The position numbers and the translations under genes were made by a program. Source: Acidobacteriota bacterium (GTDB lineage: Bacteria > Acidobacteriota > Blastocatellia > Chloracidobacteriales > Chloracidobacteriaceae). From it: DNA of 49,023 bases. Shown here piece after piece: positions 1-49,023 of this stretch. The notes under the pieces were generated by a model, which was not told the origin of the DNA, did not search any database, and was given only the letters and a program-made list of their open reading frames with translations. Each line of letters starts with the position of its first letter. The stretch's first letter is position 1. The DNA lies in the NCBI GenBank assembly GCA_016208495.1, contig JACQXX010000117.1, forward strand, positions 1 to 49,023. The letters run 5' to 3'.

Positions 1-1
1 A

Positions 2-79
2 GTTGAGCAGGCGATTGCCCGCTTCCAAAATACCCAGGAGGAAATTTTGGCGTTGTGTGGGTTGCGGGAAGCAGCTTAA
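2..79 (+). CDS. C-terminal end of an unidentified gene (5' end outside window)
   Basis: An open frame enters from the left edge and stops with TAA at 77-79. The 25 visible residues are a short amphipathic helix-like stretch ending in REAA. It lies upstream of the RND permease on the same strand with a 177-bp gap, so it could be the membrane-fusion or outer-membrane partner of that pump. The visible part is too short to identify. Confidence 0.4.
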   Translation, partial: VEQAIARFQNTQEEILALCGLREAA

Positions 80-256
80 TCACCTTTTGGTTTTTCTTAT
101 ATTACTGAGAAATGACGCGCGTGCCCTGGAAATATTTATCTGAAAAGCTATAGTTAAAATCATTCAATCCAGTGGTCTCGGCTATTTAACATCCCCCTGA
201 TATCATTTCATAAGGCAATTTCCCAAAAAATCATAACTGCATCCAGGTACTTTCCC

Positions 257-3200
257 ATGAAACAATTCCACCTCTCCCTTGGGATCTCAAATCTGTTCAT
301 CAACCGGCCAGTGATGACAACGCTGGTTATGCTTGGGATTCTCTTGTTTGGGGTGCTGGGGTACAACGCGTTGCCGGTCAGTGACTTGCCCAACGTTGAC
401 TACCCTTCGATTTCAGTTTCAGCCAACCTGCCCGGCGCCAGCCCTGAAACCATGGCCTCTGCCGTTGCCTCACCCCTGGAGCGACAGTTTTCCGGGATTG
501 CCGGAATTGATTCAATCAACTCACAAAGCTCCCAGGGGTCAACCCAGATTACGATGCAGTTTGCCTTGAATCGCGACATTGACGCAGCCGCGCAGGATGT
601 CCAAACCGCAATTTCCGCGGCACTTGCCCAGCTCCCGCCAGGGATGCCCTCTCCGCCCAGCATGCGCAAGGTGAACCCGGCTGATGCCCCCATTCTGTTT
701 ATGGTGCTGAGTTCGCCGGTTTTACCGCTGACCACCGTCAATGAATATGCCGAAACCGTGATTGCACAGCAGATTTCAATGGTGAAAGGGGTCGCCCAGG
801 TACAGGTCTTTGCACCCCAGAAATTTGCGATTCGGGTTCAAATTGATCCGCACGAACTCCAATCGCGGGGCATCGGGATTGACGAAGTCACCTCAGCCAT
901 ACGCCGGGGCAATGTCAATCTCCCAGTGGGTTCAATTTACGGAACTGATCAATCACTCACGCTCCAGGCCAACGGGCAACTCAATAATTCGGCTGAATAC
1001 CAGCAGTTGATCGTGACGTACCGCAATGGCGCCCCTGTCCGGTTAAAAGACGTGGCCACGGTCATTGAGAGCGTGGAAAATGACAAAAATGCCGGATGGT
1101 TCAACGGCACCCGGAGTTTTACGATGGCCGTTCAACGCCAACCGGGGACAAATACAATTGAAGTCGTTGATAATATTAAGCTTCTCCTGCCTCGTCTCCA
1201 CGAACAGCTCCCCGCCTCGGTGAGACTTGATATCCTCAATGACCGGTCAGCTCAAATCCGCGAGTCAGTTCACGATGTCCAGTTCACACTGATGCTGACG
1301 GTTGGGCTGGTGGTAATGGTCATCTTTCTCTTCTTGAGGAATGTGCGGGCAACCATCATACCCAGTCTTTCCCTTCCGGTTTCCATTTTAGCCACCTTTG
1401 CCGTGATGTATGTACTGGGGTTTAGCCTCAACAACCTGTCGCTGATGGCACTCACTCTGTCGGTCGGGTTTGTGGTGGATGACGCCATTGTGGTTCTTGA
1501 AAACATTGTTCGTCGGATGGATCTGGGCGAACCTCCGCGTTCCGCTGCCCTCAACGGAGCGCGTGAAGTCGGGTTTACCGTGGTTTCGATGACCATTTCC
1601 CTGGTTGCCGTCTTTATTCCGATTTTATTTATGGGCGGGATTTTGGGGCGGTTATTTAAAGAATTTGCCATCACCATCAGCCTGGCAATTCTGTTCTCGG
1701 GGTTTGTTTCCCTTTCGCTGACGCCGATGTTGTGCAGCCGGTATTTGCGCCCCACGGCGGAACACAACCAATCCTGGTTGTATCGGCTGACGGAAAAAAT
1801 ATTTAACGGCATTCTGAAAGTCTATTCCCAGAGTCTGCGCGAGGTGATGCGGTTTGGGAAAACCACACTCACGATTGCGTTTATCCTGATTGGTATAACC
1901 GGATGGATTTTTACCCAGGTCCCAAAAGGGTTTATTCCCAACGACGACTATGGCTTTATCTTTGGAAGCACAGAGGGGATTCAGGGAATTTCCTTTGCGG
2001 AAATGAAAAAGATCCAGGAACAGGTGGTTGCCATTGTCCGCCAGGATCCCAATGTGCTGGCGGTGTCTTCAAACGTTGGGGCCGGGGGCAGAAATTCGAC
2101 CTCAAACAGCGGTTCAATGTTTGTCAAACTCAAACCCTTAAAGGATCGAAAAGTCAGCTCCGAGCAGTTTATCAATCAAATTCGCCCCAAACTGGCCAAA
2201 GTTGCCGGGGTTCGGGTGTTTTTATTTAACCCCCCGGCCATTCGGATTGGTGGCATTTCCTCGCGGAGCGTGTATCAGGCGACGCTCCAGGGCACCGATA
2301 TTGCCCAATTAAATGCCGCAGCCCAGCAGCTTGAACGAAAAATGCGCGGTATCAAGGAGTTGCAGGATGTCACCAGCGATCTGGAGAACCGCAATCCGGA
2401 ACTTGAGGTTTCGATTGACCGCACACAGGCAGCCGCCTATGGACTGTCAGTTGAACAAATCCAATCGGCATTAAATGACGCCTTTGGAACCCGGCAGATT
2501 TCAACCATTTACACCGAAACGAACGAATATCAGGTCATTGCCGAACTCAAACCTGAATTTCAGCGAAATGTCGAGTCAGTCACATTGCTTCCCATTCGAT
2601 CCAACACTGGGAAATTGGTGCCGCTGGGCGCCGTGGCCTCGGTACAGGAAAGTGTCGGCCCACTGGTCATCAACCACGTTGGCCAGTTGACCTCGGTCAC
2701 GATTTCATTCGGGCTGCGGCCAGATATTTCACTGAGTCAGGGAACGGCATTGATTCGTGAAGCTTCAACTGGATTGTTACCGGCGGATATCGCCCTTTCC
2801 TTTCAAGGTACGGCTCAGGTATTTGAAGAATCAATGAAAAACCTGAACTGGTTGCTGCTCATCGCCGTGCTGGTTATCTATCTGGTTCTCGGCATTTTGT
2901 ATGAAAGCTTTATCCACCCGTTCACCATTCTTTCCGGATTGCCTTCAGCCGGGATGGGGGCACTGTTGACCTTGTTGCTATTTCAACAGGAACTCAATGT
3001 CTATGGGTTTGTGGGTCTCATCATGTTGATTGGAATTGTGAAGAAAAATGCGATTATGATGATTGACTTTGCCCTCGAAACCCAGCGGTCATCGGGGTCT
3101 TCACCGGAAGAAGCCATTTATCTGGCCTGTGTCGTTCGCTTTCGTCCAATTATGATGACAACGATGGCGGCCTTGATGGGAACACTGCCCATTGCGCTTG

Positions 3201-3409
3201 GGTTTGGCGCCAGTGCCCAGGCCCGCCGGAGCCTGGGATTGACCGTGGTCGGAGGGCTGGTGGTATCGCAAATTCTGACGCTGTATTTGACCCCAGTGGT
3301 GTATGTCGCCCTTGAACGATTCAAAGCCCGGTTTGGTTATGCCGAATCAAGTTCTGATCACCTGTTCCTTTTAAAAACCAGGTCGTTACCAACGAACTTT
3401 AACCAGTAA
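257..3409 (+). CDS. RND multidrug efflux permease (AcrB/MdtB/MdtC, HAE1 type)
   Basis: This 1050-residue protein has the length and order of an inner-membrane RND drug/proton antiporter, the pump subunit of a tripartite efflux system. It opens with a cytoplasmic helix, then TM1 (NRPVMTTLVMLGILLFG), a large periplasmic porter domain, a TM bundle near residues 340-545, a second porter domain and a final TM bundle. The TM4 proton-relay pair is present as D408-D409 in GFVVDDAIVVLEN, and the TM10 lysine region reads GIVKKNA at about residue 929. The sequence style resembles MdtB/MdtC more than AcrB. No membrane-fusion or outer-membrane gene follows; the truncated gene at the left edge may be a partner. 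Family assignment is firm, substrate unknown. Confidence 0.95.
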   Translation: MKQFHLSLGISNLFINRPVMTTLVMLGILLFGVLGYNALPVSDLPNVDYPSISVSANLPGASPETMASAVASPLERQFSGIAGIDSINSQSSQGSTQITMQFALNRDIDAAAQDVQTAISAALAQLPPGMPSPPSMRKVNPADAPILFMVLSSPVLPLTTVNEYAETVIAQQISMVKGVAQVQVFAPQKFAIRVQIDPHELQSRGIGIDEVTSAIRRGNVNLPVGSIYGTDQSLTLQANGQLNNSAEYQQLIVTYRNGAPVRLKDVATVIESVENDKNAGWFNGTRSFTMAVQRQPGTNTIEVVDNIKLLLPRLHEQLPASVRLDILNDRSAQIRESVHDVQFTLMLTVGLVVMVIFLFLRNVRATIIPSLSLPVSILATFAVMYVLGFSLNNLSLMALTLSVGFVVDDAIVVLENIVRRMDLGEPPRSAALNGAREVGFTVVSMTISLVAVFIPILFMGGILGRLFKEFAITISLAILFSGFVSLSLTPMLCSRYLRPTAEHNQSWLYRLTEKIFNGILKVYSQSLREVMRFGKTTLTIAFILIGITGWIFTQVPKGFIPNDDYGFIFGSTEGIQGISFAEMKKIQEQVVAIVRQDPNVLAVSSNVGAGGRNSTSNSGSMFVKLKPLKDRKVSSEQFINQIRPKLAKVAGVRVFLFNPPAIRIGGISSRSVYQATLQGTDIAQLNAAAQQLERKMRGIKELQDVTSDLENRNPELEVSIDRTQAAAYGLSVEQIQSALNDAFGTRQISTIYTETNEYQVIAELKPEFQRNVESVTLLPIRSNTGKLVPLGAVASVQESVGPLVINHVGQLTSVTISFGLRPDISLSQGTALIREASTGLLPADIALSFQGTAQVFEESMKNLNWLLLIAVLVIYLVLGILYESFIHPFTILSGLPSAGMGALLTLLLFQQELNVYGFVGLIMLIGIVKKNAIMMIDFALETQRSSGSSPEEAIYLACVVRFRPIMMTTMAALMGTLPIALGFGASAQARRSLGLTVVGGLVVSQILTLYLTPVVYVALERFKARFGYAESSSDHLFLLKTRSLPTNFNQ

Positions 3410-3646
3410 GGTCAAATCTTTTGATCTCGATCCAAAGGCACAGGCTGGGCTGGGCCTGCGGTGTCTTCGTGTTTCTTTTATTGGAATGCTGTCTACCAGT
3501 CTGGCAGGCCATGTGCCTTTTGAATTGGGCAATTCACCTGGCCAGACATTGAAGTCATTCACCTTGGTGGAGAATTGTCAAAAACCGTCAAACATTTGAC
3601 GATGTCAACATCCGGAGCCCAGTTAACCCTCTGGAGGATGCGCAGC

Positions 3647-3865
3647 ATGTTGTTATATTACCGGAAACATCAGGGCCTGATGGGAGCGTGGCTGGAGCGG
3701 CTTTTCGAACCATCCTGGCATAAAATCCAAGCCTGGGAAAACTCTGGTACGGAAAATGCCTATTCATTGGCCAAGGCCGCCGACTCCCAAAACCTTCTTT
3801 CCTTGATGCGGCAAGCTTGGCAAGAAACACAGGGAGGGCGGCTCTCTCCTCCACGACCCTGGTAA
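3647..3865 (+). CDS. possible 72-residue hypothetical protein
   Basis: The ATG at 3647 follows a good ribosome-binding site (GGAGG at 3633-3637, nine bases away). The product has no recognisable motif and carries Trp-rich, charged stretches. The frame also stays open upstream to 3575, but those starts have no better support. It stands alone in a region of more than 1 kb without a firm gene. It may be a real small protein or a decayed remnant. The call rests only on the ribosome-binding site. Confidence 0.3.
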   Translation: MLLYYRKHQGLMGAWLERLFEPSWHKIQAWENSGTENAYSLAKAADSQNLLSLMRQAWQETQGGRLSPPRPW

Positions 3866-4131
3866 TTCAACCGAAGAAGTAAGAAACCGGGTCGCATTGA
3901 AGGGTCAAGGGTTATTTCAGTCTTAATAAAATTGAACAAAATAAAATCAACAGCTTTCATTCTGGAGGAATGGTTGAGTTGAGACCAGTCCTGTGGGGCC
4001 AGAGCCGGTGATCGGGGATAAATTGATGGCTGCGGGCGGCGAGAAAACCAGCCGTGCCGAATCCCAGATTTCCAACCAGTCTCTAAGTACAAGTCCCCAT
4101 AAATAAGGGGTGGGAATTCGGTTCCTCCGAA
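3866..4131. other. no supported gene
   Basis: I see no convincing coding sequence here. The one notable structure is a weak hairpin, CCCC-ATAAATA-GGGG, near 4094-4110. The region leads into the truncated inverted-repeat element. Confidence 0.5.
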
Positions 4132-4323
4132 TTGGCTTTCGCCCGGATGGGCGCCGGACAATAGCCGGTGGTTTGCCGCTTTGGGCACACCACCGGAGCG
4201 TCGGTCCACAGTGGTTCGCGCCCGGATGGGCGCTGGAAGCTGGTTTGGGTCCCGGTTTTCGTGGAAGTTTCGGCTACTGGCTCACGACGCCTGTTCCAGC
4301 GCCCATCCGGGCGAAAACCAATG
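4132..4323. mobile_element. truncated copy (A) of the ~310-bp inverted-repeat element
   Basis: The sequence contains TTTCGCCCGGATGGGCGC, then AATAGCCGGTGG with a hairpin partner CCACCGG, then a second GCGCCCGGATGGGCGCTGGAA. After a core of about 50 bp comes the inverted partner TTCCAGCGCCCATCCGGGCG. The same modules in the same order occur in the full copies at 38013-38321 and 46792-47103. This copy lacks the outer CTCCGTTGCGG ends and most of the right arm. Open frames across it are artefacts of the repeat. Confidence 0.75.
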
Positions 4324-4409
4324 TTTCTCCCAGCGGGTGGTTGAATTTGATCCCTCTTTTATGGAAATTTGTACTAAAGCTAGAATAAATCAAAGATCGC
4401 CAAAATAAG

Positions 4410-4452
4410 AAGCGCCTGCTGGAAATGGCTGACACAACAGCAGCAGGCGCTT
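4410..4452. repeat. perfect 12-bp inverted repeat (hairpin)
   Basis: AAGCGCCTGCTG at 4410-4421 and its exact reverse complement at 4441-4452 are separated by 19 bases. There is no T-run on either side, so a simple intrinsic terminator is unlikely. It sits between the truncated element and the pilin-like gene. Confidence 0.7.
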
Positions 4453-4795
4453 CGGTGGTTGTCGAGGGAAATGATTTGGATTACCAAAGTTCAACGCCAG
4501 AGTTCGAGGTTGGTTCCAAAATTAAAAACACTGGTGACAAAGACTGTCCATCTGCCGCAAACAGGTATGTCCAGAGTTGACAAAATCCGTCAACCAGGTG
4601 CATTCCCGCCAAAGAGTACTCAATTTAACTCTTTAAAGAAGAATAGTTTAAAAAAAATTAAGACTCCTGGCACACAAGTTGTAACCAGAAAATACATCTC
4701 AATCAAATCCGCACAATTGAATACTGAAGACACTGGGACCCGGGTCGTTGCCAACAGGTTTTTTAGCGACAGAGTCCTGCCTATAGGTGTTGTGT
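4453..4795 (+). other. no supported gene (low-quality open frame)
   Basis: An open frame of about 120 residues crosses this stretch, with a TTG or an unsupported ATG (4471) as start. Its composition (Lys, Thr and Ser rich, no motif) looks like untranslated DNA, and its end overlaps the start of the better-supported pilin-like gene. I treat the stretch as the leader region of that gene. Confidence 0.45.
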
Positions 4796-5473
4796 ATGCG
4801 AGTGACTGGAAATCTATTGCCTGATGGTGAGCGACTCAGTGATGGGAGTGGCACAGGGATAAGTTCTAAACCTGTAATCTGGAAATTTACCAGCGTAGTC
4901 CTGCTCGTTGGATTAGCGATATCCCTTGGGTTTAATTACGAAATGCTTAGACAGCAAAAAATCCGCCTGGCCGACCAGCGAGCCTGTTTGCTCCTTCGAC
5001 TCATTTTCCAGGCCCAATACTCCCGCCAGTTGATCAATTTTAATGGAGGATATGCCACTGAATTGTGGGAGGTTTGGCCTCCGTGCCTTAAATCTGATGT
5101 AATCTGTACCATTGGTGCAGACAATGAATACCACATCAATCAATACCAGCGTACCCGGGCCCAATTCGAAAAATCTTATCTCATCACCGGGTTTCAGGTT
5201 TCCAAAAACACAAATCCTTCAAAATCAACATTTTATGTAACCCTTGAACCAACGATCAAAACCGGGTTCTTTCAAACCGGATCAGATTGTTTTTACCTTG
5301 ATCAAACCGGAGTCATAAAACATTCAGGGTCGGCTCAAATTCCGGCGGGACCAACCAGCCCGCGGCTGGATGAGTTTGAGTACCTGTATTTCAAACCACG
5401 GCTATATCTGAACCCCCGGTTTTTTCCATTTCCGATATGGTTGCACCATTTTGCAATGATGTTATCGCATTAG
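4796..5473 (+). CDS. membrane-anchored protein with a pilin-like C-terminal pattern
   Basis: A 225-residue protein. About 30 polar residues are followed by one hydrophobic segment (VVLLVGLAISLGF, near residues 34-48), a short basic stretch and an extracytoplasmic domain. The domain carries features common in type IV pilin or pseudopilin-like proteins: an early helix, a tryptophan and cysteine loop, beta strands, and near the end a DCFYLDQTGVIKHS segment resembling the FxxDxTGVIR pattern of that group. There is no canonical prepilin-peptidase site, so secretion-system membership is doubtful. Start ATG 4796 is preceded by AGGTG. A simple anchored protein of unknown role is the alternative. Confidence 0.55.
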   Translation: MRVTGNLLPDGERLSDGSGTGISSKPVIWKFTSVVLLVGLAISLGFNYEMLRQQKIRLADQRACLLLRLIFQAQYSRQLINFNGGYATELWEVWPPCLKSDVICTIGADNEYHINQYQRTRAQFEKSYLITGFQVSKNTNPSKSTFYVTLEPTIKTGFFQTGSDCFYLDQTGVIKHSGSAQIPAGPTSPRLDEFEYLYFKPRLYLNPRFFPFPIWLHHFAMMLSH

Positions 5474-5593
5474 CACAAGGTTAAGTTGTTGATAAAATTG
5501 TATTTCCCTTAGCTATTAGCCCAATCCCCTCAGTCCCAAATGGCATTACCCCGCTTAGCCTGACCTTAACCCCACTTTGTTGTGAGGAGAACC

Positions 5594-7198
5594 ATGTCCA
5601 ATCTCATCATTCGCTCAATGGGTTTGCCCACCCGGTGTGAAATTTGTCATCAGTTTGATCTCTTTGATCAGGAGTCAAATTTCTGTGCCAGGTGTGATGG
5701 GCTGGACCTGCAATTTGTCCACGGGTCAGCCGGCGTTCACTTACCGGAATCGGAGCCGCTTCAGCTAGGGTTTTGGGGAATTTGTACTTACTTGCTGGTC
5801 GGCGGGATTGGAGGGGCCTTTGTTTTCAACATTGGTATTTTAAGCTGGGCTGAGTTTTTTCAGTCTGGAACCAATCTCATCATCGCAGTGTCCTTGCTTT
5901 TGGGTATTTGGGTTACATTGTTGTGCATCCCAGTGATCCTTGATCATGCGAAACCAATTGAAATGACACCTCCCTTTCAACCTGCGATTGAACCAGGAAG
6001 TGTTTGGATTCCAATTGTCAAAAAACAAATTCATTGGCGATGGATTCTCCTGATGGCTGCCTCGTTTTTGCTGACCGGGGTGAGCTTTTTCCTGTTTTTG
6101 CAATACGTTACACTCAATAATACAAAACTTGTGGAAATGATTAATGCGGGTGAAGCCCACAAACTGGACCTTTTGCTTCAGCTTGGGGTGAATCCAAACA
6201 CCATTTATGAGGACACCCGGTACTTTTCAAACACCTTTCTTTCCTTTGCGATTGAATCTCAGGAGGTGGCTGTTGTAGAGGTATTATTGCAACACCATGC
6301 CGATCCCAAGTTACTCGTTCGATCCCAAAAACCTCAGTACAATGGTCAAGCTTCATTCAAAACAATGCTGGAAATGGCGGCTTCACTTGGCCAATCTCGT
6401 TCGGTTTCAGGTTTACTGCGGACGTGTTTATGGGCTGAAATTGAAAAAAATGAGGCACTTGCGGCAGCCGTAAAAAACAAACATGTATCAGTTGCTCAAA
6501 CATTGTTACGTGTGGGTGCCGACCCCAATTTCTCTCATAATCTCCCGTTACATCTGGCTATCAGGGCCGGGCACTTGAAAATGGTCAAATTGCTTTTAGC
6601 CTGGGGAGCCGATCCAGGTATTGATGAGGGCAGCTCCCTCAAGCTGGCAAAATTGATGGGCGAGAAACCAATTTTTGACGAATTAAGCCAGCTTGCATTA
6701 CTTGAAAAACCAATTCCACCCCCAGAACTTAAACCTCAGCCCAATCAACCCCAGACGGATGGCCTTTTGATTTCACTTGTCCTACATTCTTTTTGTTCAG
6801 AACAGTTGGCTCAGGGGAAAGGAAATATTTCGATCATTTTAACCAATGTTTCAGGTCAGAACCTCAAGGTGTGGAAGACCAATTATAACGATAACCGCTG
6901 CCCCTTCAGACTGGAATATCTGGATGAATGGGGACACTCAGGCTTTATTTATCAGCCCAGGAATGTCTGCTCTGACTTCCAGCCCACACCGCATGTGTTG
7001 GTTCCATTTGAATCAATCGAATTCCAAATGCGACTGAATGATTCGACCTGGGTTCAATATCCCAAAACTTCAGAATTCTCGAAGGATCAAATCCTCCGCT
7101 TCCGCGCGGCATATGATTGCCCGAAGACAGATGCCCTGGTTCAACAGCATTTCTGGACAGGTGTTATTGCTACTCCCTGGACACCCGTTCCTGGCTAA
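5594..7198 (+). CDS. zinc-ribbon, membrane and ankyrin-repeat protein
   Basis: A 534-residue protein starting at ATG 5594 behind AGGAG at 5585-5589; an in-frame GTG at 5582 has no such site. C15, C18, C31 and C34 form a CxxC...CxxC zinc ribbon at the N-terminus. Two hydrophobic segments (about residues 60-120) and a third (WILLMAASFLLTGVSFFLFL, about 155-175) follow. Residues 180-375 hold ankyrin-type repeats such as LLLQLGVNPN, LLQHHADPK, LLRVGADPN and LLLAWGADPG. After a proline-rich linker, the last 160 residues look like a beta-sandwich domain. It probably acts as a membrane-tethered protein-binding scaffold. The partner is unknown. Confidence 0.75.
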   Translation: MSNLIIRSMGLPTRCEICHQFDLFDQESNFCARCDGLDLQFVHGSAGVHLPESEPLQLGFWGICTYLLVGGIGGAFVFNIGILSWAEFFQSGTNLIIAVSLLLGIWVTLLCIPVILDHAKPIEMTPPFQPAIEPGSVWIPIVKKQIHWRWILLMAASFLLTGVSFFLFLQYVTLNNTKLVEMINAGEAHKLDLLLQLGVNPNTIYEDTRYFSNTFLSFAIESQEVAVVEVLLQHHADPKLLVRSQKPQYNGQASFKTMLEMAASLGQSRSVSGLLRTCLWAEIEKNEALAAAVKNKHVSVAQTLLRVGADPNFSHNLPLHLAIRAGHLKMVKLLLAWGADPGIDEGSSLKLAKLMGEKPIFDELSQLALLEKPIPPPELKPQPNQPQTDGLLISLVLHSFCSEQLAQGKGNISIILTNVSGQNLKVWKTNYNDNRCPFRLEYLDEWGHSGFIYQPRNVCSDFQPTPHVLVPFESIEFQMRLNDSTWVQYPKTSEFSKDQILRFRAAYDCPKTDALVQQHFWTGVIATPWTPVPG

Positions 7199-7219
7199 AT
7201 CAATCCGCAAAAGTTCAAA

Positions 7220-7254
7220 GACCTGAAGGTTGTGAAAAATTCAGCCTTCAGGTC
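7220..7254. terminator. hairpin between convergent genes, probable bidirectional terminator
   Basis: GACCTGAAGGTTG at 7220-7232 pairs with CAGCCTTCAGGTC at 7242-7254, a 13-bp stem with one G-T wobble and a 9-nt loop. It lies between the ankyrin protein gene ending at 7198 and the minus-strand gene ending at 7285. There is no long T-run. Confidence 0.55.
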
Positions 7255-7284
7255 AGTGGGGAGAACCAGAAAAACTAACATTTC

Positions 7285-7971
7285 TCAAGTTTGGTTATGC
7301 AACACCGAAGTAATTTTGTTAACGGCATCTTCACTGGCTCCAATGATTTCCCGGGTAAAGACGCCAGCCGTTGACTGAATCTGGATGATGGACAGCGCAA
7401 CCGCCGCTATTACTTCATGTACTCGCGGGTCATTTAACGAAATTTTTTGGTTCCCAAAAAAAGTGTTTGGGCGTTCCGCGGCTTCATTGATCAGGCGCTT
7501 CATCAGGTACACCGCCGGGCTCAGAATTCGTTTTTTCTGTTCGATTGGCTTGTCCTGGCACATATGCTCGATCTGTTCGGTACAGGAGCGCCCCTTTCCA
7601 TTTTCAGGATCAATGTGCATTTGCACGGAAGGCAGATAGTCAGGTGACAACAGTCGTTTGCGAAGCATAATGATGAGGACTTCGATTCCTTCTCGGACCA
7701 GCCGTTTTTTGAGCCACTCCTGAAGTGGTTCAGTTTCATTTTCCGGTCCAAAAATATAGGACATCATGCCTGGGACGAGCTGACGCGCAATCTGCCAGTC
7801 CGACTCATTCGCATTCAAATCCGGCTCTTTGAAAGGATTGAGGAATTGTCCGGTTTGATGGATGTCAAAATAATTCATATGGCGACCTTTAAGTATGAAA
7901 AGAGTGCCCAAGATAAGGATTGGCAGGATAACCAGATTGAGGGAGTGTGACGCTGTATTTTCATCATCCAT
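7285..7971 (-). CDS. hypothetical protein with N-terminal membrane anchor
   Basis: A 228-residue protein of unknown function. With the ATG at 7971 it begins with a short polar stretch and a clear hydrophobic helix (LNLVILPILILGTLFIL, residues about 11-27), followed by a soluble, mostly helical region with Lys/Glu/Arg-rich segments. An alternative ATG at 7878 has a better ribosome-binding site (AAAGG, spacing about 7) but would remove the anchor, giving 197 residues. I prefer the longer form because such a clean membrane segment is unlikely by chance. It is divergent from the DUF1302 gene, so the 160-bp gap should hold both promoters. Confidence 0.6.
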   Translation of the reverse strand: MDDENTASHSLNLVILPILILGTLFILKGRHMNYFDIHQTGQFLNPFKEPDLNANESDWQIARQLVPGMMSYIFGPENETEPLQEWLKKRLVREGIEVLIIMLRKRLLSPDYLPSVQMHIDPENGKGRSCTEQIEHMCQDKPIEQKKRILSPAVYLMKRLINEAAERPNTFFGNQKISLNDPRVHEVIAAVALSIIQIQSTAGVFTREIIGASEDAVNKITSVLHNQT

Positions 7972-8134
7972 CAACTGGAAATTTCCGGCAAGGACTTTTC
8001 ACAAATTTCCACCAGACTCTTTCAAATTCATCGAATCCAACCTCTGCCGCTACAATTCTGGTGCGAAAAATCGAGTCACTGATATATGCTCCCGCCCCAA
8101 CTCAATCCTTTTCAATCCGCGAGTATTTTCGGTT

Positions 8135-9526
8135 ATGTCTTTTGCCCTGTTCCACATCCTGGGTTTGGTACTGACTGGATGTCTGGCCCTCTCTGGATTG
8201 GGCTGGTCCATCCAGGCTAAGACACACCAGGAAATCCAGCCTCACCCCCAGCCGGCATCCCAAACGGAGCCCGAACCTCCATCAGTCCCCAGTCCCCCAC
8301 GCTGGAAATGGGAATATACCCTTCGAAATCGAACCGGCCTCAAGCTCAACCAGCCGCACGTGGTGCAACTTTCCCGGACAATGGTTGATGTCAAAGGCGT
8401 ATGCGAATTTAACCCGACCTGGAGACTCACGGTTGAAGGCCGGGCCAGTCTGGATCCAGTCCACCGACTGGGTTATCCAACCGGAGTTTGGGCCGAACCA
8501 CGCCAGGTTTTTATTGAAGGAACCGTGAAAAAAATCGGTCTCAAGTTGGGACTTCAGCAACTGGTTTGGGGTCAGGCAGATGGGCTTCGGGTGCTGGATG
8601 TCATCAACCCGCTCGATTACCGCGAATTTCTTCTGGATGATTTTCTGGATTCACGCCGTCCGTTGTGGATGGCACGGGCTGATATTCCCATCGGCACCGG
8701 GTCGCTTCAGGTCGCCTGGATTCCCTATTTCGCGCCTGGACGGCTACCGGTCAATACCGATGAATTCGGGTTTGGAAAATCGTTCGGACTGGGGCTCTTT
8801 GAAGCCCAGGCAGCTTTGACCGGAACCATTGCCACCAGGGTCGAACCCACCCGCCGCCCCGCGTACCGCCTGAATTCAAGCCAGATTGGGCTTCGATATA
8901 GCCAGACTCTGGGAAACTGGGACGTCACCGCAAATTTTTTTCACGGATGGGAAGATGTCCCGACGCCGTACCCCAAAGGAGTTGAATTTTCACCTCAACC
9001 CACCGTGGTTTTTGAGCCAGATTTTGACCGCAAAACCGTGCTTGGCGGGACCGGTGCCACGACCTTTGGGCCGGTTGTGCTGCGACTTGAAGCAGGTTGG
9101 AATTTCAACCGCTCCCAATTTTTGAGAAAATCGGCCACTGACATCGGATTTGAGAAAAAAGGACAATTTTCAAGTGTTGTGGGTTTGGATTATTCACCCC
9201 GCCAATGGCTCTGGTTGAGTGGTCAGTACTTTACCCAGGTCATTGCCGCACCGGGTTCGCAACTCTTTGTTCCTAAAACCAACCACCTGGTTTCAGGATA
9301 TGCCAAATTCAATTTTTTTCGTGAAACTTTGAGACCAGAACTCTTTATCCTGACTGGCCTGAACCAGTCGCAATACCTGATTCGGCCCCGAGTGTACAAA
9401 AGCTTTGGTGACCACTGGAGCGTTGGACTGGGAGCAGATTTTTTTGGCGGGAATCCCAAATTGAATGCTTTCGGCTTCTTCCAAAACAAAGACCGGGCGG
9501 TACTTGAAATAAAATGGACCAAATAA
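8135..9526 (+). CDS. DUF1302-like outer-membrane protein
   Basis: A 463-residue exported protein. ATG 8135 gives a typical signal peptide (hydrophobic core LFHILGLVLTGCLALSGLGW, likely cleaved near QAKT). A proline-rich linker and a long beta-rich region follow, with alternating strands as in a porin-like barrel. The segment VWGQADGLRVLDVINPLDYRE (8571-8630) matches the hallmark of DUF1302 outer-membrane proteins. The frame stays open upstream to 7895, but that part has no protein-like character. The stop is directly followed by the BtpA frame, so the two are probably co-transcribed. Ligand unknown. Confidence 0.75.
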   Translation: MSFALFHILGLVLTGCLALSGLGWSIQAKTHQEIQPHPQPASQTEPEPPSVPSPPRWKWEYTLRNRTGLKLNQPHVVQLSRTMVDVKGVCEFNPTWRLTVEGRASLDPVHRLGYPTGVWAEPRQVFIEGTVKKIGLKLGLQQLVWGQADGLRVLDVINPLDYREFLLDDFLDSRRPLWMARADIPIGTGSLQVAWIPYFAPGRLPVNTDEFGFGKSFGLGLFEAQAALTGTIATRVEPTRRPAYRLNSSQIGLRYSQTLGNWDVTANFFHGWEDVPTPYPKGVEFSPQPTVVFEPDFDRKTVLGGTGATTFGPVVLRLEAGWNFNRSQFLRKSATDIGFEKKGQFSSVVGLDYSPRQWLWLSGQYFTQVIAAPGSQLFVPKTNHLVSGYAKFNFFRETLRPELFILTGLNQSQYLIRPRVYKSFGDHWSVGLGADFFGGNPKLNAFGFFQNKDRAVLEIKWTK

Positions 9527-9562
9527 ATGGAGCGCACCGGCGCAGACAGATTTGAGGTAAAA

Positions 9563-10396
9563 ATGAGCTTCCCCACGCTTTTTCGAAATAATAAACCGGT
9601 GATTGGAATGATCCACGTCGGGGCCCTCCCCGGAACACCCGCCAGTCACCAATCAGTGGATGAGATTGCAACCGAAGCACTCCGTGAAGCTCGACTGCTT
9701 CGCAACCTGGGGTTTGACGGTCTGATGATTGAAAATATGCACGACACGCCCTATTTGAAAGGAAGCGTTGGGCCGGAAATCGTGGCGGCCATGACCGTGA
9801 TTGCCTCCCGAATGAAAGCTGAAATTGACGTGCCGCTTGGAATTCAGATTCTGGCGGGTGCCAACCTCGAAGCCCTGGCCGTGGCCCACGCCGCCAATTT
9901 TGATTTTATCCGCGTCGAAGGATTTACCTTTGCTCACGTGGCGGACGAAGGGCTGATTGAATCTTCAGCCGCCAAACTCCTCCGGTATCGCCGAATGATT
10001 GGCGCCGACCAGATTCAAATTTGGGCTGATATCAAGAAAAAACACTCATCGCATGCCATAACCGCAGATGTGGGGTTAGGCGAAACGGCTGAAGCGGCTG
10101 AATTTATGCGGGCTGATGCGGTGATTGTAACCGGCGCGGCAACCGGGAAACCGCCCAACCCGGCAGATTTTGGTGAAGTGAAGCGGCACTGCACCTTGCC
10201 GGTCATTCTTGGGTCAGGAGTGTCTCCGGAAAACCTCGAATTATTCTTTCAACTGGCAGATGGCTTTATTGTCGGTTCAAGCCTGAAAGTAGCCGGGAAG
10301 TGGTCAAATCCAATTGATCCAAAACAGACCTCAATTTTCATTGAAAAGGTCAATGCGCTTCGACAGGCTACCCAATCAATACGTGATAGTTTTTAA
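9563..10396 (+). CDS. btpA: BtpA/SgcQ family protein
   Basis: A 277-residue TIM-barrel type protein. Recognisable segments are VIGMIHVGALPGTP at the N-terminus, GFDGLMIENMHDTPY, FDFIRVEGFTFAHVADEG and DAVIVTGAATGKPP, as in the BtpA family. BtpA is linked to photosystem I assembly in cyanobacteria, but relatives are widespread in non-photosynthetic bacteria with unclear roles. ATG 9563 is chosen because GAGGT lies five bases upstream; the ATG at 9527 touching the previous stop has no such site. The last 29 bases overlap the convergent TSUP gene. Confidence 0.88.
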   Translation: MSFPTLFRNNKPVIGMIHVGALPGTPASHQSVDEIATEALREARLLRNLGFDGLMIENMHDTPYLKGSVGPEIVAAMTVIASRMKAEIDVPLGIQILAGANLEALAVAHAANFDFIRVEGFTFAHVADEGLIESSAAKLLRYRRMIGADQIQIWADIKKKHSSHAITADVGLGETAEAAEFMRADAVIVTGAATGKPPNPADFGEVKRHCTLPVILGSGVSPENLELFFQLADGFIVGSSLKVAGKWSNPIDPKQTSIFIEKVNALRQATQSIRDSF

Positions 10397-11141
10397 AGAC
10401 CAGGAAAAGTGCCACTGCCATCACAAAAACGGCAAACCCATTGCGCAAGCTGGAGGCGCGGACACGGGTCGAAAGTGCGGTTCCGCCAAGTGTTCCGGTA
10501 ACGGCCAGCAGGGCGACCAGCCCCGTCAATTTCAAATCAAAATGTGCCTGACTCAAGTGACCCAGCAATCCAGCCGCGCAGTTAATGGCAATCACCACCA
10601 GTGACGTTCCAACCGCGTCTTTCATATCCAGACCAGCAAACAGGACCAGGGCTGGAACAATCAGGAACCCGCCACCGACGCCCAAGAATCCGGTTAAAAC
10701 CCCAACCACCATTCCAACTCCAATGGCTTTGGGCATACTGGGTGGACCTTCTGGCGTTTGTGAAACTTCATCCGACTGGTCTTTTCGGGTCAGCATCAAG
10801 GTAGCCACAACAAGCATCAAGGCCGCAAACGCCAGCATCAGCGCGTTGGAGGAAAGAAGCCGGGTAAATCTGGCGCCAACCACCGCGCCAGCCATCCCAG
10901 CACCACCAAAAATCAAACCGGTTTTGAGTTCAACACAGCCATTTCGATAGTGAAGCGATGCTCCAACCAGACTCGTCGCCCCAACTACGGCCAGCGACAT
11001 GCTGATGGCATCGTGGGCTTCAACCCCAAGCACATAGACCAGTACCGGGACTGTAATAATTGAACCGCCTCCACCGATTAAACCCAAAGAAAACCCAATC
11101 GCGGCGCTTAAAATCAACCCAATGATAAATTGAAGACTCAC
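10368..11141 (-). CDS. TSUP family transporter (TauE/SafE)
   Basis: A 257-residue integral membrane protein. It has the family's two homologous halves: GFSLGLIGGGGSIITVPVLVYVLG near the N-terminus and GVLTGFLGVGGGFLIVPALVLFAG in the middle, with about eight hydrophobic helices in total. Members export sulfite, sulfonates or related anions. The GTG at 11141 is preferred because GGAG lies seven bases upstream; the longer frame begins at a TTG (11183) and adds polar residues. The sulfur operon is 19 kb away, so a sulfur-anion substrate is plausible but unproven. Confidence 0.88.
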   Translation of the reverse strand: MSLQFIIGLILSAAIGFSLGLIGGGGSIITVPVLVYVLGVEAHDAISMSLAVVGATSLVGASLHYRNGCVELKTGLIFGGAGMAGAVVGARFTRLLSSNALMLAFAALMLVVATLMLTRKDQSDEVSQTPEGPPSMPKAIGVGMVVGVLTGFLGVGGGFLIVPALVLFAGLDMKDAVGTSLVVIAINCAAGLLGHLSQAHFDLKLTGLVALLAVTGTLGGTALSTRVRASSLRNGFAVFVMAVALFLVFKNYHVLIG

Positions 11142-11285
11142 GTTGTGCTCCGTGGTGTAAGGGAAGGATGGTGAAACTACCAAGCATAGAACAGAATCAG
11201 GGGAAATACCTAATCGGACAATTTTTTCTGTTTCATTCCCACTCCACCACGGACTACGGGAACTGATAAAAAGCAGGCCGATGGT

Positions 11286-12842
11286 TCACTTTACCTGAGC
11301 GACTTCAAATTTCACGCCTTCAAAAGGTGTATGGTTTTGGATCAAAGATTTCAACACCGTGCCAATTGAAGTTTCGTCATTCCCACTTATCAAAAAAATG
11401 GTTGATTTAGGATTGCGTTTGACCGCCAGCACAAACGCACGGTATTTTTTGGCGGCTTGAAGTGCCTGTTTGAGGGCGGGCTTCCCTAGTATTTTTTCCC
11501 AGCTTTCCAGTTCCTTGACCTGACTTGATTTCAAAACTACCAGTCCATTCATTCCTGGGTAGGTCTCAAATGCAGTGAGGGCATCAGGAGAAAGTCCATT
11601 GCCGACATAGGTGCTGCTATATCCAGCTCGGATACCTCGGGCCAGTTCCTGTGCCAGAGGCCGAAACCCGGCATCAGCCAAAACACTGGTTCGAACAAAC
11701 AGACGCAAATGCGGGTCACTTATCCTGTCACCCAGGGCCTGGCGGGCGGTCGAGACATATTCATCAACAAACCCATCAAAGAGCGACTGACCCGATTCAA
11801 TTCGTTTTCGAATTGCCGGCATCATCGCTTTGGCGGTTTTATCAATAAATGGATCGTTGTAAAACGACTGGTCAATCGCAATAAATTTTTCGAAATACTG
11901 GCTGGTCGAGACTTTTTGAAATACCAGCCCGTTGCCCAAGGCCGTCGCCAGCACTTCATCCAGAATGTGATACACGGCCAGTGAATCCGGGTCCGGGTGC
12001 CTCGCAAAGGCATTGACCAGGGCAATCCGTTTTTCAACCGGCGACAGGCTAAAGAAATGGTGAAAAACTTCGTGGAGCACCACATCAATTCGCTGCTCTG
12101 GCCTTTCGCCTTCCAGCACTTCAACAGTTGAAAAGTTGTCAAAGACTTCGCCGCTGGTGTGCTGATTTTTGGATTTGGGACGCGCCATCAAAAAAATGTT
12201 GATCGCATAACCCGGTGCAATTTGGGACTCATAAAACCGGGCGACCTGATTGCTGAATTCGGTGAGATTTTTCTGAGCCATGAGATCGGTAAACTGTTTG
12301 ACGAACGGCTCGGAAATCCGCTTGCCTTCGGTTTCCCACCACGGATGAAACCGAAGCTGGAAACTTCGGAGAATCGCTGTCAACTGGTAGGCATCCGCCG
12401 GAAGGACCGTCACGGCCAGGGCTGACTGGTAATCATCAACGTTGGTCGCAATTAAACTGGCAATCCGGATTTTCTTGCTCAAATCAACATAGGGTTGAAC
12501 GGGCGGATTGGGCTGATACAGCGGCTCCTCGGGCAGTTGCCCAAGTTTAACTGATTCAAAATATCGCTGGCGGCATTCACGCCACTGGGCAAGGAGTCTT
12601 TCATCTTCGGCTGACCAGCCGATTTTATTTTTCCACAGTTCGCGAAAGACTTCGCCTGAGCCCATTTCCAGGCCAGCCATGGCATCAAGCTGATAACACA
12701 GGTTGGAAAGTTCAGTGGTGTAAAAGTGAAAGGTAATCCCCTGGGGATTTGATTGAGGTGGGAAACTGGCGGTAAACCCAGAAATTGAAAACAGCCCAAA
12801 ACACAGAAAAAGCAAGATGATTCGGCGCAAAGCCAGATTCAT
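11286..12842 (-). CDS. secreted zincin-like metallopeptidase-like protein
   Basis: A 518-residue exported protein that I cannot place in a named family. ATG 12842 has GGAG six bases upstream and gives a clear signal peptide (RRIILLFLCFGLFSISGFTA). In the middle is VLHEVFHHFF with H257, E258 and H261, an HExxH zinc-peptidase motif, followed 35 residues later by DEVLATALG, whose E296 is a good candidate third ligand as in gluzincins. The rest is helical and Phe/Gln rich. Activity is inferred from the motif only. It is divergent from the Septu-like pair, with repeat arrays between. Confidence 0.7.
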   Translation of the reverse strand: MNLALRRIILLFLCFGLFSISGFTASFPPQSNPQGITFHFYTTELSNLCYQLDAMAGLEMGSGEVFRELWKNKIGWSAEDERLLAQWRECRQRYFESVKLGQLPEEPLYQPNPPVQPYVDLSKKIRIASLIATNVDDYQSALAVTVLPADAYQLTAILRSFQLRFHPWWETEGKRISEPFVKQFTDLMAQKNLTEFSNQVARFYESQIAPGYAINIFLMARPKSKNQHTSGEVFDNFSTVEVLEGERPEQRIDVVLHEVFHHFFSLSPVEKRIALVNAFARHPDPDSLAVYHILDEVLATALGNGLVFQKVSTSQYFEKFIAIDQSFYNDPFIDKTAKAMMPAIRKRIESGQSLFDGFVDEYVSTARQALGDRISDPHLRLFVRTSVLADAGFRPLAQELARGIRAGYSSTYVGNGLSPDALTAFETYPGMNGLVVLKSSQVKELESWEKILGKPALKQALQAAKKYRAFVLAVKRNPKSTIFLISGNDETSIGTVLKSLIQNHTPFEGVKFEVAQVK

Positions 12843-12939
12843 AGGTATCTCCAGGCACAGAGTGAGATTGAGTTCATTTTGAGGTTGGGGGAGAGCAAAC
12901 AGCAACTCCATTACAGCCTGTTTTACCTGGAGAGTTCCA

Positions 12940-13085
12940 TTTTTTAGGGCGGAAGACATTGGGCGGAAGACATCGGGCTGAGAAAACCAGGGCTGAGGGC
13001 CTGGGGCTTGGGGCTGAAGGCTCGAAGACTCGGGGCAATTGAAGGGATGAGGGATGAAATAAAACCCATTCTTCAGCCCAAATAT
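12940..13085. repeat. GGGCTGA-type short tandem array, left of the ATPase/HNH pair
   Basis: Reiterated units such as GGGCGGAAGACAT, GGGCTGAG and GGGGCTTGGGGCTGAAGG are followed by GGGATGAGGGATGAAATAAAA and TTCAGCCC. The stretch 13045-13080 is nearly the reverse complement of 15144-15180 on the other side of the gene pair, while 12976-13020 matches 15104-15145 in direct orientation. Related fragments lie at 24822-24858 and 37945-38000. Confidence 0.8.
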
Positions 13086-13170
13086 TCAATTCGACTTTAG
13101 AAACCAAAGAAGGGTAATCTGGGGTTAAAGGACAGCCGTGAACTTCAACTGAGACTTGGAGCTGGAAACG

Positions 13171-14448
13171 ATGATTCTGACTGAAATAGAAATGGTAAAT
13201 TACCGGGGCGCCTCAGCTTTGAAGCTGGAGTTAAACGAAAAACTGAATGTCTTTTTTGGAATGAATGGCGCGGGAAAGTCAACTGTTTTAGATGCTATTG
13301 CTCTCATGCTCTCGTGGCCTGCGAGCCGAATCCGTCACACCAACAACCCTGGACGACCGATTTCCGAAAGCGAAATTATGAATCATAAGTCTTTCGCCTC
13401 AATTGAAGTATCGTCCAATACGCCTCAAGGGAAAGTGAATTGGAAACTCTTGAAAAATAGGGCTGGTCACCTTGCCTCGGATGAAAAGAGCCAATTTCTC
13501 AAATTGAATGACTATACACGGTGGCTTCAAACACAAATTACAGAGACTTCGGAGCGCTGTAACCTTCCAGTCTTTGTGTATTACCCGGTCAACCGGGCGG
13601 TTGTGGATATTCCACTGCGGATTCGGGACAAACATCAATTCAGTTTACTTTCAGTTTATGAAGAAGCTTTAATCAGCGGCGCCAACTTCCGAACGTTCTT
13701 TGAATGGTTTCGGGAACGAGAAGACCTTGAGAATGAAAACCGAAAATATTTAGGCAGTCTCCTACCGCCTGAAGATTTTCAGTTTCCAGACTTGCAACTT
13801 GAAGCCGTTCGTCAGGTCCTTTCGGAATTTCTTCCGGAGTTTTCCAACCTTACCGTTCGTCGCAACCCTTTGCGTATGGAGGTCGAAAAAAATGGTCGGC
13901 GACTGGCCGTGAATCAGCTTTCTGATGGCGAAAAGTGTTTGGTGGCTTTGCTTGGTGATCTGGCTCGAAGGATGGCCATTGCCAATCCTCGACTTAAAAA
14001 CCCGTTACAAGGAGTGGGGATTGTCCTGATTGACGAAATTGATCTCCACCTGCACCCAAAATGGCAACGTTTGATTGTTCCCACATTAGTCAAAGTATTC
14101 CCCAACTGTCAGTTTTTTATTTCCACCCATTCACCCCATGTTATTTCCCACGTGCAGCCAGAGGATTTGTTTCTGCTTGAACAAACAGGAACGGATATTA
14201 TCGCCACGAAGCCAAACGAGTCCTATGGAAAAAATGTAGATCGTATTTTAGAAGACTTGATGGGATTGGAAACGACCAGACCTGATCAGGTTCATGTTGA
14301 CCTTCAGAAAGTGTTTCAAGCCATTGAATCTGGAAACCTGGATGATGCCAGAACCCGAATTTCAGCACTTCAGAAAATGATAGGGAGTGATCCAGAATTG
14401 GTGAAAGCCGGAGTCCTCATTCGCCGAAAGGAACTGATCGGCAAATGA
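13171..14448 (+). CDS. ptuA: AAA ATPase of a Septu-like defence system (PtuA-like)
   Basis: A 425-residue RecF/SMC-type ATPase of the AAA_15/21 group. The N-terminus (ILTEIEMVNYRGASALKLEL) is typical of this group. The Walker A is GMNGAGKST (about residues 32-40). Near residue 250 comes an ABC-like signature NQLSDGEKC, then Walker B VLIDEIDLHLHP and the H-loop STHSPHVIS. ATG 13171 is preferred over the in-frame TTG at 13156 because purine-rich GGAG lies upstream of it. The stop overlaps the next start as ATGA. The neighbouring HNH nuclease of the TIGR02646 type makes a Septu (PtuAB) anti-phage pair the best reading. A retron effector without retron is less likely. Confidence 0.85.
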   Translation: MILTEIEMVNYRGASALKLELNEKLNVFFGMNGAGKSTVLDAIALMLSWPASRIRHTNNPGRPISESEIMNHKSFASIEVSSNTPQGKVNWKLLKNRAGHLASDEKSQFLKLNDYTRWLQTQITETSERCNLPVFVYYPVNRAVVDIPLRIRDKHQFSLLSVYEEALISGANFRTFFEWFREREDLENENRKYLGSLLPPEDFQFPDLQLEAVRQVLSEFLPEFSNLTVRRNPLRMEVEKNGRRLAVNQLSDGEKCLVALLGDLARRMAIANPRLKNPLQGVGIVLIDEIDLHLHPKWQRLIVPTLVKVFPNCQFFISTHSPHVISHVQPEDLFLLEQTGTDIIATKPNESYGKNVDRILEDLMGLETTRPDQVHVDLQKVFQAIESGNLDDARTRISALQKMIGSDPELVKAGVLIRRKELIGK

Positions 14449-15101
14449 AGTACATCGTAAAAAACGTTGAACCTCAAGCGTTTACGGACTGGAAGGCTCT
14501 GGCGAGTGAAGACTGGAAACCGTCATACGACAAGCTAAGTGGAGTTGAAAAGCAGACGGTCAAGGCCGCCTTAATGCGAGAGCAGGGAGATTTGTGTTGT
14601 TATTGTGAGCGGCGATTGACTGACGAGGACTCTCATATTGAGCATTTTAGACCCCAACATGACTCGCTGGTTGATCCTTTGGATTTTGCCAATCTGTTAT
14701 GTTCTTGTCAGAACAAACTCATGGCTGGTGAGCCCCGGCATTGTGGGAATTTGAAAGGTGACTGGTTTGATGACCGATTGTTGATCTCACCTCTCAACCC
14801 AGGATGTGAACAACGGTTTGTTTATTATGGCAATGGCACGATCCATCCTGCAAATGCTGAAGATGAAGCCGCCAAAATAACTATTCAACGTCTTGGGTTA
14901 GGAATTGCTAAATTGAATGACCTTCGCAAAAAAGCGATAGATCCTTTTCTTGATGAATCACTAGACGATAGGGAGTTCAAGACTTTTGTGGCTGCCTATT
15001 TGCAGCGAGATAATGAAAATAGATTTGGGGAGTTTTGGACAACGATTCACTCTTTATTTGGCCAGGATCAAGAAAGACCAGGGCCTGGGGCTCAGGGCTG
15101 A
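14445..15101 (+). CDS. ptuB: HNH endonuclease (TIGR02646/PtuB-like)
   Basis: A 218-residue protein translationally coupled to the ATPase (4-base overlap). The HNH core reads CCYCERRL...SHIEHFRPQ, about residues 49-70, followed by NLLCSCQN as the second metal-binding part. This is the pattern of the TIGR02646 nucleases found with Septu and retron ATPases. It would cleave nucleic acid upon infection sensing by the ATPase. The last dozen residues (QDQERPGPGAQG) are encoded by the GGGCTGA-type array, whose CAGGGCTGA supplies the stop, so the native C-terminus was probably replaced. Confidence 0.85.
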   Translation: MKYIVKNVEPQAFTDWKALASEDWKPSYDKLSGVEKQTVKAALMREQGDLCCYCERRLTDEDSHIEHFRPQHDSLVDPLDFANLLCSCQNKLMAGEPRHCGNLKGDWFDDRLLISPLNPGCEQRFVYYGNGTIHPANAEDEAAKITIQRLGLGIAKLNDLRKKAIDPFLDESLDDREFKTFVAAYLQRDNENRFGEFWTTIHSLFGQDQERPGPGAQG

Positions 15102-15245
15102 AGACATCGGGCTGAGAAAACCAGGGCTCAGGGCTTGGGGCTCAGGGCTGAAGAATTGGTTTTATTTCATCCCTCATCCCTTCTTTTGCTCCGAGCTTGC
15201 GAGTCTTCAGCTCCGAGCCCGACAGTCTTCAGCCCGATTCCTTCA
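15075..15245. repeat. inverted GGGCTGA/TCAGCCC array between convergent genes
   Basis: The left part repeats CAGGGCTGA, GGGGCTCAGGGCTGAAG and similar units. The core holds ATTTCATCCCTCATCCC. The right part repeats CTTCAGCCC and CTTCAGCTCCGAG, the inverted form. The two genes that converge here both end inside it, each with Gln-Gly-stop encoded by CAGGGCTGA. It can fold into a long imperfect hairpin and may act as terminator for both. Confidence 0.8.
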
Positions 15246-17522
15246 GCCCTGAGAGAGAGGAGAAATCCGAACGGCGACGTGTTTGTGATATGGCGTTCCG
15301 GCAATCGGGTCCATATCGTGGGTTGAGGTTAGTTCGTTGATGCGGGCGCCGGACCGTTTCCTCCCTGCGCCATTGGAAGGATGTTCCATTCCGTACCCGT
15401 GCGGGAGCGTGACCACGCCACGCTGAACCGATGGATGAACTTCAAGTTGAACCTGAACCTGACCGCGTTTGGATTCACACACCACCCAATCTCCGTTTTT
15501 GACGCCCAATTGTGTCGCATCCTCAGGATGAATCCGAAGCGCCCCGTCCGGATCCTGTTTGCGCCAGGATGGGTCACGGTAGATGGTGTTGGCATTGTAT
15601 GAACGGCGTTCACCCGCCACCAGCACAAATGGATAGCCAGAAGCTGTCTGGTCATTCCTGGTCGAAAGCTGCCGAACCGCTTCGAGCATTTCGGGAATTT
15701 CCAAATGGATTTTCCCATCTTTGTGGCGAATGAAATTCCAGTTGTCTTCATATTCGTTGACGCTAAAGACAACACCTGACCGCGAGCGGAGCAAGGCTTC
15801 AAAGAGCACTTCCCCAAGCATTGGCCCGTCTCCGCGATGCCCGGCGCGTTTAACGGCCTCAGGATTTCGTGCGGCAAACTGATGAGCGGTTGCCCACAGG
15901 AAGGCAGCCGCGGCAGCGCCATCAGGGAGTGTCGGTCCGAGCGTTCGATACAAAATGATCGGGGCCAGATCGGCCAGTTCCGGATGCTGTTTGAGGTATT
16001 TCTGGGATGCCATGGCAAAGGGCAGACGACCCATTTTTGCGGCGGCGGAAAGCTCGGGAAACTCGGCTGGAAGAGCACCCATTGCCTGAACGAGCCGGGT
16101 GTAAATTTCTGGTTCGGGAAGGGTTCCAGGGAGTGGCTCCAGCAATGGTTTGCGCAAGTGAAAGGCGTTACTCGGAAACTCAAGATTGAAAAACGTGGCT
16201 TCCCATTTCTCAAACTGCGACGAAGCCGGCAACACATAGTGCGCCAGCCGGGCTGATTCAGTCATGGCCACATCAATCACCACCAGCAGCTCAAGTTTGG
16301 CAAACGCTTTTTCATAGGCATGCGTATCCGCCGCCGTCACCAACGGGTTGGCACTATCAATCACCAATCCACGAGTTCGGTCTGGATGATCGGTATCAAT
16401 TTCAAGCGGTAAAATATTGGGAGGCAACAGGTTGGCGATGAATGGAAAACCGGTGACCGCCGACCGCATTTGACGCTCGCCTTCCTCGGAATGACCAATC
16501 AATGGCACCAGATAGGTATGAAAATTGTTGCCGCCCGGTTTTCCGAAATTGCCCGTCAATAAATAGAGCAATGCCCGCAAATAAGAATTGAGCGTGCTGT
16601 TGAGTGTTTGTTCGATTCCAAGGTCGGTCCGGACTGCACAACTTGACGCCCCGGTAATCACAGCCACCGCCTGTTCAACGTCGGCCAGATTGACTCCGGC
16701 ACAGGCAATAAATTCTTCGATTGGAATATTAGCCAGTGTGTCACGAACGGCTTCAAACCCGACGGTGCGCTGATCGAGAAATGATTGATCCTGACGCTGA
16801 TCACAAACAATCATGGCCAGCATGGCCGACAGCAAAAAGGCATCGGTTCCAGGTTTGAGTTGCAAATGCAGATCCGCCATCGCCGCCGTTTCAGTCCGTC
16901 GCGGATCAATCACAATCATTTTGCGGTTGGGGTCTTTTTGAATCTCAATCAACACCGTGCGGGCGTTCCGAATCCCATGCGATTGCCAGGGATTGGTGCC
17001 GATAAACAGCACAACCTCCGCGTTTTCAACATCTTCGGTCGGGTGACAGTTTTGCCGCCCATACAATCGCCCGTCAACCCAAAAGCCACCGGTTTTTTCC
17101 TGAGCCAGCGCCGAATAATAATTGACGGTTTTCATAGCAACCCGAAGCGCCTTGGAATAGGGACCCGCCAGATGATTTCCCTGTCCGCCGCCGCCGTAAA
17201 ACGCCAGGCTTTTGCCTCCAAAGGTGTCGCGTAACTCAACCAGTTTGGCGGCAATTTCGCTGATGGCCGTCTCCCACGAAATTTCTTCAAAGGTCCCATC
17301 CGGTCGCCGACGAAGTGGCGACGTGAGCCGGTCTCCGTGATTTTGATAGTAATTGAGCCGCTGGGCTTTCTGGCACAAATACCCGGTTGAAACCGGATGT
17401 GCTTTGTCACCTCGAATTTTGGCGAGTTCACGCCCGCGAACTTCGACTTCGATGCCACAGTTACGGCTGCATAGGATGCAGGCCGTCGGTTGCCAGGTGC
17501 TGGTCAGTTCGGTTTGGGTCAT
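15243..17522 (-). CDS. molybdopterin-dependent oxidoreductase (formate dehydrogenase-like)
   Basis: A 759-residue protein of the DMSO reductase superfamily. C15, C18, C22 and C50 (CILCSRNC...YLC) form the N-terminal [4Fe-4S] site. The Mo-bis-MGD fold follows (VVLFIGTNPWQSHGIRNAR, IVIDPRRTETA, ADLHLQLKPGTDAFLLSA), then the C-terminal dinucleotide-binding domain (IHPEDATQLGVKNGDWV, VTLPHGYGME). Where formate dehydrogenases carry the Mo-binding Cys or Sec, this protein reads ALAQEKTGGFWVDG with no Cys, so the substrate may not be formate. ATG 17522 has AAGGAG in front and overlaps the TetR stop as ATGA. No twin-arginine signal is seen, so it is probably cytoplasmic. Confidence 0.9.
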   Translation of the reverse strand: MTQTELTSTWQPTACILCSRNCGIEVEVRGRELAKIRGDKAHPVSTGYLCQKAQRLNYYQNHGDRLTSPLRRRPDGTFEEISWETAISEIAAKLVELRDTFGGKSLAFYGGGGQGNHLAGPYSKALRVAMKTVNYYSALAQEKTGGFWVDGRLYGRQNCHPTEDVENAEVVLFIGTNPWQSHGIRNARTVLIEIQKDPNRKMIVIDPRRTETAAMADLHLQLKPGTDAFLLSAMLAMIVCDQRQDQSFLDQRTVGFEAVRDTLANIPIEEFIACAGVNLADVEQAVAVITGASSCAVRTDLGIEQTLNSTLNSYLRALLYLLTGNFGKPGGNNFHTYLVPLIGHSEEGERQMRSAVTGFPFIANLLPPNILPLEIDTDHPDRTRGLVIDSANPLVTAADTHAYEKAFAKLELLVVIDVAMTESARLAHYVLPASSQFEKWEATFFNLEFPSNAFHLRKPLLEPLPGTLPEPEIYTRLVQAMGALPAEFPELSAAAKMGRLPFAMASQKYLKQHPELADLAPIILYRTLGPTLPDGAAAAAFLWATAHQFAARNPEAVKRAGHRGDGPMLGEVLFEALLRSRSGVVFSVNEYEDNWNFIRHKDGKIHLEIPEMLEAVRQLSTRNDQTASGYPFVLVAGERRSYNANTIYRDPSWRKQDPDGALRIHPEDATQLGVKNGDWVVCESKRGQVQVQLEVHPSVQRGVVTLPHGYGMEHPSNGAGRKRSGARINELTSTHDMDPIAGTPYHKHVAVRISPLSQG

Positions 17523-18154
17523 ACATCTCCTTGGGTCGAGTCTTCAGTTGGTTGATCTTTGGATTTTTTTGAAAGCAGCTCCTGGCAAAGCTGGAGCGCA
17601 ATCGTCCGGTTGGCTTTCAGGATTTCGTCGGAAAACTGTGGGGAATCAACTGCCCGGGCCAGCATCAAGCCCCCAATCATTTGCGAGACAAGAGCAATGG
17701 CCAGGGTTCGATCCGTTTCGGCGTCGGTTGAGAGTCGTTTGCAAATTTCGGAGACCAGTCGCTGAATGTATTTTTCATACATTTGTCTGGCTTCGGGGCT
17801 GCTCCGGGTCACATCCGGCGTCAGAGCCGGGAGTGGGCACCCTTCGCTGACCATATCGCGGTGGGTACGACTTAAATAGGCTGAAACCAATGCCTGAATC
17901 CACTCAGCGTCCGAGTGATGCTTCAGAAGTTCTCCGACAGCCGCGCTCCGAGCCTTCAACGATGAGGCCAGAGCCTCAGCAAACAGGGCCTCTTTGGAAG
18001 GAAAATGGGCATAGAACCCGCCCGGCGTCAGTCCGGCTTCGGCCATCACGGCATCAACACCAACTCCGTTATAGCCGTGTTCACGAAAAAGGCGGGCTGC
18101 GGCCTGGAGGATTTTCTGTCGGGATTCTTCTTTTCGGTTGGCTGGATATCGCAT
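17519..18154 (-). CDS. TetR/AcrR family regulator
   Basis: A 211-residue regulator. The N-terminal helix-turn-helix domain is clear (RQKILQAAARLFREHGYNGVGVDAVMAEAGLTPGGFYAHFPSKEALFAEAL, residues about 12-62), followed by a helical ligand-binding domain. The segment GGFYAHFPSKEAL is typical of this family. It precedes the molybdopterin oxidoreductase with a four-base overlap and probably controls that operon and itself through the palindrome just upstream of its start. The inducer is unknown. Confidence 0.92.
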   Translation of the reverse strand: MRYPANRKEESRQKILQAAARLFREHGYNGVGVDAVMAEAGLTPGGFYAHFPSKEALFAEALASSLKARSAAVGELLKHHSDAEWIQALVSAYLSRTHRDMVSEGCPLPALTPDVTRSSPEARQMYEKYIQRLVSEICKRLSTDAETDRTLAIALVSQMIGGLMLARAVDSPQFSDEILKANRTIALQLCQELLSKKSKDQPTEDSTQGDV

Positions 18155-18158
18155 ATCG

Positions 18159-18186
18159 CCATAATATGACGAACGTCATATTATGG
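18159..18186. promoter_or_regulatory. TetR-type operator palindrome
   Basis: CCATAATATGACG at 18159-18171 and its exact reverse complement at 18174-18186 are separated by two bases. This 13+2+13 inverted repeat ends four bases before the TetR start codon, as expected for an autoregulatory operator blocking transcription or early elongation of the TetR-oxidoreductase operon. Confidence 0.8.
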
Positions 18187-18282
18187 CAAGCAAAAAGTCT
18201 CTTCAGAAAAAGGGGTTGCGTTTAAATCAACAGACCAATTCCAAACTCATCGGCCTGGATGGATTCGTTTTCTCATCTCATT

Positions 18283-18361
18283 TTGGAATCATATCCCTGA
18301 TTTATCAGAGAGTTAACCCATTGAAATAATTGCTTTTCCCTGAACCCTGAACCCTCACTGG
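18283..18361. repeat. GAACCCT element, copy G1
   Basis: A core with GAGTTAACCCATTGAAAT precedes CCCTGAACCCTGAACCCT and CACTGGTA. The same order is found at 30474-30566, so the core and the array travel together. It lies 10 bases behind the stop of the LolA-like gene (minus strand). Confidence 0.7.
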
Positions 18362-18371
18362 TACGACTCTG

Positions 18372-19172
18372 TCAATACACATCCGGTCGTTCGAGCGTTT
18401 GCTGGGAAAACAGACTTTCATTCAGCCCGGTATTAAACTTGATGTCTTCAATCACCATCAGCGTCCGGGTGTTTTCAGTCTTGGAAGCCATTTCCACTTT
18501 TTTGGCCACCCAGATGTTTGAGATTTTCACCAGATCAGTGGCGTGGTATTCGCGAATCATCTTCCCCTGTTTGTCAAACATTTGCGCCAGAATGACATAT
18601 GGCACATCCACCGGCACCCAAAGGTAAATGGACTGGTATTGCGAACGATCAGGTGCCACCGGGCGAGCTTCGATTTTGTAGGTTCTTCGTCCGTCAATCC
18701 AATCGTTTTCGACAATCATCTTGTAATTGAAATCATCCAGAACGCGTTCCTGCATGTCTTCATTGGTAAAATCCGTGCCTAAAAAGCGGCGGTCACGTTC
18801 CTGTGGAGCAATCCGGCGGGTACGTTGAATGGCCGGGGTGTAGAGCCATTGCCGGTCTTTCTGGCCTCCCTGATTAATGGTTAACAACCCAACACCGCGA
18901 ACTTCAGCCGGATCCAGAAACCGAACCAGCGTTTTGCTGTTTCCAAGCGCCCCAAGTTTCCGAAAGACAAATTTCTTGCGCCGCAACCCGCCTTTTTTGT
19001 CATAGACATCCATAAATGCCTGCCAGGCGGTGTCCTGGCTGGTGTCTTGACGATACACCGCTTCCATTATCCGGCGGGCATCAACCGCCGCATTCACATC
19101 GGTAACAAAATTGATTCCGAAACAAAACAATAAAAACACGATCCAGACTGTATGAACCCCACGATTATTCAT
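18372..19172 (-). CDS. LolA-like outer membrane lipoprotein-sorting protein
   Basis: A 266-residue exported protein of the COG2834-type lipoprotein-sorting group. ATG 19172, eight bases behind GAGG, gives a signal peptide with core VWIVFLLFCFGINFVTD. The mature part has the family traits: a first helix (AAVDARRIMEAVYRQD), then beta strands with KTLVRFLDPAEVRGVGLLTI, WLYTPAIQRTRRI and FTNEDMQERVLDDF. It probably binds a lipid or lipoprotein in the periplasm. The start overlaps the end of the ABC permease by eight bases, so it is the third gene of that operon and likely works with the transporter. Confidence 0.88.
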   Translation of the reverse strand: MNNRGVHTVWIVFLLFCFGINFVTDVNAAVDARRIMEAVYRQDTSQDTAWQAFMDVYDKKGGLRRKKFVFRKLGALGNSKTLVRFLDPAEVRGVGLLTINQGGQKDRQWLYTPAIQRTRRIAPQERDRRFLGTDFTNEDMQERVLDDFNYKMIVENDWIDGRRTYKIEARPVAPDRSQYQSIYLWVPVDVPYVILAQMFDKQGKMIREYHATDLVKISNIWVAKKVEMASKTENTRTLMVIEDIKFNTGLNESLFSQQTLERPDVY

Positions 19173-21729
19173 ATCCAATTGCCTCGACAATTTTCAGGTT
19201 TACGGCCCTGTGTGCCGGCCAGTAGGCAGCAATGAGCGCAATCACCACCACCACGGGCAGCGTTCCAAAAATCAGACTGAAGGACAGATCAAATGGAATG
19301 GTAAAGCCTCCCAGGATCAACGCCACCAGTCGGACCAGAATATAGGTATTGAAGGCCCCGGCAAAAACCGCCGTCACCAGACCCACAATCGCAATCACGA
19401 CGGCTTCGAGGAGCACCATTTTCCGAACCTGCCCGCGCAATCCGCCAATGGCTCGCAACACGCCGAGTTCACGTTTCCGCTCAGCCACGGAAATCATCAT
19501 GGTGTTGAAAATTCCAATCGCCGCCACCAGTACCGAAATAATCGTTTGCAGGTAAATCACAAAAAAGAAGGTATCGAGCAGGTCAAAAACCCATTTTTTG
19601 TATTCCTGGTTGGTATAAATAAATGCCTGCTGCTCAGTTGAAATGACTTTTTCCAGTTCACGTTTAAAGGCGACGGCATCCACTCCGGGCTGTAAATTGA
19701 TGTCCACAATGTCAATTCCGTCATCTTTCCAGAATTGAATATAGAGCGCCCGATCCATAAACACCGTTCCCTGGTCGGAGGTGTAATCTTCGATGATGCC
19801 GGCAATCGGACGTTCCAGGATGCCAGTTGGGGTATCGAGCGCCACCGTGTCGCCAACCTTGAGCTTCCACCGAAGGGCAAAATTTCGGGCGACCAGAAAT
19901 CCTTCGCCTTTGCACGCCATCGCTTCAGCCCGAACCGGGTCGCCTTCATCCACCATATCTTTGGTTCGGGCAAACAGACCATCCATTTCCAGCGCAATCA
20001 ACGAAGGTGTCGTCCCACGATACTCAACCGTAATAAAACGCACATTTTCAAGCCGTTTGACGCCGGGCACCGCCGCGATTTTCTGACTGAACTCCGGGCT
20101 AAAATGGTAACTGCGTGAACGAACCTGCTCTGAAGTGGTTTTGACAAACAAATCAGAATTGATCGTGCGGTTCATCCAACGCTCAACCACGCCTTTATAA
20201 CTCTGGACATAGGATCCAGTGGCATACACAAACATCAGCCCAAACATCAGTGCGCCAACGGTGGCATTCATTCGGCGCGGCGCGTGAATCATGGCATCAA
20301 CCGCCAGGGCGCCTTCGGTCCCAAACAGAAAATCCATCGGTGTCCGCAAACTTCGCGCAATCAATTCCGCCATTTTGGGCAGCATCAACAACAACCCGAA
20401 ATTCAAAATTCCAGAGTAGACAAGCTGAAACATGCCGCCGACTTGCGCCGGGCTAAATCGAACGAAAACCACGGCCACTGTGACCAGCAGGGCACCCGCC
20501 AACGTGCGCATCCATCCGGCAACAACTTCTGGCTGGCGGATTTCAATGTTGTGCAGCGCCAGTACCGGATTGAGTTGCGAGGCGGCCCGAGCGGGCATCC
20601 ACGCGGCGATGAGTGACGCCAAAACGCCCAAAACAACGGTCGTGGCGGCAAAATCCCAGCGAAAAACCGGTTGATCAACCCCGGCAGCCAGCCCAAAAAT
20701 CGTGGCGGCGACAATACTCAGGATTTTCGCTGCTCCCTGGGCTAAATAGAGTCCCGCAACAATGCCCACGAGCGAGCCAATCACCCCAATCACCAGCGCT
20801 TCGCCCATAAACATAAGGGCAATGTTGCGGCGCTCAACCCCAAGGGATCGCAGGATCCCAATCTCTTTCCAGCGTTGATTCACTGAAATGGTAAATGAAT
20901 TAAAGATGATGAAAATACCGACCAGTAGCGCGACATAACTGGTAATGAGCATTCCCTGCTGCATGGCCGCCATCACGTTTTCGATGTTTTTTCCTCGTGA
21001 AGCAGGTCGTTCGACTTCGATGGCCGCCGGAAGCTTGCTTCGAAGCGCTGCCTGAACCTGTTCGACCGAAACACCGGGGTCGGTTTGAATATCAATCCGG
21101 TCAAAATTCTTGCCACGTCCAAACACATACTGAGCCGAATAGACGTCCATCACCGCAATTTGCCCGTCAAAAACAGCGCCAATTCCCGCCGGAGCAAAAA
21201 TACCGCGAACATTAAAAGAGAGTTTTCCACGTGAGGTGTAGAGCGGCAGTTTATCGCCTTCCTTCAAATGGTAGCGGTCCGCAAACTTGCGCGAGACCAG
21301 AATTGAAAAAGGTTCTGACAAATAGACGAGCGGATCATTTAACTCCATCTGCGACTCGTCAAACTGATATTCGCGGATGGATTGGTCGCCAGTGGTATCA
21401 GTTCCCACAATCAAAATGTTCCCCGGCGGGTCAAAAGCCGTTTTGGCCAGAGTTTCAACCACGGGTTCAGCCACCATCACGCCGGGTGTTTCGCGCACAA
21501 CGTCGAGGACTTCCTCGGGAAATCCGCTTTCACCCGATGCAACCTGGAGCGTGGCTTTTCCGGCTAGTTTTTCAACCGTTGTTTTGAGCGAACCCAGCAA
21601 GGTCAGATTGGCGGTTTTGACGGCGAAAAAAACTGAAACGCCGAGGGCAATCCCGAGAATGGTAAAAGCGAGCCGGAGCCGATGTGTTCGCCACTGCTTC
21701 AATGTCACTGAAAGTAAAGCACTTAGCAT
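19165..21729 (-). CDS. ABC transporter permease with two FtsX domains
   Basis: An 854-residue inner-membrane protein. An N-terminal helix (LRLAFTILGIALGVSVFFAVKTA) precedes a MacB-like periplasmic domain and a first FtsX core (ITSYVALLVGIFIIFNSFTISVNQRWKEIGILRSLG). Then come several central helices, a second periplasmic domain and a second FtsX core (QTIISVLVAAIGIFNTMMISVAERKRELGVLRAIGG). It is a fused, double-length permease like COG0577/COG3127 members. ATG 21729 overlaps the stop of the ATPase gene. Together with the ATPase and LolA-like protein it probably moves lipoproteins or lipids from the inner membrane. A role as efflux system is possible. Confidence 0.9.
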   Translation of the reverse strand: MLSALLSVTLKQWRTHRLRLAFTILGIALGVSVFFAVKTANLTLLGSLKTTVEKLAGKATLQVASGESGFPEEVLDVVRETPGVMVAEPVVETLAKTAFDPPGNILIVGTDTTGDQSIREYQFDESQMELNDPLVYLSEPFSILVSRKFADRYHLKEGDKLPLYTSRGKLSFNVRGIFAPAGIGAVFDGQIAVMDVYSAQYVFGRGKNFDRIDIQTDPGVSVEQVQAALRSKLPAAIEVERPASRGKNIENVMAAMQQGMLITSYVALLVGIFIIFNSFTISVNQRWKEIGILRSLGVERRNIALMFMGEALVIGVIGSLVGIVAGLYLAQGAAKILSIVAATIFGLAAGVDQPVFRWDFAATTVVLGVLASLIAAWMPARAASQLNPVLALHNIEIRQPEVVAGWMRTLAGALLVTVAVVFVRFSPAQVGGMFQLVYSGILNFGLLLMLPKMAELIARSLRTPMDFLFGTEGALAVDAMIHAPRRMNATVGALMFGLMFVYATGSYVQSYKGVVERWMNRTINSDLFVKTTSEQVRSRSYHFSPEFSQKIAAVPGVKRLENVRFITVEYRGTTPSLIALEMDGLFARTKDMVDEGDPVRAEAMACKGEGFLVARNFALRWKLKVGDTVALDTPTGILERPIAGIIEDYTSDQGTVFMDRALYIQFWKDDGIDIVDINLQPGVDAVAFKRELEKVISTEQQAFIYTNQEYKKWVFDLLDTFFFVIYLQTIISVLVAAIGIFNTMMISVAERKRELGVLRAIGGLRGQVRKMVLLEAVVIAIVGLVTAVFAGAFNTYILVRLVALILGGFTIPFDLSFSLIFGTLPVVVVIALIAAYWPAHRAVNLKIVEAIGYE

Positions 21730-22412
21730 ACAACAGCCACTCCTGTGCTGACCAGTTCGCCATCTTTCATCGTCAACACCTGGTCGCAATGTTTGGCCGC
21801 CTGGGCGTTATGGGTGACCAGCAAAATGGTGGTGTTCAGTTCCCGGTGCAGTTCATCAAGCAACGCCAGAATTTCATTTCCAGTTTTGGAATCCAGGTTT
21901 CCAGTCGGTTCATCACCCAGGAGCAACGGGGGCTGAAAGATCAACGCTCGGGCAATGGCGACACGCTGGCGCTCGCCGCCTGAAAGTTCATCGGGGCGAT
22001 GGGTCTGGCGTTCGGCAAGCCGAACCCGATCAAGCATTTTCGCTGCCCGGTCCATGGCTTCGCGACGGCCAATCCCTTTTAACCTGAGCGGAAGCGCGAC
22101 GTTTTCCTGAGCGGTCAAAGTCGAAAGCAAATTAAAAGTTTGGAAAATAATGCCGATTCGTTCCCGTCGAAGCCGCGTCCGTTGATCGTCGTTGAGTTCA
22201 GAAATATTACGGCCTTCAAACACAATCTGGCCTGTGGATGGCTCATCAAGCCCGGCAATAATATTGAGCAGAGTGGATTTTCCCGAACCCGACGGACCCA
22301 TAATTGCCACTCGTTCGCCTTGATTGAGTTCAAAATTGATATTTTTCAAAGCTGTCACGGCTTTGCTACTGTCGTACACTTTTGAAATATTGCGTAATTC
22401 TATTACTTTCAT
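21723..22412 (-). CDS. ABC transporter ATPase (LolD/MacB type)
   Basis: A 229-residue nucleotide-binding subunit. It has Walker A GPSGSGKST (residues about 40-48), a Q-loop near IIFQTFNLL, the signature LSGGERQR, Walker B LLLGDEPTGNLD and an H-loop LVTHN. The start MKVIELRNISKVYDS is typical of the LolD/MacB branch that drives mechanotransmission-type FtsX permeases. It is the first gene of the ATPase-permease-LolA-like operon. The region upstream holds the F1 repeat element, so the promoter must lie within or just before it. Confidence 0.93.
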   Translation of the reverse strand: MKVIELRNISKVYDSSKAVTALKNINFELNQGERVAIMGPSGSGKSTLLNIIAGLDEPSTGQIVFEGRNISELNDDQRTRLRRERIGIIFQTFNLLSTLTAQENVALPLRLKGIGRREAMDRAAKMLDRVRLAERQTHRPDELSGGERQRVAIARALIFQPPLLLGDEPTGNLDSKTGNEILALLDELHRELNTTILLVTHNAQAAKHCDQVLTMKDGELVSTGVAVVC

Positions 22413-22443
22413 TGCAAAGTCACCTTTCCATCAGTAGAGGAAG

Positions 22444-22712
22444 AGTCAATAGTCAGTAGTCAGTAGTCAGTAGTTGATAAGTCAGTAGTCAGTAGATCAA
22501 ACCTGGATCGTTGAATCCGTGGAATTCTTGAAAAGAATTGTTCCTAACTGATTCAAATCGAACAAAATCCACTTGACACGAATTCCAAAATCCCGACACT
22601 CGACTACTGACTACTGACTACTGACTACTGACTACTGACTACTGACTACTGACTACTGACTACTGACTACTGACTACTGACTACTGACTACTGACTACTG
22701 ACTACTGACTAC
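22444..22712. repeat. inverted heptamer-array element F1 (AGTCAGT...GACTACT)
   Basis: About seven copies of the heptamer AGTCAGT (22444-22495) precede a core of roughly 105 bp. Fifteen full copies plus six bases of the inverted heptamer GACTACT follow (22602-22712). The array ends four bases from the stop of the UbiB-like gene. The core, with the run AGAATTGTTCCTAA, recurs at 43460-43570, also next to AGTCAGT copies. Confidence 0.9.
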
Positions 22713-22716
22713 GATC

Positions 22717-24117
22717 TTAAGGAGCTTCTTCCTCTTCAATTTGGCGCAGATTGACCCTGGCTTTTAACCGGAGCGCCATTGACCGGATGCCCAAAAAATT
22801 GCGGTTGAGCCAGTTATTGACTGGCTGTGAGCGGGTATAGCGCTTGCCGATAATTTCCATCAGGATTTCCATCCCCCGCTGTAAATATCGTTCATTCCCA
22901 AAATCAAAAGTACCATCAACCCGAAGCGGCTCCCACACCCAATCAATATATTTTTGGAGTACTTTTTCGAGCTCCGGGTCAAGATCATCAGACGGACCGT
23001 AACCAACTGATTTTAAAAGGGCACCTTTGAGTTTTTCGGGACTGTTTTTGCAACTCGCCTCCATTTCAAACATGTAGTCAAATTCTTCGTCTGAAAGGTC
23101 GCGGCAACAGCCAAAATCAATCATTCCAAGTCGGCCATCCGGCAAAAACAGATAATTTCCTGGATGCGGATCTCCATAACACATCCGCCCCAAATTCATC
23201 AGTCGAAACGCAGACCGGGCAATCCGTTCGCCGTGCTGGTCACACTCGGCCTGAGAAGGGTTCGTCGCCAGATAAGCGTTGATATGCTGTCCCTCCAGGA
23301 ACTCCATGGTCAAAATCCGGCGGGTGGTAAATTCACCAAACACCCGTGGAATGACAATCCCTTCGTCGGGTTGAAACAAAAATCGGGCTTTTTGTAATTG
23401 TTGAGCTTCACGCAGGTAGTCGGTTTCCTGCTCCAGCACGTGCAGAATATCCGCCATTTGCTCGCGGAAATTCTCCCAATCGTCACCCAATCGAACCGGC
23501 CAGAGCAGGGCGTTCAGATTTTTGAAATCTTCGTGGATGGTGCGAGCAATGTTTGGATATTGGATCTTGACCGCCACCCGTTCGCCTGATTTCAACCGGG
23601 CCCGATGGACCTGCCCAAGTGAAGCGGCGGCAAATGCGGTGGTTTCAAATTCAGCAAAAATATCTTCCGGGTCGGCCCCAAGCTCGTTCGAGACGTGTTC
23701 GCGCAGTAACGAATAGTGCATCGGCGGGGCTTCAAAATGGAGCCGCCCCAGCGTGTCAGCTAATTCAGTTGGTACAACACTCGGAAAATTGGCAATCGCC
23801 TGCCCCAGTTTCAAAAAGGAACCTCGCAGGTAACTCATGCAATGCAACAGTTTGACGGCGGCATCGAGATTCGTTTGATTGAGTTGTTGCTTTCGCTCAG
23901 GTGCGCTGAGAAAGGGCGACCGCATCCAGTAGGCCAGATATCCCAATCCGATTTTGACCTGAGTGGCACCCAGCGGGAGCAGACGCGAAATCCGTCCAAC
24001 TGGAACTGGTCGGTGCGATAAACTTTGAAAGAATTCATCCATTTGCCCCCGACGCAACACCTCGCCGTCGAGGTCAGGCGGTAATTCTTTGAGAAAATCA
24101 GGATGCGAACGCACCAT
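22717..24117 (-). CDS. ABC1/UbiB-family atypical kinase
   Basis: A 466-residue protein. It shows the KxGQ motif in GSFLKLGQAIANFPS, the Ala-rich loop AAASLGQVHRARL, the VAVKIQYP lysine, the catalytic-loop region MCYGDPHPGNYLF and the metal-binding IDFGCCRDL, all typical of UbiB/ADCK proteins that support quinone or other isoprenoid lipid metabolism. ATG 24117 is chosen because GGAGG lies eight bases upstream; the frame is open further but the extension is Trp/Arg-rich and overlaps the TetR gene. The start lies 13 bases after the TetR stop, so both form an operon. Confidence 0.9.
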   Translation of the reverse strand: MVRSHPDFLKELPPDLDGEVLRRGQMDEFFQSLSHRPVPVGRISRLLPLGATQVKIGLGYLAYWMRSPFLSAPERKQQLNQTNLDAAVKLLHCMSYLRGSFLKLGQAIANFPSVVPTELADTLGRLHFEAPPMHYSLLREHVSNELGADPEDIFAEFETTAFAAASLGQVHRARLKSGERVAVKIQYPNIARTIHEDFKNLNALLWPVRLGDDWENFREQMADILHVLEQETDYLREAQQLQKARFLFQPDEGIVIPRVFGEFTTRRILTMEFLEGQHINAYLATNPSQAECDQHGERIARSAFRLMNLGRMCYGDPHPGNYLFLPDGRLGMIDFGCCRDLSDEEFDYMFEMEASCKNSPEKLKGALLKSVGYGPSDDLDPELEKVLQKYIDWVWEPLRVDGTFDFGNERYLQRGMEILMEIIGKRYTRSQPVNNWLNRNFLGIRSMALRLKARVNLRQIEEEEAP

Positions 24118-24130
24118 GTGACCAACCTCC

Positions 24131-24733
24131 CTAAACGTCGGTGGCAGGTTTGAGCGAACCGGAAAACAACCGCATCGCCTGATCCAGCACCACCAGCGTA
24201 TCTTCCTGGTTAGGCGAATCATCATTTGACCAGAAGGCCAGAACGCCAATGTAGAGAATCCAATACAGGTGCAGCGTGATGTAGGTCACCTCAGCGTTCC
24301 GCACGTGGTTTTGAATAATCTCGATGACGGTTTCAAGATGCTGCTGGCGGACCTGCTGGCCGTGGCTGGTGCGGGTGTGTTTGGCAAATGGGCTGAAGGC
24401 CGATTCAATCACTTCGCCAATGTAATGCCGGGCGGGTTTCAGTTCGCGCAAACCAGCCAGAATATACGCAAACAAATCCTCAGCCAGCGATTCCGTACCA
24501 CGCCTCCGCCGGTGATAAACAGCAGCGCCATCGTGCAATCCCTGAGCCAAAATAAACATTGCCAGTGCTTCTTTATTGGGAAAGTAATTAAACAGCGTGC
24601 CCGTCCCAATTTGGGCTTCGGCGGCAATGTCGCGAATCGTGGTTTTGTCAAAGCCTTTGGACAAAAACAACTGGCGAGCGGTCGCCACGATCCGCTCCTG
24701 AGTTTCAGCTTTGGCCTGGGCAGTGATTCGCAT
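24131..24733 (-). CDS. TetR/AcrR family regulator
   Basis: A 200-residue regulator with an N-terminal helix-turn-helix domain (RIVATARQLFLSKGFDKTTIRDIAAEAQIGTGTLFNYFPNKEALAMFIL). The GTLFNYFPNKEAL piece is diagnostic for the family. The C-terminal two thirds are helical and unassigned. It is followed directly by the UbiB-like kinase gene, which it probably controls, and preceded by two inverted copies of a TGAACACGTTCA site. Confidence 0.92.
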   Translation of the reverse strand: MRITAQAKAETQERIVATARQLFLSKGFDKTTIRDIAAEAQIGTGTLFNYFPNKEALAMFILAQGLHDGAAVYHRRRRGTESLAEDLFAYILAGLRELKPARHYIGEVIESAFSPFAKHTRTSHGQQVRQQHLETVIEIIQNHVRNAEVTYITLHLYWILYIGVLAFWSNDDSPNQEDTLVVLDQAMRLFSGSLKPATDV

Positions 24734-24750
24734 TGGCTTTCCTTTCTAAA

Positions 24751-24810
24751 ATGAACGTGTTCATATTACTCAAAGAAAGACCAATGTCAACCAGAAAGTG
24801 AACACGTTCA
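24751..24810. promoter_or_regulatory. pair of TetR-type operator half-palindromes
   Basis: ATGAACGTGTTCAT at 24751-24764 and TGAACACGTTCA at 24799-24810 are the same near-palindrome in opposite orientation (TGAAC, two bases, GTTCA). The first lies 17 bases upstream of the TetR start. The region also faces the ppk gene at 24956, so the regulator could act on both sides. Confidence 0.7.
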
Positions 24811-24819
24811 TAAAAGCAG

Positions 24820-24858
24820 CGGGCGGAAGACTTCAGCCCTGGTTTTTTCAGCCCTAAA
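24820..24858. repeat. fragment of the GGGCTGA-type repeat family
   Basis: GGGCGGAAGACTTCAGCCCTGG followed by a T-run and TCAGCCC matches pieces of the arrays near 12950 and 15100. It has inverted GGGCGGAAGACTTCAGCCC character and lies between the operator pair and the ppk gene. Confidence 0.55.
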
Positions 24859-24955
24859 AAGAAGCCCCTATCCGAACACCGCTCCAGGCTGGTATGATTT
24901 TTTCGGCTCGCATTCCAGCAACTCCAACCCTTTACCCCATCACAGAGATAAACTT

Positions 24956-27109
24956 ATGGCACGTTCCGATACCCGTCCGCTTCAACCGATCAACCTCGAA
25001 GATTCCGCCGTTGAATTTGTTCCACCTTCCCTTTCGGGCTCGCGCCATCTTTTGTTTAACCGCGAGTTAAGCTGGCTTGAATTTAACCGCCGTGTGCTGC
25101 AGGAAGGTCTGGATCCAACTCAGCCACTCCTTGAACGGCTCAAATTCCTGGCTATTTTTTCCACCAACCTGGACGAATACTTTATGATCCGGGTCTCCGG
25201 ATTGCAGGAAAAACTCGAAGAAGAAGTCCAGGAATTATCACCCGACGGAATGACACCGTTTGAGCAGTTGCGTGAAATCAGACATCGAACACTTCCCTTG
25301 CTGGCCGAACAAATGAAGTGCCTTCGAACCGAGGTCTTGCCCCAACTGGCCGAAGCCGGGATTGTCGTAAGTTCCTACACCGAATTGTCCAGGGCTGAAA
25401 AAAAGAGCGTGGACCATTATTTCCACGAAAAAGTGTTTCCCGTACTGACGCCCCAGGCTGTGGATCCAAGCCACCCGTTTCCCTATATTTCCAACCTGAG
25501 CCTGAATCTGGCCGTGATGGTTGAACCTGCCCAGTGCGCTGATATTGGTTTATCAGGCGTGCGGTTTGCCCGAATTAAGTTACCGCCGATGGTGCCGCGC
25601 CTGGTGCCGGTTGATGCCTCGGGTACCAAATTCACCCTTTTGGGAAGTCTGATTGCAGCCAACGCCAACACCTTGTTTCCTGATATGAATTATGGCCGGT
25701 TTCATCTCTTCCGGGTCACCCGTGACGCGGATATTGAAATCCGTGAAGATGAAGCCGGTGACCTGCTTCGGTTTATGCAGCAAAAGCTCAGCCGCCGGCG
25801 CCGGTTTGGCGCCGCCGTCAGACTCGAAGTTGCCTCAACGATGCCCAATGATATGGTTGACTATTTGATGGCATCGCTCGACTTAACCCCAGAAGATGTG
25901 TATGTGATTGATGGGCCGCTCAATATTCCCGATTTTATGCAACTGCTGTCGCTGGATCGGCCCGAACTCAAGGACCGCCCAATGCAGGTTGTGGTTCCAG
26001 CCCCTTTGCGTCAACAAAAGAAACAGAACATCTTCGACCTGGTCAAAAAGCAAGACATTTTGCTCCATCATCCATACAACTCGTTTTCGACCGTGATGGA
26101 TTTGATTGATATGGCCGCCCGTGATCCGCAGGTGGTGGCGATCAAAATGTGCCTTTACCGAATCGGGCGGCATTCACCAATTGTGCAATCTCTGATTTCA
26201 GCCAGCGAACAGGGGAAACAGGTTGCGGTTGTGGTTGAACTCAAAGCCCGGTTTGACGAAGAAAACAATATTGAATGGGCCAAACAGCTTGAACAGGCTG
26301 GGGTTCACGTCGTCTATGGGTTGATGGGCCTCAAAACGCACTGCAAAGTGGCCCTGATTGTCCGCAACGAAGGTGAGACCCTGCGGACCTATGTGCACAT
26401 TGCCACCGGAAACTACAACGCGGCCACAGCTAAGATTTATACCGATTTGGGAATTTTTACCGCTGACCAGGAAATCGGCTTTGATGCCACCAACCTCTTT
26501 AATTATTTGACCGGGTATTCGCGCTATTCCAATTACCGGCGATTGATGGTGGCGCCAGTGAATTTACGTCAGCGATTTTTTACCTTGATCGAGCGTGAAA
26601 CTGAGCATGCCCGTGCTGGTCGTCAGGGCCATATCATTGCCAAAATGAACAGCCTGACCGATATGGAAACCATTCAGGCACTCTATCGCGCGTCACAGGC
26701 CAATGTGAAAGTCGAGTTGATCATTCGAGGGATTTGCTGTTTGCGGCCTGGCGTTTCCGGATTTTCTGAAAATATCACGGTGCGCAGCATCGTCGGTCGG
26801 TTTCTGGAACATAGCCGGATTTACTATTTTGCCAACAATGGCGAAGATGAGGTTTTCATCGGGAGCGCCGACTGGATGGGACGCAACCTCAGCCGCCGGG
26901 TGGAAGTCGTGACACCGGTTCTCAATCCGGAATTAAGGAAATATTTGCGCGAAGACGTACTCAATGCCTACCTGCGCGACAATCTCAAAGCGCGGATTCT
27001 TCAACCAGATGGCACCTATGTGCAGACCAAACCTTCTGAAACGGAAGAGCCATTTAGTTCGCAGCTCTATTTCGCCAATCTGCCTCAGCTTGAAATGGAT
27101 GAGGATTAA
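24956..27109 (+). CDS. ppk1: polyphosphate kinase 1
   Basis: A 717-residue PPK1, which reversibly makes inorganic polyphosphate from ATP. The N-terminal domain begins LFNRELSWLEFNRRVLQEGLD, and ILLHHPYNSFSTVMDLIDMAARDPQVVAIKMCLYRIG marks the first catalytic part. LMGLKTHCKVALIV carries H462, the candidate phosphorylated histidine. IATGNYNAATAKIYTDLG and GIFTADQEIGFDATNLFNYLTG follow, and the C-terminal lobe has SADWMGRNLSRRVEVVTPV. Length and order match the family. It stands alone, with no exopolyphosphatase beside it. Confidence 0.97.
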   Translation: MARSDTRPLQPINLEDSAVEFVPPSLSGSRHLLFNRELSWLEFNRRVLQEGLDPTQPLLERLKFLAIFSTNLDEYFMIRVSGLQEKLEEEVQELSPDGMTPFEQLREIRHRTLPLLAEQMKCLRTEVLPQLAEAGIVVSSYTELSRAEKKSVDHYFHEKVFPVLTPQAVDPSHPFPYISNLSLNLAVMVEPAQCADIGLSGVRFARIKLPPMVPRLVPVDASGTKFTLLGSLIAANANTLFPDMNYGRFHLFRVTRDADIEIREDEAGDLLRFMQQKLSRRRRFGAAVRLEVASTMPNDMVDYLMASLDLTPEDVYVIDGPLNIPDFMQLLSLDRPELKDRPMQVVVPAPLRQQKKQNIFDLVKKQDILLHHPYNSFSTVMDLIDMAARDPQVVAIKMCLYRIGRHSPIVQSLISASEQGKQVAVVVELKARFDEENNIEWAKQLEQAGVHVVYGLMGLKTHCKVALIVRNEGETLRTYVHIATGNYNAATAKIYTDLGIFTADQEIGFDATNLFNYLTGYSRYSNYRRLMVAPVNLRQRFFTLIERETEHARAGRQGHIIAKMNSLTDMETIQALYRASQANVKVELIIRGICCLRPGVSGFSENITVRSIVGRFLEHSRIYYFANNGEDEVFIGSADWMGRNLSRRVEVVTPVLNPELRKYLREDVLNAYLRDNLKARILQPDGTYVQTKPSETEEPFSSQLYFANLPQLEMDED

Positions 27110-27133
27110 CGGGTTGCTCCTGGTCAATCTTTT

Positions 27134-27679
27134 ATGATGACGACTGAGTTGGAAATCCTCAAAGAGGTTTGTCAAAAGCTGGAGGGGGTTGGGATTGACT
27201 ACATGCTCACTGGTTCGTTTGCCATGATTCACTATGCTCAACCCCGGATGACTCGTGACATTGACCTTGTTGTTTCACTGAAACCTCAAGTGATTGAACA
27301 GTTTGTTGGATTGTTCGATTCTGGGTATTACCTTTCAAAAAGTGTAATTGAGCGGGCGATGAATAACTGTTCAAATTTCAATCTGATCCACCTTGAAAGC
27401 ATTGTAAAGATTGACTTTGTGGTTCTCAAAAACGAACCATTCCGACAAGATGAATTTGCCCGACGAAAGCGAGTTCCCCTGGCCGATTTTGAAGTGTGGA
27501 TTGTCAGCCTGGAAGATTTAATTCTTTCAAAACTGATTTGGGCCAAACCAACCAGGTCTGAACTCCAGCTTCGGGATGTGAAAAACTTGTTGAAGGGCAC
27601 TTATGAGGAAGCATATCTGCTTGAAAAAGCCAGATCACTTGGTGTGAGTGAGTTATTGGAACAGGTTTTAGCCTTATGA
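27134..27679 (+). CDS. nucleotidyltransferase-like protein (AbiEii/DUF6036 type)
   Basis: A 181-residue protein of the polymerase-beta-like nucleotidyltransferase fold. LTGSFAMIHYAQPRMTRDIDLVV (residues 24-46) carries the GS...DxD active-site pattern, and ESIVKIDFVVL the third acidic residue. A C-terminal helix with SLEDLILSKLIWAKP resembles minimal nucleotidyltransferases in the AbiEii and MNT groups. Its stop overlaps the start of the next small gene. The pair resembles toxin-antitoxin or phage-defence arrangements, but the partner is not a recognised antitoxin, so the role is uncertain. Confidence 0.8.
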   Translation: MMTTELEILKEVCQKLEGVGIDYMLTGSFAMIHYAQPRMTRDIDLVVSLKPQVIEQFVGLFDSGYYLSKSVIERAMNNCSNFNLIHLESIVKIDFVVLKNEPFRQDEFARRKRVPLADFEVWIVSLEDLILSKLIWAKPTRSELQLRDVKNLLKGTYEEAYLLEKARSLGVSELLEQVLAL

Positions 27680-27930
27680 CTGACACGCCCCCGGAAATCC
27701 AGAAAATCCTCGACGAACGCTTCCAGGCACTGACCCCAACTGAACGGGTGATCATGGCGAGCCAGATGTTTGACAGCGCCCGGCAAATTATTCTTTCATC
27801 GTTCCCGCCAGATTTATCTGAAATCGAAGTCAAACGACGTCTCTGTGAGCGGCTATATGGCGATGAAGTGGACGTAGACGCTTTTATCAACTATTACCTC
27901 GAACGGAAATCTATTGTAAAAGATATTTAA
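27676..27930 (+). CDS. small partner protein of the nucleotidyltransferase
   Basis: An 84-residue acidic, helical protein starting in an ATGA overlap with the nucleotidyltransferase. The segment TPTERVIMASQMFDSARQIILSSFP resembles small hypothetical proteins often placed next to nucleotidyltransferases. I do not know a named function. Tight coupling suggests equimolar production and a possible complex. Confidence 0.7.
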   Translation: MTDTPPEIQKILDERFQALTPTERVIMASQMFDSARQIILSSFPPDLSEIEVKRRLCERLYGDEVDVDAFINYYLERKSIVKDI

Positions 27931-28038
27931 AGTCAAATTACCCATATATTTGCTATGGTCAATGACTTTCTTCTCACTATCACCAGTTATTTTTGAACAC
28001 TCCCTCAATTTTGCAGTGTTTTCTCCCAGGAGGTCGCT

Positions 28039-28203
28039 ATGTCGAAAAGTGGATCTGGAATGCGTTTCAAAAACCGCCCCGCCGTTCGAGCACAAGTCAC
28101 CAAACAACGAGTCAAAGCCGCACCACCTCAGTCACCCAGGCGGCCTTCACTGAAAAAACCAAAACCCCAGGATCAAAACACACACGGAACCACTCATGAA
28201 TAA
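28039..28203 (+). CDS. 54-residue basic Pro/Lys/Arg-rich protein
   Basis: A short gene with an excellent ribosome-binding site: AGGAGGT, then four bases, then ATG 28039. The product is strongly basic, with RPAVRAQVTKQRVKAAPP and PRRPSLKKPKPQ segments, and probably disordered. Its stop TAA (28201-28203) overlaps the start of the TAXI gene at 28196, so the two should be translationally coupled. It could be a nucleic-acid or ribosome-binding peptide, or a leader whose translation sets expression of the downstream gene. Confidence 0.65.
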   Translation: MSKSGSGMRFKNRPAVRAQVTKQRVKAAPPQSPRRPSLKKPKPQDQNTHGTTHE

Positions 28204-29494
28204 AGAATTCTTCAAGACATATGGCTTGATCTTGTTTTTGACGGTTATCGCTTTTGGAATTGCCTTTCAGTTTGCCGAACCGGCCCCGCCACGCAAAGTT
28301 GTGATGGCAACGGGTTTGGAAAGCGGCGCTTATTACAAATTTGCGCTCCGGTATCGAGATTATTTTGCCCAAAATGGAATCCAGCTTGAGGTGCTGCAGA
28401 CTTCAGGTTCAGTCGAAAACCTGGAACTGCTCAAAACCCACGGCAAAGGCGTGGATATCATTTTCGCCCAAACTGGAACCGGGGATCCGGCTGCCACCCC
28501 TGACTTTACTTCGGTGGCAAGTGTTTTTTATGAACCGCTGTGGGTGTTTTATCGCGGGGAACAGCCGATTCAGCGACTGATGGAATTGAAAGGGAAGCGG
28601 ATTGCGGTTGGCTCGGAAGGCAGCGGCACCCGGATGGTCTCGCTGAAAATCTTGTCTGACAATGGCTTGACGGTGGCCACGACCCAAATCCTGCCACTGG
28701 GTGGAAATCAGGCTGCCGAAGCGTTAAAAACCAGTCAAATTGACGCTGCATTTTTTGTCGGTGCGCCAGAAGCCCCGGTCATCAATGATTTGCTGCGGGC
28801 TGAAGGTGTCCGATTGATGAATTTTGAACGAGTCGAAGCCTATAAAAGCCGCTACCGCTATTTTTCCAGCGTCATTTTGTATGAAGGCGTGGTGGATATG
28901 CAGAAAAATATTCCAGCGGAAGATGTGGTCCTCCTGGCCTCAACTGCCTCGATTGTCGTGCGGGAGAATTTCCACCCGGCACTTGTCAATTTGTTACTAC
29001 AAGCCGCAAATGAAATTCATCGCAAGGAAACCGGAATGCTCGAAAAAACCGGCCAGTTTCCCTCCTCTGATTTTATTCAATTTCCGCTGAATGAGGAATC
29101 CGTGCGGTATTTTCGATTTGGCCCATCATTTCTGACTCGCCATTTGCCGTTTTGGGCGGCCACGGCGGCTGATCGGTTGAAATTTGTGCTGTTGCCGTTG
29201 TTGACGATGCTGATTCCACTCCTGCGAATTGCCCCACCAATTTATGCCTGGCGAACACGGCGAAAAATCTATACCTGGTACGGCATGCTTATTGCCCTTG
29301 AAAACAAAGTGGTGAACCCTGAGCAAAACCAGGATTTCGCCCAGATTCTGGCTGAACTTGATGACCTGGAACGCGAAGTCGCCAAAATCGTCGTCCCGCT
29401 TTCCTACACCGACGAAGTGTACAATCTTCGGCTCCACATTCGACTGGTTCGGGAAAAAGCGATGGAGCAGCGAAGTAGCGAAGTAGCGAAATAG
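28196..29494 (+). CDS. TAXI-family solute receptor with C-terminal membrane segment
   Basis: A 432-residue protein. An N-terminal anchor or signal (LILFLTVIAFGIAFQF) precedes a TAXI-type binding domain: KVVMATGLESGAYYKFALRY, GVDIIFAQTGTGD, LMELKGKRIAVGSEGSGTRMVSLKIL, INAAF-like QIDAAFFVGAP. Near residues 325-350 is a second hydrophobic segment (FVLLPLLTMLIPLLRI) and then a helical tail. Tripartite TAXI transporters use such proteins to bind substrates like glutamate, but no TRAP permease lies here. The extended C-terminus is typical of a membrane-bound variant. The last codons run into the TAGCGAA-like array, which supplies the stop. Confidence 0.85.
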   Translation: MNKEFFKTYGLILFLTVIAFGIAFQFAEPAPPRKVVMATGLESGAYYKFALRYRDYFAQNGIQLEVLQTSGSVENLELLKTHGKGVDIIFAQTGTGDPAATPDFTSVASVFYEPLWVFYRGEQPIQRLMELKGKRIAVGSEGSGTRMVSLKILSDNGLTVATTQILPLGGNQAAEALKTSQIDAAFFVGAPEAPVINDLLRAEGVRLMNFERVEAYKSRYRYFSSVILYEGVVDMQKNIPAEDVVLLASTASIVVRENFHPALVNLLLQAANEIHRKETGMLEKTGQFPSSDFIQFPLNEESVRYFRFGPSFLTRHLPFWAATAADRLKFVLLPLLTMLIPLLRIAPPIYAWRTRRKIYTWYGMLIALENKVVNPEQNQDFAQILAELDDLEREVAKIVVPLSYTDEVYNLRLHIRLVREKAMEQRSSEVAK

Positions 29495-29539
29495 CGAGTA
29501 GCGAGTAGCGAAACAGTGAAATAGCGAAATAGCGAGTAG
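29478..29539. repeat. TAGCGAA/TAGCGAG short tandem array
   Basis: Units TAGCGAAG, TAGCGAAA and TAGCGAG alternate with period 7 to 8. The first copies encode the end of the TAXI protein (SSEVAK, stop at 29494). No inverted partner was found on the far side. Confidence 0.75.
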
Positions 29540-29566
29540 CCAAACCAGCGGCGCAGGTCAATCACT

Positions 29567-29759
29567 CATATGCGCCAGGATAAGGAAACAGAACCCGATC
29601 TGGACAAAGGGGACCGGGAGACAGGGGAAAAAACAAATGGTCGCCTTCCCCCACTCTCAATCGGAACTGATTCAACCTGACACATCTGGTGAATTGTCTC
29701 TGTGTCTCTCCAGCTCCTTGTCTCACACAGGCTCAAAGTTCCTTCTCCTGGCGCTTATG
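29567..29759. mobile_element. 193-bp element with 21-bp terminal inverted repeats
   Basis: The ends 29567-29587 and 29739-29759 are reverse complements at 19 of 21 positions, with the shared motif CATAAGCGCCAGGA. The interior has no gene but holds GGGGACCGGGAGACAGGGG and its partial inverse. Similar CATAAGCRCCAGGATAAG motifs occur at 48793 and 48883. It lies between the ends of the TAXI and CysC genes. Confidence 0.6.
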
Positions 29760-29779
29760 ACCCTCAGCCCTCAGTGGTT

Positions 29780-30349
29780 TTAGTCTCCGGTGGCGGCACT
29801 TGCCTGTGGAATCAATCCCCGGCGCTCCAGTTCGCGCAGGATCTTGGCCGCACTTTCATCAATCGTTTCACGGTCGGTTTCAACCGTCACTTCGGGGGAA
29901 TGAGGAGCTTCGTAAGGGTCTGAAACACCAGTAAAACTTTTAATTTCACCAGTTAAGGCTTTTTTATATAGCCCTTTCACATCCCGCTCGATCAAGGCAT
30001 CAAGTGAACATTTGACATAGACTTCGATAAATTCCGCGCCGTTTTGTTCAATATCGGCCCTGACTTCGTTGCGAATGTCGCGATAGGGTGAAATCGCGGC
30101 TGAGATGACACCTACTCCGTTGCGAGCCAGCAAGCGACAGACAAAGCCAATGCGGCGGATGTTTGTGTCGCGATCTTCTTTCGAGAACCCAAGTCCTTTT
30201 GAAAGATGGGTCCGCACTTCATCACCATCCAGCACTTCAAGTCGAATGCCGCGGCTGGCAAGTCGTGAAACCAGAACGCCGGTTAACGTTGTTTTTCCAG
30301 CTCCCGAAAGTCCGGTAAACCAAATCGTAAATCCTTTGTGTTGACTCAT
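29780..30349 (-). CDS. cysC: adenylylsulfate kinase
   Basis: A 189-residue APS kinase, which phosphorylates adenosine 5'-phosphosulfate to PAPS. It has the P-loop GLSGAGKTT (residues 13-21), [22 protein letters not shown], the INRRIG-like TNIRRIGFV and [19 protein letters not shown] followed by [11 protein letters not shown], all family hallmarks. ATG 30349 has AGGAG in front; upstream in-frame codons fall in repeat DNA. It is the last gene of the sulfur operon. Since the operon's CysH looks like an APS reductase, PAPS may serve sulfation or a second route. Confidence 0.95.
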
Positions 30350-30374
30350 TTTTTTCTCCTGAAAAATAGATAAT

Positions 30375-30440
30375 AACCACACGAAACCCTTTGAAAATGA
30401 AGGTTTTATTTTTCGTGTATTTCGTGTATTTCGTGGTTTC
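30375..30440. repeat. TTTCGTGTA nonamer array with inverted left copy
   Basis: CCACACGAAA (30378-30387) is followed by TTTCGTGTATTTCGTGTA and TTTCGTGG (30410-30436), the inverse orientation. The period is nine. It lies within the CysH-CysC intergenic region. Confidence 0.6.
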
Positions 30441-30473
30441 TTGGTCTGTAATTCTGAATTGTTACGCCATTCT

Positions 30474-30559
30474 GGGATCATTGCCTCGATTCAGCAGAAG
30501 GTTAACCTATTGAAATCATTGCATGTTCTTGAACCCTGAACCCTGAACCCTGAACCCTA
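30474..30559. repeat. GAACCCT element, copy G2
   Basis: A core with AAGGTTAACCTATTGAAAT precedes four GAACCCT units, followed by AACTGGCA. It matches copy G1 at 18283 in order and sequence and ends eight bases from the cysH stop. Confidence 0.75.
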
Positions 30560-30566
30560 ACTGGCA

Positions 30567-31283
30567 TTAGCGATGTAATCCGCATTCAGTTTTTTCCGTA
30601 CCGCGCCAGCGACCAGCCCGCGAATGTTCCCCAATTTGAACCGGTGTGGTGCAGGGCGTACAGCCGATAGATGGATATTGTTGATCGTGCAACGGGTTAT
30701 ATGGAATTTTATGCTTGAAGATAAATCGCCACACATCCTGACTGGTCCAGGTTGCCAGCGGATTGATTTTGATCAAATCAAATTTTGAATCGAATGAAAC
30801 AATTGGGCTGCTGGCTCGGGTGACTGATTGATCCCGGCGAATCGCTGTCACCCACGCCCGCAAATCGGAAAGTGTTTCAACCAGTGGCTCGATTTTTCTC
30901 AACTGGCAGCACCGGTTTGGCTCACGTTCCCACAATCGGTCGCCGTGGATCCTGGCCTGGGCTTCAACTGAAATCCGCGAAGCCCGCCGTTCAATCTGGA
31001 CGCCATACCGGGCTTCAAGTTTTGCTTTGAGTTCGTAGGTTTCTGGAAACAGGAGCCCGGTGTCGAGGTAAAACATTCGAGCCTTTGGATTGATTTGGGC
31101 CAGCATATGCACCAGCACACACCCTTCGGCCCCAAATCCGGTTGCCAGCGCTACATCCTGGCCAAATTCTTCGAGAGACCATTCTAAAATTGCTTGCGGA
31201 GTTTCCGATTCAAACTGAGCGGAAAGACGGGTTAATTCAACTTCAGTCAATTCGGAAGTCAATTCAAACGTTGTGTTTTCCAT
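30567..31283 (-). CDS. cysH: phosphoadenylyl/adenylyl-sulfate reductase
   Basis: A 238-residue thioredoxin- or glutathione-dependent reductase producing sulfite. The adenine-nucleotide domain shows VALATGFGAEGCVLVHML and FYLDTGLLFPETYEL. The pair NRCCQLRKIEPL and GCTPCT gives the CC...CxxC set that binds a [4Fe-4S] cluster in APS reductases and is missing from PAPS-only enzymes. The C-terminal catalytic motif KTECGLH is present. These traits favour APS as substrate. It lies between the CbiX-SUMT and CysC genes. Confidence 0.95.
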   Translation of the reverse strand: MENTTFELTSELTEVELTRLSAQFESETPQAILEWSLEEFGQDVALATGFGAEGCVLVHMLAQINPKARMFYLDTGLLFPETYELKAKLEARYGVQIERRASRISVEAQARIHGDRLWEREPNRCCQLRKIEPLVETLSDLRAWVTAIRRDQSVTRASSPIVSFDSKFDLIKINPLATWTSQDVWRFIFKHKIPYNPLHDQQYPSIGCTPCTTPVQIGEHSRAGRWRGTEKTECGLHR

Positions 31284-31376
31284 ACTTTGTATTTGTTTCT
31301 ATTTTTAGGAAATGTAACCACGCAATACACTGCAACACACGAAGAAGATCAAAAAGGCAAAACAAGTGCAGTGGTT

Positions 31377-32606
31377 TCAATTGTTTTCGGTTTGCGAAAC
31401 CAGCGATGCCGCCCCTTGAGTTTCAGCAAAAAATGCAAATTGAGCCGGCTGATGGACCGGAAACCAGTCAAGCTGGTCGTGCAGACTGACTACATCGCCA
31501 ATCACAATCACGGCTGGCTGTTTCATCTGGGCACGTTCGGCGGCTTCGGCAATGGTTTCCAGCGTTCCGACGACCTTTTGCTGGCCGTCATAGGTTCCCC
31601 ACCGGATGACAGCCACGGGCGTGGTCACCAGGCGACCTGCGGCGATAAACTCAGCCACAATCAAACGCAACTGAGCCATTCCCATTAAAACCACCACCGT
31701 GTCAGCTCCGGCGGTTTCGGCGATGAGTGTTTCAGAAAGCGCCCCGTCACCGGCCCGAGCACCACTCACAACCGCAAATGAAGACGACAGCCCGCGATGG
31801 GTCAGCGGAATTCCCGCATAGGCCGGCGCCGCCAGCGCCGAACTGATTCCGGGAACGATTTCAAATGGAATACCGGCTGCCTGGAGCGCCAGGGCTTCTT
31901 CGCCACCGCGTCCAAACACAAACGGATCACCGCCCTTGAGCCGAACAACACGTTTCCCCTGCCGGGCCTGGTCAATCAACATCTGGTTGATTTCGGATTG
32001 AGGCGTTTGGCGACCACCGCCAATTTTCCAAACCGGAATGTATTCGACATTCTTACGGGCATATCGGAGCAATTCCGGGTTCACCAGATAGTCATACACA
32101 ATGACATCGCACTCAGCCAGCAGGTCTCTGGCTTTGATCGTCAGCAGTCCCGGATCACCCGGACCAGCCCCGACCAGAAACACTGTTCCGTGTGGTGCTC
32201 GATAGGCGGGGAAACTCGGTGTATTCCAGCTTTCAGCCGCATTGATCCGATCAATTGAAGCGTCAATGACCGACCAGTGACCTGACAGCGGTTCTGAAAT
32301 CGTGAACGTCACATCAGGATGGTTTTTCGCCGCTTCCGCCACTTCGCGTGGCAAATCACCTCGGGTATGACGTCCTGGAGACAGAAAATAGGGGTGAACC
32401 GTGATGTGGTGGGCGCCCTGCGCCACCAGACTTTCAAATCCCTGGGCAATCGTCGGATGGGTGATTTCCAGAAAAGCCGCTTCGACCAGGTCATACCCGC
32501 CGCGCTCGCGGATGCGTTCGGCGGCGGAAATGACGTCCAGATTGGCTTCTTCGCGTCGACTCCCGTGACCGACAACCAGGATGGCGTGTTGAATATGGTG
32601 AGTCAT
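31377..32606 (-). CDS. CbiX/SirB-type chelatase fused to uroporphyrinogen-III C-methyltransferase
   Basis: A 409-residue two-domain protein for siroheme synthesis. Residues 1-125 resemble CbiX/SirB chelatases, with H14 in VVGHGSR and H71 in VHPYFLSPGRHTRGD as the metal ligands. Residues from about 140 are an uroporphyrinogen-III methyltransferase (SUMT): GTVFLVGAGPGDPGLLTIKA, VYDYLVNPELL, VVRLKGGDPFVFGRGGEEA and GIPLTHRG. Together they make the siroheme precursor and insert iron. The oxidation of precorrin-2 (CysG N-terminal part) is not visible. It is placed before sulfite reductase, which needs siroheme. Confidence 0.93.
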   Translation of the reverse strand: MTHHIQHAILVVGHGSRREEANLDVISAAERIRERGGYDLVEAAFLEITHPTIAQGFESLVAQGAHHITVHPYFLSPGRHTRGDLPREVAEAAKNHPDVTFTISEPLSGHWSVIDASIDRINAAESWNTPSFPAYRAPHGTVFLVGAGPGDPGLLTIKARDLLAECDVIVYDYLVNPELLRYARKNVEYIPVWKIGGGRQTPQSEINQMLIDQARQGKRVVRLKGGDPFVFGRGGEEALALQAAGIPFEIVPGISSALAAPAYAGIPLTHRGLSSSFAVVSGARAGDGALSETLIAETAGADTVVVLMGMAQLRLIVAEFIAAGRLVTTPVAVIRWGTYDGQQKVVGTLETIAEAAERAQMKQPAVIVIGDVVSLHDQLDWFPVHQPAQFAFFAETQGAASLVSQTENN

Positions 32607-32607
32607 A

Positions 32608-32785
32608 TCTTAGGGTTCAGGGTTCAGGGTTCAGGGTTCAGGGTTCAGGGTTCAGGGTTCAGGGTTCAGGGTTCAGGGTTCAGGGAAATACAATTTCTTC
32701 AATAATTTAGCCTCCCGTGATACGAGGATTTCATTGCAAAATGGTATAATTCCTCAAACCCTGAACCCTGAACCCTAATTGGTAT
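32608..32785. repeat. inverted heptamer element G3 (AGGGTTC...GAACCCT)
   Basis: Ten AGGGTTC copies (32612-32685) and a core of about 70 bp (with TTCATTGCAAAATGGTATAA) face three GAACCCT units (32757-32778). The core run TTCATTGCAAAA-TGGTAT recurs near 44460. It fills the gap between sir and the CbiX-SUMT gene. Confidence 0.9.
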
Positions 32786-32796
32786 TCCAGTGGTCA

Positions 32797-34395
32797 TCAG
32801 GCGGTTAATGCGACTCGCTCCTCAAAACTGCCCAGGTGTTCGAGTTCTTCCAGGTTTTGGCGAGAAAGAAATGCCTGAAAACTTTCCGCCGGGCTGATGC
32901 GATGCGCCAGGTAGTCGCGAACCACTCGTTCGAGATAATACTTGACCTCTTCAGCCGCAACTTTGGTGGACAACTCCCGTCCAAACCGATAGTCATTCCC
33001 TAAATGACCACCCAGAAAAACGCGAAACGCCTCGATTTTTCCGGCTGGAGTGACGATGTGATCTCCGACCAGACCGACATCACATACCTGATAATGGGCG
33101 CAACTGTTGGGGCATCCGGTGACACTGATGCGAAGCGGAACTTTCAGGTCAGGAACGGTAGCTTCAAGGTATTCAATCAATTCCGAAGCCCGCGCTTTGG
33201 TTTCAACCACCGCCAGTTTGCAAAAACGTTTCCCCGTGCAGGCAATGGTTCCGGTTCGAAAAACCGACGCATTGGTAAAGAACCCAAGCGCCGCCAGTTC
33301 ATTTGAAAGTAAATGGCCAGCATGTTCCGGCACATCCAGCACGACAAAATTTTGGGTGGTTGTGAGCCGAATGCGATTGCTGCCGTAACGTTTCGCACTA
33401 TTGGCCACGGCAATCATTTCTGTTCCGTTGAGTCGGCCACGTTCAGTTGCCACGCCGGCATACTGCAACCCAGATTGCTTTTGGGCGCGGATCCCAATGT
33501 GGGCCCGGTTGGCATTGATCGGGATCGTGGGGGCTTCGCCGTCTGTAAGCTGGCGACCCAGTCGGGTTTCGAGTTCCTGGCGAAATCGGGCTGGCCCCCA
33601 GGCTTCCAGTAAAAACTTGAGCCGTGCTTTGTGGCGATATTCGCGAAACCCGTGATCGCGGAAAATGGCACAAACCTGGGCTGTGACTTCAACTGCTTCT
33701 TCAGGAAAGACATGCACGCCAAGCCGGTCGGCAAATCGCTCTTTTGACCCAAGCCCGCCGCCGACCCACAGGTCAAACGCAATCCGGCCATCTGGACGGC
33801 GTACGGCAATCAATCCGACATCATTGATTTCGTGACCGGTGCAATATTGCGAGCATCCAGAAACGGTAATTTTGAACTTTCGTGGCAGGTTGGAATATTC
33901 ATGGTTATCAAGAAAATACTGATGAATTTGCTCAATAACTGGTTCAGCATCAATTAATTCGGCGGAATCAATTCCGGCCAGCGGGCAACCCGTTACATTA
34001 CGGGTGATGTCTCCGCAGGCACCCGAAGTCGTTAGTCCAACGCGACTTAGCTCCTCAAAAATGGCAGGCACGTCTTCGATGCGAATGTAATGAAATTGTA
34101 TATCCTGGCGCGTTGTAACATCACCGGTGTTTTGCCCAAACCGAACCGAAAGCTGCCCCAGCGTTGCCAGTTGTTCAACCGTGAGTGTGCCATTGGGAAT
34201 TTTCACCCGGAGCATGAAATACCCATCTTCTTGTGGGCGTTGGGTATACAGGCCATACCACCGCAGCCGTACGTCAAGATCATCTGGATCAATTGACGCA
34301 AAACCTTCTTTTGCATAGCGCAGCAGATCATCCAAACAATCAAGGGCATCACGTTCGCGTTTTACTTTTTCAGCTCGGGTTTCTTTCTTTGCCAC
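32797..34395 (-). CDS. ferredoxin-dependent nitrite/sulfite reductase
   Basis: A 532-residue siroheme and [4Fe-4S] enzyme that reduces sulfite to sulfide or nitrite to ammonia. It has two ferrodoxin-like halves: RFGQNTGDVTTRQDIQFHYI and TTSGACGDITRNVTGCPLAGID near the N-terminus, and the cluster motifs CTGKRFC and CPNSC near residues 400 and 440. The protein starts with GTG at 34395, behind a strong AGGAGG. The sulfur operon and SAM-sensing leader favour sulfite. A role in nitrite is possible because the family overlaps. Confidence 0.93.
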   Translation of the reverse strand: MAKKETRAEKVKRERDALDCLDDLLRYAKEGFASIDPDDLDVRLRWYGLYTQRPQEDGYFMLRVKIPNGTLTVEQLATLGQLSVRFGQNTGDVTTRQDIQFHYIRIEDVPAIFEELSRVGLTTSGACGDITRNVTGCPLAGIDSAELIDAEPVIEQIHQYFLDNHEYSNLPRKFKITVSGCSQYCTGHEINDVGLIAVRRPDGRIAFDLWVGGGLGSKERFADRLGVHVFPEEAVEVTAQVCAIFRDHGFREYRHKARLKFLLEAWGPARFRQELETRLGRQLTDGEAPTIPINANRAHIGIRAQKQSGLQYAGVATERGRLNGTEMIAVANSAKRYGSNRIRLTTTQNFVVLDVPEHAGHLLSNELAALGFFTNASVFRTGTIACTGKRFCKLAVVETKARASELIEYLEATVPDLKVPLRISVTGCPNSCAHYQVCDVGLVGDHIVTPAGKIEAFRVFLGGHLGNDYRFGRELSTKVAAEEVKYYLERVVRDYLAHRISPAESFQAFLSRQNLEELEHLGSFEERVALTA

Positions 34396-34424
34396 GGCAA
34401 CCTCCTTTTGGAATGAAGAATGTG

Positions 34425-34505
34425 ATGAGTGGTTAGTAGTTAGTGGTTAGTGGTTGGCTCTTGGTTCTTCTTCGAAAGTATTGATTTCTAATCACTAACC
34501 ACTAG
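34425..34505. repeat. inverted heptamer element (GGTTAGT...ACTAACC)
   Basis: GTGGTTAGTAGTTAGTGGTT (34434-34453) with period seven faces TCACTAACCACTA (34492-34504) across a core of about 40 bp. It fills the gap between DUF2061 and the sulfite reductase gene. Confidence 0.75.
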
Positions 34506-34526
34506 ATGGTTTCTTCATTCTTCGAA

Positions 34527-34757
34527 TCAGATCAGCTCTTCGAGTTCGGCGCGTTTCTCAATTTTTCCCAACGGAATCGCGCTCCAGGCTCGCTCGTGCA
34601 GGAAAAACACAATCACCTTGATAATGGTTTCGCCACCCGCAACGCTGAGAGCCAGTAATCCTTTTTGAGTCGCGCCAAAGACAATTCCTCCGGTGATCAT
34701 TGAGGAGATAAGTCGGTAACTCATTGCTTTCATAAGACTTCTGTAATGTGTTTCCAT
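34527..34757 (-). CDS. DUF2061 membrane protein
   Basis: A 76-residue membrane protein with two hydrophobic helices (SSMITGGIVFGATQKGLLALSV and TIIKVIVFFLHERAW). The start METHYRSLMKAMSYRLISS is a strong match to the METHxRSxxKAxSWR opening of DUF2061 proteins, which supports ATG 34757 over the more distant in-frame codons. DUF2061 genes are often adjacent to sulfur assimilation genes such as CysC. It is the first gene of this operon, behind the riboswitch leader. Confidence 0.88.
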   Translation of the reverse strand: METHYRSLMKAMSYRLISSMITGGIVFGATQKGLLALSVAGGETIIKVIVFFLHERAWSAIPLGKIEKRAELEELI

Positions 34758-34915
34758 ACAAGTGAAAGACGTTGACAATGAAACAAAAGGCAATTTTTAA
34801 GCCTTCGAGATGAAAACTTACGTGCCGTTTGTTAGCGGCAACAACACCAGGTGGACTTTTGGGCTCGTCCGTGCAACAGCATCCTGATTTGGCTCATAAA
34901 GAATACTTTCTGAAC
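34758..34915 (-). other. 5' leader of the sulfur operon
   Basis: This stretch lies between the leader terminator and the DUF2061 start. It contains a small hairpin TGCCG/CGGCA (34823-34840), and no gene is seen. Confidence 0.5.
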
Positions 34916-34916
34916 G

Positions 34917-34949
34917 AAAAAACCTCGTGCTTTTGGGAATCGCACGAGG
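34917..34949 (-). terminator. intrinsic terminator in the riboswitch leader
   Basis: On the minus strand, CCTCGTGC and GCACGAGG form a perfect 8-bp GC-rich stem with an 11-base loop, directly followed by TTTTTT. It lies 25 bases downstream of the riboswitch aptamer and before the first gene, the layout of a transcription attenuator. Confidence 0.88.
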
Positions 34950-34973
34950 TAAACACACATATCTTCGGGCGGT

Positions 34974-35021
34974 TCTTTAGCACTTTTTAGCGTGGAGCAA
35001 GCGACCATAAATCACCACGTG
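34974..35021 (-). promoter_or_regulatory. SAM-II riboswitch aptamer (metA-type)
   Basis: Read on the minus strand, CGTGG (35019-35015) and CCACG (34995-34991) form stem P1. The loop begins TGATTTA, and CGCTT (35003-34999) can pair with AAGTG (34985-34981) as the pseudoknot P2. The 3' end GCTAAAG and the internal GCTTGC also fit the SAM-II consensus as I recall it. S-adenosylmethionine binding would sense the end product of sulfur assimilation. The downstream terminator makes transcriptional control likely. Confidence 0.85.
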
Positions 35022-35069
35022 GAAAAATTTTGAAAACAATCAAATGCGAGCTGTCAATATAGCGACAAT

Positions 35070-35098
35070 TTTGTACAGTATAGTTTCGGCAACGTCAA
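35070..35098 (-). promoter_or_regulatory. candidate sigma70 promoter of the sulfur operon
   Basis: On the minus strand, TTGACG (35098-35093), a 17-base spacer and TACAAA (35075-35070) form a weak sigma70-like promoter. Transcription would start about 40 bases before the riboswitch, which fits the leader layout. Confidence 0.45.
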
Positions 35099-35180
35099 CT
35101 CTTTTTTCCTGAAGGCTTCAATTGAAAGCGGCGTCAAGCCGTCGCGCTCCAAAAAATAGCTTTCTGTAAATTTCTCGTTC

Positions 35181-35292
35181 CTGTCACAAATCCTGTGATG
35201 ACATTGATTTTGGAAACTTCCTCATCATGAACCAGAGGACCTACTGGTTCAAATCCTTCCTGTTGAGCCTCTCATCACAGGATTTGTGACAG
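35181..35292. repeat. perfect 21-bp inverted repeat with nested hairpin
   Basis: Positions 35181-35201 and 35272-35292 are exact reverse complements, with shared motif CACAAATCCTGTGATG. The interior holds GAACCAG (35229-35235) and CTGGTTC (35244-35250) as a second stem. An 8-base T-run follows the right arm on the plus strand. No gene crosses it. Confidence 0.8.
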
Positions 35293-35306
35293 AAAGTTTT
35301 TTTTCA

Positions 35307-35380
35307 CCACAGAGGACACAGAGGAGCACAAAGGTTAGAGGCGATTTATTTTCCTCCATGTTTTGCTGTGTCCTCTGTGG
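35307..35380. repeat. 15-bp inverted repeat CCACAGAGGACACAG
   Basis: The 15-mer at 35307-35321 and its exact reverse complement at 35366-35380 enclose about 44 bases. It lies directly in front of the msrA gene. The CACAGAGGACACAG style belongs to a short-repeat type found in several environmental genomes. Confidence 0.7.
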
Positions 35381-35480
35381 CGTCGTTGGGTTTTCTGCAA
35401 ACCGACTTGCAAGCGTTTGATACCTGGGCGAAACTGCGGGCGTTCAACTCTTCAAACGTTCGTTCAATCAACCGTACACT

Positions 35481-36053
35481 ATGAGTTCAAATCCATTACC
35501 ACCTTCATCAGTTCATTCAACCACGGAAGTCGCCACGCTCGGAGGCGGCTGTTTCTGGTGTCTGGAAGCCGTTTTCGACCAGCTTCAAGGCGTGCTTCAC
35601 GTTGAGTCGGGATATTCGGGCGGGACCGTCGAAAATCCAACCTATATGCAGGTGTGCGCTGAGATCACTGGTCACGCTGAGGTTGTTCACGTCACTTTTG
35701 ATCCGACCGCCATTTCATTTCAGGAAATTTTGCAGATCTTTTTTGTCATCCACGACCCAACCACATTCAACCGGCAGGGGGCCGACATCGGAACTCAATA
35801 CCGGTCAGCTATTTTCTATCACTCTCCAGAGCAAAAACAGGTTGCCGAAACGATGATTCGGGAGTTAAATGCGGTTGGGGTTTATGACCGACCGATTGTC
35901 ACCGAAGTGACCGCTTTTACCCAGTTTTTTGAAGCTGAGCCGTACCATCAAGAGTACTTTGTCCGCAACCCGGCTCAAGGCTATTGCCAGTTTGTGGTCT
36001 CACCCAAGGTGGCCAAATTCCGCAAACTGTTTGCCGAAAAACTGAAGAAATAA
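35481..36053 (+). CDS. msrA: peptide-methionine (S)-S-oxide reductase
   Basis: A 190-residue MsrA, which repairs methionine-S-sulfoxide. The catalytic segment GGGCFWCLEAVF carries C24, and the family motifs GYSGG, YMQVC, GHAEVVHVTFDP, IFFVIHDPTT and DIGTQYRSAIFY follow. A C-terminal QGYCQF cysteine can act as resolving residue. Length and order are canonical. A terminator hairpin follows, so it is probably a single-gene unit. Confidence 0.96.
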   Translation: MSSNPLPPSSVHSTTEVATLGGGCFWCLEAVFDQLQGVLHVESGYSGGTVENPTYMQVCAEITGHAEVVHVTFDPTAISFQEILQIFFVIHDPTTFNRQGADIGTQYRSAIFYHSPEQKQVAETMIRELNAVGVYDRPIVTEVTAFTQFFEAEPYHQEYFVRNPAQGYCQFVVSPKVAKFRKLFAEKLKK

Positions 36054-36079
36054 AAGCCGTCAGTCATCCGTGAACTACA

Positions 36080-36120
36080 GGGCAGTCGCACGAACCCTTT
36101 TTCGTGTGCTGCCCTTTTCT
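36080..36120 (+). terminator. intrinsic terminator after msrA
   Basis: GGGCAGTCGCACGAA at 36080-36094 pairs with TTCGTGTGCTGCCC at 36101-36114 apart from a small bulge, followed by TTTTCTGTTT. Confidence 0.75.
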
Positions 36121-36137
36121 GTTTGCAAAGGAGTTGT

Positions 36138-36800
36138 ATGTTGTATCTTGAAAACAATGCTTCAGAAAAAGCCAGTGTTGAAGAACGCTATCCCGATAAT
36201 GTGCCAGGTCCTTTTTACTGTGACACGCAGTGCCTGGATTGTGATGTGTGTCGTGATACGGCACCCTACAATTTCACTCGAAATGATGACGGAGGGTATT
36301 CATACGTCTATAAACAACCAACCACAATTGAAGAACTCCTGGCCTGTACGGAAGCCATGGAGGCTTGTGGTGTTGTTGCAGTTGGGAATGATGGTGGCCC
36401 AGTCGGTGACTGGTTTACCCCAAATGACCTGATCCTTTTCTACGAACTTCAAAACTCCCCAACGCTTCAGACTTTTTTGAACTACGTTGCGCAGGGCGGC
36501 GACCTCAACACGGCCTTTCGACTGGCTGCCCAGTACGGAACGGTTGAAACCATCAACGCTCTACTGGATATGGGCGCTGATATCAACCATCAATCACCGC
36601 TGGATGGCTCAACGGCGTTGATGTTTGCTGTTCGTGGTCGAGATTTGGAAATGGTTGACTGTTTAATTAACCGGAATGCCGATGTTCATTGGTGTAACTC
36701 CAAGGGAGAGACGGTGATGGATCAATTTGAGCAATCGAAAAAACTCCCTGACCTGAAAGCGAAGTTGCTTGCAGTTGGAGCTATTCCAACTCAGAAATAA
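36138..36800 (+). CDS. ferredoxin-like domain fused to ankyrin repeats
   Basis: A 220-residue protein starting at ATG 36138 behind AAAGGAG. Residues 28-80 contain CLDCDVCRDTAPYNF with C32, C35 and C38, then C70 and C77 before GVVAVG, the pattern of a single-cluster ferredoxin domain. Residues from about 110 hold ankyrin-type repeats (FRLAAQYGTVETINALLDMGADIN, ALMFAVRGRDLEMVDCLINRNADVH, KGETVMDQF). It could be an electron carrier that docks on a protein partner through the ankyrin part. The combination is unusual. Confidence 0.75.
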   Translation: MLYLENNASEKASVEERYPDNVPGPFYCDTQCLDCDVCRDTAPYNFTRNDDGGYSYVYKQPTTIEELLACTEAMEACGVVAVGNDGGPVGDWFTPNDLILFYELQNSPTLQTFLNYVAQGGDLNTAFRLAAQYGTVETINALLDMGADINHQSPLDGSTALMFAVRGRDLEMVDCLINRNADVHWCNSKGETVMDQFEQSKKLPDLKAKLLAVGAIPTQK

Positions 36801-36817
36801 AGTCTGGAGTACGCCGA

Positions 36818-36851
36818 CTTGTCGGCGCTTTGGTTTGAAAGCGCCGATAAG
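36818..36851. promoter_or_regulatory. 14-bp hairpin in the leader of the membrane protein
   Basis: CTTGTCGGCGCTTT (36818-36831) pairs with AAAGCGCCGATAAG (36838-36851) with one G-T wobble. It lies between two genes and 43 bases before the next start, so it may act as terminator or attenuator. Confidence 0.55.
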
Positions 36852-36894
36852 TTCTCATCGTTTCAAACCTGAATCCAGTACACCTGGAGGTTAT

Positions 36895-37632
36895 ATGAAC
36901 CTTTTCCCATCAAATTTTCTTCCGCTGGCCTGCTCACCGATGGCGGAATTGACCCAGATTCTAGGCGGTCCCCTCTGGTTCTATCAATCCGCAGGGTTAA
37001 TCTTGAGTGCCATCCTCTTGAAATCACTCACCTTTGCCTGGCTTGAGAAATCTCATCAGGCGTTTTGGCTTATGCTGGCGGGGAATGTCGCCAGTTCAAT
37101 GGTGATTGGGCTGTCGTTTCCGTTTACTGCTACCCCTGATCTTGGCTTTATCTTCCTGCTTCTTATTATTTTTGGTATTACCTCTGTGCCGGCCCAAAGG
37201 CTTCTGGAAATAAATGGCTATCAGGAACGCTGGTGGTTCAATCGGGCCACTGTCGCCTTGTTTGTGGTTGGATTGTACATTCTTTCAGTTATTACTTTTG
37301 CTGCTGCTTATGGAAACCTGGAGCGAGGAGCTATTGGCTGGTATTGGGGGTTCAAAGTTGTGGCCATGATTGGGTCACTCACAATAAGTCTATTTATATC
37401 AATTTTTTATGAAGAATGGGTTATTTCTTCATGTTCAGACCCACCAACCGTAAACCCAATCCGGCTGGATCGGGTCGTGAAGGCCAATTTGATAACCATG
37501 GGATTGATCTTGACCGTGCTGGCGGTCAATATCCTGCCGCAACGGTTTGGTTATTCATTTGTACTGGTCAAGCTGATGCAATATCCCCAAAGTAATGTCT
37601 CTGAATCAGCTCAAGATTTATACAAACGATAG
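36895..37632 (+). CDS. hypothetical multi-pass membrane protein
   Basis: A 245-residue protein with about six hydrophobic helices. ATG 36895 has GGAGG directly upstream. Visible segments are AGLILSAILLKSLTFAWL, FWLMLAGNVASSMVIGLSF, LGFIFLLLIIFGIT, ATVALFVVGLYILSVITFAAAYG, VVAMIGSLTISLFISIFY and LITMGLILTVLAVNILP. I recognise no family. The end overlaps the convergent PTH2-like gene by 22 bases. Confidence 0.7.
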   Translation: MNLFPSNFLPLACSPMAELTQILGGPLWFYQSAGLILSAILLKSLTFAWLEKSHQAFWLMLAGNVASSMVIGLSFPFTATPDLGFIFLLLIIFGITSVPAQRLLEINGYQERWWFNRATVALFVVGLYILSVITFAAAYGNLERGAIGWYWGFKVVAMIGSLTISLFISIFYEEWVISSCSDPPTVNPIRLDRVVKANLITMGLILTVLAVNILPQRFGYSFVLVKLMQYPQSNVSESAQDLYKR

Positions 37633-37916
37633 AATTTGAATGGTTTGGGCCATTCAGCCCGAGGTTTGAAGGCAATGGCCACTTCGGCGCCGTCAAGCTT
37701 TGATTCGGTGATGATGACGTGATCGGGGACGGCTTTGGCCTGTTCAAATTCAGTATCAGTGACCTTGCAGATGGTTTTGTAAAATGGACCAGCGAGCCAT
37801 TCGGAAACTTCAAGCGAATCCTGAAATTTCAAATACGCTGCCAGCGAGGCATGGGCTACGGCCACGAGTGCATAACCAACCGGAATTGATTCCTTGACCA
37901 AAATGTACATTTTCAT
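37611..37916 (-). CDS. small PTH2-like protein
   Basis: A 101-residue protein. The opening KMYILVKESIPVGYALVAVAHASLAAYLKF resembles the start of peptidyl-tRNA hydrolase 2 proteins (a VRxDLxMGKGKxAAQxSHA pattern), but the basic catalytic residues are not all present. The later segment AVPDHVIITESKLDGAEVAIAF fits the fold. I call it PTH2-like without claiming activity. GAGG lies eleven bases before the start. Confidence 0.6.
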   Translation of the reverse strand: MKMYILVKESIPVGYALVAVAHASLAAYLKFQDSLEVSEWLAGPFYKTICKVTDTEFEQAKAVPDHVIITESKLDGAEVAIAFKPRAEWPKPFKFYRLYKS

Positions 37917-37934
37917 GATGTCTCAATCCTCGGG

Positions 37935-38003
37935 ACGGGTTCAATACCCTGAGCCCGACTTCTTCAGCCCGATGTCTTCAGTCCCAAGCCCTGGTTTTTT
38001 TCA
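37935..38003. repeat. GGGCTGA-type repeat fragment
   Basis: CCCGACTTCTTCAGCCCGATGTCTTCAG and CCAAGCCCTGG match the inverse of the arrays near 12950 and 15100. It abuts the target duplication of the following element. Confidence 0.6.
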
Positions 38004-38012
38004 GTCCTCAAA

Positions 38013-38321
38013 CTCCGTTGCGGAAAGGTCGGTTTTCGCCCGAATGGGCGGTGGAAAGTAGCCGGTGGGCAGCCTGCTTTGAGGCGCACCCACCGGAATG
38101 CGGATCGGAATGGTTCGCGCCCGGCTGGGCGCTGGATCAAAATCCGAAGGGCCCCGAAACTTTCGCCGAAACCTGACTGACGAACGCTTCCAGCGCCCAG
38201 CCGGGCGCGAGCGGAATGGGCCATGATCCGGTGGTATGCCCAAAGCGGCAAACCACCGGCTACTTTCCACCGCCCATCCGGGCGGGAGCTATCAAGCCCA
38301 AGCGACCTTTCCGCAACGGAG
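38013..38321. mobile_element. full-length inverted-repeat element, copy B, with 9-bp target duplication
   Basis: The element begins CTCCGTTGCGGAAAGGTCG and ends with the reverse complement, and both arms of about 120 bp contain CGCCCGNATGGGCG, AGTAGCCGGTGG and GCGCCCGGCTGGGCGCTGGA. The core of about 50 bp includes CCGAAACTTT. GTCCTCAAA stands on both sides (38004-38012 and 38322-38330), a perfect 9-bp duplication as made by transposition. It has no gene. It belongs to the same family as 4132-4323 and 46792-47103. Confidence 0.88.
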
Positions 38322-38330
38322 GTCCTCAAA

Positions 38331-38482
38331 ATAGTGGCTTGGCGAAAACACAAAAGTTGAGTATAGTGGGTTTATCCAACAACTTGGAAGAACTTTGCAG
38401 GTTACAGCCACCTAACCTCTCTCAGGGAGACGATTCAACTGGTTTTTGTGGGAAACGTGTCAGTGTTTGAAATGAAGGATTC
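38331..38482. other. no supported gene
   Basis: Short intergenic stretch between the element and the next gene. The start of the hypothetical protein at 38483 is GTG, preceded by AAGGA, and no other signal stands out. Confidence 0.5.
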
Positions 38483-39295
38483 GTGTCCAGCGATCCTGAA
38501 GAACAACTGAACGCCCACGTTACACAGAAAGTGGAGTTTATGGCTCAAGTATCTCCGAAACATTTTTACAAGGTGGACATGCGGACGTTTTCGCTGTCTG
38601 AAATTCTCTATTACCTGCCAGGAATCAATGGTTTTCTCACCTGGTTATTGAATGTGCTGGGTATTAAACCTTTACCTGTCTATGAATCATTGGTGCCATT
38701 TCCAGTTCGGGCAGATAGTTTTTTTTGTGACCACACCGAGGTTTCTCTGACTGGTCGAGAAATGATTGCTCCGTTTGTTGAGAGTTTTGAAAGACTAGGG
38801 TTTTCAGTCCTGGGGTATGAACAAAATCCTTCGATTGATCCGAATGTTCTGGATTGTGCCGCATGTCATTTGCTCCATCAAAACGGGAATTTTTTTAGCA
38901 ATGTCATCTTCCTCAATTCAGTTGAAGCCTCTGAACCCCATCGGGTTTCTCTTACCATATGGTGCCTGGATTCAGAGAACCGGGCCTTTGGGTTACATAA
39001 TAAAGCCCGGTCCTATGATATTTTTGCCGCCAACCTCTTAAAAACTACCAGTATACTGATCCACACGGATTCTCCTTTTGAACTCTTTCGGGAATTTGAA
39101 TTACGGGTCAATGCTCAATTAGACTTTTCATCGCTTAAACCACTTTACAACCGACACCAGTATGCTCAGTTGATTGAAACGAGAAGCGTTGCTGTTTTAG
39201 AAGAAGGTCTTCGGCGTGGACGGTATATTCCAATGACCGAAATCGAGGTCCAGGAACTGAAGCGGAAACATAGCTGGCGGTATGCTCAGACCTAA
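38483..39295 (+). CDS. hypothetical protein
   Basis: A 270-residue protein of unknown function starting at GTG 38483 behind AAGGA; an ATG at 38540 is an alternative. The middle holds hydrophobic and cysteine-containing stretches (CDHTEVSLTGREM, LDCAACHLLHQNGNFF, LTIWCLDSENRAFGLHNKARSYD). No signal peptide is visible with either start, so it is probably cytoplasmic. The end is basic. I find no family. Confidence 0.6.
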   Translation: MSSDPEEQLNAHVTQKVEFMAQVSPKHFYKVDMRTFSLSEILYYLPGINGFLTWLLNVLGIKPLPVYESLVPFPVRADSFFCDHTEVSLTGREMIAPFVESFERLGFSVLGYEQNPSIDPNVLDCAACHLLHQNGNFFSNVIFLNSVEASEPHRVSLTIWCLDSENRAFGLHNKARSYDIFAANLLKTTSILIHTDSPFELFREFELRVNAQLDFSSLKPLYNRHQYAQLIETRSVAVLEEGLRRGRYIPMTEIEVQELKRKHSWRYAQT

Positions 39296-39443
39296 TCGAA
39301 GGACCGGGGAAGTGTTACACACTCAAAAATTGTAATAGGGCTCAAAATTCTGCATTCAGCCTTTTGAAAGACTTACAACTCACAGAGATAAGTTACAGCC
39401 ACTCGCATACAGCGCATAAACAAAATGGTAGAGAGGAACAGAT

Positions 39444-41414
39444 ATGTCACCACTTCGAATAAGCATCGGGGTAATGATTTGCCTTGTGGTTCTTTTCCTG
39501 GGAACTCCAATCGTCAACGCTGAGGATTGGAAGCCGATTGAATCATCTCACCTGGCCCTCAAAGCTCCCATCGTTGATCCCAATGCGGATGCCGAAGCGA
39601 TCTTTTGGGAAGTTCGCATCAACGACTCCGAAGCGGAACCAGCCTTTGATCACTACATTCGGATTAAAGTCTTTACCGAACGCGGCGTCGAAAAAAAATC
39701 CAGGATTGATATCACCTATCCCGATAAAGTCAGAATCCACAGCATTTCGGGGCGGACGATCCAGCCTGACGGCTCAATTCAGGAGCTGAAAAAGGATGGG
39801 ATTTTTGAGCGGACCATTGTCAAACTCAACAAACTCCGGCTGAAGGCCAAATCGTTTACCCTTCCTGGTGTCAAAGTTGGCTCCATCATCGAGTACAAAT
39901 GGAGTGAAAGTCGGCCCAGTGGATTTGCCGACAACGTTCCGTTGCGCTTTCAACTCGATATTCCGATTCAAAATGTCAGCTACCTGGTCAAACCCTGGAG
40001 CGACCGCAATTCAAACTACAAGATGCGGTCCATCGTGTTTAATGGCCCCGAAGCCACCTTTGATAAAGGGAATTTTGGGTTTACGCGGATTTCAATGAAA
40101 AACCGCCCGGCAGTGGTCGAAGAACCGATGATGCCGCCAGATGATGAAGTTGAAAACTGGATGTTGCTCTACTACACGGAGTTAGGTGATTACACTCCAG
40201 AAAAATACTGGAAAGACATCAGCCGCCGAATCTATGACTCAACCCGTGGGTATATCAAGCCCAACGACGAAGTCAAACAGCTCGCCAGCTCACTGGTGGC
40301 TGGCATAACGACACCGGAACAAAAAATTGAGAAGTTATTCTGGTACTGCCGGACCAAAATCAAAAATACAACCTTTGAAGACCTGCCCAATGAGGACAAG
40401 CTCAAGGAAAACAAATCGCCGGGCAATACATTGAAAAATGGATATGGCGATGCGGTGGACATCAATTATCTCTTTGGTGCGATGTGTGTGGCAGCGGGAC
40501 TCGACCCCCGAGTAGCGCTGGTGCCAGATCGAGGCCAGAAGTTTTTTGACATCAGTCATACCATTTTCTTTATGAAACAAATCGTGATTGCTGTCCGGGT
40601 GGGTGCGAACTGGCAGTTTTTTGATCCTGGCACCAGCTATGTTCCAGTGGGAATGCGAAGGTGGCAAGGGGAAGGCACCCAGGCCCTGGTTCTGGACGAA
40701 AAAGATTCAAGGTTTGTCACGACCAACCCGTCACCGACCACCAGCTCCAGTTACATCAGAAACGCCAAACTCGAACTGGCCGAAGACGGCACGCTAGAAG
40801 GGGATATTCGGATTGTTCTGACCGGGCATGTGGCTTCGGGAGAAAAGCTGTCGCTGGCCAAAGAATCACCTGCCGATCAAGAGAAAGAAGTTTTGAGCGA
40901 TATTAAAAAGCGGATGCAAACCGCGGAATGCACCAATTTGAAAATCGAGCACCTGGATATGACCGATCAGCCGGTGGTGTATAGCTTTCACGTAAAAATC
41001 CCCGGATATGCCCAACGGACTGGAAAACGACTGTTCATCAAACCAATGTTTTTCCAAAATGGCGAACCGGTTTTGTTTACCAATACCACTCGAACCCATT
41101 CAATTTACTTCCCTTATGGCTGGCATGAAGATGACACCATCGAACTCAAACTCCCCGCTGGATTTGAACTCGAAAGCGCTCAGTCGCCGGGTGGCATTAG
41201 CTTTGGTCAGGTCGGCGGATACGAAGCCAAGTTGTCGAGAACACAAGACGGCTCAAAAATCTTTCTGAGACGAAAACTCACGTTTGGAAATGATGGCATG
41301 ATCCTGTTTCCCAAGGATTCCTACCCGCAGTTGAAGGTGATTTTTGAAAAAATCCATCAGTTTGACGACTACTCGTTGACGCTCAAACAAGCCCAGGCCG
41401 CTTCAGCTCAATAG
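39444..41414 (+). CDS. DUF3857/transglutaminase-like exported protein without catalytic cysteine
   Basis: A 656-residue protein with a signal peptide (ISIGVMICLVVLFLGTPIVNA). The DUF3857 domain spans about residues 50-280, followed by a transglutaminase-like domain and a C-terminal beta-rich region. In the second paralogue the core reads GDCKDKA, while here it reads GYGDAVDIN with A337 at the cysteine position. The His and Asp positions are kept (DISHTIFF, QFFDPGTSY). A binding or structural role is more likely than catalysis. It precedes the active-looking paralogue by 35 bases, so both are probably co-transcribed. Confidence 0.88.
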   Translation: MSPLRISIGVMICLVVLFLGTPIVNAEDWKPIESSHLALKAPIVDPNADAEAIFWEVRINDSEAEPAFDHYIRIKVFTERGVEKKSRIDITYPDKVRIHSISGRTIQPDGSIQELKKDGIFERTIVKLNKLRLKAKSFTLPGVKVGSIIEYKWSESRPSGFADNVPLRFQLDIPIQNVSYLVKPWSDRNSNYKMRSIVFNGPEATFDKGNFGFTRISMKNRPAVVEEPMMPPDDEVENWMLLYYTELGDYTPEKYWKDISRRIYDSTRGYIKPNDEVKQLASSLVAGITTPEQKIEKLFWYCRTKIKNTTFEDLPNEDKLKENKSPGNTLKNGYGDAVDINYLFGAMCVAAGLDPRVALVPDRGQKFFDISHTIFFMKQIVIAVRVGANWQFFDPGTSYVPVGMRRWQGEGTQALVLDEKDSRFVTTNPSPTTSSSYIRNAKLELAEDGTLEGDIRIVLTGHVASGEKLSLAKESPADQEKEVLSDIKKRMQTAECTNLKIEHLDMTDQPVVYSFHVKIPGYAQRTGKRLFIKPMFFQNGEPVLFTNTTRTHSIYFPYGWHEDDTIELKLPAGFELESAQSPGGISFGQVGGYEAKLSRTQDGSKIFLRRKLTFGNDGMILFPKDSYPQLKVIFEKIHQFDDYSLTLKQAQAASAQ

Positions 41415-41449
41415 GTTGCGGCAATTGAGAAAAAAGGAGATATGCCGAC

Positions 41450-43417
41450 ATGATGATGCGTTTGCTGGCTTGCGTAGGTTTATTGCTTGCGGGGTCGCTT
41501 TCAGTTTTGGCCGGGGATGATGCGCCGGCGTGGCTTCGACAGGCCGCCGCGATTCCAACGCCACTTCTGATGAAAGGACCGCCGGCGGTGGTGTTGATTG
41601 ATGAATCCCGGATCACGATTGATGACCAGGGAAAAGTGGTCGAGACCCACACCTGTGCCATCCGGCTCCTCACCCGTGATGGCCGAGACTATGCCCTGGC
41701 CCGTGAAGTGTTTAATGCGGACAGCGAAAAAGTACGCGAGCTTCGAGCCTGGCTGATCAAACCGGGCGGCGAAGTGGTCAAGTATGACAAAAAGGAAATT
41801 GTCGAGCTGGCCGTGGTGGACAACGACATTTACAACGAAGCCCGAATGAAAATGATATCACCCGGCACCGATGCCGATGCCGGGTGTGTGTTCGGTTTTG
41901 AATCAGTTACCGAACAAAACTCGGTGTTTTCACAATTCATCTGGGATTTTCAGGAGCGCTTACCGGTTCTGGTTTCACGGTGTTCGCTCACCACACCCAC
42001 CGGGTGGAAAACTGAAAGCGTGACCTTTAACCATTCAAAGGTGGAACCGCGCATCTCGGGCAATACTTCGACCTGGGAATTGACGGGATTGCCGGGGATT
42101 CCGTCAGAACCAGCCAGCCCCGAAGTCACCAATATGGCGCCGCGGGTTGCAATCAGCGTGTTTCCACCTGCGGGGAGTAGTTCCGGCTCCCTACGGACGT
42201 TTGCAAGCTGGTCAGACGTGTCACGCTACCTTTCAGAACTGTGCGACCCGCAGGCCGCCGTCACCGATGCCATCACCAGCAAGGCCAAAGAAGTCACCGC
42301 CAGTGCCAAAACCGAGCAGGAACGCATTGCTGCCATTGCCCGCTTTGCTCAGAAAATCCGCTACATTTCAATTCAAATCGGGGTTGGTCGCGGCGGCGGA
42401 TACCGTCCCCATGCCGCCCAGGAAGTCCTCACCAAAGCCTATGGCGACTGTAAAGACAAAGCCAATCTCATGCGCGCCATGCTCAAAGCCGTCAACATCC
42501 CGGCGTACCCGGTGGTGATTTATGCCGGCGACCCGACCTATGTCCGTGAAGAATGGCCGTCTCCGCACCAGTTCAACCACTGCATTGTCGGGGTCAAAGT
42601 TTCGGACGAAACCAAACTGGAAACGGTCATCCAGCACCCGAGCCTGGGCCGAATTCTGATTTTCGACCCAACTGACGAATTCACCCCGATAGGTGACTTG
42701 CCGCATCACGAACAGGGAAGCCTGGCCCTGGTGGTGGCTGGTGAAGCCGGGGCGTTGCTTCGCATGCCGCAAACCTCCCCCGAAGCCAATAGCACTGACC
42801 GGACGACCCAGGTCAAAATGTCAAACACCGGAGGCGCCCAGGCCAGTTTGATTGAACTCGCCAGCGGTCAGGCGGCGGTTGAGTATCGCGGAGAATTTCG
42901 CAGCCAGCCTCCAGCCGAATATTCCAAATTGATTGAATCGTGGATTAGCGGCACCTTTTCAGGCGCCAGTGTGGCCAGCGTGAAACCAAATGACGATCCG
43001 GCTGCCGGGAAATTTCAGTTGAATGTGGAATTTACAGCACCCAACTTTGGCCAACTGATTCAGGGAAAGTTGTTGATGTTCAAACCGGCCATGCTTACCT
43101 TGACCAAGAAATACCGGTTGACCAATCAGCACCGATTGCACCCGGTGGTCATTGAACCGGAAAGCTTTCGTGAAATCGCGACGTTTCAGGTCCCAGAGGG
43201 GTTTGCCGTGGATGAAATCCCTGACCCAATTCAACTTGAAGCACCATTTGGCAGCTATTCCGCTACCTGTGAAGTCAAAGGGTCAGAAATTCGATATTCC
43301 CGGTCATTACTGCTCAAATCCAGTACCGTTCCGGCCTCTGACTATGAGGCAGTGAAAGGGTTTTTCACCAAAGTCAAAACGGCTGAACAATCCGCTGTCG
43401 TGCTGATTGCGAAGTAA
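41450..43417 (+). CDS. DUF3857/transglutaminase-like exported protein
   Basis: A 655-residue protein with signal peptide (LLACVGLLLAGSLSVLAG). DUF3857 lies at about residues 50-260. The transglutaminase core has an intact triad: C334 in AYGDCKDKANL, H377 in FNHCIVG and D406 in IFDPTDE. Proteins of this kind act in the periplasm or at the surface, and some relatives are lasso-peptide or cell-envelope proteases, but the substrate is unknown. ATG 41450 or 41453 both follow GGAG at 41436. The stop is followed 10 bases later by the F2 repeat element. Confidence 0.88.
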   Translation: MMMRLLACVGLLLAGSLSVLAGDDAPAWLRQAAAIPTPLLMKGPPAVVLIDESRITIDDQGKVVETHTCAIRLLTRDGRDYALAREVFNADSEKVRELRAWLIKPGGEVVKYDKKEIVELAVVDNDIYNEARMKMISPGTDADAGCVFGFESVTEQNSVFSQFIWDFQERLPVLVSRCSLTTPTGWKTESVTFNHSKVEPRISGNTSTWELTGLPGIPSEPASPEVTNMAPRVAISVFPPAGSSSGSLRTFASWSDVSRYLSELCDPQAAVTDAITSKAKEVTASAKTEQERIAAIARFAQKIRYISIQIGVGRGGGYRPHAAQEVLTKAYGDCKDKANLMRAMLKAVNIPAYPVVIYAGDPTYVREEWPSPHQFNHCIVGVKVSDETKLETVIQHPSLGRILIFDPTDEFTPIGDLPHHEQGSLALVVAGEAGALLRMPQTSPEANSTDRTTQVKMSNTGGAQASLIELASGQAAVEYRGEFRSQPPAEYSKLIESWISGTFSGASVASVKPNDDPAAGKFQLNVEFTAPNFGQLIQGKLLMFKPAMLTLTKKYRLTNQHRLHPVVIEPESFREIATFQVPEGFAVDEIPDPIQLEAPFGSYSATCEVKGSEIRYSRSLLLKSSTVPASDYEAVKGFFTKVKTAEQSAVVLIAK

Positions 43418-43427
43418 AATCAGTTTG

Positions 43428-43572
43428 TAGTCAGTAGTCAGTAGTCAGTAGTCAGTAGATAAAATCTGGATAGTTGGATCCATGGATTTCTTGAACAGAA
43501 TTGTTCCTAAATGACTCAAATAGAACCAGATCAACTTAACTGGCAATGCAAGATCCCAACACTCGACGACTG
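43428..43572. repeat. heptamer-array element F2 (AGTCAGT core copy)
   Basis: Four to five AGTCAGT-type units (43428-43457) precede a core of about 110 bp that aligns with the F1 core, sharing AGAATTGTTCCTAA and CAACACTCGAC. The inverted right array is absent; only GACGACTGA remains. It is a decayed copy of the same element. Confidence 0.85.
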
Positions 43573-43589
43573 AAGACAAACTGGCTTCA

Positions 43590-43625
43590 CAAAAATAAAA
43601 AAGGGCACAATTGTTTGTGCCCTTT
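43590..43625 (-). terminator. intrinsic terminator after the DUF4177-like gene
   Basis: AAGGGCACAA (43601-43610) and TTGTGCCCTT (43615-43624) form a 10-bp stem. On the minus strand it is followed by a T-rich tract (TTTTATTTTTG). It lies behind the stop of the minus-strand gene at 43661. Confidence 0.8.
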
Positions 43626-43660
43626 ACCTTTTGGATCAATTTTTTCCCATCGGGTCAAAC

Positions 43661-44254
43661 TCACCGCCGCAAAATCACCACCACTTCCCTGCCGCCAAAG
43701 GCTGTGTTTCCAACGGTAATTCCAACAAAGGTGTATCCGTTTTTCCCAGCTTCTTCCAATTCTTTCTGCATGGTCGAAGTCTTTTTAGTGGCCAGGAGTT
43801 TGTATTCAAAGGGTCTGGTTTTGGCTTCTTTGTCGCGTTCCAGGATGACGACCACTTCTTCTCCGCCAAACGTGGTGTTGAACACCGTCTGGCCGCGATA
43901 TTCATAGCCTTCATCTGCCGCCGCTTGAAGCTCTTTTTGCATCGTCGAGGTTTTATTGGTGGCCAGCAACCGGTATTCAAACTGGCCGCCCGTATTTTCT
44001 TTGGGATTGCGCGACATAATCACCACGGTTTCAGAGCCGCCAAACGAGGTTTCCCCACCCATCACTCCATCATACCGAAACCCGCTGCCAGCCGCCTGAT
44101 TGAGTTCTTTTTGCATAGTTGAGGTTTTGTTGGTGGCAAGTAATTTGTATTCCATGCCAGGCGTTACCGCTGGAAGAACCTGAGGTGATTGAACAGGTTC
44201 ACCGCCGAGAAATCCGAAAACAGTCAGGACTGTGGCTGAAAGAAAGGCAAACAT
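43661..44254 (-). CDS. secreted protein with three DUF4177-like repeats
   Basis: A 197-residue protein with a signal peptide ([16 protein letters not shown]). The rest is three near-identical units of about 50 residues, each with [16 protein letters not shown] or a variant, a Gly-rich turn and FGG...VVVI. The internal repeats are typical of small beta-alpha-beta domains such as DUF4177. The tandem triplication is the odd feature. GGAG precedes the start by eight bases. Function is unknown. Confidence 0.75.
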
Positions 44255-44375
44255 AAGTATTCTCCGAGGATGTTGATTGAATGAATTGAGACAGGCTGAA
44301 CAAGGCGTTGACTCAGTTTTGGCTGGTCACGTTGCCACAACGGGTTCAAGAGAATGACTGTTCCAAGAAAATAGG

Positions 44376-44407
44376 ACCCGTCGGTCGTCAGTCGTCAGTC
44401 GTTAATA
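44376..44407. repeat. short GTCAGTC array
   Basis: GTCGGTCGTCAGTCGTCAGTCG shows a seven-base period (GTCAGTC). It lies in the upstream region of the BlaI gene. A G-family piece with TTCATTGCAAAACTGGTAT follows at 44460-44480. Confidence 0.55.
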
Positions 44408-44513
44408 GTTTGTTAACTCCAGTTGATTGAATTATTTGACCGCTTTCTCATCCACGGACTTCATTGCAAAACTGGTATCACCTGAAAATGTTTGAGATTC
44501 TTCACGCAACCAC

Positions 44514-44574
44514 CTCCTAAAAAATTAGGTTGACAAAAAAAGACTGGCGGGCTAATCTCCTAAAAAATTAGGAG
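44514..44574 (+). promoter_or_regulatory. promoter and twin BlaI/MecI-type operators
   Basis: The sequence contains TTGACA (44530-44535), 17 bases and TAATCT (44553-44558), a strong sigma70 promoter. CCTAAAAAATTAGG (44516-44529) abuts the -35 element, and CTCCTAAAAAATTAGGAG (44557-44574) covers the -10 end, start region and ribosome-binding site. Both are TTAGG-type inverted repeats with an AAAA centre. This fits autorepression by the BlaI-like protein. Confidence 0.85.
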
Positions 44575-44583
44575 ACCTTATCA

Positions 44584-44979
44584 ATGGCCCGCAAAAAAGA
44601 AAGTTCACACCTCACTCCGCTTGAGCTGGAGATTATGCAAATTCTCTGGGATCGCGGCCCGTCAACAGTCCAGGAAATCCGCGAACGACTCGGGAAAGAC
44701 CTGGCTTACAACACGGTTCAAACCATGCTCAACCTGCTGGTGAAAAAAGGGAAAGCGGATCGGTCACTGAAGGAAAAAGCCTACCAGTATCATTCAACGG
44801 TCAATCAACAAAGTGCCCTCCGGCAATTGATGGATGATCTGGTCAACCGTGTTTTCGGAGGCTCCGCCGAAAATCTGGTGATGAGCCTGGTGGAAACTGA
44901 TCATCTGTCTCCCGAAAAACTGGCCCACCTCAACGAACTGGTGAATCGAAAGAGGAACTCCGATGATCAGTCAAATTAG
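44584..44979 (+). CDS. BlaI/MecI/CopY family repressor
   Basis: A 131-residue winged-helix repressor. SHLTPLELEIMQILWDRGPSTVQEIRERLGKDLAYNTVQTMLNLLVKKG (residues about 6-55) matches the DNA-binding part, and the C-terminal dimerisation helices follow (QLMDDLVNRVFGGSAENLVMSLV). The family is inactivated by proteolysis after the membrane sensor detects a signal. The gene overlaps the M56 peptidase gene by 17 bases and sits behind twin operators. Confidence 0.93.
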   Translation: MARKKESSHLTPLELEIMQILWDRGPSTVQEIRERLGKDLAYNTVQTMLNLLVKKGKADRSLKEKAYQYHSTVNQQSALRQLMDDLVNRVFGGSAENLVMSLVETDHLSPEKLAHLNELVNRKRNSDDQSN

Positions 44980-46579
44980 CCTTACGATTGTATCCTACCT
45001 TGTTCATTGTGGCTGGATCATGCCCATTCTGGCCCTGATTGGATGGTCATTTGAACGAATCCTCATCACCAGTCGTCCCAAAAGCCGATTTCAGATCTGG
45101 GCAGGGATTGTTGTCCTTTCTGTGCTTGTCCCACTGGCCGTTGTCCAGGTTCCAGTGTCGCAAACCACTCTTGTTCCACTCATAAAACCAGCCGCGGGTG
45201 TGGTGAAGGAACGAATGTTAGCTGTGCCCCCAGCATTGGTGGCTGGTGATTTAAAGGTCAACGCCACTCAACAAACCCGAATTTTTGAACTCCCGAAACC
45301 GATCATTTTCGCACTGGCAGGCGGTTACGCGGCCTTGTTTCTGTGGTGGGTGAGTCGGATTCTGGTGGGGGTATATCAGGTTCAGCGATTTCGGAAAACA
45401 TTGAAACCAGTTGAACTGACTGAGCCGCTCCGCCTCAGGTTGAGCCATTGTTCTGAAAAGATGAACGTCCCGCTTCCCCTGGTGTTGTCAGATCCGGCAA
45501 CGCTCCAACCATTTACCTTTGGCATCTTTCGCCCGGCAGTTGTGATTCCCCAAACGATCTTTGAATCAACCACTCCGGAACTTCTTGAATCAGTTTTCGC
45601 CCACGAACTGGCGCACATTCGACGGCACGACTTTGGGTTCAATCTGGTACTGGAACTTGGCACTGCTTTTTGTGTTTTCCATCCCGTCATTTGGCTTATT
45701 CGGAGACGGTTATTTTTGCACCGGGAAGCCGCGTGTGATGAGATGGTTACCGGGCAGCTCATTGATCCACTGACCTTTGCCCAATCGCTGCTTACGGTCG
45801 CCGACACCCTGTCGAACCGCCATGCACTTACCCCTGGCATGTTTCATGCAAATACTTTGGAGGAACGCATTATGTCGTTGACCAATTCGGTTGACCAACC
45901 CGCGAGACCAACCATCTCCTTGTTTCAACGTCTTTCATTTGGGCTGGTTTTAAGCTTTGGAATCGGTGCCTTTGGTCTCATTCCCGCTTTGATTCCAACA
46001 CTGGCAGAAACCCAATCTCCCCAATCACCTCAAGGTGAATCGGTTATCCTCCGGCAACGATCTCCCGCCGGAGTGATGTATCGTGTAGATTCAGACGACT
46101 CGCATCAGTCCTATCTTTTTCGACTTGAGGCATTGGATCGGTTGGGAAAAAAGTATGAAGAAATAAAAGAAAAACCGACTCACCCACATCTTTATTTTTC
46201 TTATGAACTGCGTCGAATAGATGAGACCAAAGCTCAGGTGATTTGTCTCATGGCTGCTCAATTTGGCAGCAACTGGGTTGAGGTCAAAGTTGAACCTGGA
46301 AAAATGGAAATTGGGCCGGATGGAAAACCAGTTATTGGGGAAAACGGATTGGCTATGGTTAATCCAGATGGGTCGAATGGGATGATTCGTACAGGATCAG
46401 ACCCAACCAACACGACGAGTATTCCGAGCCCCATCACTCCAACTATTATTTTTGCGGTTCAGCCAGACACTGATGCCGTAGTCATCAGCTTCAAGCTCAA
46501 AAAAGATGAAGAACCGATTAAACTGATTATGCGATTAGACAACCAAAAGCCAACCAGCGGGGCTATGGTTATTGATTGA
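44963..46579 (+). CDS. BlaR1-type M56 metallopeptidase sensor
   Basis: A 538-residue membrane protein. Several N-terminal helices (LVHCGWIMPILALIGWSF, WAGIVVLSVLVPLAVV, FALAGGYAALFLWWVSRIL) precede the M56 motif FAHELAHIRRHDF with H214, E215 and H218. A further helix (LSFGLVLSFGIGAFGLIPAL) leads to a C-terminal domain outside the membrane, beta-rich and unlike the penicillin-binding domain of BlaR1. It is the sensor partner of the BlaI-type repressor. The signal is probably not a beta-lactam. Confidence 0.88.
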   Translation: MISQISLTIVSYLVHCGWIMPILALIGWSFERILITSRPKSRFQIWAGIVVLSVLVPLAVVQVPVSQTTLVPLIKPAAGVVKERMLAVPPALVAGDLKVNATQQTRIFELPKPIIFALAGGYAALFLWWVSRILVGVYQVQRFRKTLKPVELTEPLRLRLSHCSEKMNVPLPLVLSDPATLQPFTFGIFRPAVVIPQTIFESTTPELLESVFAHELAHIRRHDFGFNLVLELGTAFCVFHPVIWLIRRRLFLHREAACDEMVTGQLIDPLTFAQSLLTVADTLSNRHALTPGMFHANTLEERIMSLTNSVDQPARPTISLFQRLSFGLVLSFGIGAFGLIPALIPTLAETQSPQSPQGESVILRQRSPAGVMYRVDSDDSHQSYLFRLEALDRLGKKYEEIKEKPTHPHLYFSYELRRIDETKAQVICLMAAQFGSNWVEVKVEPGKMEIGPDGKPVIGENGLAMVNPDGSNGMIRTGSDPTNTTSIPSPITPTIIFAVQPDTDAVVISFKLKKDEEPIKLIMRLDNQKPTSGAMVID

Positions 46580-46604
46580 TCCATTTATGTTGGTAAGGAC
46601 ATTT

Positions 46605-46671
46605 TGTCCACGCGTGGACACACCACCTAAATGTTGAAATGATTTGAGATCATTCAACATTCATGGTGGTT
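46605..46671 (+). terminator. palindrome and intrinsic terminator after the M56 gene
   Basis: A perfect 16-bp palindrome TGTCCACGCGTGGACA (46605-46620) is followed by a long hairpin with ACCACC and GGTGGT at the base (46622-46670) and a TTTTTT run. The hairpin pairs ATGTTGAAATGAT with ATCATTCAACAT. It ends the BlaI-M56 transcript. Confidence 0.8.
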
Positions 46672-46791
46672 TTTTGTATTTCAAAAATTCATTTCCCGTA
46701 GAATCTAATCGTGAATCATTTATTGATATTTGTTCAGAGTTCAAGTTTTCGCTTGCATTGCGGCTGACGATTAAGCCAAAACACTGATGAC

Positions 46792-47103
46792 CTCCGTTGC
46801 GGAAAGATCGCCTGGATTTGACATTTCCCGCCCGAAGGGCGATGGAAAATAGCCGGTGGTTTGCCGCTTTGGGCACACCACCGGATCTTCGGTCCACAGT
46901 GGTCCGCGCCCGGATGGGCGCTGGAATATCTTGTCGGTCGGGAATCCTCAATTTTCCGAAACTTTTGAACCTTTGTTCCAGCGCCCTGCCGGGCGCGAAC
47001 GCTTCCACAACTTGCGGTCCGGTGGGTGCGCCTCAAAGCCGGCTTCCACACCGGCTATTTTCCGGCGCCCATCCGGGCGAAACCCGACCTTTCCGCAACG
47101 GAG
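46792..47103. mobile_element. full-length inverted-repeat element, copy C
   Basis: The ends CTCCGTTGCGGAAAG and its reverse complement (CTTTCCGCAACGGAG) enclose the same modules as copy B: GAAAATAGCCGGTGG with a hairpin partner ACCACCGG, then GCGCCCGGATGGGCGCTGGAA, a core with CCGAAACTTT, and the inverted set. Flanking 9-mers ACTGATGAC and ACTCATTAA agree at six of nine positions, a possible decayed target duplication. No gene is encoded. Confidence 0.85.
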
Positions 47104-47275
47104 ACTCATTAAGAACCTCAAAAAGATACAAACCCAAAATCTTTGTAAGAACGCTTGAACTCTGAACTTCTTTCTCAACGGATTGGTCTGCCCTCAGCAA
47201 ATGGAGCTTGGGAAAATTTGAAATTTCAAGTAGGCTTTTTGCCTTCTGACTTTCAATTTCCTGGGTTTTCCGACC
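47104..47275 (+). other. intergenic leader of the AraC gene
   Basis: No gene or clear promoter motif is seen. The stretch is AT-rich and T/C-rich near the AraC start. Confidence 0.45.
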
Positions 47276-48109
47276 ATGCACTACAGCCCGATCAATCTTG
47301 GTAAAACCTTAAAAAAAGCGGACTTACCCGGTTTTGTTGTGACTGAGGCGCTGCATAAACCGATGACGGTGCTGGAGTGCCACGCCCACGAACACGCCTG
47401 CATGGCGTTTCTCTACCGTGGTTTTTACACCGAGCGGGTCGGCTCCAAACTGCTCGAATGCCCCCAGCACAGTCTGCTGATTCGGCCTTCCGGGTTCGAA
47501 CACAGCAACGATTACCAGCGGACCGGCGCCGCCTCAATCATCATCGAAGTCAAACAACCCTGGTTAGAACAGTTTGAGCAACGTTCAGCTTTGTTTCAGG
47601 ATGCCTGCGTTGTCCAACACCCGGTTCTGGTGCCGACGTTTCAGCGGATTTATGACGAGTTTCATTCGCCACAACCGCTCTCGGATTTGTACCTCGAAGG
47701 GTTGATTTTGGAAGTACTGGTCCAATCCACCCGGCTCCAACCCAATCTACCTGAATCGGGCCAGCCTCTGTGGTTAAAGACGGTTGTCGAATTGATCGAA
47801 GACGAATTTTCCCGCGACCTGTCACTGGCTGAAATTGCCGCCGTTGCCGCCGTTCACCCCTCACATTTGACCCGAGTCTTTCGACAGCAGTTCCACTGTT
47901 CCATCGGCGAATATGTGCGCCGGGTCCGGGTGAACTTTGCCAAACGCCAGCTTGCCGAAACGGATTGTTCACTGGCTGATATCGCAATGGCCGCCGGTTT
48001 TTTTGATCAAAGCCATTTCTCAAATGTGTTTCGGACGGCGGTTGGCCAATCACCTTTGAAATACCGACAAGCCAACCGCAAACGCTCATCCTCTCCAAAA
48101 ATGAGCTAA
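47276..48109 (+). CDS. AraC family transcriptional regulator
   Basis: A 277-residue regulator. The N-terminal half is a cupin-like sensor domain (HAHEHACMAFLYRGFYTE, SLLIRPSGFEHSNDY). The C-terminal two helix-turn-helix units are clear: LSLAEIAAVAAVHPSHLTRVFRQQFHCSIGEYVRRVRVNFAKRQLAETDCSLADIAMAAGFFDQSHFSNVFRTAVGQSPLKYR. Its target is unknown; the next gene (DinB family) is on the same strand 94 bases away. Confidence 0.93.
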   Translation: MHYSPINLGKTLKKADLPGFVVTEALHKPMTVLECHAHEHACMAFLYRGFYTERVGSKLLECPQHSLLIRPSGFEHSNDYQRTGAASIIIEVKQPWLEQFEQRSALFQDACVVQHPVLVPTFQRIYDEFHSPQPLSDLYLEGLILEVLVQSTRLQPNLPESGQPLWLKTVVELIEDEFSRDLSLAEIAAVAAVHPSHLTRVFRQQFHCSIGEYVRRVRVNFAKRQLAETDCSLADIAMAAGFFDQSHFSNVFRTAVGQSPLKYRQANRKRSSSPKMS

Positions 48110-48202
48110 ATTTCCAAGAATTTTTCATTGAATTTCCATATAAATCGCACATTCCCGGAAGGTTGATTCAATCATTGACCTTCTTCCCTGGAGATTTTTT
48201 TC

Positions 48203-48670
48203 ATGACGACCGATTACATAAAACCCGTTATTGGCTCGCTGGCGAAGTTTCCCGAACACCTTCGCCAGTTTGTTTCTGATTTCCCCGCCGACAAGGAGAA
48301 GCTCAAACCTTCTGAACATGAATTTTCACTGCTCGAACACCTGTGCCATCTGCGCGACCTGGAAGAAGAAGCGTACGGCGTGCGAATTCAGCGAATTCTC
48401 TCTGAAGATGGTCCCTTTTTGCCCGATGTAGATGGTGGAAAGCTAGCACGGGAACGCGATTACCAGCGTCAGGAACTCCAACCGGCACTGGACCGCTTTT
48501 GCGCCCTCCGCGAAACGAATATTGCGTTGCTCAACTCTCTTTCGCCAGACCAGTTTGACCGGCATGGCGAATTTGAAGGCGTGGGTCACGTCACGATGGT
48601 GCAACTTTTGGGAAAAATCGTCGAGCACGACCAGGCCCACTGGGAGGAAATCCAAAGTCTGAGTCGATGA
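48203..48670 (+). CDS. DinB/YfiT-like putative metal-dependent hydrolase
   Basis: A 155-residue four-helix protein of the DinB superfamily. Histidines in LLEHLCHLRDLEEE, GHVTM and IVEHDQAHWEEI can form the metal-binding triad typical for the fold, which includes thiol-dependent transferases and hydrolases. GGAG lies nine bases before ATG 48203. The short-repeat array begins within ten bases of the stop. Confidence 0.85.
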   Translation: MTTDYIKPVIGSLAKFPEHLRQFVSDFPADKEKLKPSEHEFSLLEHLCHLRDLEEEAYGVRIQRILSEDGPFLPDVDGGKLARERDYQRQELQPALDRFCALRETNIALLNSLSPDQFDRHGEFEGVGHVTMVQLLGKIVEHDQAHWEEIQSLSR

Positions 48671-48675
48671 CCGAA

Positions 48676-48775
48676 TGACAAAGTGACAAGGTGACAAGAT
48701 GACAAAGTGACAAGATGACAAGGGGACAAGGGGACAAGGGGATTTTTTTCATCCCTCATCCCTCATCCCTTGAAA
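48676..48775. repeat. TGACAAG-type array followed by CATCCCT array
   Basis: Units TGACAAAG, TGACAAGG and TGACAAGA, then GGGGACAAGG (48676-48740), precede CATCCCTCATCCCTCATCCC (48750-48769). The latter motif recurs at 15166 and inverted at 13050. The array starts directly behind the dinB-like stop. Confidence 0.8.
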
Positions 48776-48812
48776 GAACCCTGACCTCTGCCCCCATAAG
48801 CACCAGGATAAG

Positions 48813-49023
48813 GGTTTTAGGCCCGAAGGGTCGTCGTGTAATAGCCGTGGTGCGAAGCCCACGGACCTGGCCAGGACGGGATCCCATAAGCGCCAGGATA
48901 AGAATCCTTGTGTCCTTTCCGTTGGCATTGAACGATTCTTTTATCGGGATTGGGCCGCGTCCTGGCCGTGACCGTGGGCTTCGCACCACGGCTATTACAC
49001 AACGACCCTGCGGGCCTAAAACC
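48813..49023. mobile_element. element with 52-bp inverted arms, cut by the window edge
   Basis: Positions 48813-48864 and 48972-49023 are reverse complements at 50 of 52 positions. They include GGTTTTAGGCCCG, AATAGCCGTGGTGCGAAGCCC and end at the window border, so the outer right end is not visible. The internal AATAGCCG-GTGG motif resembles copies B and C. A direct repeat CCCATAAGCRCCAGGATAAG stands at 48793 and 48883. No gene is encoded. Confidence 0.85.

Follow-up and report, generated by a model that had tools for sequence, protein, structure and literature searches.

A SAM-II aptamer and intrinsic terminator as the probable OFF switch of a sulfate-assimilation operon in Blastocatellia

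Is an acidobacterial sulfate-assimilation operon switched by S-adenosylmethionine (SAM) and, if so, how would the aptamer act on the terminator behind it? The question is raised by a 49,023-nt stretch of DNA (i.e. the window; contig JACQXX010000117.1) from a member of the Chloracidobacteriaceae (Acidobacteriota, Blastocatellia), in which a sequence-only reading had placed a SAM-II riboswitch and an intrinsic terminator ahead of sulfate-assimilation genes. The genes behind the leader were all on the minus strand, in the following order:

34527..34793, minus strand: DUF2061 membrane protein (PF09834, E 1.1e-13; the true start may lie further in)
32797..34395, minus strand: siroheme sulfite/nitrite-type reductase, read as a sulfite reductase from the operon
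31377..32606, minus strand: CbiX plus uroporphyrinogen-III methyltransferase (siroheme synthesis), by protein families
30567..31283, minus strand: PAPS/APS reductase CysH, by protein families
29780..30481, minus strand: adenylyl-sulfate kinase (APS kinase), by protein families

The sequence of the reductase alone did not separate sulfite from nitrite reductase; the best NCBIfam models scored under their cut-off and the nearest solved chain is named as a probable nitrite reductase, NirA. The protein is read as the sulfite type because of its operon neighbours. The leader contained the following elements:

34970..35019, minus strand: SAM-II aptamer (P1, P2a, P2b), from covariance models and alignment
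CGTGG 35019-35015 / CCACG 34995-34991, minus strand: P1, 5/5 pairs
34998-34997/34981-34980, minus strand: P2a, 2 bp (G34998-C34980, C34997-G34981)
35007-35004/34973-34970, minus strand: P2b, 4 bp (U35007-G34970, G35006-C34971, G35005-C34972, U35004-A34973)
34972..34981, minus strand: 3' strand of the aptamer, GCTAAAGAAC, which contributes to P2; its counterpart in many relatives is complementary to the loop of the terminator
34917..34950, minus strand: intrinsic terminator (9-bp stem, 11-nt loop, T-tract)
34927..34931, minus strand: AGCAC, a weak antiterminator candidate able to form 5 bp with GTGCT 34983-34979
35070..35098, minus strand: possible promoter TTGACG-N17-TACAAA, proposed by eye

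Read from 35019 to 34970 on the minus strand, the aptamer runs CGTGG-TGATTTATGGTCGCTTGCT-CCACG-CTAAAAAGT-GCTAAAGAACCG, i.e. a P1 stem and a P2 pseudoknot, with 19 bases separating it from the terminator. P1 is a single stem of 5 bp, as expected of a P1 of about that length, and the pseudoknot joins the P1 loop to the 3' tail by six pairs, one of them G-U. Comparison with 43 relatives and the Rfam consensus identified the conserved cores TGATTT, GCTTGC (containing TTGC) and GCTAAAG, the last starting at 34981. The terminator stem is formed by ACCTCGTGC (34950-34942) and GCACGAGGT (34930-34922), enclosing the loop GATTCCCAAAA of 11 nt, and six T follow the 3' arm. All of the parts named by the sequence-only reading (P1 CGTGG/CCACG, TGATTT, GCTTGC, GCTAAAG and the terminator with six T) were present on the minus strand; its 8-bp terminator stem is in fact 9 bp, and its 5-bp pseudoknot is read as 2 bp plus 4 bp with no single 5-bp run. 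A consensus terminator scan, which accepts loops of no more than 8 nt, omitted this hairpin; the minimum-energy fold of 111 nt included it (z -2.15).

A consensus scan yielded no promoter at the window leader; the aptamer of genome G001 is preceded by a similar TTGACG-N18-TACATG. Repeats of ACTATA[CG]TGTACA and CTATATTGACA at about 35050-35085 (minus strand) are common to the G001 leader (L007, upstream of 3873), and a similar ATATAGTGTACA precedes the SAM-II-free operon of G081; by eye, these repeats are a possible transcription-factor site. Between the leader and a divergent methionine sulfoxide reductase gene (35481-36053, plus strand) sits a 24-nt inverted repeat (35178-35201/35272-35295; 96% complementary, 70 nt apart), and a perfect 15-nt inverted repeat was found at 35307-35321/35366-35380.

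Rfam at its gathering score produced no match in the whole window. A relaxed search of 301 bases gave end-to-end matches to both SAM-II families, i.e. RF00521 at 21.1 bits (E 0.0096; cut-off 36) and RF01726 at 23.2 bits (E 0.026; cut-off 44); genome-wide, the RF00521 match at the locus had an E of 0.064. No other riboswitch class was detected in this search at E <= 5, the one further match being a Tetrahymena snoRNA model (E 4), which was rejected. A clade model covering P1 only was built on 40 aptamers from other loci of the class, which is taken to be Blastocatellia (Acidobacteriota); the copies of the window, G001 and G151 were left out. In the 8.4-Mb genome this model had three matches at E <= 1. 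The window locus was one of them, at 52.3 bits (E 2.5e-8); the other two (71.3 and 71.1 bits) were among the training sequences. Matches at E <= 1e-4 occurred in 151/162 class genomes, some of which had supplied training sequences. RF00521 at E <= 0.1 matched 50/58 relative genomes, exceeding its cut-off in 21/58; at this loose threshold 3/14 control genomes also matched, none over the cut-off. A supposed further copy in G001 (contig C190; 27.8 bits with RF00521) had no clade-model match (L138) and was rejected, and one of 45 aptamer pattern matches (L008, Campylobacterales) was judged false and removed.

In an alignment of 44 aptamers, P1 and P2 were paired in 90.8% of pair cells, with a covariation score of 0.152 as compared to a mean of 0.075 for shuffled alignments (0/500) and at most 0.056 for slid ones. 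All five P1 positions were paired in 44/44 sequences. P2b exhibited both-side changes at 4/4 pairs, with 74.1% of its cells paired, and is kept in the window through a U-A pair at a position that is C-G in 37/44 sequences. By homology and predicted structure the window element is a SAM-II aptamer, and it very probably senses SAM. The proposed check with the Rfam covariance model had a divided outcome, with no match at the curated cut-off but sub-threshold Rfam scores and a clade-model match. These scores, the operon content and the relatives bear out the placement of a SAM-II element and terminator before a sulfate-assimilation operon.

The distribution of this arrangement was followed through the reductase. 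Its four closest named contigs (67-71% identity) are labelled Acidobacteriota, Pyrinomonadaceae, Blastocatellia and Actinomycetota, the last being a MAG with 'Acidobacteria' in its scaffold name; the other nine matches were Campylobacterales-type or gammaproteobacterial (31-41%). The leader on the Blastocatellia contig is the same as that of G001, a genome of the window's family, which points to Blastocatellia as the class. Close reductases (E <= 1e-165) were present in 9/162 class genomes, and a threshold of E <= 1e-150 retrieved 4/396 genomes drawn from the phylum, all four of Blastocatellia. A SAM-II aptamer with a terminator precedes the close reductase in three of the nine (window, G001 and G151), G001 and G151 being two other genera in which the pair stands before the orthologous gene with aptamers of 61.6 and 52.6 bits, respectively. 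G151 has a second SAM-II with its own terminator facing the opposite way, toward a Cys/Met PLP enzyme. No SAM-II was found in the available upstream DNA of five of the eight readable close reductases (G081, G155, G130, G120 and G054); the G002 leader is cut by a contig end.

Other SAM-II copies were examined for their targets. The window's own genome (8.38 Mb, 177 contigs) contains two better RF00521 copies in tandem (L003 3739-3951, contig C64), scoring 33.4 and 33.3 bits. Behind each lies a T-tailed hairpin, and the tandem stands before a gene of threonine-synthase type, beyond which comes one of aspartokinase type. Across the class, 97 distinct aptamers (i.e. 102 matches minus five duplicate loci, eight duplicate loci being omitted from the sources) were assigned the first ORF of at least 150 aa (100 aa where the locus end cuts) within 700 nt. 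Tandem copies were counted separately. Selection was by diversity and score, so that the resulting counts are not frequencies: 42 targets were of homocysteine methyltransferase type, 25 of threonine synthase type, 14 of O-acetylhomoserine sulfhydrylase type, four short-chain dehydrogenases, three peroxiredoxins, three window-type reductases, two of DinB type and three singletons, with one aptamer having none. Pfam matches underlie the names, covering one singleton and, in seven clusters, one member or more. The window aptamer and its relatives lie upstream of sulfur or methionine genes. The peroxiredoxin and short-chain dehydrogenase genes behind SAM-II at L145, L027, L037 and L155 are not obvious sulfur genes. 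Divergent SAM-II pairs, about 230-280 bases apart and serving opposite strands, were also observed:

L004, 3592-3653 (minus strand) and 3886-3946 (plus strand): divergent aptamers
L029, 1160-1220 (minus strand) and 1504-1566 (plus strand): divergent aptamers

Of the 97 class aptamers, 93 (the window's among them) have a called terminator hairpin no more than 125 nt behind them, a few of these calls being visibly wrong; each of the three reductase aptamers has one. In many of these terminators the loop and the start of the 3' arm read NNNTTTAGC, the antisense of aptamer GCTAAANNN. Pairing between aptamer and terminator was assessed for 86 of the 97 pairs, 75 of them distinct; the 11 left out comprised four without a called terminator (L112 plainly has one) and seven with stems of <8 bp, some visibly miscalled. 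For L021 and L133, both among the 86, an apparently misplaced strand start lowered the observed score. Over the 75 distinct pairs the class P2 strand GCUAAANNN matched and covaried with the terminator loop, variant going with variant: GCTAAGGAA with TTCCTTAGC, GCTAAATCG with CGATTTGGC, GCTAAAGAG with CTCTTTAGC and GCTAAACAGC with GCTGTTTAGC. The mean contiguous helix score was 15.19 as compared to 12.88 (sd 0.28) with terminators permuted (0/20000), although such permutation counts overstate significance because related sequences are not independent. Swapping terminators within the same locus takes away much of the phylogenetic bias and is the fairer test; it gave a modest result, the own partner having 8 wins, 6 ties and 1 loss over 15 aptamer pairs.

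The signal was confined to particular positions and sequences. When 10-nt stretches were scanned, GCTAA itself (offset 0) gave the largest excess (z 8.1), with z 6.9 at -3, 5.7 at +3 and a weaker 3.1 at -6; none of the eight other computed offsets exceeded 1.7; the class P2b strand and following bases had no signal against the terminator arms (z 1.2 and -0.3). Scores of at least 14 were reached by 48/75 pairs, as compared to 1.1% of pairings with background hairpins, with 27/75 class pairs scoring <14. The motifs TTT[AG]GC or CCTTAGC were found in 38/75 terminator cores and 0/55 background hairpins; for this background, 400 kb of DNA from seven class genomes supplied 55 distinct T-tailed hairpins, which are not curated terminators and were picked out by a rule differing slightly from that used behind the aptamers. 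The best helix was at least 6 bp in 69/86 pairs, of which 65 involve the loop and 56 extend into the 3' arm. These pairings between P2 strand and terminator loop suggest an antiterminator in the class.

In the window itself the pairing is short. The sequence-only reading had paired the aptamer's AGTGC with GCAC of the terminator arm as a possible antiterminator; relatives place the contact at that position, but here it amounts to just the 5 bp of GTGCT/AGCAC. The helix score is 13, a value reached or exceeded by 16% of the 55 hairpins of the background; the window strand would pair at least as well with 65% of the terminators behind the set's other SAM-II aptamers. The equivalent pairings were 6 bp in G001 (3.6% of the background equal or better) and 9 bp in G151 (background 0/55). 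Energies for the window were -7.6 for the capture pairing as against -15.3 for the terminator. With a capture pairing so short and weak, the switching step at this locus is deduced mainly from relatives.

Taken together, the sulfate-assimilation operon is very probably turned off at the level of transcription by this element, working as a SAM-II riboswitch. SAM would be the ligand and, when bound, would lock the P2 strand GCUAAA in the pseudoknot, allowing the terminator to form. When SAM is absent, the free GCUAAA strand would capture the terminator loop and 3' arm as they emerge from the polymerase, giving read-through. The captured helix is weaker than the finished terminator (class medians of -11.2 and -21.6 kcal/mol, respectively), so that the decision would have to be kinetic. 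This difference in stability also fits the view that the loop complementarity of relatives is a by-product, i.e. a trans loop contact or a stabilising kissing contact, with no antiterminator. On geometrical grounds, however, a helix of at least 7 bp and the full stem could hardly coexist, as no spare bases lie between loop and 3' arm, and among the 69 helices of 6 bp or more, 56 take in bases of the 3' arm; a by-product is considered rather unlikely.

An aptamer that is real but does not control its terminator, the latter being constitutive and the former acting on leader translation or RNA stability, would account for the weak antiterminator of the window copy and for the terminator lying within the minimum-energy fold. 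The frame that ends in CCCR (see below) is open back into the aptamer, and the terminator after SAM-II at Sinorhizobium meliloti metA is not predicted to be SAM-responsive (PMC9373788). Such uncoupling is considered unlikely, as it leaves the pairing and covariation across the class, and the presence of a terminator behind all three reductase aptamers, to be explained. The low Rfam score could alternatively reflect a variant class with another ligand, spermidine being sensed by rare variants of a SAM aptamer (PMC10853860); retention of the TGATTT, TTGC and GCTAAA cores, and the position of relatives before methionine synthase, homocysteine synthase and threonine synthase type genes, make a non-SAM ligand very improbable. 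A chance match without structured RNA would agree with the missing Rfam gathering match, but is contradicted by the E of 2.5e-8 from a model built without the locus, the orthologous placement in two other genera and the compensatory pairs, and its probability is negligible.

A second input to the operon is suggested by an ORF between the SAM-II terminator and DUF2061:

34832..34897, minus strand: candidate leader peptide MSQIRMLLHGRAQKSTWCCCR, with presumptive start codon and function

The ORF ends CCCR, and its three Cys codons (34846-34838) overlap a hairpin at 34840-34823; when the RNA around the polycysteine stop was folded (34900-34770; z -1.26), no attenuator could be clearly recognised. 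The pattern TGYTGYTGY occurred within 600 nt upstream in 6/8 close-reductase leaders (window, G151, G155, G054, G130 and G120, although G130 and G120 are very alike and of one genus) and was absent over that distance from those of G001 and G081. It was present in 2/14 more distant reductase leaders (G043 and G028, one genus), against a background of 0.059 per kb of strand or about 0.04 per leader. In G151, MLTVPNMSACCCPRKFP stands directly before the aptamer; in G155, G130 and G120, Cys-rich peptides are followed by a strong T-tailed hairpin (by eye) with no SAM-II. Polycysteine leader peptides before sulfite-reductase-type operons were seen in the window, L004 (upstream of 3892), L134, L135, L136 and L137, with or without SAM-II in the same leader. 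From this analysis we infer cysteine-responsive attenuation in the polycysteine leaders, combined with SAM-II in two of them, and the Cys codon runs before 6/8 close operons suggest joint control by SAM and cysteine. Canestrari reportedly described, in 2020, short-ORF attenuators with polycysteine in mycobacteria. These resemble the window ORF in being short leader ORFs with consecutive Cys codons; the window ORF differs in sharing its leader with a SAM-II aptamer.

Pseudomonadota were examined for comparison, RF00521 matching 72/398 evenly drawn genomes at E <= 1e-5. From 75 proteobacterial loci, including five on rhizobial plasmids, 13 unparsed, eight without a called terminator and five with stems of <7 bp were set aside, so that 43 distinct pairs could be compared at the loop and 39 at the arms. 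The loop signal was absent from the 43 pairs (8.58 as compared to 8.94 permuted, z -1.9); the P2b strand region matched the terminator 5' arm in the 39 (13.51 as compared to 12.29, z 3.5). From these sequence comparisons, the link between this aptamer and its terminator therefore seems to differ between Blastocatellia and Proteobacteria. L208 (Sinorhizobium medicae plasmid pSU277_4, 1501-1560) has a SAM-II aptamer with terminator (TCTAAATAG variant) and no methionine gene annotated within 3 kb.

In the open-licence literature searched no report was found of SAM-II in Acidobacteriota, of a sulfate-assimilation target or of a loop-capture platform, and the word Acidobacteri is absent from a 2025 survey of contiguous riboswitches (PMC12452182); Acidobacteriota members may already stand in Rfam member lists or paper supplements. 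The findings extend SAM-II, with model matches in 151/162 class genomes, as a widespread element to another phylum. They also add sulfate reduction to its methionine-gene targets, a cysteine-sensing second layer being a further possibility. A testable model of terminator control by SAM-II is offered by the way in which the 5' strand of P2, the strand GCUAAA and the loop of the terminator match. A Blastocatellia platform new to the literature, together with a two-input SAM/cysteine leader at sulfate operons, is a joint reading that we put forward tentatively, with somewhat less than even confidence. Under it, the terminator loop would carry the antisense of the P2 strand that adjoins the SAM site, the ligand and the loop would contend for the same nucleotides, and at sulfate operons one leader would read SAM by RNA and cysteine by the ribosome.

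SAM is described as lying in the P2 groove of SAM-II (PMC10907184). SAM-II with terminators has been known in Proteobacteria since 2005 (PMC1273637; PMC2258182), control of those terminators being described in 2007 as not experimentally established (PMC2258182); in 2022 work on S. meliloti metA and metZ, a terminating SAM-II is predicted for metZ and its short RNA was seen (PMC9373788). Tandem SAM-II riboswitches, 44 examples with terminator-bearing copies, have been known since 2022 (PMC9481103); the window's own genome has a tandem pair, while the window copy is single and followed by the polycysteine leader candidate. The long-loop family RF01726 is assigned to Bacteroidetes and marine sequences (PMC2864571), and the window matches it end to end at 23.2 bits, well under its cut-off of 44. 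Reported targets of SAM-II in Rhizobiales and Rhodobacterales are metY, metA, metX, hom, metC and metW (PMC4239095). The alphaproteobacterial SAM-II (SAM_alpha, RF00521) and the window element are alike in P1, the P2 pseudoknot, the TGATTT/TTGC/GCTAAA cores, a terminator behind the aptamer and an association with sulfur amino acid genes. They differ in that the window element belongs to Acidobacteriota and precedes a sulfate-assimilation operon, and in that its relatives match GCTAAANNN to the terminator loop.
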